From Variovorax sp. PBL-H6 (GTDB lineage: Bacteria; Pseudomonadota; Gammaproteobacteria; Burkholderiales; Burkholderiaceae_C): 64,000 nt of DNA. The DNA lies in contig NZ_LR594659.1 of the NCBI RefSeq assembly GCF_901827155.1, forward strand, positions 1,488,001 to 1,552,000, in the 5' to 3' direction. The notes beneath the pieces were generated by a model. That model saw only the letters and a list, made by a program, of their open reading frames with translations, had not been told where the DNA came from and did no database searches. This document shows, one piece after another, positions 1 to 64,000 of this stretch. Both the position numbers and the translations under genes were made by a program. How positions within the stretch are numbered: position 1 is the stretch's first letter; every line of letters starts with the position of its first letter.

Positions 1-99
1 AAGTCCTGGAACGCCTCGCATCCCACGCGAGGCTGCGGCATGGATGCACTCAAAAGCACCGGCGGAGGCGGCCTGCTCTACTGCTTTGCCCAGAACTGA
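1..99 (+). CDS. 3' end of an unidentified protein (cut by window start)
   Basis: Frame 1 is open from the first base to a TGA at 97-99 and encodes about 32 residues ending GGGGLLYCFAQN. The fragment has two cysteines and a glycine run, and it resembles the end of an exported protein more than a cytoplasmic enzyme. There is too little sequence to name a family. The next gene starts 43 bases downstream on the same strand. Confidence 0.5.
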   Translation, partial: KSWNASHPTRGCGMDALKSTGGGGLLYCFAQN

Positions 100-142
100 G
101 CGCATAGACTCGGCCCTTGCTTGATGAAAGGGGTCGAGTCGA

Positions 143-652
143 ATGGTGCAGGAACGATTGGGGCGCAGGCGCGCGTTCGCCGCAGTGCTGGCCGCCGCGT
201 GCTGGCTCGCGGGCTGCGACCCGAAGCACATCAGCGAACTGGAGGAGGGCGTTGCGACCGAGGCCGACGTGCGCGCGCGCTTCGGCGAGCCCGAGAACGT
301 GTGGGACTCGCCCGCCGGCCGCGTGTTCGAATACAACCGCCAGCCGCAGGGCCAGAAGAACTACATGATCACCATCGGTCCCGACGGCAGGATGGCCGCG
401 TTGCGCCAGGTGCTCACGCCCGAGAACTTCGCCCGCGTGCAGCCCGGGATGGCGATGGAGGACCTGCGCAAGCTGCTAGGTAAGCCGGCGCGGCGCATGC
501 CTTATCCGCTAAAGAAACAGACCGAGTGGGAGTGGCGCTGGGTGCAGCCGCCGAACTCGCCGATGGTCTTCACCGCCACGCTGAACGATGACCAGCGGGT
601 GGTGAGTGCAGGCTCTTCCCCGGATCGCAGCGCGGAGGCGAACGCCAACTAG
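143..652 (+). CDS. BamE/SmpA-OmlA-like outer-membrane lipoprotein
   Basis: This 169-residue protein has an N-terminal signal peptide ending in a lipobox (LAGC, Cys about 25), so it should be lipidated and exported. After the Cys, residues 28-90 and 95-155 each resemble the small BamE/SmpA fold: a 'EGVATEADVRARFGEP' helix-turn followed by strands, then 'QPGMAMEDLRKLLGKP'. This suggests two tandem BamE-like modules. Known members take part in outer-membrane assembly or envelope integrity, but this is not the canonical BamE of about 115 residues. It converges on the SulP gene, and the two share a hairpin terminator. Confidence 0.75.
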   Translation: MVQERLGRRRAFAAVLAAACWLAGCDPKHISELEEGVATEADVRARFGEPENVWDSPAGRVFEYNRQPQGQKNYMITIGPDGRMAALRQVLTPENFARVQPGMAMEDLRKLLGKPARRMPYPLKKQTEWEWRWVQPPNSPMVFTATLNDDQRVVSAGSSPDRSAEANAN

Positions 653-659
653 GCACGAC

Positions 660-687
660 GGTCGCCGTCCTGGGGCAGACGGCGACC
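660..687. terminator. bidirectional GC-rich hairpin between convergent genes
   Basis: A perfect 10-bp inverted repeat (GGTCGCCGTC / GACGGCGACC) surrounds an 8-base loop in the 36-base gap between two convergent genes. There is no long T run on either side, so termination would rest on the strong stem. Confidence 0.6.
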
Positions 688-688
688 A

Positions 689-2368
689 TCATGTCTGGTG
701 AGCCCCTGCGGGCACGCCGGTCCGCAACTCTTGCGCAAAGCCCGAGCGCTCCATCACCTCGAGCGGCTGCGCCTGCACCGAGTCGATGCGCAGCACGCCG
801 CCGCGCGCCAGCACGGCCCTGTGCACCTGGCGCAGCGCGTCGAGGCCGGTCGTGTCGAGCAGGACCAGGTGCATCGCGTCGAGCACCACCGTCATCTCGC
901 GCGGGGCCCGCTCGATGGCTTGCACGGTCGGGTCCAGCTTGGCGGCGGCCCCGAAGAAAAGCGCGCCGTAGAGCTTGAAGGTCAGCACCGGCGGCTGCAG
1001 CGAAACCATCTCGACGCTGAAAAGCTTGCTCATGCGGCGCACGAACAGCGCACAGGCCAGCACGATGCCCGCCTGCACCGCCACCGTGAGGTCGAACACC
1101 ACGGTGAGGAAGAAGGTGCCCAGCATCAGCACCTTGTAGTCGCGGCTGGCGCGGCGAAGGATGTAGGGCGACAACTCCCGCCATTCCCCCATGTTCCAGC
1201 CCACGAAGAGCAGGATGCCGGCAAGCACCGACAGCGGCACGTGCTGCGCAAGCGGCGCGGCGACCAGGACCACCACCAGCAGCGTGATCGCATGCACGAT
1301 GCCGGCAATGGGTGAGTTCGCCCCCGCGCGCACGCTGGTCACCGTTCGGGCGATGGTGCCGGTGGCCGGCATGCCGCCGAAAAAGGGCGCGACGAAGTTC
1401 GCCACGCCCTGCGCCATCAGCTCCTGGTTCGGGTCATGGCGCGGCAGGCCGCTGACCTGGTCGGCGACGCGCGCGCACAGCAGCGACTCGATCGCGCCGA
1501 GCAGCGCAATGGTGAGGGTGGGCGTCACCAGCTGCTTCACGGTCTCCCACGAAAACTCGGGGAGGGCGAAGCGCGCCATGCCTTCGGGAATGCCACCGAA
1601 GCGCGTGCCGATGGTTTCCACCGGCAGGCCGAAGCCCCAGGACACCAGCGTGAGCGTGGCCAGGGCGACGATCGGCCCCGGCACGCGCGAACCGGCGCGT
1701 ACCACGCGCAGGTCGGCCACGCGGCCCAGCACGAAGTGCACCGCGTAACCGAAGCGCGTCTTGTCGTGCAGCAGCGTGGGCCAAAGGAACAGGCCGGCGA
1801 GGCAGGCGAGGCCGAGGCCGAACGCGTAGGGATTGAAGGTGTCGAGGTGGGTGGCCAGCGTGTGCAGCTGCGAGAACATGTCGGCCGGCATCTTCGGGAT
1901 CGTCAACCCGAGCCAGTCCTTGAGCTGCGAGATCAGGATCAGCACCGCGATGCCGTTGGTGAAGCCGATCACGATCGACACCGGCACGTAGCGCACCAGG
2001 GTGCCGAGCCGGAACAGCCCCATCAGGAACAGCAGCACGCCGGCGCAGGCGGTGGCGATCAGCAGGTTGGCCACGCCGTAGCGCTCGACGATGCCGTAGA
2101 CGATCACGATGAAGGCGCCGGCCGGCCCGCCGATCTGCACCGCGGAGCCGCCCAGGGCCGCAATCAGGAAGCCGGCAATGATCGCGGTCCAGATGCCGGC
2201 CTCGGGCTTGAGCCCGGAGGCGATCGCGAAGGCCATCGCCAGCGGCAGCGCCACGATGCCCACCGTAACGCCGGCGCCGAGGTCCTTCAGAAAACGCTGC
2301 CCGTTGTAGCCTGCCAGGGCGTCGATCAATCGGGGTCTGAAGCGAGCGGTCGGCAGGGGCGAACTCAT
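689..2368 (-). CDS. SulP-family (SLC26) inorganic anion transporter with STAS domain
   Basis: This is a 559-residue inner-membrane protein. The start chosen is the Met of MSSPLPTARF; an upstream in-frame ATG would overlap the neighbouring lipoprotein gene. Residues about 25-420 form a hydrophobic transporter core with typical SulP stretches such as GVTVGIVALPLAMAFAIASG and GMPATGTIARTVTSVRAGA. The C-terminal 110 residues are a STAS domain with the conserved loop LLDTTGLDAL. SulP proteins move sulfate, bicarbonate or dicarboxylates; the substrate cannot be told from this sequence, and no carbonic anhydrase or cys gene is adjacent. Confidence 0.9.
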   Translation of the reverse strand: MSSPLPTARFRPRLIDALAGYNGQRFLKDLGAGVTVGIVALPLAMAFAIASGLKPEAGIWTAIIAGFLIAALGGSAVQIGGPAGAFIVIVYGIVERYGVANLLIATACAGVLLFLMGLFRLGTLVRYVPVSIVIGFTNGIAVLILISQLKDWLGLTIPKMPADMFSQLHTLATHLDTFNPYAFGLGLACLAGLFLWPTLLHDKTRFGYAVHFVLGRVADLRVVRAGSRVPGPIVALATLTLVSWGFGLPVETIGTRFGGIPEGMARFALPEFSWETVKQLVTPTLTIALLGAIESLLCARVADQVSGLPRHDPNQELMAQGVANFVAPFFGGMPATGTIARTVTSVRAGANSPIAGIVHAITLLVVVLVAAPLAQHVPLSVLAGILLFVGWNMGEWRELSPYILRRASRDYKVLMLGTFFLTVVFDLTVAVQAGIVLACALFVRRMSKLFSVEMVSLQPPVLTFKLYGALFFGAAAKLDPTVQAIERAPREMTVVLDAMHLVLLDTTGLDALRQVHRAVLARGGVLRIDSVQAQPLEVMERSGFAQELRTGVPAGAHQT

Positions 2369-2402
2369 GGCGCTATTGTGGCGGCGCCTTCCGGCCGCCA
2401 GG

Positions 2403-2615
2403 TCAGCGCGGTTCGCCGTCGCCGGGCAGCACCGCATCGGCCGCGGCGCCCACCGCCTTGCCCGTGATTCGCGCGGTGCCGATCGCCGCATCGGCCGCCA
2501 GGCCCACGGCGCCGGCGGTCACGCTCACCGCGGTGCTGGCGACCGTCACCACGGCACAGCCGCCCAGCGCGAGGACCAGGGCGAGGACGAGGGCGGTCAG
2601 GGCGGTGCGTTTCAT
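2403..2615 (-). CDS. small envelope lipoprotein (about 70 aa)
   Basis: This 70-residue protein has a basic-hydrophobic signal and a clear lipobox (LALGGC, Cys 20). A small-residue-rich tail follows, made of Ala/Val/Gly with repeats of the type 'TAVSVTAGAVGLAADAA'. Similar tiny lipoproteins are common in Comamonadaceae. The function is unknown. It lies 34 bases upstream of the SulP gene on the same strand and 28 bases downstream of metG's direction of travel, so it may be cotranscribed with either. Confidence 0.75.
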   Translation of the reverse strand: MKRTALTALVLALVLALGGCAVVTVASTAVSVTAGAVGLAADAAIGTARITGKAVGAAADAVLPGDGEPR

Positions 2616-2643
2616 GGGTGAATCCGGTGCAGGTGGCGGCGCG

Positions 2644-4722
2644 TCAGCGTACCCGCATCCCCGGCTGCGCGCCAGGCCAGGGCTCGAGCACGTAGATGCC
2701 GGGCTCGGCCTTCTCGTCGGCGTGGCTGGCGGCCAGCACCATGCCTTCGGAAATACCGAACTTCATCTTGCGTGGCGCCAGGTTGGCGACCAGCACGGTG
2801 AGCTTGCCCACCAGCTGCTCGGGCTGATAAGCGGAGGCGACGCCGGAGAACACGTTTCGCGTGCGGCCTTCGCCGGCGTCGAGCGTCAGGTGCAGCAGCT
2901 TGGTGGAGCCCTCGACCTTCTGGCAGGCCACGATCTTCGCGATGCGCAGGTCGATCTTCGCGAAGTCGTCGATGCCGATCATGGGCGCGATGCCTTCGCC
3001 GCCGGGCAGTGCGGTGGCCGCCGCGGCTTCGGGCACGGGCTCGGGCGGCTCGAACAGCTGGTCGATCTGCTTGGCGTCGACGCGCTGCATCAGGTGCCTG
3101 TACTCGGTGATCGCGTGGCCTTCGCCGAGCAGATGCGCCGCATCGGCGAACACCAGCGGCTCGCTGCGCAGGAAGCCCTCGACCTGCGCCGCGAGTGCTG
3201 GCAGCACCGGCTTCAGGTAGATGGTCATCAAGCGGAAAGCCTCGATGCAGGTGGTGCACACATCGTGCAGGCGCGCTTCCATCCCGCCCTGCTTGGCCAG
3301 CTCCCAGGGCTTGTTCTGATCCACGTACTCGTTGACCTTGTCGGCCAGCGCCATGATCTCGCGCAGCGCGCGCGCGAAGTCGCGTCCGTCGTACAGCGCA
3401 GCGAGCGGCCGGGCGGCTTCCTGCAGCGTCGTCAGGAGCGCTGCGCCATCGGTGCTCACGATGCCCAGCTTGCCCCCGAAACGCTTGGCGATGAAGCCAG
3501 CCGCGCGGCTCGCGATGTTGATGTACTTGCCGATCAGATCGGCGTTCACCCGGGCGATGAAGTCGTCGGGGTTGAAATCGACGTCCTCCACCTTGGCGTT
3601 GAGCTTGGCCGCAATGTAGTAGCGCAGCCACTCCGGGTTCATGCCGATCGAGAGGTACTTGAGCGGATCGATGCCGGTGCCGCGGCTCTTGCTCATCTTC
3701 TCGCCCGAGACGGTGATGAAGCCGTGCACGTTCACCTGGCGCGGCGTCTTGCGGCCGCTGAACTGCAGCATCGCGGGCCAGAACAGCGTGTGGAAGTAGA
3801 CGATGTCCTTGCCGATGAAGTGCACCTGCTCCACCGCGGGGTCGGCCACGAACTCGTCGAAGCTCTGCGGGGTGCGCGAGGGCTCGTGCCAGTGGGCAGC
3901 CGCCTGGCCCTTGTCGAAATGGTTCTTCAGGCTGGCCAGGTAGCCGATGGGCGCGTCCAGCCAGACGTAGAAGTACTTGCCCGGTGCATCCGGGATCTCG
4001 ATGCCGAAATAGGGCGCCTCGCGCGAGATGTCCCAGTCGGCCATGCCGGCCTCGAACCACTCGCCGGCCTTCTTCGCCATCTCGGGCTGCAGCTTGCCGT
4101 CCTGGGTCCAGCTCTTGAGGAAGTCGACCACCTTCGGATCGGAGAGCTTGAAGAAGAAGTGCTCGGAGCTGCGCAGCTCGGGGGCCGCGCCGGTCAGCGT
4201 GGAATAGGGATGGATCAGCTCGGTGGGCGCGTACACGCTGCTGCACACCTCGCAGGAATCACCGTATTGGTCCTTGGCGTGGCACACCGGGCATTCGCCC
4301 TTGATGTAGCGGTCGGGCAGGAACATGCCCTTCACGGGGTCGTAGAACTGCTCGATCGTGCGCGTGGCGATCATCCCGGCTGCCTTGAGCTTCCTGTAGA
4401 TGCCCTGGGCCAGCTCGGTGTTCTCCGGGCTGTCGGTCGAATGCCAGTTGTCGAAGCTGATGTGGAAGCCGTCGAGGTATTCCTTGCGGCCGGCCGCGAT
4501 TTCGCCCACGAATTCCTGCGGCGTCTTGCCGGCTTTTTCGGCCGCGATCATGATCGGCGCGCCGTGCGCGTCGTCGGCGCCCACGAAGTGCACCATGTGC
4601 GCCTGCATGCGCTGGAACCGCACCCAGATGTCGGCCTGGATGTATTCCATGATGTGGCCCACGTGGAACTTGCCGTTGGCATACGGCAGAGCGGTGGTGA
4701 CGAAGAGCTTGCGCTGGGGCAT
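2644..4722 (-). CDS. metG: methionine--tRNA ligase
   Basis: This 692-residue cytoplasmic enzyme charges tRNA-Met. The start is the Met of [10 protein letters not shown]; longer in-frame extensions lack similarity. The class I signature HVGH is at residues 20-23 and KMSKS at 342-346. A zinc knuckle is formed by Cys 144, 147, 157 and 160. The last 100 residues are the appended tRNA-binding OB-fold (Trbp111-like, [15 protein letters not shown]), which is usual for the long dimeric MetG of proteobacteria. It is divergent from yceH, with a 112-base promoter gap. Confidence 0.97.
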
Positions 4723-4783
4723 CGAGGGGCGCTTTCTGGGGAAACGGACGGGAGCGGCGGCCGGGGCGGCCGGCGGGAGGGGC

Positions 4784-4811
4784 ATTTTAGGCGGCGCACG
4801 GCGCTTACACT
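4784..4811. promoter_or_regulatory. divergent metG / yceH -10 elements
   Basis: In the gap between metG and yceH the minus strand carries TAAAAT (4789 down to 4784), about 60 bases before the metG start. The plus strand carries TACACT at 4806-4811, about 24 bases before the yceH ATG. Both resemble sigma-70 -10 boxes; -35 boxes are not obvious. Confidence 0.4.
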
Positions 4812-4834
4812 TGGCCCCCTTTCGAGCTGCTGCC

Positions 4835-5509
4835 ATGACCTCTGCCCTGCCGATCCTGTCCGCCGTCGAAATCCGCGTCCTCGGCGTGCTGGCCGAGAAA
4901 CAGCGCACCGTGCCCGACAGCTACCCGCTGACGCTCAACACCCTGGTGGCCGGCTGCAACCAGAAGACCAGTCGCAACCCGCTGATGGAGCTGTCGGAGA
5001 CCCAGGCACAGGCGGCGCTCGACAGCCTGAAGGGCTACAGCCTGGTCATGGAGTCGAGCGGCGGGCGCGTCGCCCGCTACGAGCACAACATCGAGCGCGT
5101 GCTGCGCGTGCCCTCGCAATCCACCATCCTGTTGACGGTGCTGATGCTGCGCGGCCCGCAGACCCCCGGTGAGCTGCGCATTGCCAGCGAGCGCATGCAT
5201 AACTTTGCCGACATCTCCTCGGTCGAGGCCTTCCTGGACGAACTGGCCGAGCGCCCGGCCGGCGCCCTCGTCGTGAAGCTCGGGCGCCTTCCGGGGGCGC
5301 GGGAGAACCGCTGGATGCATCTGCTGGCCGGTCCGCCTTCGGAGCAGGCGCTGGAGACTGCGGGAGCGCCGGCCGGCCGCGGCGATGCGTCGCTCGGCGA
5401 AGTGGCGGCCCTGAAGCTCAACGTCGCCCGGCTCGAGGCAGAGGTCGCGGCCCTCAAGGCGCTGACATCGCGCATCTGTTCGGAATTGGGCATCGCGGAC
5501 CAGGCCTGA
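4835..5509 (+). CDS. yceH: YceH family protein (DUF480)
   Basis: This 224-residue protein has two winged-helix-like modules typical of the YceH family. The opening [20 protein letters not shown] and [18 protein letters not shown] are hallmarks. The C-terminus (residues 185-220) is a short coiled coil ([24 protein letters not shown]). The start was placed at the ATG that gives the conserved N-terminus; a longer frame runs antisense through metG. The molecular role is not established for the family. It converges on the Ehr operon with a 16-base gap. Confidence 0.9.
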
Positions 5510-5525
5510 AGCCCGGCGCATGAGG

Positions 5526-6047
5526 CTAGCGCTGAGCCCTGCGCTGCCGAACGGCGCCGAGAATCCCGCGCAGGATGTCGATCGGCGGCGGGGGGCAGCC
5601 GGGTACTGCCACATCGACCGGAATCACATTCGCCACCTTCCCGCAGCTGGCGTAGCTCTCACCGAAGATGCCGCCGGTGCAGCCGCAATCGCCGACCGCG
5701 ACCACCAGCTTCGGCTCCGGCGTGGCATCGTAGGTGCGCCGCAATGCCTCTTCCATGTTCCGCGACACTGGGCCGGTCACCAGCAGCATGTCGGCGTGGC
5801 GAGGACTGGCGACGAATTTGATGCCGAGTCCCTCGATGTTGTAGTAGGGGTTGTTGAGTGCGTGGATTTCGAGTTCACAGCCGTTGCATGAGCCGGCATC
5901 GACCTGGCGGATCGTCAGCGCCTGGCCCAGGATGGCGAGGATGTCGCGCTGGATGCGATCGACAGCGGGGTGTTCGGCGTCATCGAGCCGCGGCACCGGC
6001 TCGGTGCCGATGCCGGTACGGACGATCTGCTTGAGGATGTGCCACAT
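5526..6047 (-). CDS. hyfI: Ehr/hydrogenase-4 small subunit (HyfI/NuoB-like)
   Basis: This 173-residue Fe-S subunit of the NuoB/group 4 hydrogenase small-subunit family is the last gene of the six-subunit operon. The proximal [4Fe-4S] ligands are present: Cys 54 and 57 (AGSCNGCELE), Cys 121 (GDCGCTGG) and Cys 151 (VPGCPPPP); Cys 123 and 135 are extra. It would sit in the peripheral arm, passing electrons between the large-subunit-like protein and the membrane arm. Its start shares one base with the stop of the large-subunit gene (TGATG), indicating translational coupling. Confidence 0.9.
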   Translation of the reverse strand: MWHILKQIVRTGIGTEPVPRLDDAEHPAVDRIQRDILAILGQALTIRQVDAGSCNGCELEIHALNNPYYNIEGLGIKFVASPRHADMLLVTGPVSRNMEEALRRTYDATPEPKLVVAVGDCGCTGGIFGESYASCGKVANVIPVDVAVPGCPPPPIDILRGILGAVRQRRAQR

Positions 6048-7597
6048 CAGAGGTCGTGACCCGAATAGCTCAGGTTGAAGGACTTGTTGATCAGCGGGAA
6101 GTCCGGAACGATGTTGCCGATGATGGCGTGCTCGAGCACCGGCCAGTTCTGCCAGGATGGATCATGGCAATGGCATCGCACGATGCGGCCATCTCCGTCG
6201 ATCTCCAGTGCGACGAGAACCTCGCCCCGCCAGCCTTCGACCCAGCCTGCACCCAGCGATGCCGAGGCCTGCGGCCGGAGCGCGGCGTGAGCGGCGCCGT
6301 CCGGCAAGCCCTGGCAGATGGCGCGGATGAGCCGCAATGACTCGAATGCTTCATCGAAGCGCACCGCCACGCGTGCTGCAACATCGCCATCGCTCTGTGC
6401 CGCGATCGCGGCCTTCAGCTGACCGTAGGGCGGCCAAGGGAAGTCGCGGCGCAGATCGGCCGTCTGCCCGCTGGCACGCCCCGCGAGGCCCGTCAGGCCG
6501 AGCTGTGCGGCCAGCTGAGGCGTTACCCTTCCGGTGCCGGCAAAGCGGTCCTGCAGGCCCGCATGTTCGTCGTAGATGCGACGCAGCACGCGCACCTCTC
6601 GCTCGATCGCGTCGCACTGCGTGCTCAGGCGGGCCCGCATCGTGGGTGTCAGATCGATCGCCACGCCGCCGGGCACGATGGCATCCATCATCAGGCGATG
6701 GCCAAAAATCTCCTTCGACAGGCGCAACCAGTCCTCGCGCAGTCGCGAGAACTGCGCCAGGCCGAAGGCCAGGGCTGCATCGTTGCCCAAAGCGCCGAGA
6801 TCGCCCAGATGATTGGCCACGCGTTCGCGCTCCAGCATCAGCGCACGCAGCCAGGCGGCGCGCTCCGGGATCTCGCCGCCCCAGGCCGACTCGAGTGCCA
6901 TGCTGTAGGCCCAGGCGTAAGCGACCGTCGTGTCGCCCGAGACGCGGCCCGCGAGACGATGGCCCTCGAGCGGCATCAGTTCCGTGAACCGGCGCTCGAT
7001 GCCCTTGTGCGTGTAACCCAGGTGCTGTTCCAGCCTGAGAACTTTCTCGCCGACGACAGAGAAGCGAAAGTGGCCGGGCTCGATGATGCCGGCGTGCACG
7101 GGCCCCACGGCGATCTCGTGGACCCCGTCGCCGTCAACGCGCACGAAGGGGTAGTCGGCGGGAAGTCTGCCAGCGGCAGCTGCTTCGGACCGGTGTTTGC
7201 GCTGCAGCGGCAATGACCCGGGCGCCCACACACCGTGGTCGAGCCAGGCGCGATCGTCGCTGCTGCCCGCGGCACGGATGCCTGACAGATCGGCCATGGC
7301 GCGCTGCATGCGTCCCGCGCAGGGAAATGCGGCTGCCAGATCGGGAAACCCTTGCGCTGCATCGTCCAGCTTCAGTTCGACCCAGATCAGGCCCTCGGAA
7401 ACGGCATAGGCTGCACACGCTGCCATTCCGTCGCCGGATGCGCTGCGGTCGACGCCCCAGACCGAAACCAGCCTTCCGCCCGCGTCCGCGATGCCGCGCG
7501 CCACGGCGCTCCAGGCGTCGCGGCTCACTCGCCCATGCCAGGCGGGCAGCGGCGCCGGCAGGCGTCGCAGATCGGGTCCGAGTTCCGGCCGGGCCAT
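6047..7597 (-). CDS. hyfG: Ehr large-subunit-like protein (HyfG / NuoCD-like) lacking Ni-Fe ligands
   Basis: This 516-residue protein combines a NuoC-like N-terminal domain (about 20-125) with a NuoD/hydrogenase-large-subunit domain (about 165-516; EPGHFRFSVVGEKVLRLE, HLGYTHKGIERRF). A catalytic [NiFe] hydrogenase needs two CxxC motifs. Here the first site reads GRVSGDTTVAY (about 217-227) and the second reads DPSWQNW (479-485), so all four cysteines are missing. It cannot bind Ni-Fe and is not a hydrogenase. Known relatives are Ehr complexes and Rv0087 of Mycobacterium tuberculosis. The start was taken at MARPELGPDL, 5 bases after the HyfF stop. Confidence 0.9.
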   Translation of the reverse strand: MARPELGPDLRRLPAPLPAWHGRVSRDAWSAVARGIADAGGRLVSVWGVDRSASGDGMAACAAYAVSEGLIWVELKLDDAAQGFPDLAAAFPCAGRMQRAMADLSGIRAAGSSDDRAWLDHGVWAPGSLPLQRKHRSEAAAAGRLPADYPFVRVDGDGVHEIAVGPVHAGIIEPGHFRFSVVGEKVLRLEQHLGYTHKGIERRFTELMPLEGHRLAGRVSGDTTVAYAWAYSMALESAWGGEIPERAAWLRALMLERERVANHLGDLGALGNDAALAFGLAQFSRLREDWLRLSKEIFGHRLMMDAIVPGGVAIDLTPTMRARLSTQCDAIEREVRVLRRIYDEHAGLQDRFAGTGRVTPQLAAQLGLTGLAGRASGQTADLRRDFPWPPYGQLKAAIAAQSDGDVAARVAVRFDEAFESLRLIRAICQGLPDGAAHAALRPQASASLGAGWVEGWRGEVLVALEIDGDGRIVRCHCHDPSWQNWPVLEHAIIGNIVPDFPLINKSFNLSYSGHDL

Positions 7598-7602
7598 TTT
7601 GA

Positions 7603-9057
7603 TCACTTCCCCAGCATCGCGGCCGCCTGGACGTACCAGGCATTGAGGTAGGGCGGGATGTAGACGCCGAGCATCAGGCCAAGCGCCAGGTGCGTGAACA
7701 CCGGAATCAGGGCCGGCGGATGCGCCAAGGGCTTCACGTTGGTCTCGCCAAACACCATCGGCTGGACGCGGCTGAAGACGGACGCGAACGCCAAACCCAA
7801 TGCGATCAGCAGCAACGGGGTTGCCCAGGGTTGCTCGCGCATCGCCGTCGTGACGATCAGGAACTCGCTGGCGAAGACGCCGAACGGGGGCATGCCCAGG
7901 ATGGCAAGCGATCCGAGCATCAGACCCCAGGCAACCGTCGGGCTGACCTTGATGAGCCCGCGGATGTTCTCCATGAGCTGGGTGCCGGCCTTCTGCGTGG
8001 CGTGGCCGACGGCAAAGAAGATCGCGGACTTGACCAGCGAATGCACCGTCATGTGCAGCAGCCCGGCATAGTTGGCAATCGGCCCCCCCATGCCGAATGC
8101 GAAGGTCATCATTCCCATGTGCTCGATCGACGAGTAGGCGAACATGCGCTTTACGTCCTTCTGCCGAATCAGGAAGAACACTGCCGCGACGACGGACAGC
8201 AGGCCGAAACCCATCATCAGCCGTCCGGCGAGCGGGTAGTGCAGCGCGCCGTCGGTCAGGACCTTGCAGCGCAGGATCGCGTAGAGCGCGACGTTCAGCA
8301 GCAGGCCCGACAGCACGGCGGATACCGGCGTCGGCCCCTCGGCGTGCGCGTCGGGCAGCCAGTTGTGGACCGGCACCAGGCCGACCTTGGTGCCGTAGCC
8401 GATGAACAGGAACGCAAAGGCCAGCGTGATGATGTTCGGGTCGAGCTGATCCTTCATCGCGTCGAGGTTGGTCCAGAGCAAGGCGCCGCCCTCCGGGCCG
8501 ATCACCTTCTCGGCGGCCATGTACAGCAGCACTGTCCCGAACAACGCCTGGGCGATGCCCACGCCGCACAGGATGAAGTATTTCCATGCGGCCTCCAGGC
8601 TGGCCGCAGTGCGATAGACACTGACCAGCAGCACGGTGGTCAAGGTGGCAGCCTCCATCGCGACCCAGACGATCCCCATGTTGTTGGTCGTCAATGCCAG
8701 CAGCATCGTGAAGCTGAACAGCTGGTACATGCTGTGGTACAGGCGCAGGCGCGGCGGCGTCATCTTGCCGTGGTCGCGCTCGACGCGCATGTAGGGGCGC
8801 GAGAAGATGGACGTGGTCAGGCCGACGAACGCGGTCAGCGTGACGAGAAAGACATTCAGCGGGTCGATGTAGAACTCTCGGTCCCAGGCCAGCATCGGCC
8901 CGCTTTCGACGATCTGCGCCGTGAGCACGCAGGCGGCGACGAACGTGCCCAGGCTGAACGCGACGTTGACGTCTCGTGCGTTGTCGCGCTGGCCGACCAG
9001 CGCCAGCACCAGCCCGCCGGCCAGCGGCGTTGCGAGAAGGAAAGCCAATGCAAGCAA
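7603..9057 (-). CDS. hyfF: Ehr membrane subunit, antiporter-like (HyfF / NuoN-NuoL-like)
   Basis: This 484-residue polytopic membrane protein of the Mrp-antiporter/complex I proton-channel family has about 14 hydrophobic segments. Hallmarks are the TM5 glutamate in VWVAMEAATLTT, the TM7 lysine in GYGTKVGLVPVHNWLPDAH and the EGPTPVSAVLSGLLLNVALY stretch. It is expected to translocate H+ or Na+ in the membrane arm. It begins 1 base after the HyfE stop, inside a tightly packed operon. Confidence 0.93.
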   Translation of the reverse strand: MLALAFLLATPLAGGLVLALVGQRDNARDVNVAFSLGTFVAACVLTAQIVESGPMLAWDREFYIDPLNVFLVTLTAFVGLTTSIFSRPYMRVERDHGKMTPPRLRLYHSMYQLFSFTMLLALTTNNMGIVWVAMEAATLTTVLLVSVYRTAASLEAAWKYFILCGVGIAQALFGTVLLYMAAEKVIGPEGGALLWTNLDAMKDQLDPNIITLAFAFLFIGYGTKVGLVPVHNWLPDAHAEGPTPVSAVLSGLLLNVALYAILRCKVLTDGALHYPLAGRLMMGFGLLSVVAAVFFLIRQKDVKRMFAYSSIEHMGMMTFAFGMGGPIANYAGLLHMTVHSLVKSAIFFAVGHATQKAGTQLMENIRGLIKVSPTVAWGLMLGSLAILGMPPFGVFASEFLIVTTAMREQPWATPLLLIALGLAFASVFSRVQPMVFGETNVKPLAHPPALIPVFTHLALGLMLGVYIPPYLNAWYVQAAAMLGK

Positions 9058-9058
9058 C

Positions 9059-9721
9059 TCAGTCTTCCTTCAGTTTCTCGAGATGGCGGATGTCCAGGCT
9101 GTCGAACTGCTCGCGAATCTGGAACATGAAGACGCCCAGGATCAGCACACCGATCAGAACGTCCAGCGCGATACCGAACTCGACCACCATCGGCATGCCG
9201 TAGGTGGCCGACGTGGCGGCAAAGAACAGGCCGTTCTCCATCGCGAGGAAGCCGATCACCTGCGGAACCGCCTTCGCGCGCGCGATCATCATCAGGAACG
9301 ACAGCAGCACGCAGGCCAGCGCAATGCCCAGCGTGCCGCTGGCCAGCGCCGACGACAGCTGGGAAATGGGTATCGCCAGATTGAACGCGAAGATCACGAC
9401 CCCGATGCCGATCAGCATCGTGGTCGGGATGTTGATCAGCGTTTCGACGTCCCAGCGGATGTCGAGACGATCGATCACCCGGTGCAGCAGGTACGGGATC
9501 AACAGCACCTTGAGGACCACGGTCAGCCCGGCCGACAGGTACAGGTGGTGCTGGTCGGTCGCATAGCCGACCACGGCGGTCGCCAGCGCCAGTGTCGCAC
9601 CCTGCATCGTGAACAGATGGATCAGGGTGAGGATGCGCCGTTGCGAGATCATCGCGAACGCGATCATCAGCAGCACTGCGCCGAGCAGGTTGACGAGTTG
9701 GGTCAGGATGCTGCTGCTCAT
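9059..9721 (-). CDS. hyfE: Ehr membrane subunit HyfE (MrpC/NuoK-like)
   Basis: This 220-residue membrane protein matches hydrogenase-4 component E and is equivalent to mycobacterial HycP. It has about six to seven hydrophobic helices and a charged C-terminus (REQFDSLDIRHLEKLKED). The NuoK-like part carries FLAMENGLFFAATSATYG, with the conserved membrane Glu. It lies between HyfC-like and HyfF-like genes with one-base gaps on both sides. Confidence 0.93.
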   Translation of the reverse strand: MSSSILTQLVNLLGAVLLMIAFAMISQRRILTLIHLFTMQGATLALATAVVGYATDQHHLYLSAGLTVVLKVLLIPYLLHRVIDRLDIRWDVETLINIPTTMLIGIGVVIFAFNLAIPISQLSSALASGTLGIALACVLLSFLMMIARAKAVPQVIGFLAMENGLFFAATSATYGMPMVVEFGIALDVLIGVLILGVFMFQIREQFDSLDIRHLEKLKED

Positions 9722-9722
9722 G

Positions 9723-10670
9723 TCACCGATCGAGGAGCAGGTGAACCAGCATGCCGATCACCGCGAGCAGGAAGGCCGTGGCCAGGAACTCGGGCACGCG
9801 GAAGATGCGCATCTTGGCGCTTGCCGTCTCCAGCACCGCAAGAAGAAAGCCGCCCACGGCGAGCTTGGCAGCCAATACGGGCAGGGCCAGCAGCATCTCC
9901 AGCGGGGCCTGGGCCTGCGCAATGCCCCAAGGCAGGAACAGGGCCAGGCCGATGCATGAATAGGCGAAGAGCTTCAGGCTGGCGGCCCATTCGATCAGCG
10001 CCAAGTGGCGGCCCGAGTACTCGAGGATGAGCGCCTCGTGAATCATCGTCAGCTCGAGGTGCGTGGCCGGGTTGTCCACTGGTACGCGCGCGTTCTCGGC
10101 CAGCGACACCATCGTGAACGCGACCCCGGCGAAGGCCATGCCGGGATAGATGGCCAGTTCACGCTGCGTCAGCGTCTCGACAATGGTGGTGAGCGATGTC
10201 GACTTGGAAATCAGCGAAGCCGAGAACAGCACCATCAACAGCGCAGGCTCGGCAAGAAAGCCGATCAGCATCTCGCGCCGTGCCCCCATGGTGCCGAACG
10301 CAGTGCCGATGTCCATGGCGGCCAGCGATATGAACACCCGTGCCAGGGCGAACAGGCCGACCAGTGCGATCGCATCGGCCGCCGGCGCCAACGGCAGATC
10401 GGTCGACAGCGTGGGGATGATGGCGCAGGCCAGGACCATGCAGCCGAACATCACATAGGGCGTGACGCGAAACAGTCGCGATGCGTGGTCGGCAAGCATC
10501 GACTCCTTGTTGAACAGCTTGTGCAGCATCCGGTAGGGCTGCCAGAGGCTGGGCGCTGTCTTGTTCTGGAGCCACGCACGCCACAGGTTGACCCAGCCGG
10601 TCAGCAGGGGGGCCAACCCGATCGCGATGACGATCTCGAGCAACTGCGACAGGAAGGCGGCGAAGCTCAT
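9723..10670 (-). CDS. hyfC: Ehr membrane subunit, NuoH/HyfC/HycD-like
   Basis: This 315-residue membrane protein of the complex I subunit 1 (NuoH) / HycD family links the peripheral arm to the ion-pumping modules. The diagnostic cytoplasmic loop is present (ARVPVDNPATHLELTMIHEA, followed by ALILEYSGRHLALIEW), with its row of conserved Glu residues. Another loop, GWVNLWRAWLQNKTAPSLWQ, is also HycD-like. It starts 7 bases after the HyfB stop. Confidence 0.93.
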   Translation of the reverse strand: MSFAAFLSQLLEIVIAIGLAPLLTGWVNLWRAWLQNKTAPSLWQPYRMLHKLFNKESMLADHASRLFRVTPYVMFGCMVLACAIIPTLSTDLPLAPAADAIALVGLFALARVFISLAAMDIGTAFGTMGARREMLIGFLAEPALLMVLFSASLISKSTSLTTIVETLTQRELAIYPGMAFAGVAFTMVSLAENARVPVDNPATHLELTMIHEALILEYSGRHLALIEWAASLKLFAYSCIGLALFLPWGIAQAQAPLEMLLALPVLAAKLAVGGFLLAVLETASAKMRIFRVPEFLATAFLLAVIGMLVHLLLDR

Positions 10671-10677
10671 GGCGACC

Positions 10678-12702
10678 TCATCGCATCACCACGAGCAACG
10701 TGGCCACGAGCGTCAGGAAGCTGTACAGCAGGTACACCGAGATCCGCCCTTGCTGCATGACGCCGATCAGTTGCGCGAGGTACGCCGCCAGATCGGCGAC
10801 CGGTACGTAGAGCCAGCGCCAGAAGTGATCCTCCACAGTGACGCGATAGCGCGGCCTTGTATCGAAGGGCGTGGGCAGATCGCGTCGCATCAGGAAGAAG
10901 GGTTCGAAGATCTGGCGGATTGGCTGTCCGAACCCTTCGGCGGTGTCCTGCATGCGTGCCGTTCCCCACGGGAAGCCGCAGGCCCAGGGGAGGCCGCGAC
11001 GCACGCGACCGTGGTAAAGCTTCCGCACGAGCAGGAAGGCGAGCGCAAAACTTCCCAGGATGCCGAGCAAGAAGATCGCGGGCCCGTAGCTGGCCTGCGC
11101 GAGACCGTTCGGCGCCAACAGCCAGCCGTTGGCTGCCACCTGGGCGGCTAGACCCGATCCGACAAGCTGCTGCGTCACCGGATCGATCAATTGAATGAAC
11201 TGGGCCGGCAGCAGTCCCAGCGCGATGCAGCCAAGTGCCAGCCACACCATGCCGGTGCGCTCCCAGCGGCCCGCATCGTGGGCCTGGGCGAGCTTTTCCT
11301 CTCGCGGCTGTCCGAGGAAAATCACGCCGAAGAACTTGACCATGGTGTAGCCGGCCAGCGCGGCTACCAGGGCGATGAGCGCGGCCACGACCGGAATCAG
11401 CATGGTCAACAAGGGCACCGGCAGCCCCGCCGTGAAGAGGAAACTCTGCAGCAGCAGCCATTCGGACACGAAGCCCCCCAGCGGCGGCAGGCCCGCACTG
11501 GTCAAGACGCCCAGCAGCGTGAGCCAGGTCACCCAGGGCATCGTTCGGATCAGGCCTCCCAGCTTGCCGAGGCTTCGCTCGGAAGTGGCATGAAGCACAC
11601 AGCCAGTCCCGAGGAAGAGCAGGCTCTTGAAGAAGGCGTGGCCCGCGACGTGATAGAGGGCGGCCGTCAATGCGAGCGCTGCCATCGGCTTCATGTCGTA
11701 AGCCGAAAAAATCAAGGTCAAGCCCATGCCGACGAACAACAGGCCCATGTTCTCGATCGACGAATAGGCGAGCAGCCGTTTCATATCCGTCTGCACTGCC
11801 GCGAAGACCACGCCGAACAGGGCGGTCGCCAGGCCGGCCGCCAGCAGCAGGCCGCCCCACCACCACTGGTGCGCATGCAGCAGATCGAAAGACACGCGCA
11901 ACAGGCCGTAGACGGCGGTGTTCAGCATGACCCCGCTCATCATGGCCGAGACGGGGGACGGCGCCGCGGGGTGCGCCTCTGGCAGCCACACATGCAGTGG
12001 CAGGATGCCGGCCTTGGCGCCGAAGCCGAACAAGGCGAGCAAGAAACCGGCGGAGGCCCAGAATGGAGACAAGGCCTGGGCACGCATGTTGGCAAAGGTG
12101 TAGTCGCCCGTGTTGGCCTGCAGCACGCCAAAGCACAGCAGGACGGCGATTGCGCCGATTCTCGCCATCGTGATGTAGAGATAGCCCGCGCTGCGCACCT
12201 CGGCCATGCGGTGGTTCGCGGTTACCAGGAAGAACGAGGACAGCGCCATCGTCTCCCACATCACCATGAACGAATAGGCGTCGTCGGCAAGGATCACGCC
12301 CACCATGCTGACCAGAAAGACGTGGTACTCCAGGCACAGCAGGCCGGGTGGCGTGCCTTCGCCCTTGCGAAAATATCCGGCCGCAAACACGGAGATGCCG
12401 GCTGACGCGCCGCCGGTCACCATCAGGAAATAGGCCGACAGGCTGTCCAGGCGGAGATGGAAGGGCAGTGCCGGCAGTCCGATGGGCAACACGGCGACCT
12501 CGGGGCGACCGAGCAGTGCGTCCAGGGCCAACCCGAAGAGCGCCAACCCCGATAGTCCTCCGATGGGGAAGAGCACCTGGGACACCAGGCCGAATCGATG
12601 CAGGGCGAAGATCCCGATGGTCCCCACGATCAGCCAGCCCATCGTCACAACGAGGATCCAGTCGAGATGGATCCATTGCGCGACGGGAGGCAGGCCGCTC
12701 AT
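10678..12702 (-). CDS. hyfB: Ehr membrane subunit HyfB (NuoL-like antiporter module)
   Basis: This 674-residue polytopic protein of the hydrogenase-4 component B family has about 15-16 membrane segments. Antiporter hallmarks are MVMWETMALSSFFLVTANHR (TM5 Glu) and FGAKAGILPLHVWLPEAHP (TM7 Lys), followed by SPVSAMMSGVMLNTAVYGLL. The C-terminal region FPWGTARMQDTAEGFGQPIR is typical of HyfB rather than NuoL. It follows the 47-residue RHH-like gene by 3 bases and is the first structural gene of the operon. Confidence 0.93.
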   Translation of the reverse strand: MSGLPPVAQWIHLDWILVVTMGWLIVGTIGIFALHRFGLVSQVLFPIGGLSGLALFGLALDALLGRPEVAVLPIGLPALPFHLRLDSLSAYFLMVTGGASAGISVFAAGYFRKGEGTPPGLLCLEYHVFLVSMVGVILADDAYSFMVMWETMALSSFFLVTANHRMAEVRSAGYLYITMARIGAIAVLLCFGVLQANTGDYTFANMRAQALSPFWASAGFLLALFGFGAKAGILPLHVWLPEAHPAAPSPVSAMMSGVMLNTAVYGLLRVSFDLLHAHQWWWGGLLLAAGLATALFGVVFAAVQTDMKRLLAYSSIENMGLLFVGMGLTLIFSAYDMKPMAALALTAALYHVAGHAFFKSLLFLGTGCVLHATSERSLGKLGGLIRTMPWVTWLTLLGVLTSAGLPPLGGFVSEWLLLQSFLFTAGLPVPLLTMLIPVVAALIALVAALAGYTMVKFFGVIFLGQPREEKLAQAHDAGRWERTGMVWLALGCIALGLLPAQFIQLIDPVTQQLVGSGLAAQVAANGWLLAPNGLAQASYGPAIFLLGILGSFALAFLLVRKLYHGRVRRGLPWACGFPWGTARMQDTAEGFGQPIRQIFEPFFLMRRDLPTPFDTRPRYRVTVEDHFWRWLYVPVADLAAYLAQLIGVMQQGRISVYLLYSFLTLVATLLVVMR

Positions 12703-12705
12703 GAC

Positions 12706-12849
12706 TCAGGCACCGCCGTGCGCGACGTCTCGGGGCAGCTGTCGCGGCATCTGCGACGCCGGCCGATCCTGCAGCGCGCGAAGCCGCTCGAAGGCTTCCT
12801 TCCTATGAGGGGCGATGGGCAGAGTCTGGCGCGCAGTTTTGAGCTCCAT
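12706..12849 (-). CDS. 47-aa ribbon-helix-helix-like protein, diverged copy of the divergent RHH gene
   Basis: A minus-strand ATG at 12849 opens a 47-codon frame ending TGA at 12706, three bases before the hyfB ATG. Its first residues are MELKTARQTLPIAPHRKEAF. Aligned without gaps against the plus-strand RHH protein at 12968 it shares all of residues 1-7 and 24 of 47 positions overall (for example AFE at 19-21, QD at 27-28, SQ at 32-33, RD at 40-41). It stops before the RHH protein's tail. GAGGA lies 3 bases before the ATG. It is either a short functional regulator or leader, or a decaying duplicate. The similarity is direct; a function is inferred. Confidence 0.6.
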   Translation of the reverse strand: MELKTARQTLPIAPHRKEAFERLRALQDRPASQMPRQLPRDVAHGGA

Positions 12850-12967
12850 GGTTCCTCAGCATGGCAATGCAATAGGTACCCGCAGCACATAGTATATGAA
12901 TGCCATGCGATTCAAGAAGCTCTGGATTGACTTGTATGTACATACAATTAACATATTTGGAGCCATC
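12850..12967. promoter_or_regulatory. AT-rich divergent promoter region between the two RHH copies
   Basis: This 118-base gap is far richer in A+T than its surroundings. It lies between two head-to-head copies of an RHH-type gene, so it should contain divergent promoters. TATACT (12896 down to 12891) is a plausible -10 for the Ehr operon on the minus strand. TACAAT (12943-12948) or TAACAT (12949-12954), the latter 16 bases after TTGACT (12927-12932), could serve the plus strand. Confidence 0.5.
12932..12947. promoter_or_regulatory. perfect 16-bp palindrome, candidate RHH operator
   Basis: TTGTATGTACATACAA reads the same on both strands. It sits between candidate -35 and -10 elements and 21 bases before the RHH start, the usual position for an autorepressor operator. 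RHH dimers bind short symmetric sites of this kind. Confidence 0.6.
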
Positions 12968-13165
12968 ATGGAGCTCAAGACTGCTCGCCTTACAGTCCTG
13001 ATTGATCCGGCCAAGAAGCAGGCCTTCGAGGCGCTCTGCGCGCAACAGGACGTGACGCCTTCTCAAGTGGTGAGGCGCCTGATTCGCGACTATTTGACCC
13101 ATCATGGAGTGACATTCGTGCCTAGCGGTGTTCGGCCGGATGGCAAGAAGGCCCGCGAACGCTGA
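12968..13165 (+). CDS. CopG/Arc-type ribbon-helix-helix protein
   Basis: This 65-residue protein starts MELKTARLTVLIDPAKKQAF. The beta strand TARLTVLID is followed by two helices (PAKKQAFEALCAQQD and TPSQVVRRLIRDYLTHHG), the classic RHH DNA-binding arrangement, and a basic tail (GVRPDGKKARER). The ATG at 12968 was chosen because GGAG lies 5 bases upstream and the RHH fold begins at once; an in-frame ATG at 12896 would add an unlikely N-terminus. It probably autoregulates through the 16-bp palindrome and may control the divergent Ehr operon. No toxin partner follows. Confidence 0.8.
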   Translation: MELKTARLTVLIDPAKKQAFEALCAQQDVTPSQVVRRLIRDYLTHHGVTFVPSGVRPDGKKARER

Positions 13166-13307
13166 CCCGGCCGAATCAGACGAGAACAAGCTCGCGGCAG
13201 CTGCCAAGCAGTGCCTGCGCACCCATCGCACTTCGTGCGTCGAGCGGTCGGGGAGCGTCCAAATGGACCCTCAGGCCTCGCCGGGCACACCGGCCCCCGA
13301 CGCCATC

Positions 13308-13496
13308 GTCGATGATCGGCAACACATGGCCGCCGGGTTCGGTGAGCCCGGTCAGGCGCTTGCCGGCACGCACGAAGAGCTCGATGCCGAGTTCTTCCTC
13401 GAGTTCGCGGATCTGCCGGCTCACGCCTGGCTGGGAGGTGTGGAGCGTGTGGGCGACCTCGGTGAGAAGAAGACCGGCGCACACGCGGCGGAGCGC
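13308..13496 (-). pseudogene. remnant of a CysB-type LysR regulator (DNA-binding domain only)
   Basis: A minus-strand frame encodes LLTEVAHTLHTSQPGVSRQI followed by RELEEELGIELFVRAGKRLT and GLTEPGGHVLPI. This is an almost intact CysB/Cbl helix-turn-helix and linker. It has no proper N-terminal start, and after GGHVLPIIDDGVG the effector-binding domain is absent. About 60 of some 310 expected residues survive, so this is a fragment. It lies in the 384-base stretch between the RHH gene and the toxin-antitoxin pair, which otherwise shows nothing recognisable. Confidence 0.75.
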
Positions 13497-13516
13497 GGGG
13501 CCGCGATGTCGACCAT

Positions 13517-13543
13517 TTGAGCCATAATTTCTGCTCAATGGAG
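13517..13543 (+). promoter_or_regulatory. antitoxin promoter/operator with internal Shine-Dalgarno
   Basis: Inverted arms TTGAGC (13517-13522) and GCTCAA (13533-13538) flank CATAAT (13523-13528), a strong -10 match. GGAG at 13540-13543 lies 6 bases before the ATG at 13550 and fixes the antitoxin start. A symmetric site around the -10 box fits autorepression by the Xre antitoxin. Confidence 0.55.
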
Positions 13544-13549
13544 CAAAAC

Positions 13550-14116
13550 ATGACTTCGAAAAAATCGACCGGTGCAGCAAAACCAGGCCCGCAATCGCTG
13601 TTTCGCTACAGCGATACCGCCAAGCCCACCGTGGCGCGCGCCAAGGAGAGGCAAGCCTCGGCTTTTGCCGCGAGCAGCAACAGCGGCCGCAAGTATTTCG
13701 AGGCGATGTTTCGCTACGCTCCGCTGGAGCGCGTCGAGCTCGTCAAGGCCGGCGTGCCGGCGCAGATGGCTGTGACCGTGGCCAAGGCCATGGGCGTCAG
13801 CAAGGACAGCCTCTACCAGACGCTGGGCCTGCCCCGGGCCACGATCGATCGGAAGCTCAAGGACGGAAAGGCCCTGTCCAGGGACGAGTCCTCGCGCGTC
13901 CTCGGCATTGCCCGCCTGGTGGGCCAGGCCCAGGCCATCATCGACGAGTCGGGTGAGCCGGCCGGCTTCAATGCGGCCCAATGGGTCGGCCAGTGGCTGG
14001 CCCAGCCCGTGGGCGCGCTCGGGGGGCGTACGCCGGGCGAGCTCATGGACACTGCCGAGGGCCAGGCCATCGTGTCCAACCTGCTGGACCGCGCCGTTTC
14101 CGGTGCGTATTCGTGA
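13550..14116 (+). CDS. Xre/MbcA/ParS-type antitoxin (DUF2384) of a RES-Xre module
   Basis: This 188-residue protein has a helical Xre-like N-terminal and central region (AVTVAKAMGVSKDSLYQTLG, then PRATIDRKLKDGKALSRDES). The C-terminal toxin-binding DUF2384 segment is near 150-188 (GRTPGELMDTAEGQAIVSNL). Family members neutralise RES toxins and repress their own promoter. The start follows a GGAG; an ATG four codons upstream lacks a ribosome site. It overlaps the toxin start by four bases (GTGA). Confidence 0.9.
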   Translation: MTSKKSTGAAKPGPQSLFRYSDTAKPTVARAKERQASAFAASSNSGRKYFEAMFRYAPLERVELVKAGVPAQMAVTVAKAMGVSKDSLYQTLGLPRATIDRKLKDGKALSRDESSRVLGIARLVGQAQAIIDESGEPAGFNAAQWVGQWLAQPVGALGGRTPGELMDTAEGQAIVSNLLDRAVSGAYS

Positions 14117-14601
14117 CATCCGTCTGGCGCATTGCGGCCGATACCCGGGAGTACACCGCCGACGACATGAGCGGCAAGGGCGCCGAGAAGACCGGCGGCC
14201 GCTGGAATCGGGCCGGCAGCCCGGTGCTCTACGCGGCCAGCTCCGTGGCGCTGGCCTGCCTCGAAACCGTGGTGCATCTGAACCTGTCCGGCTTCCCCCT
14301 GAACCGCTTCCTGGTCAGGATCGACGTGCCCGACGAAGTCTGGGTCGGGCGCCAGGCGCTGTCGCCCGGCACCTTGCCCGTCGGCTGGAGCGCCATCCCC
14401 GAGGGCAGGGTCTCCGTCGAGGCGGGCGACACGTGGCTGTCCGGCGCGGCGTCGGCACTGCTCCTTGTCCCGTCGGTCATCGTTCCCGAGGAATCCAACA
14501 TCCTTGTGAATCCAAGGCACCCGGACGCCGGCAAGCTCACGGCGACCAAGCTCCGGCCCTGGCTCTTCGACCAGCGCCTGGGTGCCCGCGCTGCCCTGTA
14601 G
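14113..14601 (+). CDS. RES-domain toxin
   Basis: This 162-residue toxin starts with GTG inside the antitoxin stop. The RES residues are visible: Arg 30 in GGRWNRAG, Tyr 40, Glu 51 in LACLETVVHL and Ser 121 in LVPSVIVPEE. Known RES toxins degrade NAD+ (MbcT, phosphorolysis) or ADP-ribosylate PRPP synthetase (ParT), which stops growth. The length is normal for the family. The antitoxin-then-toxin order with a 4-base overlap is typical and keeps antitoxin in excess. Confidence 0.9.
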   Translation: MTSVWRIAADTREYTADDMSGKGAEKTGGRWNRAGSPVLYAASSVALACLETVVHLNLSGFPLNRFLVRIDVPDEVWVGRQALSPGTLPVGWSAIPEGRVSVEAGDTWLSGAASALLLVPSVIVPEESNILVNPRHPDAGKLTATKLRPWLFDQRLGARAAL

Positions 14602-14667
14602 GGTGAACCCGCGGCAGGCGGGCGTCCCCTCGGCACCGCACTAGACTACCCGCCATCAGGAGCCCCC

Positions 14668-15759
14668 ATGACCGTTACACCCCAGGCGCTCGCCGAAGCG
14701 CTCAAGACCGTCCTCGACCCCAACACGGGCAAGGACTTCGTCAGCACCAAGTCGCTGAAGAACCTCCAGATCCACGAGGGCGATGTCTCCTTCGACATCG
14801 AGCTCGGCTACCCCGCCAAGAGCCAGGTCCCCGCGCTGCGCAAGGCCTTGGTCGCGGCGGCGAAGTCCGTGCCGGGTGTCGAGAACGTCTCGGCCAACAT
14901 CGTGACCAAGGTGATCAGCCATGCGGTGCAGCGCGGCGTGCAGCTGATGCCCAACGTCAAGAACATCATCGCCGTGGCCTCGGGCAAAGGCGGGGTGGGC
15001 AAGAGCACCACCGCCGCCAACCTCGCGCTTGCGCTGGCAGCCGAGGGGGCCAGCGTCGGCCTCCTCGATGCAGACATCTACGGTCCCAGCCAGCCGATGA
15101 TGCTGGGCATCTCCCGCCGGCCCGAGAGCGAGGACGGCAAGACCATGGAGCCGCTGGAGAACCACGGCGTGCAGGTGATGTCCATCGGCTTCCTGGTCGA
15201 CCAGGACGAGGCCATGATCTGGCGCGGCCCGATGGCCACCCAGGCGCTGGAGCAGCTCCTGCGCCAGACCAACTGGAAGGAACTCGATTATCTGATCGTC
15301 GACATGCCGCCCGGCACCGGCGACATCCAGCTCACGTTGTCGCAGCGCGTGCCGATGACCGGCGCGGTGATCGTCACCACGCCGCAGGACATCGCGCTGC
15401 TCGACGCCAGGAAGGGCATCAAGATGTTCGAGAAGGTGGGCGTGCCCATCCTTGGCATCGTGGAGAACATGGCGGTGCACGTGTGCTCCAACTGTGGCCA
15501 CGTCGAGCACATCTTCGGGGCCGAGGGCGGCAAGAAGATGGCCGAGCAATACGACATGGCCTACCTCGGCGCGCTGCCGCTGGACATCAACATCCGCCTC
15601 CAGGCCGACAGCGGCAAGCCGACGGTGGTGGCCGATCCCGATGGCGAAGTGGCGGGCATCTACAAGGCGGTCGCCCGCCGGGTCGCGGTGGGCATTGCCG
15701 AGAAGGCCAAGGATTTCTCCGCGAAGTTCCCCACCATCACCGTCAGCAAGAACACGTGA
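14668..15759 (+). CDS. apbC: Mrp/ApbC iron-sulfur cluster carrier ATPase
   Basis: This 363-residue protein has an N-terminal MIP18-like domain (about 1-90) and a P-loop ATPase domain with the deviant Walker A GKGGVGKST (106-114). It also has GLLDADIYGPSQP and VDMPPGTGD, plus a cluster-binding CxxC (Cys 274 and 277). Family members carry and transfer [4Fe-4S] clusters in the cytoplasm. AGGAG lies about 7 bases before the ATG. Its position upstream of Fe-S-rich formate dehydrogenase genes is suggestive but not proof of a dedicated role. Confidence 0.95.
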   Translation: MTVTPQALAEALKTVLDPNTGKDFVSTKSLKNLQIHEGDVSFDIELGYPAKSQVPALRKALVAAAKSVPGVENVSANIVTKVISHAVQRGVQLMPNVKNIIAVASGKGGVGKSTTAANLALALAAEGASVGLLDADIYGPSQPMMLGISRRPESEDGKTMEPLENHGVQVMSIGFLVDQDEAMIWRGPMATQALEQLLRQTNWKELDYLIVDMPPGTGDIQLTLSQRVPMTGAVIVTTPQDIALLDARKGIKMFEKVGVPILGIVENMAVHVCSNCGHVEHIFGAEGGKKMAEQYDMAYLGALPLDINIRLQADSGKPTVVADPDGEVAGIYKAVARRVAVGIAEKAKDFSAKFPTITVSKNT

Positions 15760-15769
15760 CCTTGCCTGC

Positions 15770-16741
15770 ATGAACCTGCTCGCCTCGATGCGCTACCTGG
15801 TCGCGCTGAGCGAGCATCGTCATTTCGGCCGCGCCGCGCAGGCCTGCTACATCACCCAGCCGGCGCTGTCGAACGCGCTGCGCGCGCTGGAGTCCGAGTT
15901 CGGGGTCGTGATCGTCAAGCGCGGGCGCACCTATGCCGGCCTCACGCACGAGGGCGAGGCCGTGTTGGACGCGGCGCACCGCATGCTGCACGAGAACGAG
16001 GTGCTGCAGCAGTTGCTCAAGAGCGAGGAGGCGCACCCGCGCGGCGGCCTGCGCATGGCCGCCGTGCCGACCGCCATCCCCGTGCTCGCGCGCTTCGCGG
16101 CACGGCTGCAGGCGCGGCATCCGGGCATCGCGCCGACCGTGCTGTCGATGAGCTCGCTCGAGCTCGAGACCGGGCTGGAGAATCTGTCGCTCGACATCGC
16201 GCTCGGCTACACCGAGCGCATGCACCTGCGCGAGGTCAAGCTCACGGCCTGGCCGCAGAGCATCGAGCACTACTTCCTGCTGCGCCGCAGCCCGGAGGCC
16301 GAGGCCGCGGCGCTGCGAATCGGCTCGCCCATGGGCTGGGCCGAGGCGGCGCGCCTGCCGCTGTGCCTGCTCACGCCCGAAATGCACAACCGCGCCATCA
16401 TCGACCAGGCCTTTGCGGCAGCGGGCGCCAAGGTCTCTCCGGCCATCGAAACCAATTCGGTGCTGACGCTCGCGCTCAGCGTCATGTCGGGCGAGGTCTG
16501 CGCAGTGCTGCCCGGCGCCATGGTGGACGCGGTGCGAGGCCGGGGCACGCTCGAAGCGCTGCCGTTGGTGGCGCCGGAAGTGCGCACGCCGATCGGCTTC
16601 ATGACGCAGACGGCCGTGCGGCCCTCGCGCGCGCTGGAGGCCGCGCTGGCCATGCTGCAGGAGCCGGCCTGGCGCGCCGAGGTCGCAGCACACAGCGGCT
16701 CGCTCGGCGCGTCCGTCGGCGCCCCTTCCCCGGCAGCCTGA
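15770..16741 (+). CDS. fdsR: LysR-family regulator, probable FdsR (formate dehydrogenase regulator)
   Basis: This 323-residue LysR regulator has an N-terminal winged helix (HRHFGRAAQACYITQPALSN, residues 17-36) and an effector-binding domain from about 90. Overall it resembles the OxyR/CynR-like branch. In Cupriavidus necator a LysR protein, FdsR, controls fdsGBACD. Here the gene lies 665 bases before the fds operon, separated from it by a DUF2501 gene on the other strand. A large inverted repeat upstream of fdsB is a candidate binding site. It starts 11 bases after the apbC stop. The FdsR assignment is from context. Confidence 0.75.
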   Translation: MNLLASMRYLVALSEHRHFGRAAQACYITQPALSNALRALESEFGVVIVKRGRTYAGLTHEGEAVLDAAHRMLHENEVLQQLLKSEEAHPRGGLRMAAVPTAIPVLARFAARLQARHPGIAPTVLSMSSLELETGLENLSLDIALGYTERMHLREVKLTAWPQSIEHYFLLRRSPEAEAAALRIGSPMGWAEAARLPLCLLTPEMHNRAIIDQAFAAAGAKVSPAIETNSVLTLALSVMSGEVCAVLPGAMVDAVRGRGTLEALPLVAPEVRTPIGFMTQTAVRPSRALEAALAMLQEPAWRAEVAAHSGSLGASVGAPSPAA

Positions 16742-16748
16742 AACCCGG

Positions 16749-17222
16749 CTAGACGAGCGATTTCGCGTTGTCGAGCACGTAGTCGCAGGCCCGCGTCTTC
16801 AGCTTTGCGCCCACGCTCTTGAGATTGAGCGAAGTACCGTCGCTGCCTTGCAGCAGCCCCTTGCTCCCGTTGGCGAATCCGGTCTGCTGCGCCTTGTTGC
16901 CCGTGACCATGCCGAGCAACTTGTCCTTGATGCCGCCGGCCGCGTCACTGCTCAGGTAGTTGTTCTTGATGCAGTACTGCAGCACACCGGCTGCATTGCC
17001 CATGCTGCTTGCGCCAATGGCGGGCATGGAAATGCCCAGGCTCTTGGCGAGCGCGGCTCCTGCGGCTCCGGTTCCGCCCGCATTGCCCGCGGCGCTCGCC
17101 TCCGACCCCGAGTTCGCTCCGCCCAGCTTGTCCTTGAGCGCGTCGAGCATCTGGTTCTGGGCAAAGCTCGACTGCGCGAGAGCCAGCAGCGCGGCAGCGG
17201 CCACTATCGATGGAAAGTGCAT
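16749..17222 (-). CDS. DUF2501 (YjjA-like) periplasmic protein
   Basis: This 157-residue exported protein has a cleavable signal (LLALAQSSFAQNQ, cut about residue 22). It has a Gly/Ala-rich middle and conserved DUF2501 segments (AKSLGISMP, VLQYCIKNNYLSS, CDYVLDNAKSLV) with two Cys. The role is unknown. The start at MHFPSIVAAA gives a proper signal peptide; longer frames do not. It is divergent from the fds operon, with the inverted repeat at 17312 in the shared gap. Confidence 0.85.
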   Translation of the reverse strand: MHFPSIVAAAALLALAQSSFAQNQMLDALKDKLGGANSGSEASAAGNAGGTGAAGAALAKSLGISMPAIGASSMGNAAGVLQYCIKNNYLSSDAAGGIKDKLLGMVTGNKAQQTGFANGSKGLLQGSDGTSLNLKSVGAKLKTRACDYVLDNAKSLV

Positions 17223-17311
17223 GACGTCTCCTGCGGAGCCTGGTGCCCCATCCGGGTCAGGATAACCCGGAAAGGCCGCTTGGGCCGCCCACCGCTGGTG
17301 GCCTTCATTTC

Positions 17312-17345
17312 CAAATTGAATCACCCGATGTGTGGATTCAATTTG
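17312..17345. promoter_or_regulatory. perfect 11-bp inverted repeat upstream of fdsB, candidate FdsR operator
   Basis: CAAATTGAATC (17312-17322) and GATTCAATTTG (17335-17345) are exact inverted copies separated by 12 bases. They are AT-rich in a GC-rich background and lie 62 bases before the fdsB ATG. Size and symmetry fit a LysR-type recognition site. No T run follows, so a terminator is less likely. Confidence 0.6.
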
Positions 17346-17406
17346 CCAAGCGTCGCGGGGCGCTCCACAGTGCAGCCGCGGCATTCCGCCGTCGACGGCC
17401 GAGGCA

Positions 17407-19211
<1,805 letters not shown>

Positions 19212-19215
<4 letters not shown>

Positions 19216-22136
19216 ACGCGCCCGCCAAGCTGAACGAACTGATGCCCCAGACGGTCGAGTTCACGCTCGACGGGCGGGCCGTCCAGGCCTTCGAGGGCGA
19301 GAGCATCCTCCAGGCTGCCGAGCGGCATGGGGTCGAGATCCCGCGGCTTTGCTACAAGGAAGGGATGCGGCCGGATGGAAATTGCCGCTCCTGCGTGGTG
19401 GAGTTGAAGGGCGAGCGCGTGCTGGCGCCGAGCTGCTGCCGCCATGTGACCGCCGGCATGGAGGTCCAGGCGACGAGCGAGCGGGCCTTGAAGAGCCAGC
19501 GAATGGTGGTCGAGATGCTGCTGTCCGACATGCCCGATGCGGGCTACAAGTGGATCGATGCGGGCGTGGCGGAGGCCCGCAGCCCTCTCCCGCTTGCGGG
19601 AGAGGGCGGGGGTGAGGGCCAATCGGTCGGCCAGCACGGCGAGCTCAGCGACTGGGCGCAGCGCCTCGGCGTCCAGGTCCGCCCGGCCCTCAAGGCCCTG
19701 CGGCGGGAACAGCCCGCCGCCGACAACTCCCACCCCGCCATGGCCGTCAATCTCGACGCCTGCATCCAGTGCAACCGCTGCGTGCGCGCCTGCCGGGAGG
19801 AGCAGGTCAACGACGTCATCGGCTACGCGCTGCGAGGGGCCAACTCGAAGATCGTCTTCGACTTCGACGACCCGATGGGCGACAGCACCTGCGTGGCCTG
19901 CGGCGAATGCGTGCAGGCCTGCCCCACGGGCGCCCTCATGCCCAAGAGCCATATCGGCTCGCAGCAGGTCGATCGCCAGGTCGATTCGGTCTGCCCCTTC
20001 TGCGGCGTGGGTTGCCTGATCACCTACAACATCAAGGACGAGAAGATCGTCAGCGTCGACGGCCGCGATGGCCCGGCCAACCATGGCCGGCTCTGCGTCA
20101 AGGGCCGCTTCGGCTTCGACTACGCGCACCATCCGCAGCGCCTCACCCAGCCCCTGATCCGCAAGCCCGGCGTGCCCAAGGGCTTCGACGACGCCCCGCG
20201 CCCCGGGGACTGGCACGACGTCTTCCGCGAGGCCAGCTGGGAAGAGGCCCTCGAACTCGCGGCCGGCAAGCTCAAGGACCTGCGGGACACGCATGGCAAC
20301 AAGGCCCTGGCTGGCTTCGGCTCCGCCAAAGGCAGCAACGAGGAGGCCTACCTGTTCCAGAAGCTGGTGCGCACCGGCTTTCGCAGCAACAACGTCGACC
20401 ACTGCACGCGCCTGTGCCATGCCTCCAGCGTCGCGGCCCTGCTCGAAGGCGTGGGCTCGGGCGCGGTGAGCAACCAGGTCAACGACGTGGAGCATGCGGA
20501 CCTGATCTTCGTCATCGGCTCCAACCCGACCGCCAATCACCCGGTGGCCGCGACCTGGATGAAGAACGCAGCCAAGCGCGGCGCGAAGATCGTGCTGGCC
20601 GACCCGCGCGTCACCGACATCGGCAGGCATGCGTGGCGCACCCTGCAGTTCAAGGCCGACACCGACGTGGCCATGCTCAATGCGCTGATCCACGCCGTCA
20701 TCGACGAGGGCCTGGTCGACGAGGCCTTCGTGCGCGATCGCGCCAGCAACTTCGAGGCGCTGCGCGAGAACGTGAAGGGCTACAGCCCCGAGGCCATGGC
20801 GCCGATCTGCGGCATTCCGGCCGAGACGCTGCGCGAGGTCGCGCGCGCCTTCGCCACAGCCAAGGGCGCGATGGTGCTGTGGGGCATGGGCATCAGCCAG
20901 CACGTGCACGGCACCGACAACGCGCGCTGCCTGATTGCGCTGGTCACCGTCACCGGCCAGATCGGCAAGCCCGGCTCGGGCCTGCACCCGCTGCGCGGCC
21001 AGAACAACGTGCAGGGCGCGAGCGATGCCGGGCTGATTCCGATGATGTTCCCCAACTACCAGCGCGTCGACGAGCCCGGTGCGCATGCATGGTTCGAGAA
21101 CTTCTGGGGCATGCCGCTCGACGAGAAGCCCGGCTACACGGTCGTCGAGATCATGCACAAGGCACTGGCGCCCGATAGCGACCCGCACAAGATCCGCGGC
21201 ATGTACATCATGGGCGAGAACCCCGCGATGAGCGACCCGGACCTCAACCACGCCCGCCATGCGCTCGCGAGCCTGGAGCACCTGGTGGTGCAGGACATCT
21301 TCATGACAGAGACCGCGTGGCTGGCCGACGTGGTGCTGCCCGCGAGCGCGTGGCCCGAGAAGACCGGCACGGTGAGCAATACCGACCGCATGGTGCAGTT
21401 GGGCAAGCGGGCGCTGAATCCGCCGGGCGATGCGAAGCCCGACCTCTGGATCATCCAGCAGATCGCGCAACGCATGGGCCTGTCGTGGAACTACGAGGGC
21501 GAAGAATCCGGCGTGGCCGCCGTCTACGAGGAAATGCGCCAGGCCATGCACGCTGCCATCAGCGGCATCAGCTGGGAGCGTCTGCAGCGCGAGTCCAGCG
21601 TGACCTACCCCTGCCTGAGCGCCGACGACCCGGGCCAGCCGACCGTCTTCATCGACACCTTCCCGACCGCGGACGGCCGCGTGAAGCTGGTCCCGGCCGA
21701 CATCATCCCGGCCGACGAGCGGCCCGACGTGCAATACCCGTTCGTGCTGATCACGGGCCGCCAGCTGGAGCACTGGCACACCGGCAGCATGACGCGTCGC
21801 GCGACAGTGCTCGACGCGCTGGAACCCATGGCCACGGCCTCGATGAACCAGGGCGACCTCGACGCACTGGGCCTGCAGGCCGGCGACGTGATCACCATTC
21901 GCTCGCGCCGCGGCGAGGTCGCGATTCACGTGCGGCGCGACGACGGCACGCCGAAGGGGACGGTCTTCGTGCCTTTCGCGTACTACGAGGCCGCAGCCAA
22001 CCTGATGACCAACGCGGCCCTCGATCCGCTGGGCAAGATCCCCGAGTTCAAGTACTGCGCCGTGCAAGTGCTGCCCGGCGGAATGCCGATGGCCGCGGCG
22101 GGATACGGGACAGGAGCGGTAAGCGCGCCTCGCTGA
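19212..22136 (+). CDS. fdsA: NAD+-dependent formate dehydrogenase alpha subunit (molybdopterin)
   Basis: This 974-residue catalytic subunit oxidises formate to CO2. Residues 1-110 form a NuoG-like ferredoxin with a [2Fe-2S] site (Cys 47, 58, 61, 75). Two [4Fe-4S] sites follow (Cys 184/187/190/194 and 227/230/233/237). The bis-MGD domain opens with CPFCGVGC (Cys 261, 264, 268, 295), and Cys 402 in DHCTRLCHAS is the Mo ligand in the place of selenocysteine. Residues 124-138 are encoded by a REP-like palindrome inserted in frame. The usual fdsC and fdsD do not follow; FdhD at 35708 is the only visible sulfurtransferase. Confidence 0.95.
19582..19619. repeat. REP-like palindromic element inside fdsA
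   Basis: Exact arms CCCTCTCCCGC (19583-19593) and GCGGGAGAGGG (19596-19606) around a TT loop are followed by CGGGGGTGAGGGC. On the minus strand this has the same layout as the elements at 44005 and 26609. It is translated as SPLPLAGEGGGEGQ within the linker between the [2Fe-2S] and [4Fe-4S] domains. Confidence 0.8.
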
Positions 22137-22166
22137 GGCCCGCCGCGCGCCGGCAGCCGGGTCGCA

Positions 22167-22213
22167 AAGCTGAAGACGATGTTCAGCTTGGCTTCACAAC
22201 GCCCGCCTAGAGT
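22167..22213 (+). promoter_or_regulatory. possible response-regulator box and promoter for the lipid-modification cassette
   Basis: AAGCTGAA / TTCAGCTT (22167-22189) is an exact 8-bp inverted repeat. TTCAGC and TTCACA (22182-22187, 22193-22198) form a direct repeat with a 5-base spacer, as in PmrA/QseB-type boxes. TAGAGT (22208-22213) is a possible -10. It is equally possible that the hairpin ends fds transcription. Nothing else is recognisable in the 210-base gap. Confidence 0.35.
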
Positions 22214-22346
22214 TTCGGCCATGCGACAGATTGCGCGGCCTGGGTGCCTTCCGGTATGAAAGTCACTCGACCTTCTTCCATTTCGGGCATGGCTGCGGGC
22301 TTCCTCAAGCCCGCCCGCGGCTGGCGGCCGTTGGCAGCGCATTCGC

Positions 22347-23438
22347 ATGGAGCGCAACCTCATGAACCGCTCTCAGGCCATACCGCGTGAATCTGTCGGC
22401 CTCGCAGGCCGCGCCCCTCTCGTCGCGGCATCCGCGCCAGCGCCCGCACCCGAGCTGACGCTTGATTCACACCCGAGCGCTCCCGCATCGGCACGGCGCG
22501 GCATCTCCTGCGTCATCCCCTGCTACAACGAGGGCCCGAACCTCAACGCACTGCTGTCGAGCCTGGAGGAGACCCTGTGGTCCACACAACTTCGTTGGGA
22601 GATCATCGTGGTCGACGACGGCAGTACCGACAACACCGTGGCCGCGGCCGAGCCCTGGTGTCAGCTCTCGGGCTTCCGCTGCATCAGCCTGTCGCGCAAT
22701 TTCGGCAAGGAGGCCGCGCTCACCGCTGGCCTGCAGGCTGCCCGCGGTGATGCGGTCGTGCTTCTCGACGGCGACCTGCAGCATTCGCCCGCGCTGATCG
22801 CGGAAATGGTGCGGCATTGGCAGGAGGGCGCCGAGGTGGTCTACACGGTACGGCAAGAGCGGACCGACGAGCACGCGTTCAAGCGCCTGGGCACGCGCCT
22901 GTTCTACAAGCTGGTAAACGCCTCGCAGCGCTTCGAGCTGCCCGAGGACGCGGGCGACTTCCGCCTGATGGACCGCAGGGTGGTCGACGCCCTGATGAGC
23001 TTGCCGGAACGCACGCGCTTCATGAAGGGCCTGTACGCGTGGGTCGGCTTCAGGGCAGTGGCGCTGCCCTACACCCCGAGCCCGAGGGGCCAGGGCGAGA
23101 GCAGCTTCAACACCGCGCGCCTGCTCAGTCTCGCCATCGACGGGCTGACCTCTTTCACCACCTGGCCATTGCGCATCGTCAGCATCGTGGGGCTGCTGCT
23201 GGCGCTGCCGGCCCTGGTCTACGGGATCTACCTGATCCTGGAGCACATTCTGGTGGGCAACCCGGTGTCGGGCTGGACCACGATCGTGGTGAGCCTGATG
23301 TTCTTCATCGGCATCCAGATGATCTCCACCGGCATCGTCGGGGAGTACGTCGCGCGCATCTTCGTGGAGGTGAAGGGCCGTCCGCTCTACGTGGTGAGGA
23401 AGGTTCTCGGCCACGGCCTGGACGCGCCGCAGCCATGA
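22347..23438 (+). CDS. GT2 undecaprenyl-phosphate glycosyltransferase (ArnC/GtrB/FlmF2-like)
   Basis: This 363-residue inner-membrane enzyme has a cytoplasmic GT-A domain (SCVIPCYNEGPNLNALLSSL, IIVVDDGSTDN, DXD-type LLDGDLQHSP). Two C-terminal membrane helices follow (about 275-345), as in dolichyl-phosphate-mannose-synthase-like proteins. These enzymes load a sugar onto undecaprenyl phosphate. The N-terminal 45 residues are Pro/Ala-rich. An alternative start at 22362 (MNRSQ) has GGAG 9 bases upstream. It overlaps the ArnT-like gene by ATGA and forms one operon with it and the deacetylase. Confidence 0.88.
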   Translation: MERNLMNRSQAIPRESVGLAGRAPLVAASAPAPAPELTLDSHPSAPASARRGISCVIPCYNEGPNLNALLSSLEETLWSTQLRWEIIVVDDGSTDNTVAAAEPWCQLSGFRCISLSRNFGKEAALTAGLQAARGDAVVLLDGDLQHSPALIAEMVRHWQEGAEVVYTVRQERTDEHAFKRLGTRLFYKLVNASQRFELPEDAGDFRLMDRRVVDALMSLPERTRFMKGLYAWVGFRAVALPYTPSPRGQGESSFNTARLLSLAIDGLTSFTTWPLRIVSIVGLLLALPALVYGIYLILEHILVGNPVSGWTTIVVSLMFFIGIQMISTGIVGEYVARIFVEVKGRPLYVVRKVLGHGLDAPQP

Positions 23439-24988
23439 AGGGTTTGCCCGGCATGTTCGGACCGGCACGGGCCGGCGTGGCGCTGGTGTGCCTGTTCGCC
23501 TGGCTCGCCGCGACTGCGTGGCTGCGTCCCTTGATGTCGCCGGACGAAGGCCGCTACGTCGGCGTGGCCCTGGCGATGCTGCGCTCCGGCGACTGGGTCG
23601 TGCCGCGCCTCGATGGGCTGCCCTTCTTTCACAAGCCGCCCCTGTTCTACTGGATCAGCGCGGCCGCGATGGGCGCGCTGGGTGTCTCCGAATGGCCGGC
23701 GCGGCTGCCCTCGATGATCGGGGCGACGCTGGCGGCGGGCGGCCTTTTCCTGTTCCTGCGCCGCTGGGCCGACCCGGGCCGCGCCGCCCTGGCCACGGTG
23801 GTGCTGGTCACCATGCCCTTTTTCTACGTCGGGGCGCAGTTCGCCAACCTGGACATGCTGGTGGCAGGCTGCATCGCGGCCACGCTGCTGTTCGCGTCCC
23901 ATGCGGCGCTGTCGAAGATGAACGGCGGCGCATGGCGCGCAGCCTTGGCGGGGGCCTACGCTTTCGCCGCGCTGGGTGTGCTGGCCAAAGGCCTGATCGG
24001 CCTGGTGCTGCCCGGGCTCATTTTTCTCGGCTGGTGTGCACTGATCCGACGGCCCCGGCTCGCCGCGCTGATGGTGTGGCTGCCTGGCTGGGTGCTGCTG
24101 CTGGCGATCGCCGTTCCCTGGTTCGTGGCGGTAGAACTGCGCCATCCGGGGTTCCTCGACTACTTCATCGTGACGCAGCATTTCCGTCGCTTCACGAGCT
24201 CGGGCTTCAATGGAGCTCATCCCTTCTGGTTCTACCTGCCGGTGGTCGCGCTACTCACGCTGCCCTGGATCGTGTGGCTGGCCGCTGCCGTTCGGCCGGC
24301 GAGCGGCACGCAGGCGCCCCGCTCCGAACTTGATTGGCTCATGGTCATCTGGTGCCTGGGAGTTCTTTTCTTCTTCTCGGTGCCGAGTTCGAAGCTTGTC
24401 GGCTACGTCCTCCCGGCGCTGCCGCCCCTGGCATACCTGATTGCGCGGGCGGCACTGGGCTCTCCCCGCGGGCCCGTGGCACTGCGCCCGACCGCCATCG
24501 TGGCCGCCGCCCTGTGCATCGCTGGCCTCGTGTGGATGGCCGCGCAGCCCGCGCCTGCGGGCGACCGCCTGCGGCTTCCGCCTGGCGAAGCGGTAGGGCC
24601 CTCGGACCAGGTGCTGATGCTCGGTGCCTATTACTACGAGCTGCCCTTCTATTGGGAGCTGCAGCGGCCTGCGCTGGTGCTGGCCGAATGGCATTCGCAA
24701 GCCGTGGCGCAGCGCGATGACTGGCGTCGGGAGCTCTACGAGGCCGGCCGCTTCGACCCTGCGCGCAGCGCGGCCCTTCTGGTCGATCTGGGGAACGTGA
24801 GAGAAACCCTGTGTGTGCCGCAGGCGAGCTGGCTGATCGGCAGCTCGAGCGCGCCGGCAGTGCTGCCGTGGCTTGCCAAGGCCCACCTCGTCGCGGTCAA
24901 CGGGGACACCGCCGTCTGGCGATTCGATGGCAGCGCGGCGGCGGGGGAGGATTGCCTGCAGCAGCCGGCGAGGCCCGCGTCTCCATGA
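23435..24988 (+). CDS. ArnT-like GT83 glycosyltransferase (lipid A aminosugar transferase)
   Basis: This 517-residue polytopic membrane protein of the PMT/ArnT superfamily has the first periplasmic loop motif PLMSPDEGRYVGVALAMLRS, then LPFFHKPPLFYW with conserved acidic residues. About 11-12 hydrophobic helices follow, and the C-terminus is a periplasmic domain. ArnT/FlmK/LgmB enzymes move an amino sugar from undecaprenyl phosphate to lipid A phosphates at the periplasmic face. Start and stop overlap both neighbours by ATGA, so the three genes are made together. Confidence 0.88.
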   Translation: MKGLPGMFGPARAGVALVCLFAWLAATAWLRPLMSPDEGRYVGVALAMLRSGDWVVPRLDGLPFFHKPPLFYWISAAAMGALGVSEWPARLPSMIGATLAAGGLFLFLRRWADPGRAALATVVLVTMPFFYVGAQFANLDMLVAGCIAATLLFASHAALSKMNGGAWRAALAGAYAFAALGVLAKGLIGLVLPGLIFLGWCALIRRPRLAALMVWLPGWVLLLAIAVPWFVAVELRHPGFLDYFIVTQHFRRFTSSGFNGAHPFWFYLPVVALLTLPWIVWLAAAVRPASGTQAPRSELDWLMVIWCLGVLFFFSVPSSKLVGYVLPALPPLAYLIARAALGSPRGPVALRPTAIVAAALCIAGLVWMAAQPAPAGDRLRLPPGEAVGPSDQVLMLGAYYYELPFYWELQRPALVLAEWHSQAVAQRDDWRRELYEAGRFDPARSAALLVDLGNVRETLCVPQASWLIGSSSAPAVLPWLAKAHLVAVNGDTAVWRFDGSAAAGEDCLQQPARPASP

Positions 24989-25848
24989 CGGTCGACGGGG
25001 ACCGATTCCTCTGCATCTGCGCGGACGACTTCGGCATGAGCGAGGGCGTCAACGCCGCCGTGCTCGCGCTGCTGGGCCGCAGCCGGATCTGCGCGGCATC
25101 CTGCATGGTGCTGCGCGGCGCGTGGGCGGCGGGATCGCGAGCGCTGCGTGCCATCGACCCGTCACACGGCGCGGAGTTCGGCCTGCACCTCGAAGTGGGG
25201 CGGCCGCCTTCGGATTCGCCAGCCGAGCCGCCGCTTCGCAATCTCCTTGCTGCCAGCTACCTGGGCCTGCTGCGTCCCGGTGCGGTGCGGGACGATGTCC
25301 GCGAGCAGCTGGCCCGGTTCGAGGACGCGCTGGGGCGCCCGCCGGCCTTTGTCGACGGACACCGGCATGTGCACCAGCTCCCGGTGGTGAGAGAGGTTCT
25401 GGTGGAGGAGATCGCATCCAGATACGGTACGGCGGCCGCACCCTGGATCCGCAGCACGGCCCCGGCGACACACGGCGGCTGGACGCCGACCAAGGCCGAC
25501 GCCATCTTCGCGCTCGGCGGCCGGCGGATGATCGCGCTCGCGGCCGAGCACCGCATTCCTGTCAGCCGCAGATTGCTCGGCGTCTACGGATTTGACGGCA
25601 GCTTGGAGGCCTACCGGGAACGCCTGGCCGACTGGATCGGCAACTGCCGCAGCGGCGATGTGCTGCTTTGCCACCCGGCGCTCGATCGCGTCCCCGGGGA
25701 CCGCATCGCCGCGGCGCGGCAACGCGAGTACGCGGCGTTGGAGGCGCTCGACTTTCCGGTGCGAACCAAGCGCGGCAGCGTCTTCCTGCGACCCCTCTCG
25801 CTCCAGCCGCTCGCCGCTGCCGGTCCCGAGTGCAGCCCACTGCCATGA
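24985..25848 (+). CDS. ChbG/YdjC-family deacetylase (NaxD/LgmC-like)
   Basis: This 287-residue polysaccharide-deacetylase relative opens with CADDFGMSEGVN (metal-binding Asp 14/15). It also has GLHLEVG and VDGHRHVHQLP, the conserved histidines of the ChbG/HpnK/NaxD family. In Francisella NaxD deacetylates undecaprenyl-linked GalNAc before ArnT-type transfer; Bordetella LgmC is similar. Its operon with a GT2 and an ArnT-like enzyme supports the same job here. A role in sugar catabolism (ChbG) or hopanoids (HpnK) is less likely in this context. Confidence 0.85.
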   Translation: MTVDGDRFLCICADDFGMSEGVNAAVLALLGRSRICAASCMVLRGAWAAGSRALRAIDPSHGAEFGLHLEVGRPPSDSPAEPPLRNLLAASYLGLLRPGAVRDDVREQLARFEDALGRPPAFVDGHRHVHQLPVVREVLVEEIASRYGTAAAPWIRSTAPATHGGWTPTKADAIFALGGRRMIALAAEHRIPVSRRLLGVYGFDGSLEAYRERLADWIGNCRSGDVLLCHPALDRVPGDRIAAARQREYAALEALDFPVRTKRGSVFLRPLSLQPLAAAGPECSPLP

Positions 25849-25911
25849 GCCAGGCGGCGCCTGTGCAATGCCCGATATCTCCACGTGCCGCATTCGGCTA
25901 TCGTCGGGCGC

Positions 25912-26502
25912 ATGAACCCGTCCTCCGATCCCAACATCGACCCCGGCGCGCGCCCCTCGCTGGAAGTCGCGGTCGTGATGCGGCGCGAGCGGCTGCACGG
26001 GCCCTCCAGCCACTGGCAGCCCTGGCGCTGGATGCTCGAGGGCGTGGTGCCCGACGAACCCGGCTTCGGCAGTGCGCCGCGCCTGCTGCAGCAGGACGAC
26101 GAGGTGCAGCGCTGGCTGCACCCCGGCTTCAAGGTCGAATTGTTTCGCGATGACACCGAAGGATACGAACTCAACGCGACGACACCCGCGCCCGGATGGT
26201 TCGTGCTGTGGCGCCTCGAGGAAGAAGCCACCGTGGCGCCCGAGCCGATCGCCCGGCCGGTGGTGGTGACCCTGAGCTACAACGAAGCCGGCCGCTGGCT
26301 GGATGCGCAGGAGAACGTCGAGCAAGTGCCGGCGCCGCCCGAGGTGGTGGAATGGCTGCGCACCTGGGTCGACGAGCATCACGTGGCCGAGCCCAAGCGC
26401 CGCCAGCGGCCGCAGAGCTTCAGGCCGCTCGTGGACCGATTCGGCAACGCGGCCAGCGTGTCGACGGAGAAGAAGCGCGGGCGCGGAGCGGGCGATGTCT
26501 GA
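25912..26502 (+). CDS. DUF3305 protein of the formate dehydrogenase operon
   Basis: This 196-residue soluble protein has conserved DUF3305 features: LEVAVVMRRERLHGPSSHWQ, then PWRWMLEGVVP and PGWFVLWRLEE. The C-terminus is basic. Such genes occur at the head of membrane-bound FDH operons in alpha- and betaproteobacteria, and their role is unknown. The start at MNPSSDPN was taken because the next upstream ATG adds nothing family-like. It overlaps the DUF3306 gene by 8 bases. Confidence 0.85.
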   Translation: MNPSSDPNIDPGARPSLEVAVVMRRERLHGPSSHWQPWRWMLEGVVPDEPGFGSAPRLLQQDDEVQRWLHPGFKVELFRDDTEGYELNATTPAPGWFVLWRLEEEATVAPEPIARPVVVTLSYNEAGRWLDAQENVEQVPAPPEVVEWLRTWVDEHHVAEPKRRQRPQSFRPLVDRFGNAASVSTEKKRGRGAGDV

Positions 26503-27088
26503 GGGATTTTTCGAGCGCTGGTCACGGCGCAAGCAGCAGGTGAGGGAAGGGGAGGTGCCGGAGGAAGTGGTGCTGCCTGCGGAGGCTGCGCCGGTTGCCG
26601 AGGCTGCGCCCCCCCAGCCCAACCCTTTGCCGGAACGGGAGGGAGAAATACCGCCTCCGACGCTGGCGGACACTGAAGCCCTGACCTCGGATTCCGACTT
26701 CAAGCCCTTCCTCGCCAGCAACGTCGCGCCCGAGGTCAAGAACGCCGCGCTCAAGAAGCTGTTCGCCGCTCCGCATTTCAATGTCATGGATGGCCTCGAC
26801 ACTTACATCGACGACTATTCCGTTTCGACCCCCGTGCCGGAGAACGTCCTGCGCCAGATGGCGAGCGCGAAGTTCATGAAGCTGTTCGACGAACAGCCCG
26901 ACAAAAACCCTGAGGGCGACGCCCCGCCGGACGTGGCACAGTCGACCACCACCGACCCCGTTCCCAGCCAGCCGGTTGCCGCCGATGCGCAGCCGGCACG
27001 CCAAGAAGCCGATGACCACCACGCTGATCTGCGACTGCAACAAGACGATGCCGCTCGAGCCGAAGACCCTCGGCGCGGCGCTGGCTGA
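26495..27088 (+). CDS. DUF3306 protein of the formate dehydrogenase operon
   Basis: This 197-residue protein begins MSEGFFERWSRRKQQV, the DUF3306 signature. Its conserved core is FKPFLASNVAPEVKNAALKK, then LFAAPHFNVMDGLDTYIDDY. Residues about 37-50 (PPQPNPLPEREGE) are encoded by a REP-like element. The reading frame runs 77 bases into the next gene in another frame, and its last 28 residues look like out-of-frame translation of that gene, so the native stop may have been lost. The function is unknown; it always travels with FDH genes. Confidence 0.8.
   Translation: MSEGFFERWSRRKQQVREGEVPEEVVLPAEAAPVAEAAPPQPNPLPEREGEIPPPTLADTEALTSDSDFKPFLASNVAPEVKNAALKKLFAAPHFNVMDGLDTYIDDYSVSTPVPENVLRQMASAKFMKLFDEQPDKNPEGDAPPDVAQSTTTDPVPSQPVAADAQPARQEADDHHADLRLQQDDAARAEDPRRGAG
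26609..26645. repeat. degenerate REP-like element inside the DUF3306 gene
   Basis: CCCAGCCCAACCCTTTGCC followed by GGAACGGGAGGGAG matches the layout of the element at 44005 (CCCACCCCGACCCTCCCC, GAACGGGGAGGGAG) with several mismatches in the stem. It is translated in frame. Confidence 0.65.
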
Positions 27089-29126
27089 AACACTGCCCCT
27101 CCATTCCGCGCTGTGCCGCCGCGAGGCGCCGGCCTTCCAGCGCGCGATCCAGTCCGGCGATGACGTGGTCGTGGCCTGCACACAGGAAAAGCGGCTGTTC
27201 GGCGAGCTTGCGCAGCAAACGCCCGGCGCCGAATCGCCGATCCGGTTCGTCAACATCCGCGAGACCGGCGGCTGGAGCCGCGATGCGGCGGGTGCCAGCC
27301 CCAAGATTGCGGCGCTGCTCGCGCAGGCGCGCCTGCCGGAGCCTGAGCCGGTCGGCGTGGTCAGCTACAAGAGCCAGGGACGGGTGCTGGTGGTCGGTGC
27401 GCTCGACGAGGCGGAGCGCATTGCCGCGCTGCTGGCGGACACGCTGGAGATCACGATCTTCTCGCGCGGCCCCGGCAACGCAGGCGGTCTGCAGGAGCGC
27501 CGCTGGCCCGTCATTTCCGGCCGCCTCGATGCGCTCGTCGGGTGGCTCGGCGCCTTCCAGCTGCGCTGGACACGCGACAACGCGATCGACCTCGACCTGT
27601 GCACCCGCTGCAATGCCTGCCTCGTGGCCTGTCCCGAGCAGGCGATCGGGCTGGACTACCAGATCGACAACGAGAAGTGCCGGTCGCACCGCGATTGCGA
27701 GCGCGCCTGCACCGTGGCCGGCGCCATCGACTTCAGCCGCCCGGCCGAGGCCGTCGAAGTCGGCTTCGACCTGGTACTCGACCTGGGTGAGACGCCGCTC
27801 ATCGACTGGCACGCGCCGCCTCAAGGCTACTTTCACCTGCGCGGCGGCCTGGCGAATGTGCAGACGCCTTCGACCTTGCTGCAACTGCGCGAACTCGTGG
27901 GCGAGTTCGAGAAGCCCAAGTTCTTCGACTACCGACAGAAGCTCTGCGCCCACAGCCGCAACGAGCAAGTGGGCTGCAACGCCTGCATCGACGTCTGCTC
28001 GGCCCATGCGGTGAGCAGCGACAAGGCGCGCCAGCGCATCGTCGTCAATCCGAACCTTTGCGTTGGCTGCGGCGCCTGTACCACCGTGTGCCCGACGGGC
28101 GCGCTGGCCTACGCCTATCCGCATGCGCCCGATCAGGGGACCCGGCTGCGCACGCTGCTGTCCACCTATGCGTTGGCGGGTGGGCGCGATGCGGTTCTGC
28201 TGCTGCACGGCCGCGAAGGCGGCCAGGTCCTGATCGAGCAGCTGGGCCGCGAGGCGCGGCTCGGCCGCGCGCAGGGCGTCCCGGCCCAGGTGATTCCGGT
28301 CGGGCTCTGGCACGCGGCGAGCACCGGCATCGACCTGTGGCTGAGCGCCGTCGCCTTCGGCGCCTCGCAGGTGGCGGTGCTGGCGACCGGCGAGGAGGCG
28401 CCTGCGTACATCGATGCGCTGCGCGCGCAAATGGACGTCGCGCAGGCCGTGCTCGCGGGCCTGGGCTATACCGGCACGCATTTCCGGCTGATCGAGGCGG
28501 GCCAGCCCGCGGCGCTGGACCAGGCGCTGGCGCAACTGTGCGAAGCGCATCCGCAACGCCCTGCGGCGCCTGCGCGCTTCGCGATCGGTGCCGAGAAGCG
28601 CAGCACCCTCGAACTCGCGCTCGACCACCTCGTCGATGCCGCGCCTGCGATGAAGACCGGCCGCGACGCGCCGCTCGCCATCGCGCTGCCCGCGGCCTCG
28701 CCCTACGGCGCCCTCGACATCGACAAGAACAAGTGCACGATGTGCCTGGCTTGCGTGAGCGCCTGCCCCGCGAGTGCACTGCAGGACAACCCCAACGCGC
28801 CGCAGCTTCGCTTTATCGAGAAAAACTGCGTGCAGTGCGGCCTGTGCGCAAGCACCTGCCCCGAGGACGCGATCTCGCTCGTGCCGCGGCTGCTCGTGGC
28901 GCCCGAGCGCAGCCACCCGGTGGTCCTCAACGAAGCGAAGCCATGGCGCTGCATCCGCTGCGACAAGCCCTTCGGCACGCAGAAGGCCATCGAGGCCATG
29001 CTCGGCAAGCTGGTCGGCCACGCGATGTTCCAGGGCGAGGCGCTGGAGCGCCTCAAGATGTGCAGCGACTGCCGGGTCATCGACCTGTACAGCGCCTCCA
29101 ACGAACTCAGGATCACGCAGCTATGA
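27012..29126 (+). CDS. polyferredoxin of the formate dehydrogenase operon
   Basis: This 704-residue cytoplasmic Fe-S protein has ferredoxin-type CxxCxxCxxxC motifs at 197-207, 322-329 (CNACIDVC), 350-360, 575-585 and 606-616. A Cys-spaced variant lies at 223-233, further Cys pairs at 647/650 (CIRC) and 684/687 (CSDC), and CDC at 7-9. An Hdr/MvhD-like segment lies near 390-500. Up to seven clusters could form an electron wire. It sits between DUF3306 and the TorD-like chaperone gene. It probably connects FDH chemistry or maturation to other cytoplasmic electron carriers; a direct partner is not shown. Confidence 0.88.
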   Translation: MTTTLICDCNKTMPLEPKTLGAALAETLPLHSALCRREAPAFQRAIQSGDDVVVACTQEKRLFGELAQQTPGAESPIRFVNIRETGGWSRDAAGASPKIAALLAQARLPEPEPVGVVSYKSQGRVLVVGALDEAERIAALLADTLEITIFSRGPGNAGGLQERRWPVISGRLDALVGWLGAFQLRWTRDNAIDLDLCTRCNACLVACPEQAIGLDYQIDNEKCRSHRDCERACTVAGAIDFSRPAEAVEVGFDLVLDLGETPLIDWHAPPQGYFHLRGGLANVQTPSTLLQLRELVGEFEKPKFFDYRQKLCAHSRNEQVGCNACIDVCSAHAVSSDKARQRIVVNPNLCVGCGACTTVCPTGALAYAYPHAPDQGTRLRTLLSTYALAGGRDAVLLLHGREGGQVLIEQLGREARLGRAQGVPAQVIPVGLWHAASTGIDLWLSAVAFGASQVAVLATGEEAPAYIDALRAQMDVAQAVLAGLGYTGTHFRLIEAGQPAALDQALAQLCEAHPQRPAAPARFAIGAEKRSTLELALDHLVDAAPAMKTGRDAPLAIALPAASPYGALDIDKNKCTMCLACVSACPASALQDNPNAPQLRFIEKNCVQCGLCASTCPEDAISLVPRLLVAPERSHPVVLNEAKPWRCIRCDKPFGTQKAIEAMLGKLVGHAMFQGEALERLKMCSDCRVIDLYSASNELRITQL

Positions 29127-29181
29127 GCCGCAGGGCCGCTCCCAAGGCGAATACCGCAGCGCTTTGCGCGGAGGTCTTTTG

Positions 29182-29799
29182 ATGAGCGAGCGCTCCCCTG
29201 TCACTTCCGCGCTCGACGAGGAGCTCGCGCGCGCCGAGCTCTACGGGCTGCTCGCGCGGCTCTGGTATGCAGCGCCCGACGCCGAGCTGCTCGCCGCCTT
29301 CCAGGTCGCGCCCACCGAGGCACCGGCCGCCGGCGCCTTCCTCGAGGAGCCGTGGCGCCAGCTGGTGGGCGTCGCGCGCGGCCTCGACGCGGCGGCAGCG
29401 CACGACGAGTACGACGCGCTCTTCGGCGGCATCGGCAAGCCCGAGGTCTACCTGTTCGGCTCGCACTACCTCAGCGGCTTCCTCAACGACAAGCCGCTTG
29501 CGCGACTGCGCGGCGACCTGGACCGGCTGGGCCTGGCGCGCGAACAGGCGGTGTCCGAGACCGAGGACCACGTGGCCTGCCTGTTCGAGGTCATGCGCTA
29601 CCTGATCGCGGGCGAGGACGCCGCGATCGCCAACCTGGCGCAGCAGCAGGCCTTCTTCGCCACCCATGTGCAGCCCTGGATGGCCGCCATGTGCGATGCG
29701 GTGGCGCAGCATCCGAAGGCGCATTTCTACGCCGCGCTGGCTGCGTTGACCCGTGCCTTTGCCGAGGTCGAGGCCCAGGGCTTCGACATGCTCGACTGA
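29182..29799 (+). CDS. TorD/DmsD-family molybdoenzyme chaperone
   Basis: This 205-residue all-helical protein starts 7 bases after GGAGG. It carries the TorD core: RAELYGLLARLWY, DEYDALFGGIGKPEVYLFGS and ETEDHVACLFEVMRYLI. Family members bind the Tat leader of molybdoenzymes and hold them until the cofactor is inserted. The client is almost certainly the Tat-exported FdhA two genes downstream. Confidence 0.9.
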   Translation: MSERSPVTSALDEELARAELYGLLARLWYAAPDAELLAAFQVAPTEAPAAGAFLEEPWRQLVGVARGLDAAAAHDEYDALFGGIGKPEVYLFGSHYLSGFLNDKPLARLRGDLDRLGLAREQAVSETEDHVACLFEVMRYLIAGEDAAIANLAQQQAFFATHVQPWMAAMCDAVAQHPKAHFYAALAALTRAFAEVEAQGFDMLD

Positions 29800-29823
29800 G
29801 AAGCCGCCGTGAGGGGGCTTTCA

Positions 29824-29885
29824 TTGCCGACGTATTAGGGTCTGGACTAGTATCCAAACATATGTAACTGGTTTCATATCCAGTT
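29824..29885 (+). promoter_or_regulatory. candidate promoter and inverted repeat ahead of the fdhA genes
   Basis: TTGCCG (29824-29829) and TAGTAT (29848-29853), 18 bases apart, form a possible sigma-70 promoter. AACTGG and CCAGTT (29866-29871, 29880-29885) form a 6-bp inverted repeat in an AT-rich stretch before the small Tat gene. This suggests an internal, regulated transcription start. Confidence 0.4.
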
Positions 29886-29911
29886 TTGACAGAGCCACTC
29901 CTGGAGAAGAC

Positions 29912-30136
29912 ATGCAGGACAGCCATGCCGCCGGCACCAAGCCGGCGTCCCGCCGAAGTTTTTTTGTCGGCGCCGCCTCGGTCGGCGCAGCCGCAGCTGC
30001 CGTCACGGTGCTGCCCAAGATCGTCGAGGCGCCAGCCTCCGCCGCCACGCCCGCTCCCGGGCCGGCGCCCGAGAAGGGCGGTGGCTACAGCCTGAGCGAG
30101 CACGTCAAGCGCTACTACCGGTCGACATCGGCCTGA
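29912..30136 (+). CDS. small Tat-signal protein of the formate dehydrogenase region
   Basis: This 74-residue protein has a twin-arginine motif (SRRSFFVG, residues 14-20), a hydrophobic stretch, an Ala/Pro-rich linker and a conserved end (GGGYSLSEHVKRYYRSTSA). It belongs to the recognised 'formate dehydrogenase region TAT target' type, always next to a Tat-exported FDH. It may be an accessory subunit of the FdhABC complex in the periplasm; its exact role is unknown. Confidence 0.9.
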   Translation: MQDSHAAGTKPASRRSFFVGAASVGAAAAAVTVLPKIVEAPASAATPAPGPAPEKGGGYSLSEHVKRYYRSTSA

Positions 30137-30149
30137 GGAACGACACACC

Positions 30150-33143
30150 ATGCTGCTGACCCGCAAGTCGACCGTCACCGCGCGTGACGGCGAATCGATT
30201 CACGCCTCTTCGTCTTCGTCCTCCTCGCCCTTCGTCCACAGCCTGCGGCGCGGCCTCTCCAACGCCTTGCCGACCATGGACCGGCGCGCCTTCCTGCGGC
30301 GATCGGGCCTCGGGGTCGGGGTCGGCCTGGCTGCCGGCCAGCTCACGCTCATGCGCAAGTCGCAGGCGGCCGAGGGCAGGCCCGCGGCCGTCGGCGCCGG
30401 CAAGATCGAGGTCCGGCGCACCGTCTGCACCCATTGCTCGGTCGGCTGCGCCTCCGACGCCGTGGTCGAGAACGGCGTCTGGGTCCGGCAGGAGCCGGTC
30501 TTCGACTCGCCGCTCAATCTCGGCGCCCACTGCGCCAAGGGCGCCGCGCTGCGCGAGCACGGCCACGGCGAGTACCGGCTGCGCTACCCGATGAAGCTGG
30601 TCGACGGCAAGTACCAGCGCATCGGCTGGGACCAGGCGCTCGACGAGATCACCGCCAGGCTCAAGGAACTGCGCCAGGCCAGCGGGCCCGATTCGGTCTA
30701 CTGGATCGGCTCCAGCAAGCACAGCAACGAGCAGTCGTACCTGATGCGCAAGTTCGTGAGCTTCTTCGGCAGCAACAACTGCGACCACCAGGCGCGCATC
30801 TGCCACTCGACCACCGTCGCGGGTGTCGCGAACACATGGGGCTACGGCGCCATGACCAATTCGTACAACGACATGCGCAACTCCAAGGTCGCGCTCTACA
30901 TCGGTTCGAACGCCGCCGAGGCGCATCCCGTGAGCATGCTGCACATGCTGCATGCCAAGGAAAACGGCTGCAAGATGATCGTGGTCGATCCGCGGTTCAC
31001 GCGCACCGCCGCCAAGGCCGACGAGTACGTGCGCATCCGGTCCGGGTCCGACATCCCCTTCCTGTTCGGCCTGCTGCACCACATCTTCAAGAACGGCTGG
31101 GAAGACAAGAAGTACATCAACGACCGCGTCTTCGGCATGGAGGAGGTGCGTGCCGACGTGCTGGCCAAGTGGACGCCCGACAAGGTCGAGGAGGCCTGCG
31201 GCGTCAAGGAAGCCCAGATGGTGAAGATCGCGACCTGGCTCAACGAGAACCGCCCCGGCACCATCGTCTGGTGCATGGGCCAGACCCAGCACAGCATCGG
31301 CAACGCCATGGTGCGCGCCTCCTGCATCCTGCAGCTGGCGCTGGGGAACGTGGGCAAGTCGGGCGGCGGTACCAACATCTTCCGCGGCCACGACAACGTG
31401 CAGGGCGCCACCGACGTGGGCCCCAACCCCGACTCGCTGCCCGGCTACTACGGCATCGCCGACGGCGCATGGAAGCACTTCGCCGCTGCGTGGGGCGTGG
31501 ACTACGAGTGGATCAAGAAGCAGTTCGCCTCGCCCGCGATGATGACCAAGCCCGGCATCACGGTCTCGCGCTGGATCGACGGCGTGCTCGAGAAGAACGA
31601 GCTGATCGACCAGGACTCCAATCTGCGCGGCGTCTTCTACTGGGGCCATGCACCCAATTCGCAGACCCGCGGCCTCGAGATGAAGCGGGCGATGGACAAG
31701 CTCGACCTGCTGGTGGTGGTCGACCCGTACCCCTCGGCGACCGCGGCCATGGCCGCCATGCCGGGCCGGCCCGAGGACCTGAACCCCAAGCGCGCGGTCT
31801 ACCTGTTGCCGGCCTGCACCCAGTTCGAGACCAGCGGCTCAGTCACCGCGTCGAACCGCTCGCTGCAATGGCGCGAGAAGGTCATCGAGCCGCTGTGGGA
31901 GAGCCGCAGCGACCAGATGATCATGCAGCAGTTCGCCGACCGGCTCGGCTTCGGCAAGGAGCTCAGCAAGAACTACCGCATGCAGAAGGTCAAGGGCCTT
32001 GACGAGCCCATCCCCGACGACATCCTGCGCGAGATCAACAAGAGCTGCTGGACCATCGGCTACACCGGCCAGAGTCCCGAGCGCCTGCAGGCCCACATGC
32101 GCAACATGGGCGCCTTCGATGTACGCACGCTGCGCGCCAAGACGGGCAAGGACAAGGTCAACGGCTACGACCTCACGGGCGACTACTTCGGCTTGCCCTG
32201 GCCTTGCTACGGCACGCCCGAGCTCAAGCACCCAGGCAGCGCCAACCTCTACGACACCACGCGGCACGTGATGGACGGCGGCGGCAACTTCCGCGCCAAC
32301 TTCGGCGTGGAGCGCAACGGCAAGAACCTGCTGGCCGAGGACGGTTCGCACTCGCTGGGTGCCGAGATCACCACCGGCTATCCGGAGTTCGACCACCTGC
32401 TGCTGAAGAAGCTCGGCTGGTGGGACGAGCTCACCGATGCCGAGAAGGCCAAGGCCGAGGGCAAGAACTGGAAGACCGACTCCTCGGGCGGCATCATCCG
32501 CGTGACCATGAAGAACCACGGCTGCCACGTCTTCGGCAATGCCAAGGCGCGTGCGCTGGTGTGGAACTTCCCCGACGCCATCCCGCAGCACCGGGAGCCG
32601 CTGTACGGTACGCGGCCAGACCTGATGGCCAAGTACCCGACCCACGACGACAAGATGGCCTTCTGGCGGCTGCCCACTCTCTACAAGAGCGTGCAGCAGA
32701 AGAACATCGCGGACAAGTTGGCCGAGAAGTTCCCCTACATCATGACCTCCGGCCGCCTGGTCGAGTACGAGGGCGGCGGCGAGGAGACCCGCTCCAACCC
32801 CTGGCTCGCCGAGCTGCAGCAGGAGATGTTCATCGAGATCAACCCCAAGGTCGCAGCCGAGAAGAACATCCGCAACGGCGAGCGCGCCTGGGTCCACACG
32901 CCTACCGGTGCCAGGCTCAACGTGCAGGCGCTGGTCACCGAGCGAGTGGGGCCGGACACCGTCTTCATGCCCTTCCACTTCTCGGGCCACTGGCAGGGCG
33001 CGGACATGCTGGCCTACTACCCGGCCGGCGCGGCGCCGGTGGTGCGCGGCGAGGCGATCAACACCTCGACCACCTATGGCTACGACAGCGTGACCATGAT
33101 GCAAGAGACCAAGACCACCATCTGCAACGTCGAGAAGGCGTAG
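30150..33143 (+). CDS. fdhA: periplasmic formate dehydrogenase catalytic subunit (FdhA/FdnG-like)
   Basis: This 997-residue Tat-exported molybdo- or tungsto-enzyme oxidises formate. The twin-arginine motif is DRRAFLRRSG (44-53), preceded by 43 residues with a Ser run; a later start at 30276 (MDRRAF) is possible. One [4Fe-4S] site uses Cys 93, 96, 100 and 128 (CTHCSVGC). Cys 218 in HQARICHSTTVAG is the metal ligand where E. coli FdnG has selenocysteine. The MGD-binding C-terminal domain is complete. It is cotranscribed with the beta and gamma subunits and is the likely client of the TorD-like chaperone. Confidence 0.95.
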   Translation: MLLTRKSTVTARDGESIHASSSSSSSPFVHSLRRGLSNALPTMDRRAFLRRSGLGVGVGLAAGQLTLMRKSQAAEGRPAAVGAGKIEVRRTVCTHCSVGCASDAVVENGVWVRQEPVFDSPLNLGAHCAKGAALREHGHGEYRLRYPMKLVDGKYQRIGWDQALDEITARLKELRQASGPDSVYWIGSSKHSNEQSYLMRKFVSFFGSNNCDHQARICHSTTVAGVANTWGYGAMTNSYNDMRNSKVALYIGSNAAEAHPVSMLHMLHAKENGCKMIVVDPRFTRTAAKADEYVRIRSGSDIPFLFGLLHHIFKNGWEDKKYINDRVFGMEEVRADVLAKWTPDKVEEACGVKEAQMVKIATWLNENRPGTIVWCMGQTQHSIGNAMVRASCILQLALGNVGKSGGGTNIFRGHDNVQGATDVGPNPDSLPGYYGIADGAWKHFAAAWGVDYEWIKKQFASPAMMTKPGITVSRWIDGVLEKNELIDQDSNLRGVFYWGHAPNSQTRGLEMKRAMDKLDLLVVVDPYPSATAAMAAMPGRPEDLNPKRAVYLLPACTQFETSGSVTASNRSLQWREKVIEPLWESRSDQMIMQQFADRLGFGKELSKNYRMQKVKGLDEPIPDDILREINKSCWTIGYTGQSPERLQAHMRNMGAFDVRTLRAKTGKDKVNGYDLTGDYFGLPWPCYGTPELKHPGSANLYDTTRHVMDGGGNFRANFGVERNGKNLLAEDGSHSLGAEITTGYPEFDHLLLKKLGWWDELTDAEKAKAEGKNWKTDSSGGIIRVTMKNHGCHVFGNAKARALVWNFPDAIPQHREPLYGTRPDLMAKYPTHDDKMAFWRLPTLYKSVQQKNIADKLAEKFPYIMTSGRLVEYEGGGEETRSNPWLAELQQEMFIEINPKVAAEKNIRNGERAWVHTPTGARLNVQALVTERVGPDTVFMPFHFSGHWQGADMLAYYPAGAAPVVRGEAINTSTTYGYDSVTMMQETKTTICNVEKA

Positions 33144-33156
33144 AGGAAGCACCACG

Positions 33157-33777
33157 ATGGCAAGAATGAAATTCGTCTGCGACGCCGAGCGCTGCATCGA
33201 GTGCAACGGCTGCGTGACTGCCTGCAAGAACGAGAACGAGGTGCCCTGGGGCGTGAACCGCCGCCGGGTCGTCACGCTCAACGACGGGGTACCGGGCGAG
33301 AAGTCGATCTCGGTGGCCTGCATGCATTGCTCCGACGCGCCCTGCATGGCGGTGTGCCCGGTGCAATGCTTCTACCGCACGGAAGAGGGCGTCGTGCTGC
33401 ACGACAAGGACGTGTGCATCGGCTGCGGCTACTGCTCCTACGCCTGCCCCTTCGGTGCCCCGCAGTTCCCGGCCCAGGGTACCTTCGGCGCGCGCGGCAA
33501 GATGGACAAGTGCACCTTCTGCGCCGGCGGCCCCGAGGCCAACGGCTCGCAGGCCGAGTTCGAGAAGTACGGGCGCAACCGCCTGGCCGAGGGCAAGCTT
33601 CCGGCCTGCGCCGAGATGTGCTCGACGAAGGCGTTGCTGGCCGGCGACGGCGACGTGGTGGCCGACATCTTCCGCACGCGCGTTCTGCACCGCGGCAAGG
33701 GCGCCGAGGTCTGGGGCTGGGGCACGGCCTACGGCTCGCAGCAGGCCGGCACGCCGACCAACGGGGGCACGAAATGA
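33157..33777 (+). CDS. fdhB: formate dehydrogenase beta subunit (four [4Fe-4S])
   Basis: This 206-residue iron-sulfur subunit has four cysteine clusters: CIECNGCVTAC, CMHCSDAPCMAVCP, CIGCGYCSYACP and the split CTFC...CAEMC. It relays electrons from FdhA to the cytochrome b. It is shorter than E. coli FdnH (about 294 residues) and lacks the C-terminal membrane anchor. It has no signal of its own, so it should be exported with FdhA. It begins 13 bases after fdhA and overlaps the following lipoprotein by ATGA. Confidence 0.95.
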   Translation: MARMKFVCDAERCIECNGCVTACKNENEVPWGVNRRRVVTLNDGVPGEKSISVACMHCSDAPCMAVCPVQCFYRTEEGVVLHDKDVCIGCGYCSYACPFGAPQFPAQGTFGARGKMDKCTFCAGGPEANGSQAEFEKYGRNRLAEGKLPACAEMCSTKALLAGDGDVVADIFRTRVLHRGKGAEVWGWGTAYGSQQAGTPTNGGTK

Positions 33778-34049
33778 GGCGCCTGGCGCTGATCGCAGCG
33801 GCTTCGGCGGCCGTGGCCTTGCTCGCCGCGTGCGGCGAGAAGCCGCAGACCAACGCCCAGGGCGTGAAGTACGACGCCCCGCCGTGGAGCGGCACCAGCA
33901 CCGGCACCGGCTCGAATGCCGGCACGCAGGCGACCACCGGAACGGCGTTCACCGCCTCGGGCTGGAACGTGGGCGACAAGAACGCCTGGCAGCAGCACCT
34001 CAAGGTGCGCACGCAGAACGGCCAGAACGACTACACCCGCGACAACTGA
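33774..34049 (+). CDS. small lipoprotein of the formate dehydrogenase operon
   Basis: This 91-residue protein has a signal peptide and lipobox (LLAACGEKPQ, Cys about 20). A Ser/Thr/Gly-rich linker follows, then a polar end (NAWQQHLKVRTQNGQNDYTR). It has no recognised domain. Its position between fdhB and the cytochrome b gene, coupled by ATGA, suggests it helps hold or assemble the enzyme at the periplasmic side of the membrane. Confidence 0.8.
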   Translation: MRRLALIAAASAAVALLAACGEKPQTNAQGVKYDAPPWSGTSTGTGSNAGTQATTGTAFTASGWNVGDKNAWQQHLKVRTQNGQNDYTRDN

Positions 34050-34071
34050 AGAAGCGCAAGGAGGCTGCTGC

Positions 34072-35322
34072 ATGAGCTGCATCAACAAGCTGCTGAACGC
34101 CCTGACGCTGAGCGTCGCGCTGACGTCTGCGCTGGCCTGCGGCCTGGCCATGGCGCAGACGTCGAATCCCGTTGCCGGCGGTGCCGTCAGCGGCGCACCC
34201 GCGCCGCAGGCGCCTTCGGTCGAAGCCCCCGCGGCGCAGCAGCCCGGCGGCATCCGCAGCCAGAACATCTTCGAGGTCAAGCCCGAGGCCAGCGCCGATC
34301 CGAACTACTTCCAGCAGAGCAACGGCGAGCGCATGAAGGTGCAGCCCGGCAACAACGCGCCGATGTGGCGGCAGGTGGGGCAGGGTGTGACCGGCTACAG
34401 CAGCCTGCCCGTGACGCAGGCGCCCGAGGCCGGCAACCTGATCCAGCCCTTCGTGAAGTACCCGGGCTCGCGCCTGACCAACGCCGGCGAGGCCTGGCGC
34501 CAGGTGCGCAACGAGTGGATCATTCCCTACGGTGCCGCGTTTCTCTTCGTCGTGCTGCTGGCGATCGCCATCTACTACTTCACGCATGGGCCGATCCGTG
34601 AGCACGGTGCACCCACGGGTCGCAAGATCGAGCGCTTCACGCCCTTCGAGCGCGCCACCCACTGGTCGAACGCGATCGCCTTCGTGGTGCTGGCCGTCTC
34701 GGGCCTGGTGATGGCTTTTGGCCAGTTCTTCCTGCTGCCGATCATCGGCGCGTCGCTCTTCGGCGGCTTGACCTACGCGCTCAAGACTCTCCACAACTTC
34801 GTCGGGCCGCTGTTCGTGGTTTCGCTGGTGCTGATGTTCTTCACCTTCGTGCGCGACAACCTGCCGAGCATGGCCGACCTGAAATGGATGGCCAAGCTGG
34901 GTGGCCTGTTCGGCAGCCACGAGCCGCCGTCGCATCGCTTCAACGCGGGAGAGAAACTGGTCTTCTGGGGCGGCGTGCTGGTGCTGGGCGCAATCATCGC
35001 CGGCTCGGGCCTGTTCCTCGACAAGCTGCTGCCGGGCTTCGTCTACACGCGCGGCGAGATGCAGGTTGCGCACATGATCCATGCCGTGTCGACCATCCTG
35101 ATGATGGCGATGATCCTCGGCCACATCTACATCGGCACGATCGGCATGACGGGGGCCTACGATGCCATGCGCCACGGCTACGTGGACGAAACGTGGGCAC
35201 GCGAGCACCACGCGTATTGGTACGACGACATCGTCGCCGGCAAGATACCGGCACAGCGCAGCGCCGAGCTTCCCCCCGCCATGCCGGTGACCACCGCCCG
35301 CATCGAAGGAAACCCCTCATGA
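34072..35322 (+). CDS. fdhC: formate dehydrogenase gamma subunit, cytochrome b556
   Basis: This 416-residue membrane protein has AAGGAGG 7 bases upstream of its ATG. A signal-like start (to about residue 31) and a 120-residue periplasmic region precede the membrane part, unlike the 217-residue FdnI. Helices lie near 150-170, 205-225, 245-265, 305-325 and 345-365. Haem-ligand candidates are His in ERATHWSNAI, LHNFVGPLF and MIHAVS/GHIY. It transfers electrons to quinone. It overlaps the next gene by ATGA. Confidence 0.93.
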   Translation: MSCINKLLNALTLSVALTSALACGLAMAQTSNPVAGGAVSGAPAPQAPSVEAPAAQQPGGIRSQNIFEVKPEASADPNYFQQSNGERMKVQPGNNAPMWRQVGQGVTGYSSLPVTQAPEAGNLIQPFVKYPGSRLTNAGEAWRQVRNEWIIPYGAAFLFVVLLAIAIYYFTHGPIREHGAPTGRKIERFTPFERATHWSNAIAFVVLAVSGLVMAFGQFFLLPIIGASLFGGLTYALKTLHNFVGPLFVVSLVLMFFTFVRDNLPSMADLKWMAKLGGLFGSHEPPSHRFNAGEKLVFWGGVLVLGAIIAGSGLFLDKLLPGFVYTRGEMQVAHMIHAVSTILMMAMILGHIYIGTIGMTGAYDAMRHGYVDETWAREHHAYWYDDIVAGKIPAQRSAELPPAMPVTTARIEGNPS

Positions 35323-35711
35323 AGAAGATCGTGATCGCATGCGGGCTGGCGCTGGCCGCCAGCGCATTCGCCAAGCTGCCCCCGCCGTCCGCCACGCCCG
35401 AAGCCAAGGCCAAGGCCGCAGAAGCCGCCGCCAAGACGGCATGGACCGGAAAGGTCGAGGCTTACCAGTTGTGCCAGTCTCAGGACAAGGTGGCGGCCAA
35501 GTACCGCGCGGACGCAGCGGCCGCCGGCAAGCAGTTGCCACCGCCGCCGCCTTCGCTTCCCGCCTGCGCCGACCCGGGCCCCTTTGCCTTCACGCCTGCG
35601 GAGCAGAAGCCGCTCGAAACATCGGGCGCGCACTCGCCGCCCGGCAACGCCTCGTCGCCCCCGAGCAATAACCAGCCCGCCGCGGTCCTCAATCCCACGC
35701 CGAAACAGTGA
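35319..35711 (+). CDS. periplasmic protein of unknown function in the fdh operon
   Basis: This 130-residue protein has a cleavable signal (VIACGLALAASAFA). An Ala/Lys-rich helix and a pair of Cys (QLCQSQDK and LPACADPG) follow in a Pro-rich C-terminal half. No domain is recognised. It is coupled by ATGA to the cytochrome b gene and by GTGA to fdhD, so it belongs to the operon. The two Cys could form a disulfide. Confidence 0.75.
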   Translation: MKKIVIACGLALAASAFAKLPPPSATPEAKAKAAEAAAKTAWTGKVEAYQLCQSQDKVAAKYRADAAAAGKQLPPPPPSLPACADPGPFAFTPAEQKPLETSGAHSPPGNASSPPSNNQPAAVLNPTPKQ

Positions 35712-36565
35712 CGCATGCCGCGCCGCTTCCGCGCCTGACCTCGGCCCATGCCGAGCTCACGCGCGAAGTGGAAGTCATCGACGAGCATGGCGAGCACGGT
35801 TCGGTCTCGATTCCGGCCGAACGCGACCTGACGGTCTACGTCGACCGGCGTGAGCTCGTGACGTTGATGACGCTCGGTGCCCAGCCCGAATTGCTCGTGC
35901 TCGGCTACCTGCTGAACCAGCGGCTCATCGAGTCCGCGGCGGACGTCGAATCGATCACGGTCGACTGGGAGGTGGGCGCCGCGGCCGTGAAGACCCATGC
36001 CGGCATCGACCGCATCGAGGAGCGCACCGCCAAGAAGGTGGTCACCACCGGCTGCGGCCAGGGCAGCGTGTTCGGCGAGCTGATGGCGGGCATCGATCGG
36101 CTGCAACTGCCTGCGACGCGCATGCGCCAGTCGCAGCTCTACGCGCTGGTCAACGCGATCCGGCTCCAGGAGAGCACCTACAAGTCGGCCGGTTCGGTGC
36201 ACGGCTGTGCCCTGTTCACGCTCGGCGAGGGCGACGACGACGCCCACATGCAGTGCTTCGTCGAGGACGTGGGCCGCCACAACGCCATCGACACCATCGC
36301 CGGCTGGATCGCGATGCAGCCGCCCGGGCGGCTCGAAGGCGGGCGCGTGTTCTACACCACCGGTCGCCTGACCAGCGAAATGGTGATCAAGTCGGCGCAG
36401 ATGGGCGTGGCCATCGTGGTCTCGCGCAGCGGCATCACGCAGATGGGCCACGAGGTTGCCCTGCGCGTGGGCCTCTGCGCCATCGGGCGTGCGACCAACA
36501 GGCGCTTCGTCTGCTACGCGGGCTTCGAGCGGCTGATCCTGCAGCCTGAACTGGCCGTGCGTTAG
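35708..36565 (+). CDS. fdhD: FdhD sulfurtransferase for formate dehydrogenase maturation
   Basis: This 285-residue protein starts with GTG inside the previous stop. FdhD passes sulfur from a cysteine desulfurase to the Mo/W-bis-MGD cofactor of formate dehydrogenases. Family features are LGYLLNQRLI, ECxVEDVGRHNA-like CFVEDVGRHNAIDT and TTGRLTSEMV. The usual CxxC loop reads TTGCGQGSVF: the first Cys (116) is kept and the second is Gly. It is the only fdhD/fdsC visible, so it may serve both FDHs in this window. Confidence 0.92.
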   Translation: MTHAAPLPRLTSAHAELTREVEVIDEHGEHGSVSIPAERDLTVYVDRRELVTLMTLGAQPELLVLGYLLNQRLIESAADVESITVDWEVGAAAVKTHAGIDRIEERTAKKVVTTGCGQGSVFGELMAGIDRLQLPATRMRQSQLYALVNAIRLQESTYKSAGSVHGCALFTLGEGDDDAHMQCFVEDVGRHNAIDTIAGWIAMQPPGRLEGGRVFYTTGRLTSEMVIKSAQMGVAIVVSRSGITQMGHEVALRVGLCAIGRATNRRFVCYAGFERLILQPELAVR

Positions 36566-36623
36566 GCCGTCGAGAGAGGGGATGTTTCATGCATCCCATC
36601 CGGGCATCGGCTATCGTCCCTGC

Positions 36624-39143
36624 ATGAATGCCTCCCTCCGCCTGGGCTGGCGCACGCTCTGGCGCGATCTGCGCGCCGGCGAGCTGCGCCTTCTGATCGT
36701 CGCCGTGCTGCTCGCGGTGGCTGCGCTGACCGCCGTCGGCTTCTTCGCCGACCGGCTCAAGGGCGGCCTGCAGCGCGATGCGCGCCAGCTGATCGGGGGG
36801 GACGCCGTGCTCGCGAGCGACAACCCGACCCCCGAAGTCTTCATCGAGCGCGCCCGCGCCCTCGGCCTGCAGACCGCCGGTACCTATGGCTTTCCGACGA
36901 TGGCGCGTGCCAGCGATGAACAGGGCGGCGCGGCCAAGCTGGTCGCGCTCAAGGCGGTAGAGGCCGGCTATCCGCTGCGCGGCAGCCTGCAGGTCAGCAC
37001 CGCGCCTGGCGCGCCAGGGCAGCCCACGCGCGAGGTGCCCGCGTCCGGCCAGGTCTGGGTCGACGCCTCGCTGCTGGAAGCGCTGGGTCTCAAGATGGGC
37101 GACACGCTGCTGCTGGGCGATGCCGGCTTGCGCATCGCACGCGTGATCACGCTCGAGCCCGACCGCGGCGCCGGCTTCATGAGCTTTGCGCCGCGCGTCA
37201 TGCTCAACCAGGCGGATGTGCCGCGCACCGGGCTCGTGCAGCCGGCCAGCCGCGTCAGCTATCGCTTCGCGGTGGCCGGGGACACCGCCGCGGTCAAGCG
37301 ATTCAGCGACTGGGCCGACGCGACCCTCAAGAAGGGCGAGCTGCGCGGCATCCGGCTCGACTCCTTCGAGAGCGGCCGCCCCGAAATGCGCCAGACGCTG
37401 GACCGCGCCGAAAAATTCCTCAACCTGGTTGCGCTGCTGGCTGCACTGCTGTCCGCCGTGGCGGTGGCACTGGCGGCGCGCGGCTTCGCGGCCAACCACC
37501 TCGACGACTGCGCCATGCTGCGGGTGCTGGGCCAGAGCCAGCGCACCATCGCGCAGGCTTACGCCTTCGAGTTCGCTGCCATCGGCCTCGCCGCCAGCGC
37601 ACTGGGCGTTGCGATCGGTTTCGCCGTGCACTACGTCTTCGTGCTGCTGCTCGCCGGCCTGGTCGAGGCTTCGCTGCCCGCGCCCAGCTTGTGGCCGGTG
37701 GCGTTCGGGCTCGGCATGGGGCTCACGCTGCTCTTCGCCTTCGGGCTGCCGCCGGTGCTGCAGCTCGCACAGGTGCCGCCACTGCGCGTGATCCGGCGCG
37801 ACGTGGGCGGCCTCAAGCCTGCCTCGATCGCGGTGCTGGGACTCGGCGTTGCCGGCTTCGCGGCCCTGCTGCTGGCAGCCAGCAGCGATCTCAAGCTGGG
37901 CCTGATCGCCGTCGGCGGCTTCGCGGCTGCGGTGGCGGTCTTCGCCGTGCTGAGCTGGCTGGCGGTGCTGCTGCTGCGCCGCAGCGTCAACGAGACGACC
38001 GCACCGCGCTGGCTGGTACTGGCCACGCGCCAGATCTCGGCGCGGCCGGCCTACGCGGTGGTGCAGGTCAGCGCGCTGGCCGTGGGCCTGCTCGCGCTGG
38101 TGCTGCTGGTGCTGCTGCGTACCGACCTGGTCGCGAGCTGGCGCCGTGCCTCGCCGCCCGATGCGCCCAACCGCTTCGTGATCAACGTGATGCCCGACCA
38201 GAGCGAGGCGTTTCGCCAGGCGCTGCAGGCCGGCGGGGTCAAGAAGTACGACTGGTATCCGATGATCCGAGGGCGCCTGGTCGCGGTCAACGACAAGCCG
38301 GTCTCGCCTGATGACTACGCGGACGACCGCGCCAAGCGCCTGGTCGACCGCGAGTTCAACCTGAGCAACGCTGCCGAGCGGCCGCCGCACAACGAAGTCG
38401 TGGCCGGCAGCTGGGAGCCCGAGAAGAAGGGCGACGTGAGCGTGGAGCAGGGCCTGATGGAGACGCTGGGCCTCAAGCTCGGCGACCGGCTGCGCTTCGA
38501 CATCGGCGGCCAGCAGAACGAGGCGCGCATCGCATCCGTGCGCAAGGTCGACTGGGGCTCGATGCACGCCAACTTCTTCGTGATGTACACCGTCAGCTCG
38601 CTCGGCAACGATGTCCCCGTCACCTACATGAGCGCCTTCCGGGCGCCCGACCGTCCGGGCTTCGACAACGCCCTGGTGCGCACCTTCCCCAACGTCACCA
38701 ACGTGGACATGAGCGCCACCATTGGCCAGGTGCAGCGCGTGCTCGACCAGGTGATCCGCGCGGTGGAGTTCCTGTTCGGCTTCACGCTCGCGGCGGGCCT
38801 GGTGGTGCTGTTCGCGGCCGTCACCGCCACGCGCGAGGAGCGGGCGCGCGAGTTCGCGGTGATGCGCGCGGTGGGTGCGCGCGGCAGCCTGCTGCGGCAG
38901 GTGCAGCGCGCGGAGCTCGTGGGCGTGGGCCTGCTGGCCGGCTTCCTGGCCAGCATCGTGGCCTCACTCATCGGCTGGGGTCTGGCGCGCTACGTGTTCG
39001 ACTTCAGCTGGACCGCCTCGCCGCTGGTTCCGCTCGCCGGCTCGCTGGCTGGCGCCGTGCTCGCGCTGGCAGCCGGCTGGTGGGGCCTGCGCGAGGTGCT
39101 GCGCAGGCCGGTGGTCGATACGCTCAGGCGCGCAGCAGAATAG
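36624..39143 (+). CDS. FtsX-family ABC transporter permease (YbbP-like)
   Basis: This 839-residue permease has an N-terminal helix (RLLIVAVLLAVAALTAVGFF), a large periplasmic domain, and FtsX core helices near 270-380. A second periplasmic domain and second FtsX-type helices occupy 710-835. It resembles YbbP, which works with the ATPase YbbA and the lysophospholipase TesA. No ATPase gene is adjacent in this window, so its partner must lie elsewhere. The start at MNASLRLGW was taken over an upstream ATG that adds a non-homologous stretch. Confidence 0.88.
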   Translation: MNASLRLGWRTLWRDLRAGELRLLIVAVLLAVAALTAVGFFADRLKGGLQRDARQLIGGDAVLASDNPTPEVFIERARALGLQTAGTYGFPTMARASDEQGGAAKLVALKAVEAGYPLRGSLQVSTAPGAPGQPTREVPASGQVWVDASLLEALGLKMGDTLLLGDAGLRIARVITLEPDRGAGFMSFAPRVMLNQADVPRTGLVQPASRVSYRFAVAGDTAAVKRFSDWADATLKKGELRGIRLDSFESGRPEMRQTLDRAEKFLNLVALLAALLSAVAVALAARGFAANHLDDCAMLRVLGQSQRTIAQAYAFEFAAIGLAASALGVAIGFAVHYVFVLLLAGLVEASLPAPSLWPVAFGLGMGLTLLFAFGLPPVLQLAQVPPLRVIRRDVGGLKPASIAVLGLGVAGFAALLLAASSDLKLGLIAVGGFAAAVAVFAVLSWLAVLLLRRSVNETTAPRWLVLATRQISARPAYAVVQVSALAVGLLALVLLVLLRTDLVASWRRASPPDAPNRFVINVMPDQSEAFRQALQAGGVKKYDWYPMIRGRLVAVNDKPVSPDDYADDRAKRLVDREFNLSNAAERPPHNEVVAGSWEPEKKGDVSVEQGLMETLGLKLGDRLRFDIGGQQNEARIASVRKVDWGSMHANFFVMYTVSSLGNDVPVTYMSAFRAPDRPGFDNALVRTFPNVTNVDMSATIGQVQRVLDQVIRAVEFLFGFTLAAGLVVLFAAVTATREERAREFAVMRAVGARGSLLRQVQRAELVGVGLLAGFLASIVASLIGWGLARYVFDFSWTASPLVPLAGSLAGAVLALAAGWWGLREVLRRPVVDTLRRAAE

Positions 39144-39180
39144 GCCCGGCGCGGCTACGATCGTGCGAGAGGTGATCCGC

Positions 39181-40554
39181 ATGACGACCGAGACCCGCCC
39201 CGCCGTCCTCGACCTGATCGGCAACACGCCGCTGGTGCGCGTCACGCGCCTGGACACCGGCCCTTGCACCCTCTTTCTCAAGCTCGAATCGCAAAACCCC
39301 GGCGGCTCGATCAAGGACCGCGTCGGCGTCGCGATGATCGATGCGGCCGAACGCGACGGGCGCCTGCAGCCCGGCGGCACGGTGGTCGAGGCCACGGCCG
39401 GCAACACCGGCCTCGGCCTGGCGCTGGTGGCACGCGCCAAGGGCTACCGCGTGGTGCTGGTGGTGCCCGACAAGATGTCGACCGAGAAGGTGCTGCACCT
39501 CAAGGCACTGGGTGCGGAGGTCCACACCACGCGCTCGGACGTGGGCAAGGGCCATCCCGAGTACTACCAGGACTATGCGGCGCGGCTCGCGCGGGAGATT
39601 CCCGGCGCCTTCTTCGCCGACCAGTTCAACAACCCCGACAACCCGCTCGCGCATGCCGCGAGCACCGGGCCCGAGATCTGGCAGCAGTGCGGGCATGACG
39701 TGGACGCGATCGTCGTCGGCGTCGGGTCGGGCGGCACCGTCACCGGGCTCACGCGCTACTTCCGCGAGGTGCAGCCGGCGCTCTTCTTCGTGCTGGCCGA
39801 TCCGGCGGGCTCGGTGGTTGCCGAGTACACGCGCAGCGGCTCGGTGGGCGAGGCCGGGTCGTGGGCGGTGGAGGGCATCGGCGAGGACTTCATCCCCGGC
39901 ATCGCCGATCTCTCCGGCGTGAAGAAGGCCTACTCGATCAGCGACGAGGAAAGCTTCGGCGCCGCGCGCGAGCTGCTGCGGGCCGAGGGCATTCTCGGCG
40001 GCTCCTCCACCGGCACGCTGCTGGCTGCGGCGCTGCGCTTCTGCCGCGAGCAGACCAGGCCGCTGCGGGTCGTGAGCTTCGTCTGCGACACCGGGACCCG
40101 CTATCTCTCGAAGGTCTACAACGACCAGTGGATGCTCGACCAGGGCCTGCTCGCGCGCGAGCGCTTCGGCGACCTGCGCGACGTGGTGTCGCGCCGTTTC
40201 GAGGAGGGCAGCGTGATCAGCGTCGGCCCTGAAGACACGCTGCTGACCGCTTTCCAGCGCATGCGGCTGGCGGACGTGTCGCAGCTGCCGGTGCTGGAGG
40301 GCACGCAGCTCGTCGGCGTGATCGACGAGTCCGACCTGCTGATGAGCGTGCACACGGATGCCGGCCGCTTCCGCTCGAGCGTGAAGAGCGCCATGACCGA
40401 CCTGCCAGAGACCTTGCCTGCCAGTGCCAGCCTGCCTGAGCTCGAAGCCGTGCTCGACCGCGGCTTGGTCGCGATGATCGCGGACGAGGCCGGCTTCCAC
40501 GGGCTCATCACCCGCACCGACCTGCTCAACCATCTCCGGAGAAAGCTGAAGTGA
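39181..40554 (+). CDS. cystathionine beta-synthase
   Basis: This 457-residue PLP enzyme has the cysteine-synthase fold (1-320). Lys 45 in NPGGSIKDRVG binds PLP, EATAGNTGLGLA is the substrate loop and VGSGGTVTG is the phosphate loop. The C-terminal 120 residues hold a pair of CBS domains, as in eukaryote-like CBS. It would condense homocysteine and serine into cystathionine. Coupling by GTGA to a cystathionine gamma-lyase gene makes a reverse-transsulfuration operon and argues against a cysteine synthase role. Confidence 0.92.
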   Translation: MTTETRPAVLDLIGNTPLVRVTRLDTGPCTLFLKLESQNPGGSIKDRVGVAMIDAAERDGRLQPGGTVVEATAGNTGLGLALVARAKGYRVVLVVPDKMSTEKVLHLKALGAEVHTTRSDVGKGHPEYYQDYAARLAREIPGAFFADQFNNPDNPLAHAASTGPEIWQQCGHDVDAIVVGVGSGGTVTGLTRYFREVQPALFFVLADPAGSVVAEYTRSGSVGEAGSWAVEGIGEDFIPGIADLSGVKKAYSISDEESFGAARELLRAEGILGGSSTGTLLAAALRFCREQTRPLRVVSFVCDTGTRYLSKVYNDQWMLDQGLLARERFGDLRDVVSRRFEEGSVISVGPEDTLLTAFQRMRLADVSQLPVLEGTQLVGVIDESDLLMSVHTDAGRFRSSVKSAMTDLPETLPASASLPELEAVLDRGLVAMIADEAGFHGLITRTDLLNHLRRKLK

Positions 40555-41762
40555 ACCAAGACAGGAACTCCCACGACGGACTTGCGTTCGCCACCCGCGT
40601 GATCCACGCGGGTCAGGCGCCCGACCCTTCGACGGGCGCGATCATGCCGCCCATCTACGCCACCTCGACCTATGTGCAGCAGAGCCCCGGCGTGCACAAG
40701 GGCCTGGACTACGGCCGCTCGCACAACCCCACGCGCTGGGCGCTGGAGCGCTGCGTGGCCGACCTCGAAGGCGGCTCCGCGGCCTTTGCCTTCGCCTCCG
40801 GCCTGGCCGCGATCTCGACCACGCTGGAGCTGCTGGACGCCAATGCCCACATCGTCTCGGGCGACGACGTCTATGGCGGCACCTTCCGCTTGTTCGAGCG
40901 CGTGCGCGCGCGCAGCGCGGGGCACCGCTTCAGCTTCGTCGACCTGACCGATCCGGCGCGGCTGCTGCAGGCGCTGACGCCCGAGACGCGCATGGTGTGG
41001 GTCGAGACGCCGACCAATCCGCTGCTGCGGCTGGCCGACCTGCGCGCCATTGCCGCGATCTGCCGCGAGCGCGGCATCCTCTGCGTGGCCGACAACACCT
41101 TCGCGAGCCCCTGGGTGCAGCGCCCGCTGGAACTGGGCTTCGACATCGTGGTGCACTCGACCACCAAGTACCTCAACGGCCATTCGGACGTGATCGGCGG
41201 CGTGGCCGTCGTCGGCCGGGAGGAGCGCCACGCACCCTTGCGCGAGCGGCTGGGCTTTCTGCAGAACTCGGTGGGTGCGATCGCCGGGCCCTTCGACAGC
41301 TTTCTCACCCTGCGCGGCGTGAAGACACTCGCGCTGCGCATGGAGCGGCATTGCAGCAGCGCGCTGGCGCTCGCGCAATGGCTGGAAGCGCAACCGAAGG
41401 TGGCGCGCGTGCACTACCCGGGACTTGCCTCGCACCCGCAGCACGAGCTGGCGCGGCAGCAGATGACGCAGGGCTTCGGCGGCATGATCTCGATCGACTT
41501 GAAGACCGATCTCGCCGGCACGCGGCGCTTCCTGGAGGCGGTGCGCATTTTCTCGCTGGCCGAGAGCCTGGGCGGCGTCGAGAGCCTGATCGAGCATCCG
41601 GCCATCATGACCCACGCCACCATCCCGGCCGAGACGCGTGCGCGCCTGGGCATTGGGGATGGTCTGGTGCGCTTGTCGGTGGGCGTGGAGGCGCTCGAAG
41701 ACCTGCGTGCGGATCTGGCGCAGGCTTTAGAGAGAGTGAACGCCTCGCGTGATGCCGGCTAA
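40551..41762 (+). CDS. cystathionine gamma-lyase (trans-sulfuration PLP enzyme)
   Basis: This 403-residue Cys/Met-metabolism PLP enzyme starts with GTG in the previous stop. Lys 206 in HSTTKYLNGHSD forms the Schiff base. ASGLAAIST, VETPTNPLLRLAD and SLGGVESLIEHPAIMTHA are family hallmarks. Pairing with CBS points to cleavage of cystathionine to cysteine; a cystathionine gamma-synthase activity cannot be excluded from sequence alone. It converges on the effector-like gene with a 4-base overlap. Confidence 0.92.
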   Translation: MNQDRNSHDGLAFATRVIHAGQAPDPSTGAIMPPIYATSTYVQQSPGVHKGLDYGRSHNPTRWALERCVADLEGGSAAFAFASGLAAISTTLELLDANAHIVSGDDVYGGTFRLFERVRARSAGHRFSFVDLTDPARLLQALTPETRMVWVETPTNPLLRLADLRAIAAICRERGILCVADNTFASPWVQRPLELGFDIVVHSTTKYLNGHSDVIGGVAVVGREERHAPLRERLGFLQNSVGAIAGPFDSFLTLRGVKTLALRMERHCSSALALAQWLEAQPKVARVHYPGLASHPQHELARQQMTQGFGGMISIDLKTDLAGTRRFLEAVRIFSLAESLGGVESLIEHPAIMTHATIPAETRARLGIGDGLVRLSVGVEALEDLRADLAQALERVNASRDAG

Positions 41763-42913
41763 TTGAGAGGCAGAGCGGGTTCACCCCGCTGATAGGCCAA
41801 TATCTCTCGTTCGAGCGAATTCCAGCCGCCCCCGATCGTCTGGTCAACAAGGCTCGCGGACGCGACGTTGCTTTCTATCCGCTGCTTGTCCCAGCTTCCG
41901 GTGTCCAGGAACTCATTCACTACGGCTCCCAGGGCTTTCTGAGCGTGATACTCTGGCTCGGCGTAGATGTTGTACAGCTTATCCAATTCGCTGAACGACT
42001 CATCGTCATTGACCTCGAGCCGGTACGCGGCCCCCCAATACAGCAGTTTCCTCAAGGCCGGCGAGAGCACTGATTGCGGATTATCGAGCTCGACGTGCCA
42101 TTTTCTGAAGTTGTCGAGCCGCTTTTGAGCAGCTGCGTCACGACCGCTCTTCAGGCGGGTAATGACACCATCCAGGGTCTGTGTACTGCTCTGCTGATCC
42201 ACGGGTGGATGGAGGTGTTCCTGAACGGGTGTGATCTGTCCGTCCCCGCGAGCTGGTCGCAGCGGGATTGCGGAAATACCGGATGAACTCGGCTCCGGCT
42301 TGATATGAAGGGGAGGTGCGTTGCGCTTGTCCGTGCTGACCGGAGTTGCAGCCGGTGAAATTCGATTGACTTGAGCAATGGGCTGTTTGGCTCGGTCCTG
42401 CCTGATGTATTGAAGAAGGCCTGCGTCGGTCTCACCGTGTCGACCGAGAAAATTGAGAGCCCATTTCAGGTTCGCGCCATTCTGCTGGGGATCCTCAGCC
42501 AGGATCTTGACTCTATCGTGTACGAACAAGAGTTGCGCCAACACAATCTCCACGCGAACCAGGGCTTTGAGCTGTTCCAGCTTGCTCGCTGTTGGTGGTA
42601 GTTGTGCGTGTTCAGCTTTGGAGCTCTCCAGAGCCTCCTCGAGGACCTTTGCCTTCTCTTCGAGACTGCCAAGGTTGGCGCTCTGCACTCGCTTCTTGTA
42701 ATTCCCAAGCGGAGAAAACTCGGCTGCGTTTCGTGCAGCCGAGACGTCCATTGGCACATACGGGCGACCACCCCTTTGTTTCCTGATTTGAACCAGGAGT
42801 GCTGTGTCGGAATTGACCGGCTGCTCGGGCGGAGGGGGTTCCTCTGCTTGCTCTGCTGCCAGTCGATTGACCAGTTGCTGAACTTCTCTGTGATGTGTAT
42901 GAAGCGGACTCAT
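41759..42913 (-). CDS. candidate type III secretion effector (unknown fold)
   Basis: This 384-residue soluble protein has no recognised domain. It has a polar N-terminus (MSPLHTHHREVQQLVNRLAA), a helical stretch about 80-150, a Pro/Ser-rich middle (about 165-240) and a helical C-terminal half. It starts four bases after the stop of a tandem CesT chaperone gene, the standard layout for a secreted effector and its chaperone. Base composition is clearly less GC-rich than its neighbours, with codons such as TTG, CAA and AAA. No enzymatic motif is visible. Effector status is inferred from context. Confidence 0.6.
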   Translation of the reverse strand: MSPLHTHHREVQQLVNRLAAEQAEEPPPPEQPVNSDTALLVQIRKQRGGRPYVPMDVSAARNAAEFSPLGNYKKRVQSANLGSLEEKAKVLEEALESSKAEHAQLPPTASKLEQLKALVRVEIVLAQLLFVHDRVKILAEDPQQNGANLKWALNFLGRHGETDAGLLQYIRQDRAKQPIAQVNRISPAATPVSTDKRNAPPLHIKPEPSSSGISAIPLRPARGDGQITPVQEHLHPPVDQQSSTQTLDGVITRLKSGRDAAAQKRLDNFRKWHVELDNPQSVLSPALRKLLYWGAAYRLEVNDDESFSELDKLYNIYAEPEYHAQKALGAVVNEFLDTGSWDKQRIESNVASASLVDQTIGGGWNSLEREILAYQRGEPALPLN

Positions 42914-42916
42914 GCG

Positions 42917-43900
42917 TTATTTCATTTCGAATGATGTGGTGGAAAAATGCCGGTTGCGGCTGTCGAGGGGCATGTGGGGAAAATCCAAATCAGGTAGCTT
43001 GAAATTCATGTGAAATTTCTCTCTCCACATCATTGCGGACAGAGCCATTTGCCGCAGCGTTCCAGAAAGCGTTCTGTCGTCCTCAAGGTCCAGCGTGCCG
43101 AAATGGCTCGCAAACACGAGAGCCGCTTCCTGGTCGACATGCAATGTGATCTGCCCCTCGGCAGAACGAATGCGGTTCAGTTCGAGCACACGAAGCAAGA
43201 CCGCTTCGGTATCCTGGCGCGGGATCGGCCCATACGAGCAGCAAATTTCGAATGTCTCCGACCCATCTTCCTTGCTGTGCAGCATTGCAATCGGTATGTC
43301 ATGGACATCGAGCGCGAAGCTCAACGCCTCACCGTCCGTTGTCGGCACCGGAAAGTCCCAACCGCACCTGTTGCATGCCTTTTCCACCAAAGAAATGAAC
43401 TTCGCACGATAGGCGTTGAACGATTCATCATGGATTTGCGGGCGGCAAGGGCTGTATTGCGGACGTTGCAGAAAGCCGGCTTCGCGCCACTCCGTGGCGA
43501 ATTGCGAAGCGCTGATGAGGATCTCAGCGAGTGCGCCGGGCGCCATTCCCTGCAGTGGCAGGTGAAATCCGCAAGTTGCCACGTCCTCATCCGGGTCGAA
43601 GCCGATCGCCGCCAGGCGCGTTCCGTGGACGAGGTGCCTGACCGGAGTCAGTAAATTCCGCATGGTCCCTTCGACATCCTCCCGAGGCAGTGGGCCGAGG
43701 GGGATTTCAACGAAGATCTGGTCTGCGCGGCCATCGGGATCGGGATCGTGTCCGAGGACAAAGTCCGTTCCGTGGAGCCTCAAATCGAGAATCGCCGGCT
43801 CATGGATATCTTGAAGCAGGATGGGTGCGTCTTCGCCTGATTCCCGAAACAGGCCCTCTACGAGGGAGGTGAACTCGGAGCGCCATTGGCCTCGTGTCAT
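42917..43900 (-). CDS. tandem CesT-family type III secretion chaperone
   Basis: This 327-residue acidic protein is made of two CesT/SycE-like halves. The halves align internally: GPLPREDVEGTMRNLLTPVR against GPIPRQDTEAVLLRVLELNR, and ASQFATEWREAGF against LSAMMWREKF. CesT chaperones act as dimers that hold effectors unfolded; here both protomers are in one chain. The start at MTRGQWRSEF was used; longer frames run into the upstream REP-like element. No type III apparatus gene is in the window. GC is low, which together with the REP copy at its upstream edge suggests transfer. Confidence 0.75.
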   Translation of the reverse strand: MTRGQWRSEFTSLVEGLFRESGEDAPILLQDIHEPAILDLRLHGTDFVLGHDPDPDGRADQIFVEIPLGPLPREDVEGTMRNLLTPVRHLVHGTRLAAIGFDPDEDVATCGFHLPLQGMAPGALAEILISASQFATEWREAGFLQRPQYSPCRPQIHDESFNAYRAKFISLVEKACNRCGWDFPVPTTDGEALSFALDVHDIPIAMLHSKEDGSETFEICCSYGPIPRQDTEAVLLRVLELNRIRSAEGQITLHVDQEAALVFASHFGTLDLEDDRTLSGTLRQMALSAMMWREKFHMNFKLPDLDFPHMPLDSRNRHFSTTSFEMK

Positions 43901-44004
43901 GGGAGCATTCGTACGTGGTGGAATTCGTTCTGTAACGTCTTGGCTGCGCCGGTTCCGTGATGTTCGGTCCCGTGCTGCAACCAAGGCCTGAACGTGAACC
44001 GGGC

Positions 44005-44040
44005 GCCCCCACCCCGACCCTCCCCCGAACGGGGAGGGAG
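44005..44040. repeat. REP-like palindromic element at the edge of the chaperone/effector pair
   Basis: GCCCCCACCCCGACCCTCCCC (read in two pieces) then GAACGGGGAGGGAG; arms CCCTCCCC (44018-44025) and GGGGAGGG (44031-44038) flank a CGAAC loop. It lies in the 182-base gap between the DUF3501 gene and the chaperone gene and is the best-formed member of the family after the copy at 19582. Confidence 0.75.
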
Positions 44041-44082
44041 CAAGTCCGGCGCGATCACCGGACAGATCTGCCGCGCAGACCC

Positions 44083-44667
44083 CTAGGCGCCCAGGTCTCC
44101 CGCGAGGCTCGCCAGCGTCTCGGGCGGGATGACCGTCATCGCCGGGTAGTTCGTGTGGTCGCACCCGAGCTTGACCTGCGCACCCGCGCGGACCGCCGCA
44201 CGCGCCGCATCGTCGAACTCGAAGCGCAGGAAATGCACCGCCGAAGTCTTCTCCTCGGTCTCGCGGTCCAGGTCCTCGTCGGCGATCGCGTAGACGCGGG
44301 CATGGCCTTCGACCTCGACGAACATGCGGTCCGCCACGCCGATGAGGCGCGCCAGTTCGCGCTTGCGCTCGTGCACGTCGGTGTACTCGATCAGCATGGT
44401 CGCCTTCCAGTTGCTGCCACCGGGCACGAGCGGAAGGTAGGCCTCGATTTCGCTGCGGATGCCGTCTTCCTCGAAGATCTTCTCGATGTGCAGCATCTCC
44501 TGGATCTGGCGGCGGATGGTGGTCTCGTCCTCGAACTGCACGCTCACGTGCTCGCCCAGGCGCACGGTGCGCAGCTTGCGGTGTGCGATGAACTCCGGCG
44601 CGCTCGACTTGCGGATCTTCGCGTAGGCCTCCAGCGTCATCAGGCTGTCGGGGGTGATCGTCGTCAT
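44083..44667 (-). CDS. DUF3501 family protein
   Basis: This 194-residue soluble protein matches the DUF3501 type: MTLEAYAKIRKSSAPEFIAH, then FEDETTIRRQIQEMLHIEKI and a hydrophilic C-terminal beta region. The function is unknown. It is the third gene of a rubrerythrin / Fe-S protein / DUF3501 operon, starting 5 bases after the Fe-S protein stop. This association recurs in proteobacteria and points to peroxide or redox stress. Confidence 0.9.
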   Translation of the reverse strand: MTTITPDSLMTLEAYAKIRKSSAPEFIAHRKLRTVRLGEHVSVQFEDETTIRRQIQEMLHIEKIFEEDGIRSEIEAYLPLVPGGSNWKATMLIEYTDVHERKRELARLIGVADRMFVEVEGHARVYAIADEDLDRETEEKTSAVHFLRFEFDDAARAAVRAGAQVKLGCDHTNYPAMTVIPPETLASLAGDLGA

Positions 44668-44672
44668 CGTCG

Positions 44673-46025
44673 CTACTCCAGGCCGTAGGCCATGCGCACC
44701 AGGCTCAGCGGGTGCTGCAGCTTCGCCGCCGGCAACCCGTCCTGCGCCATGCCCTGCGCGATGTGGTGGCCGGCCAGCGCGCAGTCGGAGCTGATGTAGT
44801 CGGGCTCGTTCTTGGCCATGGCCTTGAACACCGGCTTGCCGATCTTCATCGCCACCGGGTGATAAGGCGTCTTCACGCCATAGGTGCCGGCATGGCCTGA
44901 GCAGCGTTCAACCGTGTTGAGCTGCACCGGGACCTTCTGGCCGATCAGCTTGAACATCTCCTCGGTCTTGCGGCCGATCTTCTGCACCCGGCCATGGCAG
45001 GGGATGTGGTAGCTGAGCTTGCCCAGCGCGGTCTTGAAGTCGGTCTTGAGCAGGCCGTCCTTGTGGCGGGCCACCAGGTACTCGAAAGGATCGAACATGG
45101 CCTGCTGCACCAGCTTCACGTCGGCATCGTCGGGGAACAGCAGCGGCAGCTCCTGCTTGAACATCAGCGTGCAGGAGGGGATGGCCGTGAGGATGGCGAA
45201 GCCGTCCTTGGCGTACTTCGCCAGCATGGGAATGTTGGCCTCCTTGTGCCTCGCCACGCCTTCCAGGTCGCCCAGCTCGAACTTGGGCATGCCGCAGCAG
45301 CTCTCCTTCGAGACGAGCGTGTAGGGAATGCCGTTGTGTCGCAGCAGCTTGATCAGGTCGAAGCCGATGCCGGGTTCGTTGTAGTTCACGTAGCAGGTCG
45401 AGAAGATCGCGACCTTGCCGGGCGTTCGCTCGCCATCGACCACCGGCTGCGTGTCATCGCACTTGGGCGCGCTCCAGCGGAAGCGCTTGGTTGCCAGGTC
45501 GGGCAGCCACGCATCGGGATGCACATGCAGCGCGCTGTCGAGCAGGCTGCGCATGGGCTTGGTCCTGTTCAGGGCGTTCACGGTCTGCACCACCACCGGT
45601 ATGCCGGCGAGCTTGCCGTGCACGTCGGTGGAAGCGAGCAGCTTCTCGCCGCCTGCGACCCCGCCGTTCCTGAACTTGATGGCCTTCGCGCGCAGCATGG
45701 TGTGCGGGAAATCCACGTTCCACGGATGCGGCGGCACGTAGGGGCACTTGGTCATGTAGCAGAGGTCGCACAGGTAGCACTGGTCGACCACGCTGCCATA
45801 GTGCTTGGGGTCGACACCGTGGACCTCGCCGTCCTCCGTCGCGTCGACCAGATCGAAGAGATTCGGGAAGGCCTGGCACAGGCTCACGCAGCGACGGCAT
45901 CCGTGGCAGATGTCGAAGATGCGCGTCATCTCGCGCTCGCAGGCGGTCTGGTCGTAGAACTCGGGGTTCTTCCAGTCCACCGGGTGGCGCGTCGGCGCCT
46001 CGAGATTGCCTTCTCGATTCGTCAT
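44673..46025 (-). CDS. Hdr-like (Fe-S)-binding oxidoreductase (GlpC/HdrD type)
   Basis: This 450-residue protein has two N-terminal [4Fe-4S] motifs (CHGCRRCVSLC about 40-50 and CYLCDLCYMTKCP about 83-95) and two CCG-type domains. The first is complete (STCYVNYNEPGIGFDLIKLL ... ESCCGMP). The second has CHGRVQKIG and RCSGHAG, with one Cys of the pair replaced by Ser. Relatives include GlpC and heterodisulfide reductase D. It probably passes electrons to or from the rubrerythrin encoded next to it; the donor is unknown. Confidence 0.9.
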   Translation of the reverse strand: MTNREGNLEAPTRHPVDWKNPEFYDQTACEREMTRIFDICHGCRRCVSLCQAFPNLFDLVDATEDGEVHGVDPKHYGSVVDQCYLCDLCYMTKCPYVPPHPWNVDFPHTMLRAKAIKFRNGGVAGGEKLLASTDVHGKLAGIPVVVQTVNALNRTKPMRSLLDSALHVHPDAWLPDLATKRFRWSAPKCDDTQPVVDGERTPGKVAIFSTCYVNYNEPGIGFDLIKLLRHNGIPYTLVSKESCCGMPKFELGDLEGVARHKEANIPMLAKYAKDGFAILTAIPSCTLMFKQELPLLFPDDADVKLVQQAMFDPFEYLVARHKDGLLKTDFKTALGKLSYHIPCHGRVQKIGRKTEEMFKLIGQKVPVQLNTVERCSGHAGTYGVKTPYHPVAMKIGKPVFKAMAKNEPDYISSDCALAGHHIAQGMAQDGLPAAKLQHPLSLVRMAYGLE

Positions 46026-46108
46026 GGATTTGCCCGTTGCCTGGCGCGCGGCGTCGGCGGGCGGGACCGTGCAAGAAGCCCCCGCCTGCGCAGCGCTCGC
46101 GCGAGGCC

Positions 46109-46531
46109 TCAGTCGACCAGCGCCTCGAGCGCCTTGGTGTAGCGGTTCGCGTGCGAGCGCTCGGCCTTGGCCAGCGTCTCGAACCAGTTCGCGATCTCGT
46201 CGAAACCGTCTTCGCGGGCCTGCTTGGCCATCCCCGGGTACATGTCGGTGTACTCGTGGGTCTCGCCGGCGACGGCTGCCTTGAGGTTCAGGCGGCTGTC
46301 TCCGATCGGCAGGCCGGTGGCCGGGTCGCCCGAGCCATTCTCGAGGAACTCCAGGTGGCCGTGCGCATGGCCGGTCTCGCCTTCGGCGGTGGAGCGGAAC
46401 AGCGCTGCGACATCGTTCTGGCCTTCGATGTCGGCCTTGTTCGCGAAGTAGAGGTAGCGTCTGTTGGCCTGGGATTCGCCTGCAAAGGCGTCCTTCAGGT
46501 TCTGCTCGGTTCTCGATCCCTTCAAGTCCAT
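46109..46531 (-). CDS. rubrerythrin (no rubredoxin domain)
   Basis: This 140-residue ferritin-like di-iron protein has helix motifs AFAGESQANRRYLYF, ETGHAHGHLEF, GETHEYTDMYPGMAKQAR and AKAERSHANRY, which supply the Glu/His iron ligands. The C-terminal rubredoxin domain of classic rubrerythrin is absent, so an external electron donor is needed. The Hdr-like protein downstream is the obvious candidate. The expected activity is peroxide reduction. GGAG precedes the ATG. Confidence 0.92.
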   Translation of the reverse strand: MDLKGSRTEQNLKDAFAGESQANRRYLYFANKADIEGQNDVAALFRSTAEGETGHAHGHLEFLENGSGDPATGLPIGDSRLNLKAAVAGETHEYTDMYPGMAKQAREDGFDEIANWFETLAKAERSHANRYTKALEALVD

Positions 46532-46620
46532 GGCTGTCTCCTCGGATTGGCTAGGCAAGTGGAACCGTCGCTACCGGCGGCAGCGGCGCCATCGCAATCT
46601 ACACCATGCAGCGGCGCGTG

Positions 46621-46652
46621 CCATATAAAGCCTCAATGGAGATCATTGAGGC
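46621..46652 (-). terminator. rho-independent terminator after the 2OG oxygenase gene
   Basis: A perfect 9-bp inverted repeat GCCTCAATG / CATTGAGGC (46630-46638, 46644-46652) has a 5-base loop. On the minus strand it is followed by TTTATA. It ends the oxygenase/glt transcript before the rubrerythrin operon. The rest of the 46532-46663 gap shows nothing else. Confidence 0.7.
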
Positions 46653-46663
46653 AGGCAATGAGC

Positions 46664-47677
46664 TCAGCCCGGCAGCACGGCCCCACGCAGCTGCGGGAAC
46701 ACCTTGGACACCTTGGCGAGCAGGTAGTCGCCGTAGATGCCGTCGAAGGCATGCACGTTGGCCCGGTCCCAGCGCGTGGCGCTGTCGTCGACCACGGCAG
46801 GCCGGGGCAGGCCTTCGATGGGCTTCACGCGGGCGTGGAAGTTGGGGTCGAAGAAGAGCGGAAAGGACAGGCGGTCTCGCCCCGAGGTATTGCGGACCAC
46901 GCGGTGCGGCGTCGAGCGATAGAGCCCGCCAGTCATGCGGTCCAGCATATCGCCGATGTTGATCACGAAGGCGTCGGGCACCGGCGCGGCGTCGATCCAG
47001 GCATCGCCGGTGCGCACCTGCAGGCCGCCGATATCGTCCTGGCGCAGGATCGTGAGCAGGCCGTAGTCGGTGTGCTCGCCCACGCCCCAGGCGACATCGA
47101 GTCCCTGCGGCACCGGCTGGGTCGGGTAGTTGAAGAGACGGAACAGGATCAGCGGATTGGCTGTGTAGCGCTCGGCAAAGTAGGACGCTTCGAGACCCAG
47201 GCTCAGGGCGATACCCTCCATCAGCTGGTGGCCGAGGCGCGTGGCGGCGGCCATGTAGTCGAGGATCGTTTGCCTGAAGCCGGGAATGTCCGGGAACAGG
47301 TTGTGCCCGTGCACCGGCGTGCGCGCCAGCACCAGGGGATCGTCCTCGGGCAGTTCGGTACCGAGGTAGAGACCTTCCTTCCAGTCGGGCCGGCCGGAGG
47401 TGAGCTCGCCGCCGGTCGGAAAGTAGCCGCGCCAGGCGCGCCCGCCCAGTTCCATGCGCCACTGCATCTTGGTGGCTTCGGGCAATGCAAAGAAGGCACG
47501 GCTCAGGTCTTCGAGGCGCCGGGTCAGCGCAGGGTCGACGCCATGACCGGTGACATAGAAGAAGCCGTGCGCGCGGCACGCCTCGCCAATCCGCGCAGCG
47601 ACTTCGGCGCGCTCCGGGGCTCGCGTCACCAGCGGCGCGATCTCGATCACGGGCAGCGAAGGGGACGATGCGTTCAT
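46664..47677 (-). CDS. 2-oxoglutarate/Fe(II) oxygenase, isopenicillin-N-synthase family
   Basis: This 337-residue enzyme has a DIOX_N-type N-terminus (LPVIEIAPLVTRAPERAEVA, GFFYVTGHGVDPALTRR). It has the facial triad HTD (GVGEHTDYGLLTILRQDD) and a distal His in STPHRVVRN, with the 2OG-binding Arg in GRDRLSFP. The substrate is unknown. The start at MNASSPSL gives the family N-terminus; an earlier ATG at 47701 would overlap the ABC ATPase gene. Its place at the end of the glt operon could mean a link to amino-acid metabolism. Confidence 0.88.
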   Translation of the reverse strand: MNASSPSLPVIEIAPLVTRAPERAEVAARIGEACRAHGFFYVTGHGVDPALTRRLEDLSRAFFALPEATKMQWRMELGGRAWRGYFPTGGELTSGRPDWKEGLYLGTELPEDDPLVLARTPVHGHNLFPDIPGFRQTILDYMAAATRLGHQLMEGIALSLGLEASYFAERYTANPLILFRLFNYPTQPVPQGLDVAWGVGEHTDYGLLTILRQDDIGGLQVRTGDAWIDAAPVPDAFVINIGDMLDRMTGGLYRSTPHRVVRNTSGRDRLSFPLFFDPNFHARVKPIEGLPRPAVVDDSATRWDRANVHAFDGIYGDYLLAKVSKVFPQLRGAVLPG

Positions 47678-47690
47678 CTCGTGCAGCGTA

Positions 47691-48434
47691 TCAAACGGCA
47701 TGGGCGAAGGGTGTGCGGATGTCGGCAAGAAACTGCTGCGCGCGCGGGTGTTGCGGGCGGTTGAAGAAGTCGTCGGGCGTCGCACGCTCCAGCACGCGGC
47801 CGGCGTCCATGAAGAGCACGCGATCGGCCACGTCGCGCGCGAAGCCCATCTCATGCGTCACGACCACCATGGTCATTCCCTCGCGCGTGAGATCGCGCAT
47901 GACCAGCAGCACCTCGCCCACCATCTCGGGGTCGAGCGCGCTGGTCGGCTCGTCGAAAAGCATCAGCGGCGGCTGCATGGCCAGTGCCCGTGCGATCGCC
48001 ACGCGTTGCTGCTGGCCGCCCGACAGTTCGGACGGAAATGCATCGGCCTTGTTCGCCAGGCCGACGCGCTCGAGCAGTGCCATCGCGCGCTCCGTGGCTT
48101 CCGTGCGCGACAGGCCGCGCAACTGGATCGGCGCCAGCGTGCAGTTGCCCATGACCGTGAGATGCGGGAACAGGTTGAACTGCTGGAACACGAAGCCGAT
48201 GTGCGATCGGAACTCGTTGATGTCGATGCCGCGTGCATGGATGTCCTTCCCATCGACCGTGATGCGGCCGGACTGGATGGGCTCGAGGCGATTGATGGTG
48301 CGGATCAGCGTGGACTTGCCCGAGCCCGAGGGCCCGCAGACCACCACCACCTCGCCGCGGGCGATCGTCTCGCTCACGTCGACCAGCGCGTGATAGTCGC
48401 CATACCATTTGTCGACCTTGTCGAATTCGATCAT
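47691..48434 (-). CDS. gltL: glutamate/aspartate ABC transporter ATP-binding protein
   Basis: This 247-residue ABC ATPase of the polar amino acid class has Walker [10 protein letters not shown], the Q-loop [12 protein letters not shown], signature LSGGQQQR and Walker [15 protein letters not shown] with the following H-loop VVTHEMGF. It overlaps the permease gene by ATGA. With GltI, GltJ and GltK it forms a complete importer. Confidence 0.95.
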
Positions 48435-49141
48435 GCGGGTGCCTCGGGTGCTTTGCGGGCCGTGGTGCGCCGGCCGGTGCGCCGCTCCAGCCAGTAGGCG
48501 AAGCGCGAAAGCCCGAAGCACATCACGAAATAGCTGAGGCCGAGGACCAGGTACACCTGGACCGGCTTGGTGAAGACCTGCGTGTTGATCTGCGAGGCGA
48601 TGAAGGACACCTCCGCCAACCCGATGATGTAGCCCAGCGAGGTCTCCTTGATGGTGGAGACGAACTGGTTCACCAGCGAGGGAAGCATGCTGCGCAGGGC
48701 CTGCGGCAGCACCACGAAGCGCATCGTGCGTCCCCAGCCCAGGCCGAGTGAGCGGGCGCTCTCGACCTGGCCGCGCGGCAGCCCGAGGATGCCGGCGCGC
48801 ACGATCTCGCCGATGTAGATGCCATCGAAGACCACCAGTGCGATGAGCATGGTGGTGAACTGGTCGGTCTTGATGCCGGTCACGCTGGGCAGGAAGAAGT
48901 AGGCCCAGAAAACCACCATCAGCAGCGGCGTGCCGCGCACCACGAAGGCCACCGTGGTGACCGGCCACCGCAGCCAGCGCCAGGGGCTGACACGCGCCAG
49001 GCCCAGCAGCAGGCCGAACGGCAGGGCGAGCACCAGGCCCAGGGCAGCCAGCACGACGGTCAGCGCCAGGCCGCCGAGCGGGCCGTTGGGGTACTGGCCA
49101 ATCAGGAAGTAGACCCAGTAGTCGCGGACGAGTTCGATCAC
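48431..49141 (-). CDS. gltK: glutamate/aspartate ABC transporter permease GltK
   Basis: This 236-residue His/Glu/Gln/Arg-type permease starts with GTG at 49141. The EAA loop is [20 protein letters not shown], with about five membrane helices. It pairs with GltJ to form the channel. It starts 16 bases after gltJ and overlaps gltL. Confidence 0.93.
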
Positions 49142-49157
49142 GATGCGCCTTTTCGCC

Positions 49158-49853
49158 TCATAGCGCCCGCGGCGGAAAGCGGTACTGGTACCAGCTGGCT
49201 GCGCCCGTGATCAGCATCGAGACCGTGAGGTATGCGGCGGTGGCGAAGGCGAAGGACTCGGCACTGCGGAAGGTGGCGCTCTCCACCTGCCCGGCCTGGT
49301 ACATCAGCTCGGCCACGCCGATCACGGTGGCAATGCTGGTGCCCTTCCAGAGGTTGAGGGTCTGCGAGATCAGCGGCGGGATAGTGACGCGCAACGCCTG
49401 CGGCAGGATGACCCGGCGCATGGTCGCCAGGAAGCCGAAGCCCAGCGCACGACCCGCTTCCATCTGTACCGCGGGAATGGCGCGGATGCCGCTGCGGATG
49501 TCCTCGGCCATGTACGCCGCGGTGTAGAGGCCCAGCGCCACCACAGCGCTCATCGCCTCGATGCGGCCGGCATAAAGGCGTTGCTTGATGTCCTCGGGCA
49601 GCAGCTCGGGCGCGCCGAAATACCAGAACAGCATGTGCGCGAGGAGCGGGATGTTGCGGATCGATTCGACGTAGGCGAAGCCCAGCCCGCGCAAGGCGGC
49701 CACGGGCGACAGGCGCAGCAGCGCCACCGCGAGCGCGATCGGCAGGGCCAGCATCAGCGAGGCGGCCAGCAGCTGCAGCGAGAGCAGGAAGCCCGCGACC
49801 AGCATGTCGTGGTACTTCCCGGTGAGAAGCAGGGAATAGTCGAAGAGCGGCAT
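49158..49853 (-). CDS. gltJ: glutamate/aspartate ABC transporter permease GltJ
   Basis: This 231-residue permease begins MPLFDYSLLLTGKYHDMLVA. The EAA loop is GRALGFGFLATMRRVILPQA, ending in VIGVAELMYQAGQVES. It is the second channel half of the importer, 107 bases after gltI. Confidence 0.93.
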   Translation of the reverse strand: MPLFDYSLLLTGKYHDMLVAGFLLSLQLLAASLMLALPIALAVALLRLSPVAALRGLGFAYVESIRNIPLLAHMLFWYFGAPELLPEDIKQRLYAGRIEAMSAVVALGLYTAAYMAEDIRSGIRAIPAVQMEAGRALGFGFLATMRRVILPQALRVTIPPLISQTLNLWKGTSIATVIGVAELMYQAGQVESATFRSAESFAFATAAYLTVSMLITGAASWYQYRFPPRAL

Positions 49854-49960
49854 GGGCGATTGGATGCGACCGCGCCCCGGCGCGCGGCCGCGGGGCCCAT
49901 GGTACGCATCCCTGAAGCGCCTGAAGCGCCTGAACCTGGGGCGCGGCGCTCCTGCCTTCT
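49854..49960 (-). other. gltI-gltJ spacer with GC hairpin and short tandem repeat
   Basis: The gap holds GCCCCG / CGGGGC arms (49874-49879, 49891-49896) and two and two-thirds copies of CCTGAAGCG (49911-49934). A hairpin after the binding-protein gene is often used to give it higher expression than the permeases, by slowing mRNA decay or partly terminating. Confidence 0.4.
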
Positions 49961-50791
49961 TCAGCTGTCGATCTTGTCGGTCTCGATCTTGAAGCTGCGG
50001 GTCTCGAAGCCCGACTTGGTCTTCGGTCCGTACCACTTGAAGAAGATCTTTTCGGCCTCGCCGGATTTCTCGAGCTCGCGCAGGGTGTCGTCCACCACCT
50101 TCTTGAGGCCGGTCTCGCCCTTCCTGATGCCGATGGCGAGTGCCTCGGTGCTGAGGTTCTGCTTGAGCAACACGTACTGCGCCTTCTGAGGGCCCAGCTT
50201 GGCATAGCTGTTGAGCAGCGCGGCCTCGTCGTCCACGTAGCCCACGCCCTTGCCCTGTTGCAGTGCCTGGAAGGCCTGCTGGCTGGTGTCGAAGGTCACG
50301 ACCTCGGCGCCGGGCACGGCCTTCTTGATGTTGGGCTCCTGCGTGCCGCCGCGGATGGTCAGGACCTTCTTGCCCGAGAGCTGCGGCACTTCGGTGATGC
50401 CGCTGTCCTTCTTGACGATGGCCTTCTGGCCGGTCACGAAGGTGGTGAGCGAGAAATCGATCTGCGACTCGCGCTCCTTGTTGTGCGTAAGGCCCGCTGC
50501 GATCAGGTCCACATGGCCTTGCTGGAGCTCGGGAATGCGCGCGGCCACCGCGATCTGCTTCAGCACAGGCTTGACGCCGATCTTCTTTGCAATGGCGTTC
50601 ACCAGGTCGACTTCGTAGCCGATGATCTCGCGCGTCTTCGGGTCGATGAAGGTGGCGGGCTCGTCGGTGCCGAGCACGCCGACGACCAGTTGGCCCTTCT
50701 TCCTGATGTCGTCCAGCTGGTCGGCATGGACCGCGGTGCCGGCCAGCAGGGCGGCTGCGGCGAAGACGGTGGCGGCGTAGCGAAAGCGCAT
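49961..50791 (-). CDS. gltI: glutamate/aspartate ABC transporter substrate-binding protein
   Basis: This 276-residue periplasmic protein has a signal peptide (YAATVFAAAALLAGTAVHA) and a family 3 solute-binding fold (VVGVLGTDEPATFIDPKTRE, IIGYEVDLVNAIAKKIG, IDFSLTTFVTGQ). The start at MRFRYAAT follows AGGAG by 6 bases; a longer frame begins further upstream but would bury the signal. It is the first gene of the glt operon. Confidence 0.93.
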   Translation of the reverse strand: MRFRYAATVFAAAALLAGTAVHADQLDDIRKKGQLVVGVLGTDEPATFIDPKTREIIGYEVDLVNAIAKKIGVKPVLKQIAVAARIPELQQGHVDLIAAGLTHNKERESQIDFSLTTFVTGQKAIVKKDSGITEVPQLSGKKVLTIRGGTQEPNIKKAVPGAEVVTFDTSQQAFQALQQGKGVGYVDDEAALLNSYAKLGPQKAQYVLLKQNLSTEALAIGIRKGETGLKKVVDDTLRELEKSGEAEKIFFKWYGPKTKSGFETRSFKIETDKIDS

Positions 50792-50862
50792 CTTGTTCTC
50801 CTGGGGAAAGGGGTCCGCACCATAGCAACAAAAGCCTGCGCGGCGAAATAGCTCTTTCACAT

Positions 50863-51297
50863 ATGCATACTGCCGTCATGCAAATCCAGGAAAAGCCCCC
50901 CTTCGACACCCTCTACGAGTGGATCGGCGGCGAGGAGAAAGTCCATGCGCTGGTCGAGCGCTTCTACGACCTGATGGAGCTGGAGCCTGCCTACACGCAG
51001 CTGCGCGCGGTGCACGGCCCGTCGCTCGACAACGCGCGCCAGCGGCTGTTCTGGTTTCTTTGTGGCTGGCTGGGCGGGCCGCAGCACTACACCGATCGCT
51101 TCGGGCACCCGATGCTGCGGGCACGGCACCTGCCGCAGAGCATCGGCGGGCACTCCATCGGCATCAAGGAGCGCGACCAGTGGCTCGCGTGCATGGACCA
51201 GGCGATGGGTGAGGTGGGCGTCGACGAGAAACTGCGCGAGCGACTGCGCGCCTCGTTCTTCCAGACGGCGGACTGGATGAGGAATTCGGCTGGCTGA
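50863..51297 (+). CDS. group II truncated haemoglobin-like globin
   Basis: This 144-residue globin has FDTLYEWIGGEEKVHALVER and FYDLMELEP at the N-terminus, LFWFLCGWLGGPQHYTDRFG in the middle and a proximal His in RARHLPQSIG. It may handle O2, NO or peroxide. A second ATG at 50878 (MQIQEK) is a possible start; neither has a good ribosome site. It is divergent from gltI and converges on the Smr gene. Confidence 0.9.
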   Translation: MHTAVMQIQEKPPFDTLYEWIGGEEKVHALVERFYDLMELEPAYTQLRAVHGPSLDNARQRLFWFLCGWLGGPQHYTDRFGHPMLRARHLPQSIGGHSIGIKERDQWLACMDQAMGEVGVDEKLRERLRASFFQTADWMRNSAG

Positions 51298-51333
51298 TCT
51301 GGGCTTCGGGACTCTCTCCGGTGTGTGCCACGC

Positions 51334-52005
51334 TCAAGGCATGCCTGCAGCAACTCGCGCAGGCCGCAGCAAGACCACCACCGCGCCCGCTCCGCCTTCG
51401 TCGGCCCGCGCCTGCACGAAGGCAAGCACTTCGTCCTTCTGCATCAGCCAGCTCTGCACCTTGCCCTTGAGCACCGGCGTCTTGCCGGGCGAGCCCAACC
51501 CCTTGCCGTGCACCACGCGCACGCAGCGCCAGCCGCGCCGCGTCGCATCGCGCAGGAAGGCGGCAAGCGCTTCGCGCGCCTCGTCGCGGCGCAGCCCGTG
51601 CAGGTCGATCTCGCCCTGGAGGGTCCAGCCGCCCTTGCGCAACTTGCGGGTGACATCCACCCCGATGCCGGGCCTGCGGAAGCTCAGCGCGTCGTCGATG
51701 TCCAGCAGCGTCGTCGCGTCGAACTCGTCGCTGATTGCTTCGTGCAGCACGCGCTGCTCGTCGAGTTGTTGCTGCACCGCGATCGGTGGCGGCGGCTCGG
51801 GCGCCAGCGGCACGGTGGGCCGCGGGCGCAGCGGCCGCGTAGCGCCGATGGCGCGCGAGAACAGGTTCTGATCGGCGGCGCGCTTCTTCTCGGCGGCCGC
51901 GCGTGCGGCTGCTTCGGCGGCTTCGCGCTCGCGCTGCTCGGCCAGGGTCTTCTGCACGCCTTTGAGCTCGGCGAGGCTCTTGAGGGCTTTGGGTTTGCTT
52001 GGCAT
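51334..52005 (-). CDS. Smr-domain protein
   Basis: This 223-residue protein has a charged, Ala-rich N-terminal coiled region (about 15-45) and a Pro-rich linker. The C-terminal Smr domain carries EIDLHGLRRDEAREAL and VRVVHGKGLGSPGKTPVLKG. Smr domains nick DNA or cleave RNA at stalled ribosomes; DLHGL and HGKG are the functional motifs. It is a YdaL/SmrA-like stand-alone form, 37 bases after radC on the same strand. Confidence 0.9.
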   Translation of the reverse strand: MPSKPKALKSLAELKGVQKTLAEQREREAAEAAARAAAEKKRAADQNLFSRAIGATRPLRPRPTVPLAPEPPPPIAVQQQLDEQRVLHEAISDEFDATTLLDIDDALSFRRPGIGVDVTRKLRKGGWTLQGEIDLHGLRRDEAREALAAFLRDATRRGWRCVRVVHGKGLGSPGKTPVLKGKVQSWLMQKDEVLAFVQARADEGGAGAVVVLLRPARVAAGMP

Positions 52006-52042
52006 CGGCTGGTCGCCGGAGGATACGTTGTCTGTGCCCGAC

Positions 52043-52729
52043 TCAGACCAAGCCGCGCGAGGCCATCGACAAGGCCTGCCCCGGGGCCACGATCACGTGG
52101 TCCAGCACCCGCACGTCGACCAGTGCCAGCGCGGCCCGAAGCGTGTGTGTCAGCGCCTCGTCGGCGCGCGAGGGCTCGACGCAGCCACTCGGATGGTTGT
52201 GCGCCAGGATCACGGCCGCGGCATGGTGGTGCAGGGCGCGCATCACCACCTCGCGCGGGTACACGCTGGTCTGCGTCAGGGTGCCGCGGAAAAGCTCTTC
52301 CAGGGCAATCAGGCGAAGCTGCGCGTCGAGGAAGAGCGCTGCGAAGACTTCGTGCGGCTTGGCCGCCAGGTGCAACTGCACATAGTGCTTGACGGCTTCT
52401 GGCGATTCGAACAGCTCCCGGTCTTTCAGGCGCTGCGCCATGGTGCGCCGCGCGAGCTCGAGCACGGCGGCCAGGTTGCCGCGCTTCGCGCTGCCGCCCA
52501 GGCCCTTGATGCGCTTCAGGTCGTCGAGCCCGGCATGGAGCAGGCCGCTCAGCCCGCCGAAGCTGTCGAGCAGCTCCTGCGCGAACTGCAGCACGTTCTT
52601 GCCGGGGATGCCGGTGCGCAGCAGCAGCGCGAGCAGCTCGGCGTCGGCGAGCGCGCCGGGCCCCTTGAGCATGAGCTTTTCGCGCGGACGCGCTTCGAGG
52701 GGAAGATCGGTGAAAGACATGGCTGACAT
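52043..52729 (-). CDS. radC: RadC family JAB1/MPN protein
   Basis: This 228-residue protein has the N-terminal RadC helix-hairpin-helix region ([20 protein letters not shown]) and a C-terminal JAMM metal site [14 protein letters not shown] (HxH...D). The biochemical role is unsettled despite the 'DNA repair' name. A shorter start at 52720 (MSFTDLP) is possible. It is divergent from the FKBP gene. Confidence 0.92.
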
Positions 52730-52748
52730 GGGCTCTTGGCCCGCTCCC

Positions 52749-52754
52749 TAAAAT
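52749..52754 (+). promoter_or_regulatory. -10 element for the FKBP-ispH operon
   Basis: TAAAAT lies 30 bases before the GTG start in the radC/FKBP gap, the same hexamer as before metG and serS. No clear -35 is seen. Confidence 0.4.
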
Positions 52755-52783
52755 GCAGGTCCCAGTCTAAAGCCATCCCGAAC

Positions 52784-53242
52784 GTGTCTCCCACTCTCAC
52801 AGGCCCCATCGTGGCGCCCGGCTCCTTCCTCACGCTGCACTACCGGCTGGCCGGCCCGGCGGGCGACATCATCAATACGTTCGGTGACAAGCCGGCCACG
52901 CTCTCGCTGGGTACCGGCGAGCTCTCGCCGGCCGTCGAGCAGCGGCTGATCGGCCTGCCCGAGGGCACGCACGCGACCTTCGAGCTCACTGCCGGCGAGG
53001 CTTTCGGCGAGCGCAATCCCGAGATGCAGCAGTGGGTGGCGCGCAAGCTGCTCGCGCAGATGGGCGACCCGGACGAGCAGTACGCCGTGGGTGACGTGGT
53101 GCAGTTCCCCACGCCCGACGGCAGCGGCAGCTATGCCGGCGCGGTGGTCGAAGCCAACGAAACGGCGGTGCGCTTCGACTTCAACCATCCGCTCGCTGGG
53201 CAGCCGGTGAGCTTCGAAGTGCAATTGATCGGCGTGCTCTGA
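52784..53242 (+). CDS. FKBP-type peptidyl-prolyl isomerase (SlpA-like)
   Basis: This 152-residue protein starts at GTG ([10 protein letters not shown]). The SlpA/SlyD-type FKBP with inserted flap domain is seen in [50 protein letters not shown] and [19 protein letters not shown]. It catalyses proline isomerisation and chaperones folding. It precedes ispH by 2 bases, the standard order in proteobacteria. Confidence 0.93.
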
Positions 53243-53244
53243 CC

Positions 53245-54207
53245 ATGGCAGTGCAGGAAGTCATCCTTGCCGAGCCGCGCGGCTTCTGCGCCGGCGTCGA
53301 CCGTGCTATCGAGATCGTCGAGCGCGCCCTCGCCAAGTTCGGCGCGCCGATCTATGTGCGCCACGAGATCGTGCACAACACCTATGTGGTCAACGAGCTC
53401 AAGGCCAAGGGCGCCATCTTCATCGAGGACCTGGCCGAGGTGCCACCCGGCGCGACGCTGGTGTTCAGCGCCCACGGCGTGAGCAAGGCGGTGCAGACCG
53501 AGGCGCGGGCACGCGGCTTCGAGATCTTCGACGCCACCTGCCCGCTGGTGACCAAAGTGCACGTGGAGGTCGCCAAGCTGGCGAAAGAAGGCTACGAGTT
53601 CATCATGATCGGCCACAAGGGGCATCCCGAGGTCGAGGGCACGATGGGGCAGCTGTCCGGCGGCATTCACCTGGTGGAGGACGTTGCGGACGTGGCGCGC
53701 GTCCAGCCGGCGCAGTCCGAGAAGCTGGCAGTGGTCACGCAGACCACGCTCTCGGTGGACGATGCAGCGGAAATTTCTGCAGCGGTGCGGGCGCGCTTCC
53801 CGAAGGTCCGCGAGCCCAAGCAGCAAGACATCTGCTATGCCACGCAGAATCGGCAGGACGCGGTCAAGCTCCTGAGCCCGCAGGTCGATATCGTGATCGT
53901 GGTCGGCAGCCCGACCAGCTCCAACAGCAACCGCCTGCGCGAGCTGGCACAGCGCCTGGGCACCGAGGCCTACATGGTCGATTCGGCCGACGAGTTGCAG
54001 CCCGCGTGGTTCGAGGGCAAGGTCCGCGTGGGCCTGACGGCCGGCGCCTCGGCGCCCGAGGTGCTGGTGCGCGAGGTGATCGAGCGCGTCAGGTCGCTCG
54101 GCGCAGTGTCGGTGCGCAAGATGAACGGCATCGAGGAGACCCTCAAGTTCCCGCTGCCCAAGGGCCTGAAGCTCGACGACATGCCCGCACCGGGGCATAT
54201 CTCGTGA
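53245..54207 (+). CDS. ispH: 4-hydroxy-3-methylbut-2-enyl diphosphate reductase
   Basis: This 320-residue [4Fe-4S] enzyme performs the last step of the MEP isoprenoid pathway, yielding IPP and DMAPP. Cluster ligands Cys 15 ([12 protein letters not shown]), Cys 99 (DATCPLV) and Cys 197 ([10 protein letters not shown]) are present, as are [20 protein letters not shown] and [10 protein letters not shown]. It overlaps the following dehydratase gene by GTGA. Confidence 0.96.
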
Positions 54208-55169
54208 CGAGCGCCCCCACCATCGACTGGCGTCGCGACATCGAGGCCGCCGCCGCCCGCATCCAGGAACACGCCCCGAGTTTCCTGCGCCGGACGCCGC
54301 TATGGAAGTTGCCGGGCAGCGCGCTCGGCATCGAGGTACCGGGCGTCGAGCTCTGGCTCAAGCTCGAGCATCTGCAGGCCGGGGGCAGCTTCAAGGCGCG
54401 CGGCATGATGAACCGGCTGCTCGCCAACGAGATTCCCGCCAGCGGCGCCATTGTGGCCTCCGGCGGCAACGCCGGCATCGCTACCGCCGCGGCTGCGCAG
54501 GCGCTGGGCGTGCATTGCGAGGTCTTCCTTCCCATCGTGTCGCCGGAAGCCAAGCGCGCAAAGCTGCGCGCGCTCGGTGCCACGGTGGTGGTGGGCGGCG
54601 AGGTGTATGCCGACGCCCTGGCCGCATGCCTGGAGCGTCAGCGCGAGAGCGGCGCGTTGCTGACGCATGCCTACGACCAGGCCGAAGTGGTGGCCGGCGC
54701 CGGCACGCTGGGCCGTGAGATCGAGGAAGAGGGCGGCCTTCCCGACGCGGTGCTGGTCAGCGTGGGCGGCGGCGGCCTGATCGGCGGGCTTGCAGCCTGG
54801 TTCGAGCAGCGCAGCCGCGTGGTGGCGCTCGAACCCGAGCGCGCGCCCACGCTGTTTCGTGCGCGCGAGGCGGGCGAGCCCGTGGATGTGGACGTGGGCG
54901 GCGTGGCGGCCGATTCGCTGGGGGCGCGCCGCATCGGCGCCTTCGCGTGGGACATCACGCAATGCCAGGTGCGCGACGCCCTGCTGCTGCCCGACGAGTC
55001 GATTCGCGCCGCGCAGCTGTGGCTGTGGAAGGAGCTCAAGCTGGCCGTCGAGCCGGCCGCGGCGCTGCCGCTGGCCGCGCTGCATACAGGCGCCTATGCG
55101 CCGCGCCAAGGCGAGAAGATCTGCCTGATCGTCTGCGGCGCGAACGTGGACCCGGCGAGCCTGGCCTGA
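54204..55169 (+). CDS. PLP-dependent threonine/serine dehydratase-like enzyme
   Basis: This 321-residue fold-type II PLP enzyme starts with GTG. Lys 64 in [12 protein letters not shown] binds [21 protein letters not shown] and the phosphate loop [12 protein letters not shown] are typical. It resembles catabolic threonine dehydratase or serine dehydratase/racemase. The regulatory domain of IlvA is absent. Its coupling to ispH looks fortuitous. Confidence 0.88.
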
Positions 55170-55193
55170 AGCGCGGCCCTGAGGTCTGCTCGA

Positions 55194-55604
55194 TCAGGTC
55201 TGCGGGTGCGCGACGTTGACCATCCACGGCACGCCGAACTTGTCTTCGAGCATGCCAAAGCCTGGCGACCAGAACGTTGCGGCGTAGGGCACGGTGACCT
55301 TGCCGCCCTCGGAAAGCGCCTTGAAGAGCTGTTCGCCTTCGTTGACGTCCGTGGCCTGCACCGAGAGCGAGAAGCCCTTGTAGCCGTTGAAGGGCATGCC
55401 GGGCGGCAGGTCGGACGCCATGAGCTGCTTGCCTCGCGCCTCGAGCGTGGCATGCATGACCTTGTTCTTGTGTGAATCCGGTGTGTCCTTGCCCATCGGG
55501 CTCTCGCCGAAGGTCATGCTGAAGAGGATCTTGCCGCCCAGGCTCTTGGCATAGAACGCCAGCGCCTCGGCCGCGTTTCCGTTGAATGACAGATAGGCTT
55601 CCAT
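55194..55604 (-). CDS. VOC-superfamily protein (PhnB/3-demethylubiquinone-like)
   Basis: This 136-residue protein with a glyoxalase/bleomycin-resistance fold matches the PhnB-type: MEAYLSFNGNAAEALAFYAK, HATLEARGKQLMASDLPPG, then LSEGGKVTVPYAATFWSPGF and GMLEDKFGVPWMVN. No activity can be assigned. It is divergent from serS. Confidence 0.9.
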   Translation of the reverse strand: MEAYLSFNGNAAEALAFYAKSLGGKILFSMTFGESPMGKDTPDSHKNKVMHATLEARGKQLMASDLPPGMPFNGYKGFSLSVQATDVNEGEQLFKALSEGGKVTVPYAATFWSPGFGMLEDKFGVPWMVNVAHPQT

Positions 55605-55652
55605 CGAATTTCCTTCGGTGTCGGTAGGGGAGAGCGATCCTACGCCCCCGCC

Positions 55653-56996
<1,344 letters not shown>

Positions 56997-57049
56997 AAGG
57001 CCGCCGGAACTCTCTGCTAGAATCGCCGGCTCGACAAACACCAGACTCC

Positions 57050-57141
<92 letters not shown>

Positions 57142-57172
57142 GAAGCCTTCCAACGGCTTCGACAAACGCAAG

Positions 57173-57205
57173 AAGCCCAAGAGATCAAACTCCTGGGCTT
57201 TTTTG
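57173..57205 (+). terminator. rho-independent terminator after tRNA-Ser
   Basis: AAGCCCAAGAG (57173-57183) and CTCCTGGGCTT (57190-57200) pair with one G-U around ATCAAA and are followed by a T run. Confidence 0.85.
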
Positions 57206-57213
57206 TTGGCCCT

Positions 57214-57576
57214 CTAGTTCGACAAGTAGTCGAAGAAGGCTTCGAGCTCGGTGGACTTGTCGAACACGGCGCTAGCACCGGCTGTCGCGCACCGGCTTCG
57301 AATGTCCGGTGTCGCATAGTTTGTCAGCACGACAATCCTCTGGTCCGAACGTCGATCCTTGAAAGCCCTCAACACGGTCAAACCGGAGCCTTCCTTGAGA
57401 AACAGGTCCAGGATCATGAGGTTCCATCGCTCGGCGTAGCGCGCGGCCACGAGAATGGCTTCGGAAGCGGTCTCTGCCGTCGCGAGGACTTCGACGTCGG
57501 CAAATTCCAGTAACGCAGCAATCAGGTTGTCGCGAATGGTCTTGCTGTCTTCGACAAGAATGGTGGCCAACAACAC
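57214..57576 (-). CDS. single-domain response regulator (receiver only)
   Basis: This 120-residue CheY-like receiver begins near LLATILVEDSKTIRDNL. The acidic pair ED, the phospho-acceptor Asp in LMILDLFLKEGSG, the Thr in VVLTNYA and the Lys in VFDKSTE are all present. There is no output domain. The GTG start follows GAGGAAAGG; an ATG 26 codons upstream would add an unrelated N-terminus. The partner kinase is not in the window. Confidence 0.8.
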   Translation of the reverse strand: MLLATILVEDSKTIRDNLIAALLEFADVEVLATAETASEAILVAARYAERWNLMILDLFLKEGSGLTVLRAFKDRRSDQRIVVLTNYATPDIRSRCATAGASAVFDKSTELEAFFDYLSN

Positions 57577-57692
57577 GCCCGCGACCTTTCCTCTGATTCT
57601 TTGCTGGCACCGCGCCAGTGCGAGTGTTCTACGCGTCGGCGCGCTGCGGGACATGTAGGCGGACTACCCGAGAAGGGCGGCGTGTCGATGCG

Positions 57693-57986
57693 TCAGCCGG
57701 CGGCTCTGTACTCCTCGCGGGACGCATGCCTTCCCAGAGAATCATTGACCTCCTCCAGTTGCTCGACCGAGCCGTTCAGCCGCTTTTCGGCGTCGCTCGT
57801 CTTCTCGACCGCTTGTTCGACATCGTCGCTGCGACCTCGCCCGGAAATGCCTGCGTCGAGAACCTCATGGATGATCGCCAGCTCTTCGGCGACCTGCTTG
57901 ACGGTTTCGGTGGCCTGCTTGTTCTTCTCCAGCGCCTGGTCGATGGCCGGCGCTGTGCTCTCGGCGCCGGGAGTGGGATGGGGCAT
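57693..57986 (-). CDS. small coiled-coil protein of unknown function
   Basis: This 97-residue, strongly helical, acidic protein (ALEKNKQATETVKQVAEELA, VEQAVEKTSDAEKRLNGSVE) is predicted to be a coiled coil. It has no signal or membrane segment. GAGGAG precedes the ATG of MPHPTPGAES. It lies 116 bases upstream of the receiver gene on the same strand and could be its partner, but this is only positional. Confidence 0.65.
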   Translation of the reverse strand: MPHPTPGAESTAPAIDQALEKNKQATETVKQVAEELAIIHEVLDAGISGRGRSDDVEQAVEKTSDAEKRLNGSVEQLEEVNDSLGRHASREEYRAAG

Positions 57987-58143
57987 CGAATCTCTCCTCT
58001 TGGTGGAACTGCATGGTAACGGCAGCTGCAAACGAGAGTGTTACTGCCCCACGATGGAGCCAAACATTACGTATGGGAACTTCTCACACAGTTCCACTTT
58101 TTGCTCTGTAGTAGAGGTCGAAAGTAGTACTTTACTGGTCAAA

Positions 58144-58353
58144 ATGATGACCATGAAAGATACACCCGACACCAACCTGGGCTGGTGGACTGACAAGCCC
58201 GAACGGGAGCCGCGCGCTTCCTCATTCAACCCGATCTCGGGCCCTTTCCTTAGGCGACGGCCGGAAAGGGTGTGGCTCAAGGCGGCGCTGATCGTTGCAC
58301 TCATGGCGGGCTTCGGCTGGTCGCTGCTGAACCTCGTCCGCGTTGTCTCCTGA
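58144..58353 (+). CDS. small single-pass membrane protein of unknown function
   Basis: This 69-residue protein has a polar N-terminus (MKDTPDTNLGWWTDKPE), basic RRRPERVWLK and one membrane helix (AALIVALMAGFGWSLLNLV) at the C-terminus. Three ATGs (58144, 58147, 58153) are close together with no clear ribosome site. The upstream 150 bases are relatively AT-rich, so a promoter is likely there. Confidence 0.55.
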   Translation: MMTMKDTPDTNLGWWTDKPEREPRASSFNPISGPFLRRRPERVWLKAALIVALMAGFGWSLLNLVRVVS

Positions 58354-58639
58354 GGCCTCGGCCTTGCGTGCTCGCAGTGCGCCCATCTCACGGCGAAAGG
58401 CAAACGCTCTCAAGGCCGTCCTTTAAGCGAGGATTAAGACTGGCCTTCCATCATGAAAGCAGACAGTCGCCTGGCGCTGGTAGAGGTTGCTTCGGCAGCG
58501 CCCGTGATGGGCGGTTTCCTCGATGCCGGCGACTGTCCCTATCTCGGCTCCACGCCGCTCGAAATAGAGGCCCGGCCCCGGTGACGCCGCACAGTGCGCC
58601 GGCTCGACTCGCGGCGCCGGCCTGGTCATTCACACCTTC
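58354..58639. other. intergenic stretch without a confident gene
   Basis: This is 286 bases between a small membrane protein and the SDR gene. A 43-codon frame (58453-58584, MKADSRLALVEVASAAPVMG...) is open but has no convincing ribosome site. No repeat or strong hairpin was seen. Confidence 0.4.
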
Positions 58640-59431
58640 TCAGACCACCAGCGGTGTCGCCGCTCCATCCATCGAGACGATGGCGCCCGAGATGTAGCCC
58701 GCGCGCGGCGAACTCAGGAACACGACCGCATTGGCGATGTCTTCCGGGCTCGCGATGCGCCCGAGCGGCATGCGGGCCTCGGCATCGCGCCGCACCTCCT
58801 CTTCGCTGCGTTGGCGCAGGCGGGCGTCGGCCGCCAGGCCCTCGGCCATGCGCTCGGTCAGCGTCATCGCGGGATTGACCGCGTTCACGCGAACCCCGAG
58901 GCGCCCGTAGGCGGCGGCGAGGCCCGCGGTGGCCAGCATCAGCGCCGCGTTGGCCGCGCCGCCGGCCAGGTGGGTCGGCGCGGCGACCTTGCCGCCCATG
59001 CCGATGATGTTGACGATCGCGCCCGCGCCGCGCTCGCCCATGCGCTTGATCGCCGGGTCCATCACATGGATGTAGGTGAAGAACTTGGCCTGCATCGCGT
59101 CGTGCCAGGCCTTCGGCTGCAGCTCGCCGAAGGGCGTGCGCCGCGCCGCTCCTGCGGAGTTGACCAGAACCTCCACGGGGCCGAGGCCGGCCTCGGCAGC
59201 ATCCAGCATCGCGAGCGCCGCAGATGCGTCGGCCAGGTCCGCGCTGTAGCCCCGCACCGAGGCATGGCCTTCCGAGCGCAACTGCGCGAGCGCCGTGTCC
59301 AGGTGCGCCTGGCTGCGCCCGCCCAGGCTGACCTGCGCGCCCTCGCGCAGGAACTCACGGGCGCAGGCCAGGCCGATGCCGCGGCTGCCGCCTGTGATGA
59401 GGACGTGCTTGCCGCTCAGCTGAAGATCCAT
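58640..59431 (-). CDS. SDR-family oxidoreductase with altered active site
   Basis: This 263-residue Rossmann protein has the cofactor motif TGGSRGIG (13-20), NSAG (91-94) and the C-terminal AVVFLSSPRAGYISGAIVSMDGA. The catalytic YxxxK motif is missing: the aligned positions 157-161 read GGAAN, and the usual Ser is not evident (NIIGMGGKVA). It binds NAD(P) by homology, but standard dehydrogenase chemistry is doubtful. It is divergent from the CBS-pair gene. Confidence 0.85.
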   Translation of the reverse strand: MDLQLSGKHVLITGGSRGIGLACAREFLREGAQVSLGGRSQAHLDTALAQLRSEGHASVRGYSADLADASAALAMLDAAEAGLGPVEVLVNSAGAARRTPFGELQPKAWHDAMQAKFFTYIHVMDPAIKRMGERGAGAIVNIIGMGGKVAAPTHLAGGAANAALMLATAGLAAAYGRLGVRVNAVNPAMTLTERMAEGLAADARLRQRSEEEVRRDAEARMPLGRIASPEDIANAVVFLSSPRAGYISGAIVSMDGAATPLVV

Positions 59432-59551
59432 GAAGCCTCCGGGGTCGAGTTGCCGAACAGGCAGATCTTAGGAGGTCTTAAGGGGTACTTGCCGAGCCCG
59501 GCCTGCCTGTGTTGTCATGCGGGAATAAAGTCGTGTTCGGAGAAACAAGCG

Positions 59552-59995
59552 ATGAAGAAGGTGGCAGAAATCCTCAAGGAAAAAGGCGACCAGGCCGTGC
59601 ACAGCATCGGGCCCGACGCCTCGGTCTACGAGGCAGTCGCGCTGATGGCGAAGAAGAACATCGGCGCGCTGCTGGTCATGGACGGCGAGCGCATCGTCGG
59701 CATGCTGAGCGAGCGCGACTACGCCCGCAAGGTCGTGCTGATGGCGCGCTCGTCCAAGGACACCCGCCTGAGCGAGATCATGACCCCCACCGTCATTTAT
59801 GTGCACCCCTCGCAGAGCAGCGAGGAGTGCATGGCGGTGATGACCGAGAACCGCGTGCGCCACCTGCCGGTGCTCGACGACGAGAGCCGGCTGGTCGGGC
59901 TGATCTCGATCGGCGACCTGGTCAAGGGCATCATCTCGGAGCAGAAGTTCATCATCGAACAGCTTCAGCACTACATTGCCGGTGAGCACGCCTGA
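59552..59995 (+). CDS. CBS-domain-pair protein
   Basis: This 147-residue protein is made of two CBS domains (Bateman module): SIGPDASVYEAVALMAKKNI then GMLSERDYARKV, and IMTPTVIYVHPSQSSEECMA then GLISIGDLVKG. Such stand-alone modules bind adenine nucleotides and sense energy or redox state. The partner is unknown. Confidence 0.92.
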   Translation: MKKVAEILKEKGDQAVHSIGPDASVYEAVALMAKKNIGALLVMDGERIVGMLSERDYARKVVLMARSSKDTRLSEIMTPTVIYVHPSQSSEECMAVMTENRVRHLPVLDDESRLVGLISIGDLVKGIISEQKFIIEQLQHYIAGEHA

Positions 59996-60043
59996 GCGTT
60001 CGGCCTCTTTGCGCGAGCCGGCGCGAACACCCGCGACCCGGCG

Positions 60044-61060
60044 CTAGGTGGCGTCTTCCATCGACGCGCTGTAGTCACCGAGCGTTGCCGCGCTGTTCAG
60101 CCTGGCGCGCTGCAGCAGCGCCTTCTGCGCAAGCGCCGCATTGCCCGACTGTCCCCGCCACGCCTGCATTGCTGGGTCCTGCAGCGCACGTCCGTAGGAA
60201 AAGCTCAGTTGCCAGGGGTGAGGCCCGAGCCGGTTCAGCGCGTCCAGGTTGGCGGTCGCCTCGGCGGGCGACTGGCCGCCGGAGAGAAAGTTGATGCCGG
60301 GCACCGCTGCGGGCACCGCACGCCGCAGCACCCGCAAGGTCTGCTCGGCCACCTCGGCCGGTGTGGCTTGCTGCGTGTGGGCTTTGCCGGGCACCACCAT
60401 GCTCGGCTTCAGCAGCATGTGCTCGAGCGCCACACTGTGTCGGTTCAGTGCAGCGAACACCTCATGAAGAACCGCCAGGGTGACCTCTGCGCAGCGGGCC
60501 TGCGCGTGGCCCCCATCGATCAGCACCTCGGGCTCGACGATCGGCACCACGTCCAGTGACTGGCAGACCGCCGCATAGCGCGCAAGCGCCTCTGCGTTGG
60601 CCTCGATCGCGGCCCGGCTCGGGAGCAGGCCTGAGACGTTGTAGACCGCGCGCCACTTCGCAAAGCGCGCGCCTTGCTGCTTGTAGCGCTCGAGCCGCTC
60701 GGCGAGCCCGTCCAGACCGTACGTGATCTCATCGCCCGGCGCCAGCGCCAGCGGTCCCTTGCCGCAATCGACCTTGATGCCCGGCACGAGGCCCTGCCGC
60801 GCGGCCAGCTCCGGCAGCGGCTCGCCGCCGTCGGCGCGCTGGCCGAGCGTCTCTTCGTACAGGATGACGCCGCTGACGTACTGGCCGAGGCCCGCCGTCG
60901 CCAGCACCAGGCCGCGCCAGGCGCGCCGGTTTTCTTCGGTCGACTCGACGCCGATCGCTTTGAAGCGGTTGGCGATGGTCGGGGCGCTTTCGTCGGCCGC
61001 CAGGATGCCCTTGCCCTTGTGCACGAGCTCGTGCACGGTCGCTCGAAGTTCGGTGGTCAT
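60044..61060 (-). CDS. class I fructose-bisphosphate aldolase
   Basis: This 338-residue Schiff-base aldolase of the animal-like class I family opens LVHKGKGILAADESAPTIAN. It has EVLIDGGHAQ, the catalytic Lys in MLLKPSMVVPGKAH and FLSGGQSPAEATANLDALNR near the C-terminus. The start at MTTELRATV was chosen over a longer frame that runs through the divergent promoter. It is divergent from the glutamate dehydrogenase gene. Confidence 0.93.
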   Translation of the reverse strand: MTTELRATVHELVHKGKGILAADESAPTIANRFKAIGVESTEENRRAWRGLVLATAGLGQYVSGVILYEETLGQRADGGEPLPELAARQGLVPGIKVDCGKGPLALAPGDEITYGLDGLAERLERYKQQGARFAKWRAVYNVSGLLPSRAAIEANAEALARYAAVCQSLDVVPIVEPEVLIDGGHAQARCAEVTLAVLHEVFAALNRHSVALEHMLLKPSMVVPGKAHTQQATPAEVAEQTLRVLRRAVPAAVPGINFLSGGQSPAEATANLDALNRLGPHPWQLSFSYGRALQDPAMQAWRGQSGNAALAQKALLQRARLNSAATLGDYSASMEDAT

Positions 61061-61169
61061 GGCGGAGTCCCCCGTTGGAGCCTGCCAGTCTCCGCCGGCC
61101 GACCCGGCAACGCAAGTCATTTGTCCGACGCGATTGCGATGTAGATTAGCGGCCCAACCGGAGACAAGC

Positions 61170-64000
61170 ATGCTGATGACCACGCAGACGACGGAAGCAG
61201 CGCGCAAGGACGAGCGCCTGGAGGAAGTGGAGCAGAGGGTGCGAGCCAAGGTGCCGGCCGGATCGGTGGAGGAAGTCTGCGGCTTCGTGCGCCGCTACTT
61301 CGCCCAGGTCGACCCGGAGGACCTGGGCGAGCGGCCGGCGGCCGACCTCTATGGCGCCGCGCTATCGCACTGGAGCTTCGCGCGCAGGCGCGAGGCAGGA
61401 CGGGCCAAGCTGCGGGTCTTCAACCCCACGATCGCGGAACACGGGTGGCAGTCGACCCACACCGTCATCGAGATGGTGAACGACGACATGCCCTTCCTGG
61501 TCGATTCGATCACGATGGAGGTCAACCGTCACGGGCTCACGCTGCACCTGATCATTCATCCGCTCATGGCCGTCGAGCGCGGCGCCGACGGCGTGCTGCG
61601 CGGCCTGGCGAGCGAGGCAGGTGCATCGGCCGATGCGCGCCGCGAATCCTTCATCCATGTCGAGGTCGACCGCGTGCCGGAGCCGGCGCGGATGGAGGCG
61701 CTGGCGGTCGACCTCGAGCGCGTGCTCGACGACGTGCGACAGGCCGTGGCCGACTTCGAGCCGATGCGGGAGCGGGTGCTCGCGATCGTGCAGGGCCTCG
61801 ACGATCGGCCCCCGCCGATCCCGGCGCAGGAGCTCGCCGAGGGACAGGCCTTCCTGCGTTGGCTGTCCGACGACCACTTCACCTTCCTCGGCTATCGCAG
61901 CCACGAGCTGGTCAAGGCCGATGGCCAGGACGCGCTGAAGATCGTGACTGGCTCGAGCCTGGGCATCCTGCGCGATGCAGAAGCACCGAGCGCCAACGCC
62001 GCGTTCGCCGCGCTGCCGCCCGAGATACGCGCCAATGCACGCCGGCCCGAGCTGCTGGTGGTGACCAAGTCGACGTCGCGTTCGACCGTTCACCGGCCTG
62101 GCCGCCTGGACTATGTGGCGGTCAAGCGTTTCGACGAGCGGGGAGAGGTGTGCGGCGAAGACCGGTTCCTCGGTCTCTTCACCTCCACCGCCTACAGCGC
62201 CAACCCGGCCGAGATCCCGCTGCTGCGCCGCAAGATCGCCAGCGTGGTGGAGCGTGCCGGTCTTCCAGCGGGCAGCCATTCGGGCAAGGCGCTGATCAAC
62301 ATCCTCGAGACCTACCCGCGCGACGAGCTGTTCCAGATCAGCAACGATGACCTGCTGCAGACGGCGATGGGCATCCTGCACCTGGGCGAACGACAGCGCT
62401 TCCGGCTGTTCGTGCGGCGCGATCCCTTCGAGCGCTTCCTGTCCTGCCTGATCTACGCGCCGCGCGAGAACTACACCACCGAGCTGCGCCAGAAGTGGCA
62501 GGACATCCTGCTGCGCGAGTTCAACGGCATTGCTTCCGAGTTCAACGTGCACCTTTCCGAATCGGTGCTGGCGCGCGTCCAGATCACGGTGCGCACCAAG
62601 CCCGGAAGCATTCCCGCCTTCGATGTGCGCGAGCTGGAGGAGAAGCTGGTGGCCGCCGCCCGCCGCTGGGACGACGACCTGAAGACCGCGCTGATCGAAG
62701 CCGCCGGCGAGGCGCAGGGCAACGCCTTGCTGCAGCGCTTCGGAGCGGCCTTTCCGGCCGGCTACCGCGACGAGTTCGCAGCGCGCGCCGCGGTGCACGA
62801 CATCCAGCTGATGGCGCAGCTGAGCGACGAGCAGCGCCTGGGCATGAACCTTTACCGCCCGCTCGAAGCAGCTCCCGGCACGCTGCGCTTCAAGGTGCTG
62901 CGGCGCGGCGAGCCGATCACGTTGTCGGCGAGCCTGCCGATGCTCGAGCACCTGGGCATGAAGGTGCTCGACGAGCATCCGCACCGCGTCGCTCCACAGG
63001 GCGAGTCGCCGGTCTGGGTCCATGACTTCGGGCTCCTGGCCGCCTCGGGCGACACCGAGATCGAAGTGGATGCGCTGCGTCCGGTGTTCGAGGAAGCCTT
63101 CCACGCCGTGCTGAACGGCGACGTCGAGAACGACGATTTCAATCGCCTGGTGCCAGCGGTGCAGCTGCCGGTTCACGAGATCGTGATCCTGCGCGCCTAC
63201 GCCAAGTACATTCGGCAGATCGGCTTCGCGCTCTCGCAGTCTTTCATCGAGGGCACGCTCGCCACCCATGCCGGCATTGCGCGGGCGCTGGTGGAGCTCT
63301 TCAAGCTGCGCTTCGACCCGCAGCCGGCGCTCGATGCGCAGGCGCGCGAGGAAGAGAAGGTGCGCGAGATCGAGGCCGCGCTGGACGGGGTGTCCAACCT
63401 GTCGGAAGACCGCGTGCTGCGGCAGTACCTGGCGCTGATCCAGGCGACCCTGCGCACCAATTACTGGCGCCGAGATGCTGCCGGACGGCGCCGCGGCTTC
63501 CTGTCCTTCAAGTTCGATGCGGCCAAGGTACCCGACCTGCCGGCGCCGAAGCCGCTGTTCGAGATCTTCGTGTATTCGACCCGCTTCGAAGGCGTGCACC
63601 TGCGCGGCGGGCGCGTTGCACGCGGCGGGCTGCGGTGGTCGGACCGGCCGGAGGATTTCCGCACCGAGGTGCTGGGCCTGGTCAAGGCGCAGATGGTGAA
63701 GAACACCGTCATCGTTCCCGTGGGTTCCAAGGGCGGCTTCGTCCTGAAGCGTGCGCCAGCAGCGAGCGACCGCGAGGCCTACCTGCGCGAGGGCGTGGCC
63801 TGCTACCAGAACTACCTGCGGGGCCTGCTCGACATTACCGACAACCTGGCCGGCACCGCCATCGTGCCGCCGGCGCAGGTACGCCGCCACGATGCGGACG
63901 ACGCCTACCTGGTGGTTGCGGCCGACAAGGGCACCGCCACCTTCAGCGACTACGCCAACGGCATCAGCAAGGAGTACGGCTTCTGGCTGGGCGATGCCTT
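61170..64000 (+). CDS. gdhB: large NAD-specific glutamate dehydrogenase, 5' part (cut by window end)
   Basis: An open frame from ATG 61170 runs off the window after about 943 codons; family members have about 1,600 residues. N-terminal ACT-like/regulatory regions (VNDDMPFLVDSITMEVNRHG, FLRWLSDDHFTFLGYRSHEL) lead into the catalytic region (GGLRWSDRPEDFRTEVLGLV, KNTVIVPVGSKGGFVLK). It deaminates glutamate to 2-oxoglutarate with NAD+ in the cytoplasm. The glutamate importer gltIJKL lies about 10 kb upstream. Confidence 0.95.
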   Translation, partial: MLMTTQTTEAARKDERLEEVEQRVRAKVPAGSVEEVCGFVRRYFAQVDPEDLGERPAADLYGAALSHWSFARRREAGRAKLRVFNPTIAEHGWQSTHTVIEMVNDDMPFLVDSITMEVNRHGLTLHLIIHPLMAVERGADGVLRGLASEAGASADARRESFIHVEVDRVPEPARMEALAVDLERVLDDVRQAVADFEPMRERVLAIVQGLDDRPPPIPAQELAEGQAFLRWLSDDHFTFLGYRSHELVKADGQDALKIVTGSSLGILRDAEAPSANAAFAALPPEIRANARRPELLVVTKSTSRSTVHRPGRLDYVAVKRFDERGEVCGEDRFLGLFTSTAYSANPAEIPLLRRKIASVVERAGLPAGSHSGKALINILETYPRDELFQISNDDLLQTAMGILHLGERQRFRLFVRRDPFERFLSCLIYAPRENYTTELRQKWQDILLREFNGIASEFNVHLSESVLARVQITVRTKPGSIPAFDVRELEEKLVAAARRWDDDLKTALIEAAGEAQGNALLQRFGAAFPAGYRDEFAARAAVHDIQLMAQLSDEQRLGMNLYRPLEAAPGTLRFKVLRRGEPITLSASLPMLEHLGMKVLDEHPHRVAPQGESPVWVHDFGLLAASGDTEIEVDALRPVFEEAFHAVLNGDVENDDFNRLVPAVQLPVHEIVILRAYAKYIRQIGFALSQSFIEGTLATHAGIARALVELFKLRFDPQPALDAQAREEEKVREIEAALDGVSNLSEDRVLRQYLALIQATLRTNYWRRDAAGRRRGFLSFKFDAAKVPDLPAPKPLFEIFVYSTRFEGVHLRGGRVARGGLRWSDRPEDFRTEVLGLVKAQMVKNTVIVPVGSKGGFVLKRAPAASDREAYLREGVACYQNYLRGLLDITDNLAGTAIVPPAQVRRHDADDAYLVVAADKGTATFSDYANGISKEYGFWLGDA

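Follow-up and report, generated by a model that had tools for sequence, protein, structure and literature searches.

The operon at positions 5526-12702 (minus strand) of the window, a 64,000-nucleotide stretch of Variovorax sp. PBL-H6 DNA, encodes what by its sequence is a complex of the Ehr type, not a hydrogenase, and this type is already known. NuoB-, NuoCD-, NuoH- and antiporter-like genes are encoded together, and all four cysteines that bind the metal in Escherichia coli HycE are replaced in the large subunit HyfG, bearing out the first-pass annotation, which had described a complex without a Ni-Fe site. The complex probably moves ions using a reaction other than hydrogenase chemistry. 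In the fuller reading, towards which we lean slightly, the six subunits would form a redox-linked ion pump with a soluble electron partner, a substrate in the HyfG pocket and coupled H+/Na+ movement. Ehr complexes are widespread, and the accessible parts of the literature give no reaction for them. With one cluster motif, no input domain and a proton wire without a metal, this one lends itself naturally to testing which components of the complex I machine are required for ion pumping.

Six intact genes, hyfB-C-E-F-G-I, lie where the first-pass annotation had placed them, and Pfam and NCBIfam support their assignment. Two encode antiporter-like membrane subunits, HyfB (10678-12702, 674 residues; NF005086, 911 bits against a cut-off of 667) and HyfF (7603-9057, 484 residues; NF005045, 910.6 bits against 543). 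The NuoH-like HyfC (9723-10670, 315 residues) matches PF00146 (NADHdh) and aligns with HycD. The membrane subunit HyfE (9059-9721, 220 residues) has no Pfam match and matches a hydrogenase-4 subunit profile below its cut-off (NF008556, 86.7 bits against 136); its position in the operon is the same in relatives. HyfG (6047-7597, 516 residues) joins NuoC- and NuoD-like parts (PF00329 and PF00346; Complex1_30kDa and Complex1_49kDa) and aligns with HycE at E=3.7e-53, and the NuoB-like small subunit HyfI (5526-6047, 173 residues) matches PF01058 (Oxidored_q6). All six genes, each on the minus strand, are under purifying selection. Their dN/dS of 0.05-0.14 against Variovorax sp. PBL-E5 indicates conservation beyond chance; in the same comparison the NuoD-like part of HyfG is held more tightly (0.10) than the NuoC-like part (0.26).

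The four HycE ligands, C241, C244, C531 and C534, align with S220, T223, S510 and G513 of HyfG. The GRVSGD sequence does stand at the N-terminal CxxC position, where S220-G221-D222-T223 (6929-6940, minus strand) is the counterpart of C241 and C244. DPSWQNW, which had been taken for the second CxxC position, instead aligns with RAATYANW of HycE; the actual counterpart is NLSYSG at residues 508-513 (6059-6076, minus strand), at the end of the protein, which also covers HycE D529. Among 80 relatives, three have one cysteine at a ligand position and none has two. A search for metal-binding cysteines elsewhere found none that is invariant, or even conserved at 90%, across 33 large subunits, but within the branch all 79 relatives whose sequence covers C475, which lies away from the former site, keep it, and C477 is conserved in 57 of 79. 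C475/C477 might thus still hold a metal.

Judged by the residue roles described for HycE in the accessible part of PMC9474812, the predicted pocket retains its proton-relay residues E173, R457, H263, E416 and R374. Four of these (E173, H263, R374 and E416) occur in 80 of 80 branch relatives, and R457 in 79 of 79. D222, which has been gained in the HyfG pocket and is invariant within the clade, is likewise found in 79 of 79. The canopy Asp (HycE D529), a residue that hydrogenases and complex I conserve strictly according to the accessible part of PMC9474812, is N508 here, with Asn in 78 and Ser in one of 79 relatives. An AlphaFold2 model has pLDDT below 50 at residues 137-198, 496-504 and 508-516, which is exactly at the pocket. 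In a FastTree analysis of 29 sequences, whose references comprise just one NuoD and two hydrogenases, Ehr large subunits form one group beside HycE/HyfG (support 0.96) and our HyfG falls outside complex I, next to group 4 hydrogenases. Sequence matches also included several superfamily chains, among them those labelled MBH (6cfw).

HyfI is the proximal Fe-S subunit that had been proposed, with C54, C57, C121 and C151 at the positions for one [4Fe-4S] cluster in alignments with HycG and MbhJ. Its motif is of the C-x2-C type found in hydrogenases, whereas complex I has CC, and it is the one Fe-S cluster motif visible in the complex. HyfA and HyfH are absent from the operon, as previously noted, and so is HyfD. 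Across the whole genome at E 1e-5, the only HycF-like matches fall in the polyferredoxin of the window and within the nuo region (one each), and the only HycB-like ones are the window's formate dehydrogenase (FDH) beta subunit and one 333-residue frame. A ferredoxin domain fused to HyfI is present in sister branches but in none of 85 branch relatives. In Burkholderiales-type loci, Rhizobium and Rhodococcus, no electron-input gene recurs with the six-gene set.

The membrane subunits had been described as intact, with their channel Glu and Lys residues. This stands for HyfB (E150, K230, K359 and E414, aligned with HycC and MbhH) and for HyfF (E135, K224, K343 and E398), but less so for HyfC, which retains E206, E212 and E217 but has PATHLEL opposite the AEAEQEL of HycD and so lacks two Glu of that motif. 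Its predicted E-channel is thus not simply intact but altered.

In the model we propose, a ferredoxin- or flavodoxin-like carrier of low potential, soluble and encoded elsewhere, would dock directly on HyfI. The HyfI cluster would hand electrons on to a substrate, small and soluble, bound in the HyfG pocket close to S220, D222, T223 and S510, and protons would be delivered through the relay residues. The resulting charge change may then pass through HyfC to HyfF and HyfB, where H+ or Na+ would cross the membrane. Coupling of a redox reaction to ion translocation is suspected for the Ehr family. Such coupling to H+/Na+ movement is plausible here, and it could be altered, because the canopy Asp is Asn and two HycD-motif Glu are missing in HyfC. 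Against the pump reading, the single cluster motif and the lack of an input domain would leave the electron route unexplained.

We also asked which genes accompany the complex in a set of 150 genomes, 14 of which carry it (match of at least 529 bits) and 136 of which do not; the latter include one with a 135-residue piece (G101) and two with only a 34-37% paralogue (G135 and G049). The p-values of the six co-occurrence tests are raw and ignore kinship. HypD has no match in the host genome at E 1e-30 and is absent from 7 of the 14 genomes with Ehr, and thus the complex needs no [NiFe] maturation. An NAD-type FDH alpha subunit (at least 35% identity) is matched in 14/14 genomes with Ehr and 96/136 without (raw p=0.022), a close FDH (at least 58%) in 12/14 against 73/136 (raw p=0.024) and FdhA3 in 10/14 against 63/136 (raw p=0.09). 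The co-occurrence with FDH is weak, and HypD is enriched as strongly, at 7/14 against 26/136 (raw p=0.015), a pattern that points to a common lifestyle. A link to CO dehydrogenase was rejected, form I occurring in 2/14 against 10/136 (raw p=0.31). The data thus do not support any particular link with formate or CO, the compounds named in the first-pass annotation for a growth test: CO dehydrogenase form I shows no co-occurrence, and the FDH neighbourhood exists without Ehr. Specifically, apbC and FdhA3 are found on one contig, no more than 30 kb apart, in 8 of 10 genomes with Ehr and also in 36 of the 62 genomes without Ehr that have both, so the closeness of FDH needs no Ehr.

A group 4 [NiFe] hydrogenase can be rejected, given the four lost cysteines, the missing HypD and the lack of HyfA/HyfH in the operon. 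That the operon is the functionless remnant of a decayed hydrogenase-4 might be read from the loss of HyfA, HyfD and HyfH from the operon and of HypD from the genome, but this is highly improbable and already contradicted by the six intact genes with their low dN/dS, the invariant pocket residues and wide conservation. A complex I-like quinone reductase or oxidase would share the fold family, and NuoD models do match HyfG. However, the NuoD loop His position is I172, adjoining the hydrogenase-type E173, the position of the Tyr that has a quinone role in NuoD is G221, and HyfI has CxxC rather than CC. With the quinone-site His and Tyr, the NuoB CC motif and the electron-input arm all missing, the complex falls outside complex I, and we consider this reading very unlikely.

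It is rather less improbable, if still quite unlikely, that the FDH encoded in the window (NuoEF-like/FdhA, 17407-22136) docks on the complex and that formate oxidation powers the pump, an FDH-Ehr arrangement proposed for candidate phyla in the accessible part of PMC6349859. The FDH genes begin 4.7 kb from hyfB, and every genome with Ehr has a match to the alpha subunit. Yet FDH is common without Ehr, HypD is equally enriched, the apbC-FdhA3 linkage recurs in genomes lacking Ehr, and among the stretches examined FDH genes stand near the operon in just three of 80 relatives (L027, L035 and L039), beside apbC; L036 has a single 24% FdsA-like match near its operon. A somewhat stronger contender, though unlikely too, is an antiporter or pump for ion or acid stress, in which redox chemistry would be secondary or absent. 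The better conservation of all four membrane subunits, HyfB, HyfC, HyfE and HyfF, than of HyfG favours it, as do large subunits of the same superfamily encoded downstream of fluoride riboswitches, which lack all four ligand cysteines in 10 of 10 examined. But we found no fluoride riboswitch in the window, the host genome or seven branch relatives at the thresholds used, and redox chemistry is favoured by the fact that HyfI still has its cluster ligands and that the proton wire is retained.

Upstream of the operon, a 65-residue RHH_9 ribbon-helix-helix protein (12968-13165, plus strand; PF19839, 82 bits) is encoded divergently, and a degenerate second copy (12709-12849, minus strand, 47 residues) lies directly upstream of hyfB; at E 0.001 the genome has no further match. 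In 28 of 75 loci, the window included, a homologue is encoded less than 1.5 kb upstream of hyfB. The protein is likely a local regulator of the operon. Between the copies, a perfect 16-bp palindrome, TTGTATGTACATACAA (12932-12947), is a possible operator. Its motif occurs upstream of hyfB in none of the other 74 loci, and a conserved operator is thus rejected. An FNR box with at most two mismatches was found upstream of hyfB in 16 of 74 loci (21.6%) against 20.8% of random segments, a scan in which a few upstream stretches were of the wrong size, and is not enriched. Among neighbouring genes, one cluster with spermidine-synthase-like members (PF01564; Pfam run on two members) recurs in 18 of 80 loci and another with DUF1275 (YoaK; Pfam run on one member) in 13 of 80; neither type is among the window genes scanned.

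The genes associated with fluoride riboswitches are termed 'formate hydrogen lyase' in the accessible parts of PMC2864571 and PMC11139923. They share the core subunits and the loss of four cysteines from the large subunit with the window operon, but are ordered C-E-F-G-I-B where the stretch is long enough, have no Asp at the D222 position and carry a fused ferredoxin motif in 5 of 8 distinct small subunits, where HyfI has none. Among the matches listed, we did not meet a cysteine-less fluoride 'formate hydrogen lyase' in print. The cysteine loss in these relatives hints at ion homeostasis. It is tempting to speculate that Ehr is an ion-homeostasis family built on a proton-coupled hydrogenase pocket minus the metal, with the six-gene branch as the version pared down furthest (a single Fe-S cluster, no input domain, a small substrate handled directly at the new D222) and the 'formate hydrogen lyase' commonly found under fluoride riboswitches as a member misread as formate metabolism; taken whole, this is a tentative reading with the odds against it. 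The fluoride link would give the family a selectable phenotype, and suggests re-examining the published formate-oxidation interpretation.

Compared with formate hydrogenlyase and hydrogenase-4 of E. coli, the window operon shares B-C-G-I (and, with hydrogenase-4, F and E), and HyfG is 28% identical and has the proton wire residues of HycE/HyfG in common. It differs in lacking the [NiFe] cysteines, HyfA, HyfH and HyfD, with no HypD in the host genome; also unlike HycE, which extends beyond its C-terminal CxxC, the window HyfG terminates there with only HDL. The Ehr complexes of Nitrospira and ammonia-oxidising archaea resemble it by description, having a group-4-like large subunit without CxxC or [NiFe] sites, and the accessible parts of PMC10432482, PMC10284858 and PMC12342949 give their function as unknown or open. 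A low-oxygen-activated locus of Burkholderia cenocepacia was set aside, the accessible part of the paper containing no hydrogenase or hyf term. A publication of 2010 (PMC2864759) already shows the hyfBCEFGI set in two Cupriavidus strains, C. metallidurans CH34 (Rmet_4666-4671) and C. necator H16 (H16_A2196-A2201); as far as the accessible text goes, the set was labelled an incomplete hyf operon, a role in lithotrophic growth was judged very unlikely and the metal site was not discussed. Gene content and order are those of the window, the CH34 proteins are 71-86% identical, and we see no clear difference. The likeness to actinobacteria that the first-pass annotation had drawn is also upheld. 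In Mycobacterium tuberculosis, rv0082-rv0087 are controlled by Rv0081 and appear in the accessible part of PMC6901956 as two oxidoreductases plus hycD, hycP, hycQ and hycE, which matches the subunit set. Rhodococcus plasmid pRZP3 encodes the same six subunits in the order I-B-C-E-F-G, and its HyfG is 43% identical to ours, with D222 and N508 in common.

Among solved structures HyfG, the large subunit of the complex, is closest to HycE from the formate hydrogenlyase of E. coli (7z0s, E=3.7e-53). The HycE residue roles, as given in the sections consulted of PMC9474812, were mapped onto HyfG through an alignment of 29 sequences; the HycE numbers C241, C244 and C534 are by offset and not the paper's own. 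HycE C241, C244, C531 and C534 fall on S220, T223, S510 and G513, and therefore no Ni-Fe ligand is left in HyfG. The first-pass annotation, which had proposed aligning the protein with HycE, was right about the missing site, but its placing of the second motif at DPSWQNW (479-485) is corrected here: that stretch pairs with HycE RAATYANW, and NLSYSG (508-513), right at the end of the protein, takes the true place of the C-terminal CxxC. Among relatives in the operon's own Ehr clade (the best 80 of 582 confirmed), a lone cysteine occupies a former ligand position in three (S220 twice, S510 once), and none has two.

Metal-binding cysteines elsewhere in the subunit had been named as one finding that would speak against this reading. 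No cysteine is invariant or reaches 90% across 33 aligned large subunits, but within the branch C475 is present in 79/79 and C477 in 57/79 (among the best 80 of 582). Neither is a ligand position; C475-H478 (window 6164-6175) lie within an RCHCH motif directly ahead of DPSWQNW.

Proton-relay residues near the former site are kept: in the beta1-beta2 loop an acidic residue (HycE E193, here E173), the canopy arginine (R478, here R457) and the relay H284/E437/R395 (here H263/E416/R374), all five invariant in the 33 large subunits. The canopy aspartate D529 has become N508 in HyfG and is retained by the sister branch at 33-37% (8/8). D222, a new aspartate flanked by the first two former ligand positions, occurs in 23/23 Ehr sequences outside the fluoride group. 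For the branch relatives (the best 80 of 582 confirmed), E173, H263, R374 and E416 are each found in 80/80, D222 and R457 in 79/79 and N508 in 78/79.

The operon (5526-12702) consists of six adjoining minus-strand genes. By family search, hyfB (10678-12702) and hyfF (7603-9057) exceed the curated cut-offs for hydrogenase-4 subunits B and F, hyfE (9059-9721) is recognised below cut-off only, hyfC (9723-10670) is NuoH-like, hyfG (6047-7597) encodes a fused NuoC/NuoD-like protein of 516 aa, and hyfI (5526-6047) is NuoB-like. Compared with their orthologs, which lie on a plasmid of Variovorax sp. PBL-E5, all six show dN/dS of 0.05-0.14.

HyfI carries the four cluster cysteines that had been claimed for it and no second cluster motif. 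Within the HyfI frame, 0/85 relatives of this branch show a ferredoxin motif; the 86th locus counted, L082 from Azospirillum, belongs to another branch and likewise lacks it. The motif is present in 8/8 complete genes of the 33-37% branch, a ninth, incomplete at the edge of L084, being annotated as a 4Fe-4S binding protein, and, by pattern search, in 5/8 distinct genes of the fluoride group; Pfam backs the domains in L054 and L089. Searches of the host genome with HycB and HycF gave no clear separate HyfA or HyfH. The complex is most likely a redox-linked ion pump with a putative soluble partner.

Two formate dehydrogenase clusters lie within the window. In genomes without the operon, apbC and FdhA3 (a formate dehydrogenase type) are at most 30 kb apart on one contig in 36 of the 62 having both, so closeness is no evidence of partnership, and the formate-neighbourhood argument fails. 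Among 150 family genomes, NAD-type formate dehydrogenase occurs in 14/14 with the operon versus 96/136 without, FdhA3 in 10/14 versus 63/136, form I CO dehydrogenase in 2/14 versus 10/136, and the [NiFe] maturation protein HypD in 7/14 versus 26/136. The formate dehydrogenase co-occurrence is thus a weak signal, not above that of HypD, in counts uncorrected for kinship. HypD cannot serve this Ehr complex, and it was not found in the host genome.

Upstream, a 65-aa ribbon-helix-helix gene (12968-13165; PF19839) is transcribed divergently to the operon and is accompanied by a degenerate duplicate (12709-12849). At E 0.001 the 6.87-Mb genome contains no match other than these two. A homologue lies less than 1.5 kb upstream of hyfB in 28/75 loci, this one counted. 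Given its divergent position, the absence of further matches in the genome and its recurrence, the protein is a candidate local regulator of the operon. Between the two facing copies (12709-13165), upstream of hyfB, is a perfect 16-bp palindrome. FNR boxes upstream of hyfB show no enrichment. Farther out are a short LysR-type HTH fragment (13176-13580; 134 aa, without substrate domain), likely a gene remnant, and, between operon and apbC, a pair of Xre/MbcA/ParS-type antitoxin and RES-domain toxin (13631-14601).

The operon is patchy, occurring in 14/150 family genomes. The single congener in that sample lacks it, preserving the metG-yceH and apbC-LysR order with different ORFs in between. Gene order is the same in Rhizobium and is I-B-C-E-F-G in Rhodococcus. 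In the genome collection, 80 loci encoding the branch were kept as the best of 582 confirmed relatives; gene calls gave HyfI at 77 of them, HyfE at 70 and HyfC at 69, many contigs stopping inside the operon. Spermidine-synthase-like (PF01564) genes stand on either side in 18 of these 80 and DUF1275/YoaK genes in 13. A second, more distant Ehr operon adjoins that of the present branch at nine related loci (L005, L042, L052, L017, L028, L054, L056, L064, L093), one group of these having a ferredoxin domain fused to HyfI. Universal stress proteins are annotated at L084 and L087. At L024 and L045 the neighbours are a gene for a 1064- or 1089-aa protein and antiporter-like genes, which we take to resemble a DabA/DabB-type inorganic carbon system.

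Fluoride riboswitches were found at three of seven related loci searched (seven at L089, six at L085, one at L095) and at none of the other four. A class-wide sample yielded 26 matches in 22/321 genomes, 17 of them above cut-off, with a HyfC-like gene in 7/26 of the short surrounding loci. In longer stretches all 7 large subunits (5 genomes) lack cysteine at the four ligand positions, as do those of L085, L089 and L095, so that 10/10 below fluoride riboswitches (these three loci and L125-L131) are without [NiFe] ligand cysteines. Such genes are named formate hydrogen lyase in the portions consulted of PMC2864571 and PMC11139923, the latter reading them as formate oxidation; within the sample examined, their sequences indicate that they are Ehr-like instead. 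The present complex belongs to a branch other than the fluoride group, and searching its genome at the chosen thresholds turned up no fluoride riboswitch.

What this analysis adds is the corrected C-terminal site of HyfG, a proton wire retained while the canopy aspartate was lost and D222 gained, the single cluster motif, the failed formate-neighbourhood argument and the fluoride link. The kind of complex is already known, since hyfBCEFGI was reported for C. metallidurans and C. necator in 2010 (sections consulted of PMC2864759) and the sections consulted of PMC10432482, PMC10284858, PMC6349859 and PMC12342949 describe Ehr complexes that lack [NiFe] ligands; the operon is a well-preserved member of that Ehr family.
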